A stretch of 16,481 bases of DNA from Lachnospiraceae bacterium (lineage in GTDB: Bacteria; Bacillota_A; Clostridia; Lachnospirales; Lachnospiraceae). The stretch's first letter is position 1. Every line of letters begins with the position of its first letter. Location: the NCBI GenBank assembly GCA_017540915.1, contig JAFYAD010000220.1, forward strand, positions 1-16,481, in the 5' to 3' direction. Below, piece by piece: positions 1-16,481 of the stretch. Below the pieces are notes generated by a model, which searched no databases, was not told the DNA's origin, and saw only the letters and a list, made by a program, of their open reading frames with translations. Position numbers and translations under genes: made by a program.

Positions 1-2
1 CC

Positions 3-1373
3 GCCTGGGGTTCACCGGTCATCACAAAGACTGCCATAGACGGCTACAAAAAAGCCGGTTTCAAGACCGTCCGCATACCGGTGGCATGGTCTAACATGAT
101 GTCCGAAGACGGAAAATACACTATCAACCCGGATTATATGGCAAGGGTCGATGAGATCGTAAACTGGGCGTTGGATGACGGTCTTTATGTCGTGTTGAAT
201 ATCCATTACGACAGCGGATGGTGGGCTTCATTCGGATCTTCAAAAGAGTCCGAGCGAAAAGCCGCCATGGAGAAATACAAAGCTGTCTGGACACAGCTCT
301 CCGATCATTACAAAGATTATCCGGACAAACTGATCCTGGAGACCGCCAACGAAGAGCTCAGCGCTGCCCTGAACACACCAAACGAATATGTTTCCGATTC
401 CGGATATTACAAATCTCAGGACGAGCTGTATGATCTGGTCAATGAGATAAACCAGACCTGTGTGGATATCATACGCAAAAGCGGCGGCGGCAACAGCGAC
501 AGATACATTCTGGTGGCAGGATTCGGAACAGATATTGCCGCCACAAGTGACGGACGTTTTAAGATGCCCGAAGATACAGTCAAAGGCAGGCTTATAGTAT
601 CCGTACATTTTTACAGTTACCTGGAGTTCAGCTCAAAGGACTCAAAGGAAGACCGCAAGACCGCCATCAATTCCATGAAAAACATTCTGGGTATAGCTAA
701 ACGCAGCTTCTGCGACAAGGGTTATCCTGTCATCATAGGTGAGTATAACGTTAATGTTATGCAGTACAGTGACACGAAATACAGGCTTGAGCTCTACAAA
801 GCCCTGATAAAATATGCCTGCAAAAACGGAATGTGCCCTCTGATATGGGACACAGCTACCAGTGAGATGTACGACAGGACAAAGGGCACCTACCTTCGTG
901 CAAAAGAGCGTAAAGCCCTGAAAAAGCTCTCTAAAAAGGTTTCCAAATTCAAGCCTTATAAACCTTCTGAAGGTGGCGGTGATCACACATGGAAGGGTGA
1001 TCTCGGTCTCTCCGGATGGGTTGTATCCGAGCCCGTTCCTTCCGGTAATGCCGGCTTCGGCATCATCAAGACAGGAAATGTCTATCAGATATCCGGCGTG
1101 GAATGGTCCGCTCTTTCCGGGAAGACACTCACCATCTCAGCAACAGACGTAAAAGGCGCTTCCTCCGTAACACTGGGACTGGGCAGAAACCTGAACGTCG
1201 AAAACCAGTACTGGCCCGTATTGGACGATCCGGAGATAAGCCGGAGTATCACTCTCTCTTCTAAGACAGTGATAGATCTTTCCGGGCTTAATCTTTCCGA
1301 CTCGGACAACATCTATATTTCTTTCAGCGGAGCCGAGGCATTTAGCGGTAAATTCACTTTGATTTTCGAATGA
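3..1373 (+). CDS. Glycoside hydrolase family 5 (GH5_4-like) endo-glucanase, 5' end outside window
   Basis: The reading frame is open from the left edge, so the start and presumed signal peptide are missing; the GTG at 81 lies inside the conserved VRIPVAW strand and is not a start. GH5 landmarks in order: a TAWG-like AWGSP, VRIPVAW, HYDSGWW (His codon 204), ETANE with the acid/base Glu at codon 351, the VSVHFYSY strand, GEYN with the nucleophile Glu at codon 741, and IWDTA (Trp codon 846). The segments 'IIRKSGGGNSDRYILVAGF' and 'LIVSVHFY' resemble GH5_4 endoglucanases/xyloglucanases. Such enzymes are secreted and cut beta-1,4-glucans or xyloglucan; the actual substrate is not readable here. 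After a Gly-rich linker (near 970-990) comes a ~125-residue beta-rich, Ser/Thr-rich C-terminal domain that I do not recognise, possibly carbohydrate-binding. No terminator separates it from the sugar transferase 34 bp downstream, so it may belong to the polysaccharide operon and trim its product. Confidence 0.9.
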   Translation, partial: AWGSPVITKTAIDGYKKAGFKTVRIPVAWSNMMSEDGKYTINPDYMARVDEIVNWALDDGLYVVLNIHYDSGWWASFGSSKESERKAAMEKYKAVWTQLSDHYKDYPDKLILETANEELSAALNTPNEYVSDSGYYKSQDELYDLVNEINQTCVDIIRKSGGGNSDRYILVAGFGTDIAATSDGRFKMPEDTVKGRLIVSVHFYSYLEFSSKDSKEDRKTAINSMKNILGIAKRSFCDKGYPVIIGEYNVNVMQYSDTKYRLELYKALIKYACKNGMCPLIWDTATSEMYDRTKGTYLRAKERKALKKLSKKVSKFKPYKPSEGGGDHTWKGDLGLSGWVVSEPVPSGNAGFGIIKTGNVYQISGVEWSALSGKTLTISATDVKGASSVTLGLGRNLNVENQYWPVLDDPEISRSITLSSKTVIDLSGLNLSDSDNIYISFSGAEAFSGKFTLIFE

Positions 1374-1407
1374 TCAAAAGACAGAGGACCACGGAGACAA
1401 TCTCATC

Positions 1408-2808
1408 ATGAACGGCAAGAAAAAAGGATCTCTTAAATACATATACAGAGGCTTGTGTACGGTCATCCTGACCATATTCGCCGAACTGTCTTTTTACCTG
1501 TGCTGGCACAGTCTCGTGCAGAATGTTGTCATGGAAAAGATGGAGCTTAATGTCTATCTTTTCGGCATGGGTAATATGGGTATGTCACTGCTAATCTACC
1601 TTGTGTTGTATCTCACCATAGGCAAGGTTTTGTATGCCTTCAGGATAGGAGTGGAGAGAACCGCCAATATCGCGGCATCCCAGGCTCTGACCTTTTTGGT
1701 GGTGGATGTGCTGGAAGTTTTGATCTCCATGGCGATAGCCGGTAACTTCAGATTTTTCCTGAGTTTTACAGTGGCATATTTTCTGCTGTTCTTATTGCAG
1801 ACTGTGGTGGCAGGTATCGTAGTGATCTTTATGATACGCCTGTACCGCAGATGTTTCCCACCGCTTTTGATCCTGGAGATCGACGGCGAATATAATAACG
1901 AACTCACGGAAAAGGTCAACGGTCTGATCCACAAATACAAGATCATCAAAAAGATCAACGTGGACGTGGGCATGGAGGCCATTGAAGCCGAGCTTCCCGA
2001 TTATGACGCAGTGTTGATAAACGATGTGTCCGCAGGCAGTGAAAACCGGATCCTCAAAATGTGTTTTGAAAAAGATAAAAGAGTTTATTTCGTGCCCAAG
2101 ATTTCGGACATCATAGTGAAAACATCGGATGAGCTGAACCTTTTTGACACTCCTCTGTTTTTGTGCAGAAATATCGGCATGAGTGCCTTCAGGCGATTCA
2201 TCAAAAGAGTGATGGACATATTCTTTTCAGGTATCGCCCTGGTGATCTTAAGTCCTCTCATGCTGATAACGGCGATAGCCATAAAGCTCGATGACGGTGG
2301 ACCGGTATTTTTCAGGCAGGAGAGATGCACGCTGAAAAATAAGAGATTCATGATCTTAAAATTCCGGTCTATGATAGTGGATGCCGAGAAAGACGGCCGC
2401 CCCAGACCGGCAGGTGAACACGACGACCGCATCACCAAAGTCGGACGTATCATCCGCGCCACCAGGATCGACGAGCTTCCGCAGCTCATCAATATCCTGA
2501 AAGGCGAGATGTCCATCGTGGGACCAAGACCGGAGCGCGTTGAAAATGTTGAATATTACACCTCAGAGATTCCTGAATTCACTTTCAGATCCAAGGTCAA
2601 AGGCGGGCTGACCGGATACGCCCAGGTTTACGGCAAATATAACACTACAGCCCTTGACAAGCTGAAGCTGGATCTTATGTACATCATGAATTACAGCGTG
2701 CTGATGGATGTCCAGATCATATTTGAAACACTGAAGATCATATTCCGCAGAGAGAGCACGGAAGGTTTCAGCGAAGAGCGTATAAAAGACATGTCAGGCG
2801 AGAGGTAA
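1408..2808 (+). CDS. Polyprenyl-phosphate sugar-1-phosphate transferase (WcaJ/CpsE-type, exopolysaccharide initiation)
   Basis: A 466-aa protein with the large-PGT architecture: about four N-terminal membrane helices (roughly residues 13-33, 50-70, 90-112, 115-140), a soluble Rossmann-like middle region (~150-255), and a C-terminal bacterial sugar transferase domain (~262-460). The transferase domain starts with the re-entrant helix after KRVMD and carries KFRSM, the catalytic Asp-Glu dyad D355-E356 in RIDELPQL, and the GPRP motif. The family transfers a hexose-1-phosphate from a UDP-sugar to undecaprenyl phosphate on the cytoplasmic face, the first step of exopolysaccharide or capsule assembly. 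Which sugar cannot be told. The ATG at 1408 has only a weak GGAG upstream, and translation may depend partly on the upstream gene. Its stop lies 5 bp before the start of the second transferase, so the two are very likely co-translated. Confidence 0.93.
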   Translation: MNGKKKGSLKYIYRGLCTVILTIFAELSFYLCWHSLVQNVVMEKMELNVYLFGMGNMGMSLLIYLVLYLTIGKVLYAFRIGVERTANIAASQALTFLVVDVLEVLISMAIAGNFRFFLSFTVAYFLLFLLQTVVAGIVVIFMIRLYRRCFPPLLILEIDGEYNNELTEKVNGLIHKYKIIKKINVDVGMEAIEAELPDYDAVLINDVSAGSENRILKMCFEKDKRVYFVPKISDIIVKTSDELNLFDTPLFLCRNIGMSAFRRFIKRVMDIFFSGIALVILSPLMLITAIAIKLDDGGPVFFRQERCTLKNKRFMILKFRSMIVDAEKDGRPRPAGEHDDRITKVGRIIRATRIDELPQLINILKGEMSIVGPRPERVENVEYYTSEIPEFTFRSKVKGGLTGYAQVYGKYNTTALDKLKLDLMYIMNYSVLMDVQIIFETLKIIFRRESTEGFSEERIKDMSGER

Positions 2809-2813
2809 GATAT

Positions 2814-3479
2814 ATGACGAGATTTTTTGATATTTTGTTTTCCTTTATAGCCATCATCATACTGCTGCCATTTATGATACCCATCATGATAGGCTTAAAA
2901 CTCACCGGAGAACACTATATTTTCTACGAACAGCTCAGAATGGGAAAAGGCAACCGCCCCTTTAAGCTGTTAAAATTTGCTACGATGCTCAAGGATTCCC
3001 CAAACATGAAAGGCGGGATATTCACCGAGAAAAACGACCCCAGGATCTTGCCTATGGGCAGATTCCTGAGGAAGACCAAGATCAATGAATTACCCCAGCT
3101 TTTAAATATTCTGGCGGGGCAGATGAGCATTATCGGCTATCGTCCCATAGTGCCGGAGCAGTTTGCTCTCTATTCACCCAAAGTCAAGAGGAAGCTTAAG
3201 AGGATCCGCCCGGGTCTTTCGGGCATAGGTTCCATTGTCTTCAGAAACGAGGAGGAGCTTCTGCAGCAGATGGAGGACAAAACCGCATTTCGTAACGATG
3301 TGATCGGACCGTACAAGGGCGAACTGGAATGCTGGTATGCCGACCACAGATCACTGTCTCTGTATTTCAAGCTGATCTTTCTCACTGCCGAGGCAGTGAT
3401 ACACCCCGATTCCCGGAAATGGAAGACCGCCTTCAAAGACCTTCCAAAACCCTCACCCGAACTTGCAAAATACCTCTAG
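2814..3479 (+). CDS. Small PglC-like sugar transferase with altered catalytic motif (NE for DE)
   Basis: A 221-aa protein made almost only of the bacterial sugar transferase domain, with one N-terminal re-entrant/membrane helix (~5-27), as in monotopic phosphoglycosyl transferases such as PglC. Family blocks are visible: FDILFSFIAI, FYEQLRMGKG, the KLLKFATM strand, NDPRILPMGRFLRKTKINELPQLLNIL, and GQMSIIGYRP. Two departures stand out. The catalytic Asp-Glu dyad of the family reads Asn91-Glu92, and the usual GPRP reads GYRP. The neighbouring large transferase keeps both canonical motifs. It may accept an unusual substrate, act as a partner of the large transferase, or be inactive; the sequence does not decide. 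The Shine-Dalgarno AGAGG (2801-2805) overlaps the end of the preceding gene. Its own stop is followed within one base by the AGGAGG of the dehydratase gene. Confidence 0.88.
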   Translation: MTRFFDILFSFIAIIILLPFMIPIMIGLKLTGEHYIFYEQLRMGKGNRPFKLLKFATMLKDSPNMKGGIFTEKNDPRILPMGRFLRKTKINELPQLLNILAGQMSIIGYRPIVPEQFALYSPKVKRKLKRIRPGLSGIGSIVFRNEEELLQQMEDKTAFRNDVIGPYKGELECWYADHRSLSLYFKLIFLTAEAVIHPDSRKWKTAFKDLPKPSPELAKYL

Positions 3480-3483
3480 GAGG
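3478..3483 (+). promoter_or_regulatory. Shine-Dalgarno AGGAGG fixing the dehydratase start
   Basis: A perfect AGGAGG overlaps the TAG stop of the preceding gene (3477-3479) and lies 6 nt before ATG 3490. It rules out the in-frame ATG at 3463, which is upstream of it, and disfavours ATG 3484, which follows it with no spacer. Confidence 0.85.
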
Positions 3484-3489
3484 ATGATC

Positions 3490-4698
3490 ATGACCAAAGA
3501 CAACATATTGCCGCTGATAGGCAGGGACGCACCCCTTTTTGGCGAGGATCTGGCAGCATGGAACAACCGTATCAAAGATATGATACATGACTTCAGAATA
3601 TTGGTCATCGGAGGCGCCGGGACCATAGGATCAGCCATATGCAGGGAGCTCTTTGCCGGGGATCCCAAGGTGCTACATGTTGTGGATATAAGCGAAAATA
3701 ATATGGTTGAACTCGTGAGAGATATAAGATCCTCCACCGGTTACGGAACAGGAGAGTTCGCCACATTTGCCATAGACTGCGGCTCACAGATCTTCGACGC
3801 TCTCATAAAAGATACCACTTCACGCATTGGAGGATATGACTATATTTTTAACACCAGTGCGCTGAAACATGTGCGCTCCGAAAAAGATCCCTATACGCTG
3901 ATGCGCATGATCGATGTAAATGTTTTCAACACAGAGAAGACAATGCAGATGGCAGCTGCCATGGGAGCAAAAAAATATTTCTGCGTTTCCACGGATAAGG
4001 CGGCAAATCCAGTCAATATGATGGGCGCCAGCAAACGCATTATGGAATACTATCTGAACCGCAGGAGCATGGATGTGACAGTGTCTACGGCGCGCTTTGC
4101 AAATGTGGCTTTTTCCGACGGGTCACTGCTGTACGGATTCAATAAACGCCTGGAGAAAGGCCAGCCCATATCTGCACCCGAAGATGTCAGACGCTACTTT
4201 GTAACACCGAGAGAATCAGGAATACTGTGTATTCTGTCTGCGCTGACGGGCGAAAACAGGGATATTTATTTTCCAAAGCTTGACGAAAGACTTAACATGG
4301 TGACCTTCAGCCACATAGCCGAGCGCTATCTTGAAAGTCTTGGATACGAACCCGTCAGATGCGAGACCGAGCAGGAAGCCAGAGATCGCGTGGACGAACT
4401 TAAATCCCGGGGCAAATATCCCGTCTATTTTTTCACCAGCGATACCACAGGAGAGAAAGACTACGAGGAATTCTATACCGACGGTGAGACCCTGGATCTT
4501 AACCGTTTTGCAGATATAGGCATTGTGAAAAAAGATGCTGATTTTGACAATGACAGATTGGAATATTTCACTTCAGAGATCGCAGCATTTAAAAAAGCCG
4601 GTCATTGGTCAAGAAAAGACCTTATAGACCTGTTTTGCACCATGATCCCTGAATTTGCCCACAAAGAGACAGGAAAATTCCTGGACGGAAGAATGTAA
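3490..4698 (+). CDS. NDP-sugar 4,6-dehydratase/epimerase, CapD/WbpM-type, soluble short form
   Basis: A 402-aa protein of the extended SDR superfamily, polysaccharide biosynthesis (CapD/FlaA1/WbpM) group. It has an N-terminal Rossmann NAD(P) motif GGAGTIG (residues 41-47), the conserved FNTSALKHV segment, and the catalytic block with STDK (D169, K170) and MGASK (M178, K182). Met at the usual SDR Tyr position is known in the WbpM/CapD branch. That branch normally has N-terminal membrane helices; here they are absent, so the protein should be cytoplasmic. The likely reaction is dehydration of UDP-GlcNAc (or a similar UDP-HexNAc) to the 4-keto-6-deoxy sugar, feeding the transferases just upstream. 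No aminotransferase or acetyltransferase partner lies in the window. I chose ATG 3490 because AGGAGG ends 6 nt before it; in-frame ATGs at 3463 and 3484 lie upstream of or too close to that site. The C-terminal ~70 residues are poorly conserved to my eye. Confidence 0.88.
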   Translation: MTKDNILPLIGRDAPLFGEDLAAWNNRIKDMIHDFRILVIGGAGTIGSAICRELFAGDPKVLHVVDISENNMVELVRDIRSSTGYGTGEFATFAIDCGSQIFDALIKDTTSRIGGYDYIFNTSALKHVRSEKDPYTLMRMIDVNVFNTEKTMQMAAAMGAKKYFCVSTDKAANPVNMMGASKRIMEYYLNRRSMDVTVSTARFANVAFSDGSLLYGFNKRLEKGQPISAPEDVRRYFVTPRESGILCILSALTGENRDIYFPKLDERLNMVTFSHIAERYLESLGYEPVRCETEQEARDRVDELKSRGKYPVYFFTSDTTGEKDYEEFYTDGETLDLNRFADIGIVKKDADFDNDRLEYFTSEIAAFKKAGHWSRKDLIDLFCTMIPEFAHKETGKFLDGRM

Positions 4699-4700
4699 TC

Positions 4701-4734
4701 AGAAGAATGGCATTATTGCCATTCTTCTTTTTTT
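4701..4734 (+). terminator. Rho-independent terminator of the polysaccharide unit
   Basis: A perfect 11-bp inverted repeat, AGAAGAATGGC (4701-4711) and GCCATTCTTCT (4718-4728), flanks a 6-nt ATTATT loop and runs into a T tract to 4734. It begins 2 nt after the dehydratase stop codon and closes the upstream unit. The A-rich 5' side could also make it partly bidirectional, but no gene faces it. Confidence 0.93.
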
Positions 4735-4744
4735 ATGATAAAAT
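4716..4744 (+). promoter_or_regulatory. Predicted sigma-A promoter of glf, overlapping the terminator
   Basis: A -35 TTGCCA (4716-4721), a 17-nt spacer, and an extended -10 TGaTAAAAT (-10 hexamer 4739-4744) each match consensus at 5 of 6 positions. The -35 lies in the loop and 3' arm of the terminator hairpin. A transcript would start near 4751 and give a leader of about 42 nt before glf. Prediction from sequence only. Confidence 0.65.
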
Positions 4745-4792
4745 CATGTTGGGTTTTTATGTTCATCGAAAGACGCATACAAAGGAGAATAC

Positions 4793-5905
4793 ATGTACGA
4801 TTATCTGATAGTGGGTTCCGGACTGTATGGCGCGACCGTCGCACAGCAACTCCATTCAGCCGGAAGATCTGTTCTCGTCATAGACAAGCGCGATCATATC
4901 GCCGGAAATGTCTATACCGAAAAGATCGAAGACATCAATGTTCATATTTACGGAGCCCATATTTTTCATACCAACGAAAAAAAAGCCTGGGATTATGTAA
5001 ACCGTTTTGCAACATTTAACCGTTTTACAAATTCTCCCGTAGCCAATTACAAGGGAGAGCTTTACTCCCTCCCCTTCAACATGTATACATTCAATAAAAT
5101 GTGGGGAGTGGTAACGCCTGATGAGGCTGCGGAAAAGATCGCCCAACAGCGGCGAGAGATCACCGGCGAGCCCCGGAATCTCGAGGAGCAGGCGATTTCA
5201 CTGGTAGGGCGTGATATTTACGAAAAGCTGATCAAGGGCTACACCGAAAAACAGTGGGGCAGAGACTGCAAAGATCTCCCGGCATTCATCATCAAGCGCC
5301 TCCCCGTACGCCTGACCTTCGACAACAACTACTTCAACGCGCTGTACCAGGGAATCCCTGCGGGCGGGTATACAAAGATGGTCGAGAATATGTTGGACGG
5401 GATAGAAGTCAGACTCGGAATCGACTATCTGGAGGACAAGGCGAGCTGGAATGCCCGGGCACAGAAGGTTATCTACACCGGTCCCGTCGATGCGTATTTT
5501 GATTATTCCCTCGGGACTTTGGAATACCGTTCGGTGCGATTTGAAACGGAGATTTTGGATAAGCCGAACTTCCAGGGCAATGCCGCAGTCAACTACACAG
5601 ACCGGGAAACCCCCTGGACCAGGATAATCGAGCACAAATGGTTTGAGTTCGGCAAAGACGAAGAGGGCTGCGACATACCGAAGACGGTCATCTCCAGAGA
5701 GTACAGCTCGGAATGGAAACCCGGCGACGAACCATACTATCCGGTCAATGACGCACGAAATGCCGCATTGTATCAGGAGTATCTCAAGCTTTGCGATGCA
5801 GAGGAAAAAGTGATCTTTGGCGGACGTCTCGGCGAGTACAAATATTATGATATGGATCAGGTCATCATGTCGGCACTCGGCAGAGCTGACCTTGAACTTG
5901 GCTAA
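4793..5905 (+). CDS. glf: UDP-galactopyranose mutase
   Basis: A 370-aa protein, the normal length for bacterial UGM. It carries the N-terminal FAD-binding GSGLYG (residues 8-13) and an RDHIAGNVYT segment (the family usually has GGN; here AGN). Other hallmarks are the HIYGAHIFHT motif, SLPFNMYTFN, YTEKQWGRDCKDLP with the substrate-binding Trp and the Arg of FIIKRLPVR just after, and the C-terminal GGRLGEYKYYDMDQ block with FAD and substrate contacts. It interconverts UDP-Galp and UDP-Galf in the cytoplasm, supplying galactofuranose for cell-surface glycans. AAGGAG (4782-4787) lies 5 nt before the ATG. It follows a terminator and has its own predicted promoter, so it is a separate unit from the transferases but probably serves the same polysaccharide. 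Only 63 bp without a clear terminator separate it from the signalling block, so read-through is possible. Confidence 0.97.
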   Translation: MYDYLIVGSGLYGATVAQQLHSAGRSVLVIDKRDHIAGNVYTEKIEDINVHIYGAHIFHTNEKKAWDYVNRFATFNRFTNSPVANYKGELYSLPFNMYTFNKMWGVVTPDEAAEKIAQQRREITGEPRNLEEQAISLVGRDIYEKLIKGYTEKQWGRDCKDLPAFIIKRLPVRLTFDNNYFNALYQGIPAGGYTKMVENMLDGIEVRLGIDYLEDKASWNARAQKVIYTGPVDAYFDYSLGTLEYRSVRFETEILDKPNFQGNAAVNYTDRETPWTRIIEHKWFEFGKDEEGCDIPKTVISREYSSEWKPGDEPYYPVNDARNAALYQEYLKLCDAEEKVIFGGRLGEYKYYDMDQVIMSALGRADLELG

Positions 5906-5930
5906 TACAGGATGATCACTGACTTGACAA

Positions 5931-5947
5931 CGATCTGACCGAGATCG
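5931..5947 (+). repeat. Small inverted repeat between glf and the HD-GYP gene
   Basis: CGATCT (5931-5936) and AGATCG (5942-5947) can form a 6-bp hairpin with a 5-nt loop. There is no T tract after it, so it is not a terminator; it could be an operator half-site pair or chance. Confidence 0.3.
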
Positions 5948-5958
5948 CAGGATCCTTT

Positions 5959-5963
5959 GGAGG
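5959..5963 (+). promoter_or_regulatory. Shine-Dalgarno GGAGG fixing the HD-GYP gene start
   Basis: GGAGG lies 5 nt before ATG 5969 and 2 nt before ATG 5966. It excludes the TTG at 5957, which overlaps the site, and favours 5969. Confidence 0.75.
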
Positions 5964-5968
5964 TTATG

Positions 5969-8104
5969 ATGGCAGACACGGAAACATCAGCTTTATTCCG
6001 AAGAAAACATAATATTTCGACTTTTTTTGTATGTCTTGCAGGCATTGCTTTGAACCTGCTGCTGAGTTATATCGTGACCGCATTGGAACTTCCGCTCTAT
6101 CTGGACACGGTGGGAACTGTGGCCGTAGCCATCATGGGCGGATATCTTCCGGGCGTGGTCGTAGGTTTTGCCACAAATATCGTCAAAACCGTGCTCGATC
6201 CCGCCTCCCTCTATTACGGCTCACTTAATGTCATCATAGCGATTCTGGCCGCATTTTTTTCAAGCCACGGCTGGCATAAAAAAATCACCGGCATTATCGG
6301 CATGATCATCGCCTTTACACTCATAGGCGGCGGCTTGGGTTTTGTCATCCCCTGGTTTATGGAGGAACTGACTTTTGACAGCGAATCACTGGCAGGAATC
6401 CTGTATGAAACCGGTCATTTTAATATGGCTGTATCATGTCTTTTGTCAAGTCTTATAATGGATCTGCCCGACAAGATCATGACCATGCTCATCGTCATCA
6501 TAGCTGTTCGGCTGATCCCCGAAAAATATTACGAAATCTTTTCTTTTAAGGGATGGCTCCAGGAACCTTTCCAGACAGACAGGACAGCCCCGGCTGAAAA
6601 GATCGGTGTGCGCAGATTATCTCTGCAGACCAAGATACTGCTGGTTCTGGCTCTGTCCCTTTTTGTGATATCATCGGTCGCTATGGGTATAGGAATGTCC
6701 GTATACAACAAGACCGTGGTCAACGATCACGCCCGCATGGCTCAGGGTACCGCCAAACTTGCAGCATCGGTACTGGACGGAGACCGTATAGATGAATTTC
6801 TGGAAAGCCGCGGAACGGCTGAAGGTTATGCGCAATCCGAGGAGCTTTTGTCCCGGATACTGAACAGCTCGACGGATATTACGTATCTGTATGTTTATCA
6901 GATACGGGAAGACGGATGTCATGTGGTTTTCGACATCGACACCGAAGGATTGGAAGGCGAAGATCCCGGGACACTCATTGAATTTGATGAAGGTTTTTCC
7001 GACTATCTGGGCGACCTTCTGGCAGGCAAGCGGATAGATCCCATCATCACCAATGACACCTTTGGAAATCTTTTAACCGCATACGAACCGGTTTACGACT
7101 CCTCCGGACGATGCGTCTGTTATGTCGGAGCAGACGTGGACATGTTCAAGCTCGGCGCCATGCAGCGAAGTTTTTACGTTGAAGTCATCTCCGTATTCCT
7201 GGTGTATTTCCTGCTGATCATGGTATTTGCCATATGGCTGGCGAAATATCACATTATCATACCTGTCAACTCCATCATGAAATGTATGGACAGGATCGCA
7301 AACACATCGGACACGCAGCAGAGCATGGACGAAGATGTCAAGCTCTTCAGGAGCCTCGGAATACATACAGGCGATGAGATCGAAAACCTCTACAAAGCAG
7401 CCTGCCGTATGACCAAAAAACAAGCCGAACAGATGCGCAGCATACGCCGTCTGTCCGACTCCACCGCAAAGATGCAGGACGGACTTATCACCACCATGGC
7501 AGATATGGTCGAGAGCAGAGACTCGGATACAGGGGCTCATGTTCAGAAGACCGCCGCTTACGTAAAGATAATAGTCGAAGGTCTTCGAAAAAAAGGTTAC
7601 TACGCCAACAAGATCACCCCGAAGTTCATGTCAGATGTGGTCCGTTCCGCGCCTTTACATGATATCGGAAAGATCAACATACCTGACGGCATCCTCAATA
7701 AACCCGGCAAACTCACCGACGAGGAATTTGCCATCATGAAGACACATACCACAGCCGGTAAAAAGATCATGGAAAACGCCATCAGCACCATAGAAGGCGA
7801 CAACTACCTCAAAGAAGCCCGCAATATGGCCGCTTATCACCACGAGCGATGGGATGGGAAAGGTTACCCGGAAGGTCTTCACGGCGAGGTTATACCTTTG
7901 GCAGCGCGCATAATGTCTGTTGCGGATGTCTTTGACGCACTGGCTTCACCGCGTGTGTACAAGCCCGCATTTCCTCTCGAGAAGGCCCTGGCTATCATAG
8001 AAGAGGGCAAGGGCACTCAGTTTGATCCAAAATGTGTGGAAGTATTTATGGATTCTCTGGATGAAGTAAAAGCTGTATTGAAAAAATATAATCCGGATGT
8101 ATGA
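5969..8104 (+). CDS. Membrane HD-GYP cyclic-di-GMP phosphodiesterase with ECF-S-like and Cache-like sensor regions
   Basis: A 711-aa protein. Residues ~1-190 form a multi-helix membrane domain with 'LPLYLDTVGTVAVAIMGGY', which resembles ECF-transporter S-component-type domains. A second membrane helix (~220-245) leads to an extracytoplasmic Cache-like region (~246-403: ITYLYVYQI, VFDID, YEPVYDSSGRCVCYVGADVD). Next come a return helix (~404-426), a HAMP-like linker, and a C-terminal HD-GYP domain (~505-700). The expected catalytic residues are all visible: H524, H564-D565 followed by IGK, H593, H624-H625-E626, D629, G632-Y633-P634, and D653 in SVADVFDAL. The family hydrolyses c-di-GMP to pGpG or GMP in the cytoplasm. 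It should therefore lower c-di-GMP in response to an external or membrane-soluble ligand of unknown identity. ATG 5969 was chosen for the GGAGG 5 nt upstream; ATG 5966 is possible. The kinase gene starts 20 bp downstream, suggesting one operon. Confidence 0.92.
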   Translation: MADTETSALFRRKHNISTFFVCLAGIALNLLLSYIVTALELPLYLDTVGTVAVAIMGGYLPGVVVGFATNIVKTVLDPASLYYGSLNVIIAILAAFFSSHGWHKKITGIIGMIIAFTLIGGGLGFVIPWFMEELTFDSESLAGILYETGHFNMAVSCLLSSLIMDLPDKIMTMLIVIIAVRLIPEKYYEIFSFKGWLQEPFQTDRTAPAEKIGVRRLSLQTKILLVLALSLFVISSVAMGIGMSVYNKTVVNDHARMAQGTAKLAASVLDGDRIDEFLESRGTAEGYAQSEELLSRILNSSTDITYLYVYQIREDGCHVVFDIDTEGLEGEDPGTLIEFDEGFSDYLGDLLAGKRIDPIITNDTFGNLLTAYEPVYDSSGRCVCYVGADVDMFKLGAMQRSFYVEVISVFLVYFLLIMVFAIWLAKYHIIIPVNSIMKCMDRIANTSDTQQSMDEDVKLFRSLGIHTGDEIENLYKAACRMTKKQAEQMRSIRRLSDSTAKMQDGLITTMADMVESRDSDTGAHVQKTAAYVKIIVEGLRKKGYYANKITPKFMSDVVRSAPLHDIGKINIPDGILNKPGKLTDEEFAIMKTHTTAGKKIMENAISTIEGDNYLKEARNMAAYHHERWDGKGYPEGLHGEVIPLAARIMSVADVFDALASPRVYKPAFPLEKALAIIEEGKGTQFDPKCVEVFMDSLDEVKAVLKKYNPDV

Positions 8105-8124
8105 AAAAGAAGGGTTGACTCTAC

Positions 8125-11100
8125 ATGCAGATCAGAATACACAAAAAAATAATATTATCCGTATTATGTTTTCTCGCAGGACTCATAAGCACGGCCGGCA
8201 TTGTCCCGGCGAACACGGTCACCAACGGCGGTGGATATGCCGTAACCGGTCAGATCAAAAACACCGGTTACACCACCCGGGTTTATGATGCGACCAACGG
8301 ACTTCCGACTTCCGATGCCAACTATGTGCTGGCATCAAGTGACGGATATATCTGGATTGGCGGATACAGTGGTATCATACGATATGACGGATCCAACTTC
8401 ACCCGTATGGATACGACCTACGGCATGACAAGCGGCCGCGGTCTGTTTGAGGACAGCAAATCCCGCATCTGGGTAGGCACCAATGACAACGGTGTCGTGG
8501 TCATCGAAGGAGACCATCAGACGCACATAACATACCGTGAAGGGCTGTTACCCTCTTCGATCCGTGAGTTTGCGGAAGATCCGGAAGGCAATGTTTTCGT
8601 GGGCACCACAGCCGGAGTTTACTGCATCAGCGATGATTTTCTGGTATCTGCACTGCAGGATGAGAGGCTTTCGGACGAGAGGATACTGAGACTGGACAGC
8701 GACAGCAACGGCGTGATATACGGACAGACCAAAAACGGTCTCATATTCAGTATCAGTGATAAGACCGTCACTTCTGTGTACAGCAGCGAAGACCTTGCAA
8801 TGGAGCATATCTCCGCAATTCTGGCCGATCCCGATCATGCAGGCATGGTATATCTGGGCACCGAAACCGGTTCCGTGTACTACGGAAAATTCGGCGACAA
8901 GGCTTCCGACATGACGAAGATCTCAGTCGATCCCCTCACGGAAATTCACTGGATGAGCTACGACTGCGGCAGACTTTGGATCTCTTCTACGGATACTGTC
9001 GGATACATAGACACAGATTACGTTTTTCACAAGATCGACATCCCCTTAAACAGCGGCATCGAGATGATGACATCCGACTATCAGGGCAATATGTGGTTTG
9101 CTTCTTCAACCCAGGGCGTGATGAAGATCGTAGCCAATAATTTCGTGGATCTGACCGCCGAGGCAGGATTACCTGAGATCGTGACGAACGCGGCATGTTT
9201 TTACAAAAATGATCTCTATATCGGGACGGACAGGGGGCTCACCATACTGGATGAAAACCGGCACCCATTGACAAATGCCCTGACCGAATACATTGGCGAT
9301 GCGCGTATACGCTGTATTGCAGCGGGAACGGACGATGATCTGTGGATAGGTGCATACACCAACAACCTTGGTCTTGTACATCTCTCGAAAGACGGCAGCA
9401 TTACATCATACAACGCCTCCGGCGGCCTGCCCGACAGCGAGATCAGGAGTATCAATATTACGGATGACGGATCGGTTCTGGCAGGTTCCAACGGCGGACT
9501 GACCATCATTAAAAACGGAAAAATCGACCGTGTCATAGATGCATCGGACGGCATCAAAAACACGGTCTCCCTCACCGTAGAGGAAGGTGATGACGGCAAG
9601 ATCTATGTCGGGACCGACGGCGGCGGAATCTACACTGTGGACGGAACAAATATCCGCCACATAGGCAGGGATGAAGGTTTGACCAGCGATGTCATAATGC
9701 GCATCAAAAAAGATGAGAAACACGGTGTTATCTGGCTGATCACATCCAATTCCATCGAATACATGAAGGATGGTGTGATACACCCTGTCACCACCTTCCC
9801 TTACAATAACAACTACGACATATATTCCGACGAAACGGACAATATGTGGATAATATCATCCTACGGCATCTATATGGTGAACAGTGAATCCATGCTGGCA
9901 GACGATGTGTCGGAATACAGGCTTTATACGACCGAAAACGGACTCACGGGCACGCCCACCACGTTATCTTACAGTGTTCTGGACGATGAAGGGTATCTTT
10001 ATATTCCCGTGAGAAACGGTATCAGCCGGGTGAACATTCATCATATTTCCATGACCGCCACCCCCATCAAGGTTGCTATAAGCTCTATATACTACGGCGA
10101 AGACAAGCTCACCCCCGATGAGGGCGGAAAATATATCATACCGCCGGGCAACGGCAGGATCCGTATCACACCGGCTGTGCTGGATTACACTACGCTAAAC
10201 CCCGAAATACGTATATACATGGAGGGAGACGAAGACGACGGCATCAAGACGATGCGCAGCAACATTCAGACTCTGGAATACACCGGACTTGCATACGGCA
10301 ATTACACCCTTCATATCAGTGTAATGGACAACTCCGGCAAACAGACTCTTGTGGATGAGAGTTTTCAGATCGTAAAAAAACCACACATAATGGAAACAGG
10401 GCTCATCAGGGTATTATTTTTGCTATTCCTGGTCCTGATCACTGTGGTGGTCGTACTGCGCGTCATGAATACCACAGTCATCCGCAGACAATATGCCCAG
10501 ATCAGGCAGGCCAAAGAGGAGGCGGAGAGGGCGAGCACCGCAAAATCCCGCTTCCTGGCCAACATGTCACACGACATACGCACACCCATCAGCACCATCA
10601 TGGGTATGAACGAGATGATCCTGAGAGAAAATGCAACAGGGGTTCCAAAGGAATACTTCATGTCCATTATCAACTACTCCCTGGACATTAAAAAAGCCTC
10701 TGAATCACTTTTGTCACTCATCAGCGATCTTCTGGATATGTCAAAGATCGAATCGGGCAACCTGTATCTGACAGAAGAGGAATATGACATCACGGAAATG
10801 CTCAGATCCATCGTACCCATGATAAGAGAGCGCAGCACCGAAAAAGGTCTGAGTTTTGACGTGGATGTGGATGAAATGCTGCCGTGCCGTCTGCTGGGGG
10901 ATCATGAAAAAGTCAAACAGATCCTTATAAACCTGCTCACAAATGCCATAAAATATACCGATATAGGTGGTTTTTCACTCCACGTTTCCATTATCGAGAT
11001 GGCGGGTGATGACATAACTCTGCGGTTTTCCGTCCGCGATACGGGCAAGGGCATCAGGATAGATGATTTGGACAAGCTCTTCAACGCATACGACCGCCTC

Positions 11101-12135
11101 GACGAACATGACAACGGCAGTATACATATGACAGGTCTCGGACTCGATATTTCCCGCCGCTTTGCGGAAAAAATGGGTGCGGAACTTACCTGCAACAGCG
11201 TATACGGCAAGGGTTCCGAGTTCATATTGACCATAAAACAGCACATTATAGATAAAACTCCCGTGGGAGCATTCGATGAAAACGGAGTCCGGAATACACT
11301 GAACGGCCCGTATATTCCACAGTTTGTGGCCCCCGATGCCGATATCCTGATAGTGGATGACAATGCCATGAATCTGAATGTCATCAAAAATCTTCTGAGC
11401 AGTACCAGAGTGTTTGTGACTACTGCCGAGAGCGGTGAGGAGTGTCTGGACAAGATCAGAGATACCAGATTTGATGTAGTACTGCTGGATCATATGATGC
11501 CCGGGATGAGAGGGACTGATACCATAGCCCGCATCAGGGAGACTAATCCGGATCTGCCTGTATATGCCCTCACGACGAACACCACGGAAGGAGAAGATTA
11601 CTACACCTCCATGGGATATAACGGTTATCTGCTGATGCCTATAGACAGCGTAGCGCTGGAGCGCACCATCATGAGACATCTGCCGGATGAGACCATGGAA
11701 AAGCCTGCAGAAAACATGCTGGCCAACTCTTCAAAGGAACTGCCTCAGGAGATGAGCTGGCTTATGAATACGGAAGGTCTGTCCGTGCAGGAGGGACTCA
11801 AAAGCTTTGTCGACGTGTCCAATTATATTTTCTCCCTCACCCTGTTTCTGGATACCATAGACAGCAACGCGGCGGCCATCCGGGAAGCCCTGGCAGGAAA
11901 CGATCTGAACCTTTATTACGCCAAGGTCCACGCCCTGAAAAAATCTGCAGATATCATCGGAGCAGCGGATCTTTCAGCCTTAGCGGGCGATCTTGAAAAT
12001 GCTGCAAAAAAAGGAGAAAAAGCAGTTGTAAATGAAAAAACGCCGGCGCTTCTGGAAGAATACGAAGCCTTTAAGGACAAACTTGCCGGAATACGCGGGG
12101 ATGCGGCTCTCAAAGGAGATAATACCAAGGGTTGA
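8125..12135 (+). CDS. Hybrid sensor histidine kinase: double beta-propeller, Y_Y_Y, HisKA, HATPase, REC, Hpt
   Basis: A 1336-aa protein. A signal peptide (residues ~1-30) precedes about 14 Reg_prop-type blades (motifs such as DGYIWIGGYSGI, SRIWVGT, NVFVGTTAGV, KIYVGTDGGGI) to ~650, which fits two 7-blade propellers. A Y_Y_Y domain follows (~655-752), then one membrane helix (~761-783) and a coiled-coil linker. The kinase core has H816 in MSHDIRTP, N-box N940 and G1-box D972 in RDTGKGI, with TGLGLDIS as G2. The receiver (~1071-1190) has D1078-D1079 and phospho-acceptor D1122, but the conserved KP lysine is Met1171. The C-terminal Hpt domain (~1215-1330) carries H1269 in VHALKKSADIIGA. Bacteroidetes HTCS proteins with this front half sense polysaccharide fragments; here the AraC-type output is replaced by an Hpt, so phosphate must pass to a response regulator elsewhere. 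The start at 8125 is supported by the signal peptide and GAAGGG 10 nt upstream. Confidence 0.93.
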   Translation: MQIRIHKKIILSVLCFLAGLISTAGIVPANTVTNGGGYAVTGQIKNTGYTTRVYDATNGLPTSDANYVLASSDGYIWIGGYSGIIRYDGSNFTRMDTTYGMTSGRGLFEDSKSRIWVGTNDNGVVVIEGDHQTHITYREGLLPSSIREFAEDPEGNVFVGTTAGVYCISDDFLVSALQDERLSDERILRLDSDSNGVIYGQTKNGLIFSISDKTVTSVYSSEDLAMEHISAILADPDHAGMVYLGTETGSVYYGKFGDKASDMTKISVDPLTEIHWMSYDCGRLWISSTDTVGYIDTDYVFHKIDIPLNSGIEMMTSDYQGNMWFASSTQGVMKIVANNFVDLTAEAGLPEIVTNAACFYKNDLYIGTDRGLTILDENRHPLTNALTEYIGDARIRCIAAGTDDDLWIGAYTNNLGLVHLSKDGSITSYNASGGLPDSEIRSINITDDGSVLAGSNGGLTIIKNGKIDRVIDASDGIKNTVSLTVEEGDDGKIYVGTDGGGIYTVDGTNIRHIGRDEGLTSDVIMRIKKDEKHGVIWLITSNSIEYMKDGVIHPVTTFPYNNNYDIYSDETDNMWIISSYGIYMVNSESMLADDVSEYRLYTTENGLTGTPTTLSYSVLDDEGYLYIPVRNGISRVNIHHISMTATPIKVAISSIYYGEDKLTPDEGGKYIIPPGNGRIRITPAVLDYTTLNPEIRIYMEGDEDDGIKTMRSNIQTLEYTGLAYGNYTLHISVMDNSGKQTLVDESFQIVKKPHIMETGLIRVLFLLFLVLITVVVVLRVMNTTVIRRQYAQIRQAKEEAERASTAKSRFLANMSHDIRTPISTIMGMNEMILRENATGVPKEYFMSIINYSLDIKKASESLLSLISDLLDMSKIESGNLYLTEEEYDITEMLRSIVPMIRERSTEKGLSFDVDVDEMLPCRLLGDHEKVKQILINLLTNAIKYTDIGGFSLHVSIIEMAGDDITLRFSVRDTGKGIRIDDLDKLFNAYDRLDEHDNGSIHMTGLGLDISRRFAEKMGAELTCNSVYGKGSEFILTIKQHIIDKTPVGAFDENGVRNTLNGPYIPQFVAPDADILIVDDNAMNLNVIKNLLSSTRVFVTTAESGEECLDKIRDTRFDVVLLDHMMPGMRGTDTIARIRETNPDLPVYALTTNTTEGEDYYTSMGYNGYLLMPIDSVALERTIMRHLPDETMEKPAENMLANSSKELPQEMSWLMNTEGLSVQEGLKSFVDVSNYIFSLTLFLDTIDSNAAAIREALAGNDLNLYYAKVHALKKSADIIGAADLSALAGDLENAAKKGEKAVVNEKTPALLEEYEAFKDKLAGIRGDAALKGDNTKG

Positions 12136-12169
12136 GTCATAATCTTTACTTGCAATACGAGAGGACAAC

Positions 12170-14536
12170 ATGTTTGAATTTATCAGATCAAACCAACTGA
12201 ATATTATGCTCGTGCTGTGCGGCGTATGTGCGACTATGGTGCTGCTGCTGCTTCTGACCCGTTTTTTATCCCGATCCAGAAAAGGGATCCTGGTTTTTAT
12301 GGAGCTCACGGCCCTTTTTCTGCTGTGGTTCGACAGACAGGCATATATATATGCAGGCGTACCGGGCAGCAAATCTTATGTAATGGTTAGAGTGAGCAAC
12401 TTCATGGTCTTCTTTCTCACGCCTGCGATCGTACTGGGACTTACATTGTACATTGCCGACTGGATGCGGACCGAAGGCAAAGAAAAACATATACCCTTCA
12501 GGCTGAGACTATGCAGTTCCATGGCCGTCTTAGGAATGCTGCTGGCTGTGGTGGCCGCATTTACCAACCTGTATTACTATTTTGATGAGACCAACAAATA
12601 TCATCGTGGAAACGGATTCATAATCTCTTACATAATCCCGGTCATATGTCCGTTTATAGTATTTTCCGTTCTGATCCAGTACAGGAAAGTCTTTACCAGG
12701 ATAATGTTCCGGTCACTGATGATATATACATTTGCACCCTTATTTTTCGGAATACTGCAGATATTTACCTACGGCATTTCCATCGTAAACATGTCCATGG
12801 TTATGGTGTCTATATTCCTGTATATAAGCACATACCTGGATATCAATAACACCGTATCCGAAGCGCATGAGATACAGATCCGGGATTTCCTCGGCAGGCA
12901 GACTCAAATGTACCGCATTTTCGATCAGACTGCGAACGCATTCGTTTCCGCAGCCGAAAAAAAGGATGAATACGCAAAAGGAACCGCCCAGAGGACTGCC
13001 GCATACGCAAAAAAGATCGCTGAATATGCCGGCAAGTCCGTAGAAGACTGCAATAAGATATACTATGCGGCTCTCCTGCACGATATAGGTCTCTTAGGCA
13101 TACCTGATGAAATATTGAAAAACGATTCCGATCTGAAAAAGAGAGAAATGGATATCATGCAGCAAAAACCTCTCATCAGTTATGAAATCCTCTCAAAGAT
13201 CACGGAATATCCTTTCCTGAGTCAGGCAGCCCGGTATTGCCACGAAAAATACAACGGAACCGGCTACCCCGATGGGCTTAAGGGAAAAGACATACCCGAG
13301 GTTGCCAGGATCATAGCTGTTGCAAATACATATGTTGCCATGACCAGCCGAAAAAGATACAGAGATGCAAAGCCCACATTTTTGGCAAGGGAAGTCTTTG
13401 TCGAAGGCGCAGGAGAGGAATTTGACCCCGAATTTGCGGACATTATGGTAAAGATCATCGATTCCGAGCGCAATGACAATGCCGGTGAGATAGCACCCCA
13501 GCTGGAATCCGAGATAACATGTACCGAATACAGGGAGAATATCTCAGCCGGAATTTCCGTGGAAAACGAGGTTCAGATTATCGGCTTTGAGTGTGAGCTG
13601 GCGGAAGACAAGGAATTCCGTGCACCTTCCATCGTACTGTTTGACTCCTATGACGGAAGGGTTCACGACAACGAAAAGGCTATCAAAGGATATCATTATG
13701 TTGAATATGCCGAGATATGGTTTGACAAAAACAGCCGTACAACAGCGGCCAGAAAGATAGATGAAAAGGAAACGGAGGAGGCGACCGGATCGCAGGAAGG
13801 CGGTCGCATCGGAAGATATGAGATCATCTCCGGACGGTTTGAAGATCACATAAGGCTTATCATGAAAGCCCCAAACTATTCTAAGGAAGTCGTGATAGCC
13901 CTCCCCGGCGGATCGAAAAAAGTTTATATCGGACTGACCGGTGAGAATTGCAGATTGTCAAACATCACTGTCGAACCCACAGGCAGGATCACGGAACAGG
14001 CAGATATACCAAGGATAGCAAAGCCTGTCAGCTTCCTGGATCACCTGGAATCGGATATCAAAAACATCCAGATTGACAGATTCCGCTCAGCTCACACAGA
14101 GGGGCTTAAGATCAATGGGCGCATAAAGCTTGCCATGAATACCATGAGTCTACCCGGAGCGGATTTCATATGGAATTGTCCTTACGTGGTCCTCTTCAGC
14201 TCCGATAACGGACTTGTGAACGGAGCCCACTACCGCGAGTATGCCCTCATTAAATTTAACGGCGAGATTGAATCCACCGAACAGTATGCCACTAACAGAT
14301 TCATTATGAAGAGAAAAGATTCTTTCCCCGGTTGGGACGAATGGAAAAAGATCAACATCAATGGCATTGACTGCGAGCTTTCCGTAGAAAAAAAGGGCGA
14401 TCAGGTGGTATTTAAGACCGAAAACCTTGGTGTCAGCATAGAAAACATCACTTCTCTGCATGACAAAAATGTTACAGTATATATGGCGCTCACCGGAGAT
14501 CAGATCGCTCTGACAGATATCCGCTTTATCAATTGA
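12170..14536 (+). CDS. 7TM sensor with eroded HD-GYP domain and tandem C-terminal domains of unknown function
   Basis: A 788-aa protein. Residues ~10-225 hold about seven membrane helices with a YYYFDETNKYHRG loop motif (135-147), and residues ~240-420 an HD-GYP domain. H304-D305 and G365-Y366-P367 are kept, but many metal or catalytic positions are changed compared with the intact HD-GYP protein in this window: T272 for His, L308 for the Lys of HDIGK, K333 for His, C357 for the first His of HHE, N362 for Asp, and N386 for the Asp of VADV. It is therefore probably not a normal c-di-GMP phosphodiesterase and may be a receptor or have altered chemistry (inference). Residues ~445-605 and ~625-788 look like two copies of a beta-rich domain with matching blocks: SIVLFDSYDG / YVVLFSSDNG, YVEYAEIWFD / YREYALIKFN, VYIGLTGENCRLSNITVE / VYMALTGDQIALTDIRF. 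I do not recognise this domain. GAGG (12161-12164) lies 5 nt before the ATG. It follows the kinase gene by 34 bp. Confidence 0.88.
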   Translation: MFEFIRSNQLNIMLVLCGVCATMVLLLLLTRFLSRSRKGILVFMELTALFLLWFDRQAYIYAGVPGSKSYVMVRVSNFMVFFLTPAIVLGLTLYIADWMRTEGKEKHIPFRLRLCSSMAVLGMLLAVVAAFTNLYYYFDETNKYHRGNGFIISYIIPVICPFIVFSVLIQYRKVFTRIMFRSLMIYTFAPLFFGILQIFTYGISIVNMSMVMVSIFLYISTYLDINNTVSEAHEIQIRDFLGRQTQMYRIFDQTANAFVSAAEKKDEYAKGTAQRTAAYAKKIAEYAGKSVEDCNKIYYAALLHDIGLLGIPDEILKNDSDLKKREMDIMQQKPLISYEILSKITEYPFLSQAARYCHEKYNGTGYPDGLKGKDIPEVARIIAVANTYVAMTSRKRYRDAKPTFLAREVFVEGAGEEFDPEFADIMVKIIDSERNDNAGEIAPQLESEITCTEYRENISAGISVENEVQIIGFECELAEDKEFRAPSIVLFDSYDGRVHDNEKAIKGYHYVEYAEIWFDKNSRTTAARKIDEKETEEATGSQEGGRIGRYEIISGRFEDHIRLIMKAPNYSKEVVIALPGGSKKVYIGLTGENCRLSNITVEPTGRITEQADIPRIAKPVSFLDHLESDIKNIQIDRFRSAHTEGLKINGRIKLAMNTMSLPGADFIWNCPYVVLFSSDNGLVNGAHYREYALIKFNGEIESTEQYATNRFIMKRKDSFPGWDEWKKININGIDCELSVEKKGDQVVFKTENLGVSIENITSLHDKNVTVYMALTGDQIALTDIRFIN

Positions 14537-14563
14537 ACAGGCTAATACCCACGGAATCCGAAA

Positions 14564-15502
14564 ATGGAAAAAGAAAAGTTTCTTACATGGATCGAAAACA
14601 CTAAGACAAGCTGTACGCTTTGTCCCAGAAAATGCGCCGCCGGACGCACCCTGCACAGATACGGGTACTGCAGGATGTCAGATGAGATCATAGTATCCAG
14701 AGCTGCATTACATATGTGGGAAGAGCCCTGTATTTCCGGCACTGCCGGTTCCGGCACAGTGTTTTTTTCCGGATGTAATATGGGCTGTGTATACTGCCAA
14801 AACTACAGGATCTCACGCGGATCCGCAACCGGAGACGTACCCGGTCGAAAAGTCCCGCTCCGTGAACTGGCTGATATTTTCCTGATGCTGCAGGACAAAG
14901 GCGCTGCAAATATCAACCTTGTCACTCCTACTCATTACAGCCCGTGGATAGCCTATGCGTTATGCCTTGCAAAAGAGCAGGGTCTGAAGCTGCCGGTAGT
15001 ATACAATACAGGCGGCTATGACAGTGTCGAGAGCCTTAAGATGTTGGAAGGTCTGGTGGATATTTATCTTCCGGATTACAAATACAACTCGCCCGACCGG
15101 GCAAAACGATATTCGAATGCTCCGGATTATCCGGATGTGGTAAAACAGGCCTTGACAGAAATGTATCGTCAGGTAGGAGAGGTCTGTTTTGATAAAGAAA
15201 CCGGCATGTTGAAAAAGGGTATGATCGTGCGTCATCTGGTGCTTCCCGACACCAACAGGGACACCAAACAGATCCTGCGTTACCTTCATGAGCAATATGG
15301 AAATTCCATATATGTCAGCCTCATGCATCAGTACACACCTGTTTACGGACAGTTAGAGAATTTTAGTGAATTACGCGAAAGAGTAAGCGACGCTCAGTAT
15401 GAACGCTGCGTAAGTTTTGCGCAACGCATAGGAATGGAAAATGTCTATATTCAGGACAGCTCGTCAGCGACAGAAGAGTTCATACCTGATTTTGGAGGAT
15501 GA
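14564..15502 (+). CDS. PflX-type (COG1313-like) radical SAM protein
   Basis: A 312-aa protein. The N-terminal cysteine cluster C17-x2-C20-x3-C24 ... C36 (CTLCPRKC, GYC) precedes the typical block 'ISGTAGSGTVFFSGC' and the radical SAM CX3CX2C motif C71-C75-C78 (CNMGCVYCQNY), which binds a [4Fe-4S] cluster and S-adenosylmethionine. NTGGYDS, DIYLPDYKY and RHLVLPD are further family blocks. Proteins of this group are often labelled pyruvate formate-lyase activating enzyme-like, but true substrates are mostly unknown and no glycyl radical enzyme lies in the window. It is cytoplasmic. The start at 14564 has only a weak GGA upstream; no better start precedes C17. It sits 27 bp after the eroded HD-GYP gene and 3 bp before the GGDEF-like gene, so it is co-transcribed with signalling genes, which is unusual. 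It may be a passenger gene or modify a partner in this system. Confidence 0.9.
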   Translation: MEKEKFLTWIENTKTSCTLCPRKCAAGRTLHRYGYCRMSDEIIVSRAALHMWEEPCISGTAGSGTVFFSGCNMGCVYCQNYRISRGSATGDVPGRKVPLRELADIFLMLQDKGAANINLVTPTHYSPWIAYALCLAKEQGLKLPVVYNTGGYDSVESLKMLEGLVDIYLPDYKYNSPDRAKRYSNAPDYPDVVKQALTEMYRQVGEVCFDKETGMLKKGMIVRHLVLPDTNRDTKQILRYLHEQYGNSIYVSLMHQYTPVYGQLENFSELRERVSDAQYERCVSFAQRIGMENVYIQDSSSATEEFIPDFGG

Positions 15503-15505
15503 CCA

Positions 15506-16481
15506 ATGCTTTATAACATTGATTTCGATATCACAGCGATCATAATATCGCTGTTTATAATATTTTACATATTTGCAAAAAAAGGCTTGAAGACAATGTC
15601 AAACCGTGTGTTTTTGATATTGATCCTCTCAAATCTCGCTGCATCGATAGCTGATATATGTTCTGCGGTTATGGCGGCATTTCCGGGGACTCCCTTATGG
15701 AAGTTGGATATCGCAAACGTTTTGTACATAGGTCTTCACAATACCATGACTCCCTTTATGTTCGTTTATATTCTGTGTCTGCTGGGAGAATATACGCGGA
15801 TGAGCAATGCCAAAAGAGTGGCTTTGATGATCCCTCTTTTCGTGGATTACCTCCTGCTGATACTGAATTTCTTTTTCCGTTTCGTATACTATTTTGACGA
15901 AAACGGTGTCTATCAACACGGCCCCATGTTTTCCGTATTGTATCTTGTGGCATTCGGTTATATGTTCGCCTGTCTTTTCCTGCTGATATACAGGCGCAGG
16001 AACATCACGAATATGAAACGATATTCCCTGGTGTTCATCATAGCTGCCACAGTGGTTGCTCTTTTGATACAGATGTATCTGCCTTATATTCTGCTTGAAT
16101 TGTTTGCCCAGTCTCTCGGATTTCTGGGAATACTGCTGTCCATCGAAAATGAGGACGATATCATCAATCAGATCACAAAGGTCTACAACAGATATGCTTT
16201 TCTGGAGATGACTCCGGAGAAGATCGGCAAAGCAGACTGTGCGTTCATCGTGGTAAAGCTTCAGGATCTGTCTTATTACAATACCACCATCGGAGTTACC
16301 AGAACAAATGAATACCTTCGCCTGATCGCATCCCGGCTGTCCAAACTCGACCGGAGATTCTCATGCTTCGATCTGGGAGGCGGACGTTTTGTGTTGATCG
16401 GCAGCGGTGTATATGCCGGAGAACGGGAAAAATTCAAAGAAGAGACCTATAATATGTTCAAAAATCCCTGGGAGCACAAAG
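15506..16481 (+). CDS. 7TM sensor with eroded GGDEF domain, 3' end outside window
   Basis: The frame is open to the right edge: 325 codons are visible with no stop. GGAGG (15494-15498) lies 7 nt before ATG 15506, and the upstream stop is 3 bp away. Residues ~1-215 form about seven membrane helices with the loop motif YYFDENGVYQHG (128-139), matching the sensor of the eroded HD-GYP protein at almost the same position. From ~220 a GGDEF-type domain begins: ITKVYNRYAFLE (family LTGLYNRRAFLE), FIVVKLQDLSYYNTTIG (family DIDxFKxINDxxG), and LIASRLSK. The signature is LGGGRF (290-295) instead of GGDEF, so the active-site Asp/Glu pair is lost and cyclase activity is unlikely. Proteins with such eroded GGDEF domains often continue into an EAL domain, which would lie beyond the window (inference). 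It could act as a c-di-GMP or GTP receptor, or as a phosphodiesterase if an EAL domain follows. Confidence 0.85.
   Translation, partial: MLYNIDFDITAIIISLFIIFYIFAKKGLKTMSNRVFLILILSNLAASIADICSAVMAAFPGTPLWKLDIANVLYIGLHNTMTPFMFVYILCLLGEYTRMSNAKRVALMIPLFVDYLLLILNFFFRFVYYFDENGVYQHGPMFSVLYLVAFGYMFACLFLLIYRRRNITNMKRYSLVFIIAATVVALLIQMYLPYILLELFAQSLGFLGILLSIENEDDIINQITKVYNRYAFLEMTPEKIGKADCAFIVVKLQDLSYYNTTIGVTRTNEYLRLIASRLSKLDRRFSCFDLGGGRFVLIGSGVYAGEREKFKEETYNMFKNPWEHK

Follow-up and report, generated by a model that had tools for sequence, protein, structure and literature searches.

Two described systems lie closest to the protein considered here. PmGH is an active HD-GYP phosphodiesterase with seven core metal ligands: H189, H221, D222, H250, H276, H277, and D305. 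In the source of this list, alanine at H189, H250, or H276 essentially abolishes activity, and K225A abolishes it (PMC4159591). DvhD, from Desulfovibrio vulgaris, is a membrane-bound protein with a degenerate HD-GYP domain that lacks the metal ligands, and it binds c-di-GMP without cleaving it; it also has a periplasmic dCache domain, a PAS domain, and a periplasmic output (PMC13090378). Regulation of true c-di-GMP enzymes by degenerate HD-GYP proteins has been proposed elsewhere (PMC12570481). In the open-access literature searched, c-di-GMP signaling in the Lachnospiraceae is little described, a single paper combining this family with both HD-GYP and c-di-GMP.

The window (the whole stretch of Lachnospiraceae DNA analyzed, 16,481 nucleotides) encodes a 788-aa protein in which a membrane part and an HD-GYP-like domain precede a tandem pair of C-terminal domains (Table 1). 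The first-pass annotation had singled out the pair; the degeneracy of the HD-GYP domain, the conserved operon, and the secreted-type relatives of the repeated domain are added here. We favor, with roughly even confidence, a reading in which the protein is a membrane-bound pseudo-phosphodiesterase and c-di-GMP receptor, with the cytosolic tandem lectin-fold module as its working end, acting as output or co-input. The combination of a paired lectin-fold domain with a degenerate HD-GYP domain in front of it suggests a type of signal receptor that has not been described.

An AGAGGA sits 5' of the ATG. Six hydropathy peaks in the membrane part rise above threshold; we infer a seventh helix at about residues 40-60 and the topology given in Table 1. 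The annotation had placed the pair on the cytoplasmic side, which is likely from hydropathy, the charged loops, and a relative (L199) that combines the pair with a LacI-type sugar-binding domain and an HD-GYP domain and, by eye, has neither signal peptide nor membrane part.

Table 1. Features of the locus (window coordinates)
Feature	Coordinates	Strand	Basis
HD-GYP protein, conserved operon partner	5957..8104	+	PF13487; motifs read in translation
Hybrid kinase, Reg_prop - HisKA - HATPase - receiver - Hpt, 1336 aa, conserved operon partner	8125..12135	+	Pfam
7TM - degenerate HD-GYP - tandem lectin-fold protein, 788 aa	12170..14536	+	ORF
Membrane part, residues 12-220, read as 7 TM, N-out/C-in	12203..12829	+	Hydropathy
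HD-GYP-like domain, residues 251-435, catalytic center degenerate	12920..13474	+	PF13487, E 7.6e-32; ligand map to PmGH 4MCW
Lectin-fold copy 1, residues 445-607	13502..13990	+	
Lectin-fold copy 2, residues 625-788	14042..14533	+	

Catalytic residues and nucleotide pocket of the HD-GYP-like domain

The HD-GYP domain and its GYP pocket are common to PmGH and the 788-aa protein (E 3.4e-23), and HD (residues 304-305) and GYP (residues 365-367) are both present; the match stops ahead of the tandem pair. However, only three of the seven core ligands are left: H221, D222, and H277 in PmGH numbering. The other four are replaced (H189 by T272, H250 by K333, H276 by C357, and D305 by N386), and two further positions are changed (K225 to L308, D308 to V389). 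The set of seven ligands plus K225, taken to mark an active HD-GYP phosphodiesterase, is thus incomplete, and catalysis by this domain is very probably gone.

The same positions were tallied in 131 rows: the 788-aa protein plus 130 different tandem ORFs taken from the retrieved loci. All seven ligands are kept in 29 rows, six in two rows, and five or fewer in 100. This last class includes a fragment (L135); leaving it out gives 99 degenerate rows, the 788-aa protein among them. The ratio of intact to degenerate rows is biased, since the 80 loci most similar to the query supply 80 of the 99; rows from genome searches number 18 degenerate and 29 intact. Across the 99 degenerate rows, the H250 position holds K in 75, R in five, and H in none; the H276 position holds S or C in 90 and H in three; K survives at the K225 position in seven, and H at the H189 position in 27; and V occupies the V389 position in 78. 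The remaining ligands are mostly kept (H221 in 95, D222 in 82, H277 in 86, D305 in 90), which leaves room for a partial metal site. The GYP motif persists (G in 98, Y in 91, P in 98), and positions R314 and K317 are basic (K or R) in 79 and 83 rows, respectively.

These counts bear on the idea that the domain is still a phosphodiesterase, with an altered metal site, and that the pair is only a structural or dimerizing add-on. We consider this improbable. The domain is well conserved and keeps H221, D222, and H277, but H189, H250, H276, and K225, each required in PmGH (PMC4159591), are lost in the 788-aa protein, and H250 and H276 are lost in 99 and 96 of the 99 degenerate rows, respectively.

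A quick tree of 66 of the 131 rows, rooted at the midpoint, gathers 32 degenerate rows into a single starred clade with intact rows around it; the tree contains four label changes in all, one of them due to the fragment L135. The ligand losses thus appear to comprise one nested clade and about two other events, and to represent loss rather than gain. In five homologues (P0006, P0011, P0014, P0018, and P0024), 50-51 of the 61 HD positions (307-367) are missing, and the membrane part and pair stay; in P0081, the sixth listed homologue with a gap, 27 HD positions are missing. Another explanation would be gene decay, with drift in the HD-GYP part and the pair left over as a relic. About three losses of the catalytic center on the tree, together with relatives whose HD core is mostly excised, fit such decay, yet the reading frame is open in relatives of 50-60% identity, many columns of the pair are invariant, the operon is conserved, and the lost positions share new residues (K333, S or C357, and V389, in the 75, 90, and 78 rows noted above). 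Decay is therefore very improbable.

Among close relatives, mean pair identity is 0.67 in the HD part versus 0.53 and 0.59 in the tandem pair. Since the HD part is conserved at least as well, the pair cannot plainly be called the sole working end.

What the HD part retains is best seen against DvhD. The domain aligns with 9rbz (E 3e-16) and 9rc0 (E 1e-15), both of which appear to be DvhD, judging from the SQ and MN motifs and the residue numbers in the alignment. HD itself is lost in DvhD, where it reads SQ, whereas the 788-aa protein keeps HD and loses other ligands. The two share the GYP tyrosine and several c-di-GMP contacts: Y621, M646, R650, and Y652 of DvhD correspond to Y366, M391, K395, and Y397, and these positions hold Y in 91, M in 90, K or R in 79, and Y or F in 87 of the 99 degenerate rows. 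Y268 and L322 match as well; K395 is similar rather than identical. Two of the eight canonical contacts, E668 and K582, have no equivalent (A414 and M327 in the 788-aa protein); the position of L577, which is L322 here, holds P in 66 of the 99 rows; and R569, of the DvhD bridging site, is not kept. Intact relatives also keep the GYP contacts, so their retention alone is no proof of a receptor. Binding of c-di-GMP by the 788-aa protein is nonetheless likely enough to be an even call. The tandem lectin-fold pair sets it apart from DvhD, since none is seen in the available extracts of the DvhD description (PMC13090378).

Other arrangements were encountered in the same rows. L060, with five of seven ligands, has no 7TM match, and L053 keeps none of the seven, its HD-GYP core being mostly missing. 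In two Ruminococcus genomes, degenerate and intact tandem HD-GYP genes adjoin (L214, 2292-7101, minus strand; L216, 3017-7857, minus strand).

The paired C-terminal domain

The first-pass annotation had proposed, from blocks recurring in the same order, that the C-terminal region holds two copies of one unrecognized domain. Sequence and profile comparison agree on this. The block pairs lie where they had been placed: SIVLFDSYDG (487-496) and YVVLFSSDNG (672-681); YVEYAEIWF (510-518) and YREYALIKF (688-696); and, closing each copy, VYIGLTGENCRLSNI (585-599) and VYMALTGDQIALTDI (770-784). When just the two halves, as single sequences, were compared by BLASTP without composition correction, identity was 24.7% over 166 columns (E 4e-7). 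Profile-profile alignment of the halves, each profile built from an alignment of 65 sequences, scored 68.6 over 148 columns (probability 97%, E 9e-11); the best of 100 column-shuffled controls reached 30.6, and a reversed profile 18.5. An HMM made from one half also matches the other half in many relatives, with E values down to 6e-10 and weak in many. Judged by these comparisons of sequence, the duplication is real.

An AlphaFold model of residues 425-788 contains two β-sandwiches, with a mean pLDDT of 88.2; its pTM is only 0.56, so the mutual packing of the two domains cannot be taken from it. Both halves are predicted to adopt a concanavalin-A/galectin-type fold, the β-sandwich jelly roll of the ConA-like lectin/glucanase superfamily, and thus do not differ in fold as the annotation had allowed they might. 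Its other reservation, that the whole region might prove to be a single known domain, holds at the level of fold only, and for each half separately; there is no family match. At that level the pair resembles galectins, GH32 C-terminal domains, and lectins. It differs from other ConA-like domains (galectins, GH32 C-terminal domains, CBM66, LamG) in being probably cytosolic and joined to HD-GYP.

The domain is indeed unrecognized. Searches of the C-terminal region against Pfam, NCBIfam, and PDB sequences returned no family or chain match (Pfam and PDB at E<=1), which includes the galectin family (Gal-bind_lectin) in Pfam; profile A3 found no PDB chain at E<=1; and in those family members that were scanned, neither Pfam nor NCBIfam has an entry matching the domain. 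The shared lectin fold alone says nothing about function, and carbohydrate binding by the pair is putative.

Relatives of the domain also occur in secreted-type proteins, which have signal peptides and in some cases are anchored or LamG-linked. In three such proteins, LamG-like regions accompany between one and four copies of the domain: L195 (786-3707, plus strand), L194 (2070-4151, minus strand), and L201 (2325-3884, minus strand). The L195 repeats are matched by 6384 of 8000 scored candidates.

These relatives bring in the main rival to the receptor reading, namely that the pair is an input: a cytosolic sensor of a glycan, oligosaccharide, or sugar nucleotide that sets the HD-GYP enzyme where this is intact, and a relay state where it is degenerate. 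Bacteroides Reg_prop hybrid kinases sense polysaccharide breakdown products, and the fold of the pair, the signal peptides and LamG links of its relatives, and the LacI-type sugar-binding sensor of L199 are all consistent with such a role. However, the secreted domains commonly carry an R[SA]D..GW motif that copy 2, as aligned, lacks, and copy 1 has IWFDKNS at the matching block; sensors usually stand N-terminal; and the pair persists where the HD core is degenerate or excised. The sensor role is accordingly possible but rather unlikely.

Operon, architectures, and a proposed mechanism

The 788-aa protein belongs to a conserved gene set: an active-type HD-GYP gene, a hybrid kinase gene, often a gene for an approximately 252-aa receiver protein, and the tandem gene. 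In the window the HD-GYP partner has intact-looking motifs (DTGAH, HDIGK, KTH, HHERWDGKGYP, and VADVFDA), and the receiver gene is missing between kinase and tandem gene (12136-12169). Twelve genomes were chosen among the loci (ten isolates and two MAGs, the pair being present in all by choice). In all 12, the HD-GYP and hybrid kinase genes lie upstream on the same strand as the tandem gene; four of them (L209 and L214-L216) have a short kinase, whose match extends over about 40% of the 1336-aa protein. An ORF of 251-254 aa separates kinase and tandem gene in seven of the 12 stretches, and the single one scanned, that of L205, holds a receiver domain. Half of these genomes (six of 12) carry two or three copies of the tandem gene.

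Among 15 further stretches, the set recurs both with 7TM copies that keep six or seven ligands (L217-L220, L218 being cut at the HD-GYP gene) and with degenerate copies (L222, L223, L229, and L231; L230 is cut). For L221 and L224 the full set was not found, and the HD-GYP neighbor alone matches. Four of four intact copies with another N-terminal part (L225-L228) have no kinase or HD-GYP partner alongside, so the pair can work without either.

More broadly, 70 of the 80 closest loci have more than 2.5 kb upstream. A kinase match occurs in 62 of these 70, at a loose threshold of 60 residues, and a receiver protein match in 40; under a stricter rule (over half the kinase length at >35% identity), 54 of all 80 loci match. 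The HD-GYP gene is present in eight of eight loci in which the kinase match begins more than 1.5 kb into the locus, and at least five of the eight loci with no kinase match (L011, L015, L030, L034, and L039) have it upstream.

A protein search found 693 homologues of the 788-aa protein at E<=0.001, of which the best 120 each cover at least 95% of the query region. A genome scan gave 400 relatives, of which the 80 best were kept. Most titles name Lachnospiraceae; Butyrivibrio, Ruminococcus, and a few other names also appear, and ruminant-gut MAGs are numerous. In a family-level draw of 299 genomes around one Butyrivibrio genome, matches occur in 35 (the center included), the best match being a full-length pair in 30 and weak or partial in five. 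A draw at phylum level yielded three of 398, again with the center included.

The pair recurs with HD-GYP behind several N-terminal types. An HD-GYP profile matches all 130 tandem ORFs, and the 7TM profile of the 788-aa protein matches 109; of the 21 without this match, several are truncated where a contig stops. The alternatives are a MASE11-like part (L095; E 2.5e-4, below Pfam's cutoff), a different membrane part (L098), a Reg_prop-like propeller, named by eye, that runs on outside the retrieved sequence (L129, with an open frame of 1390 aa), and, in a separate hit, the LacI-type domain of L199. The pair stands after HD-GYP in all four. With at least four other N-terminal types, the pair is not tied to the 7TM part; its role as an output set by the 7TM sensor, suggested in the annotation, is putative. 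In L129 (2781-5501, minus strand), the propeller is joined directly to an intact HD-GYP domain and the pair, as if the operon's sensor and end piece were fused.

The pair is thus the constant partner of HD-GYP and survives loss of the HD core, and it is on these grounds that we take it as the working end, on the inner side of the membrane. This suggests a model for the receptor reading. The HD-GYP domain would no longer build the usual metal center, yet would keep much of the nucleotide pocket. Binding of c-di-GMP, balanced against the operon's active-type HD-GYP protein and the inputs sensed by the 7TM part and the hybrid kinase, would be relayed to the C-terminal ConA/galectin-type pair on the cytoplasmic side. 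The pair would then bind a partner, the first candidates being the approximately 252-aa receiver where present, the kinase receiver or Hpt domain, and the active-type HD-GYP protein; alternatively, it may bind a sugar-type ligand.

A broader proposal, which we regard as unlikely as a whole, is that a cytosolic tandem lectin-fold family, kin to secreted glycan-binding-type domains, couples sugar or precursor status to c-di-GMP through HD-GYP, and that in the clade of the 788-aa protein an enzyme turned into a c-di-GMP receptor within a phosphorelay operon. If true, this would constitute an undescribed class of c-di-GMP receptor and the first lectin-fold effector of c-di-GMP. The 788-aa protein and its operon form a testable unit, in which an active-type HD-GYP protein and a phosphorelay kinase accompany a predicted receptor that lacks catalysis and bears the unnamed pair; because intact and degenerate relatives coexist, the step from enzyme to receptor can be tested directly.

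Farther along the window, positions 15506-16480 (plus strand) encode a membrane protein that has a GGDEF-like domain and is truncated where the window stops. Its motif is GGGRF, and the cyclase site appears degenerate in the translation, read by eye.
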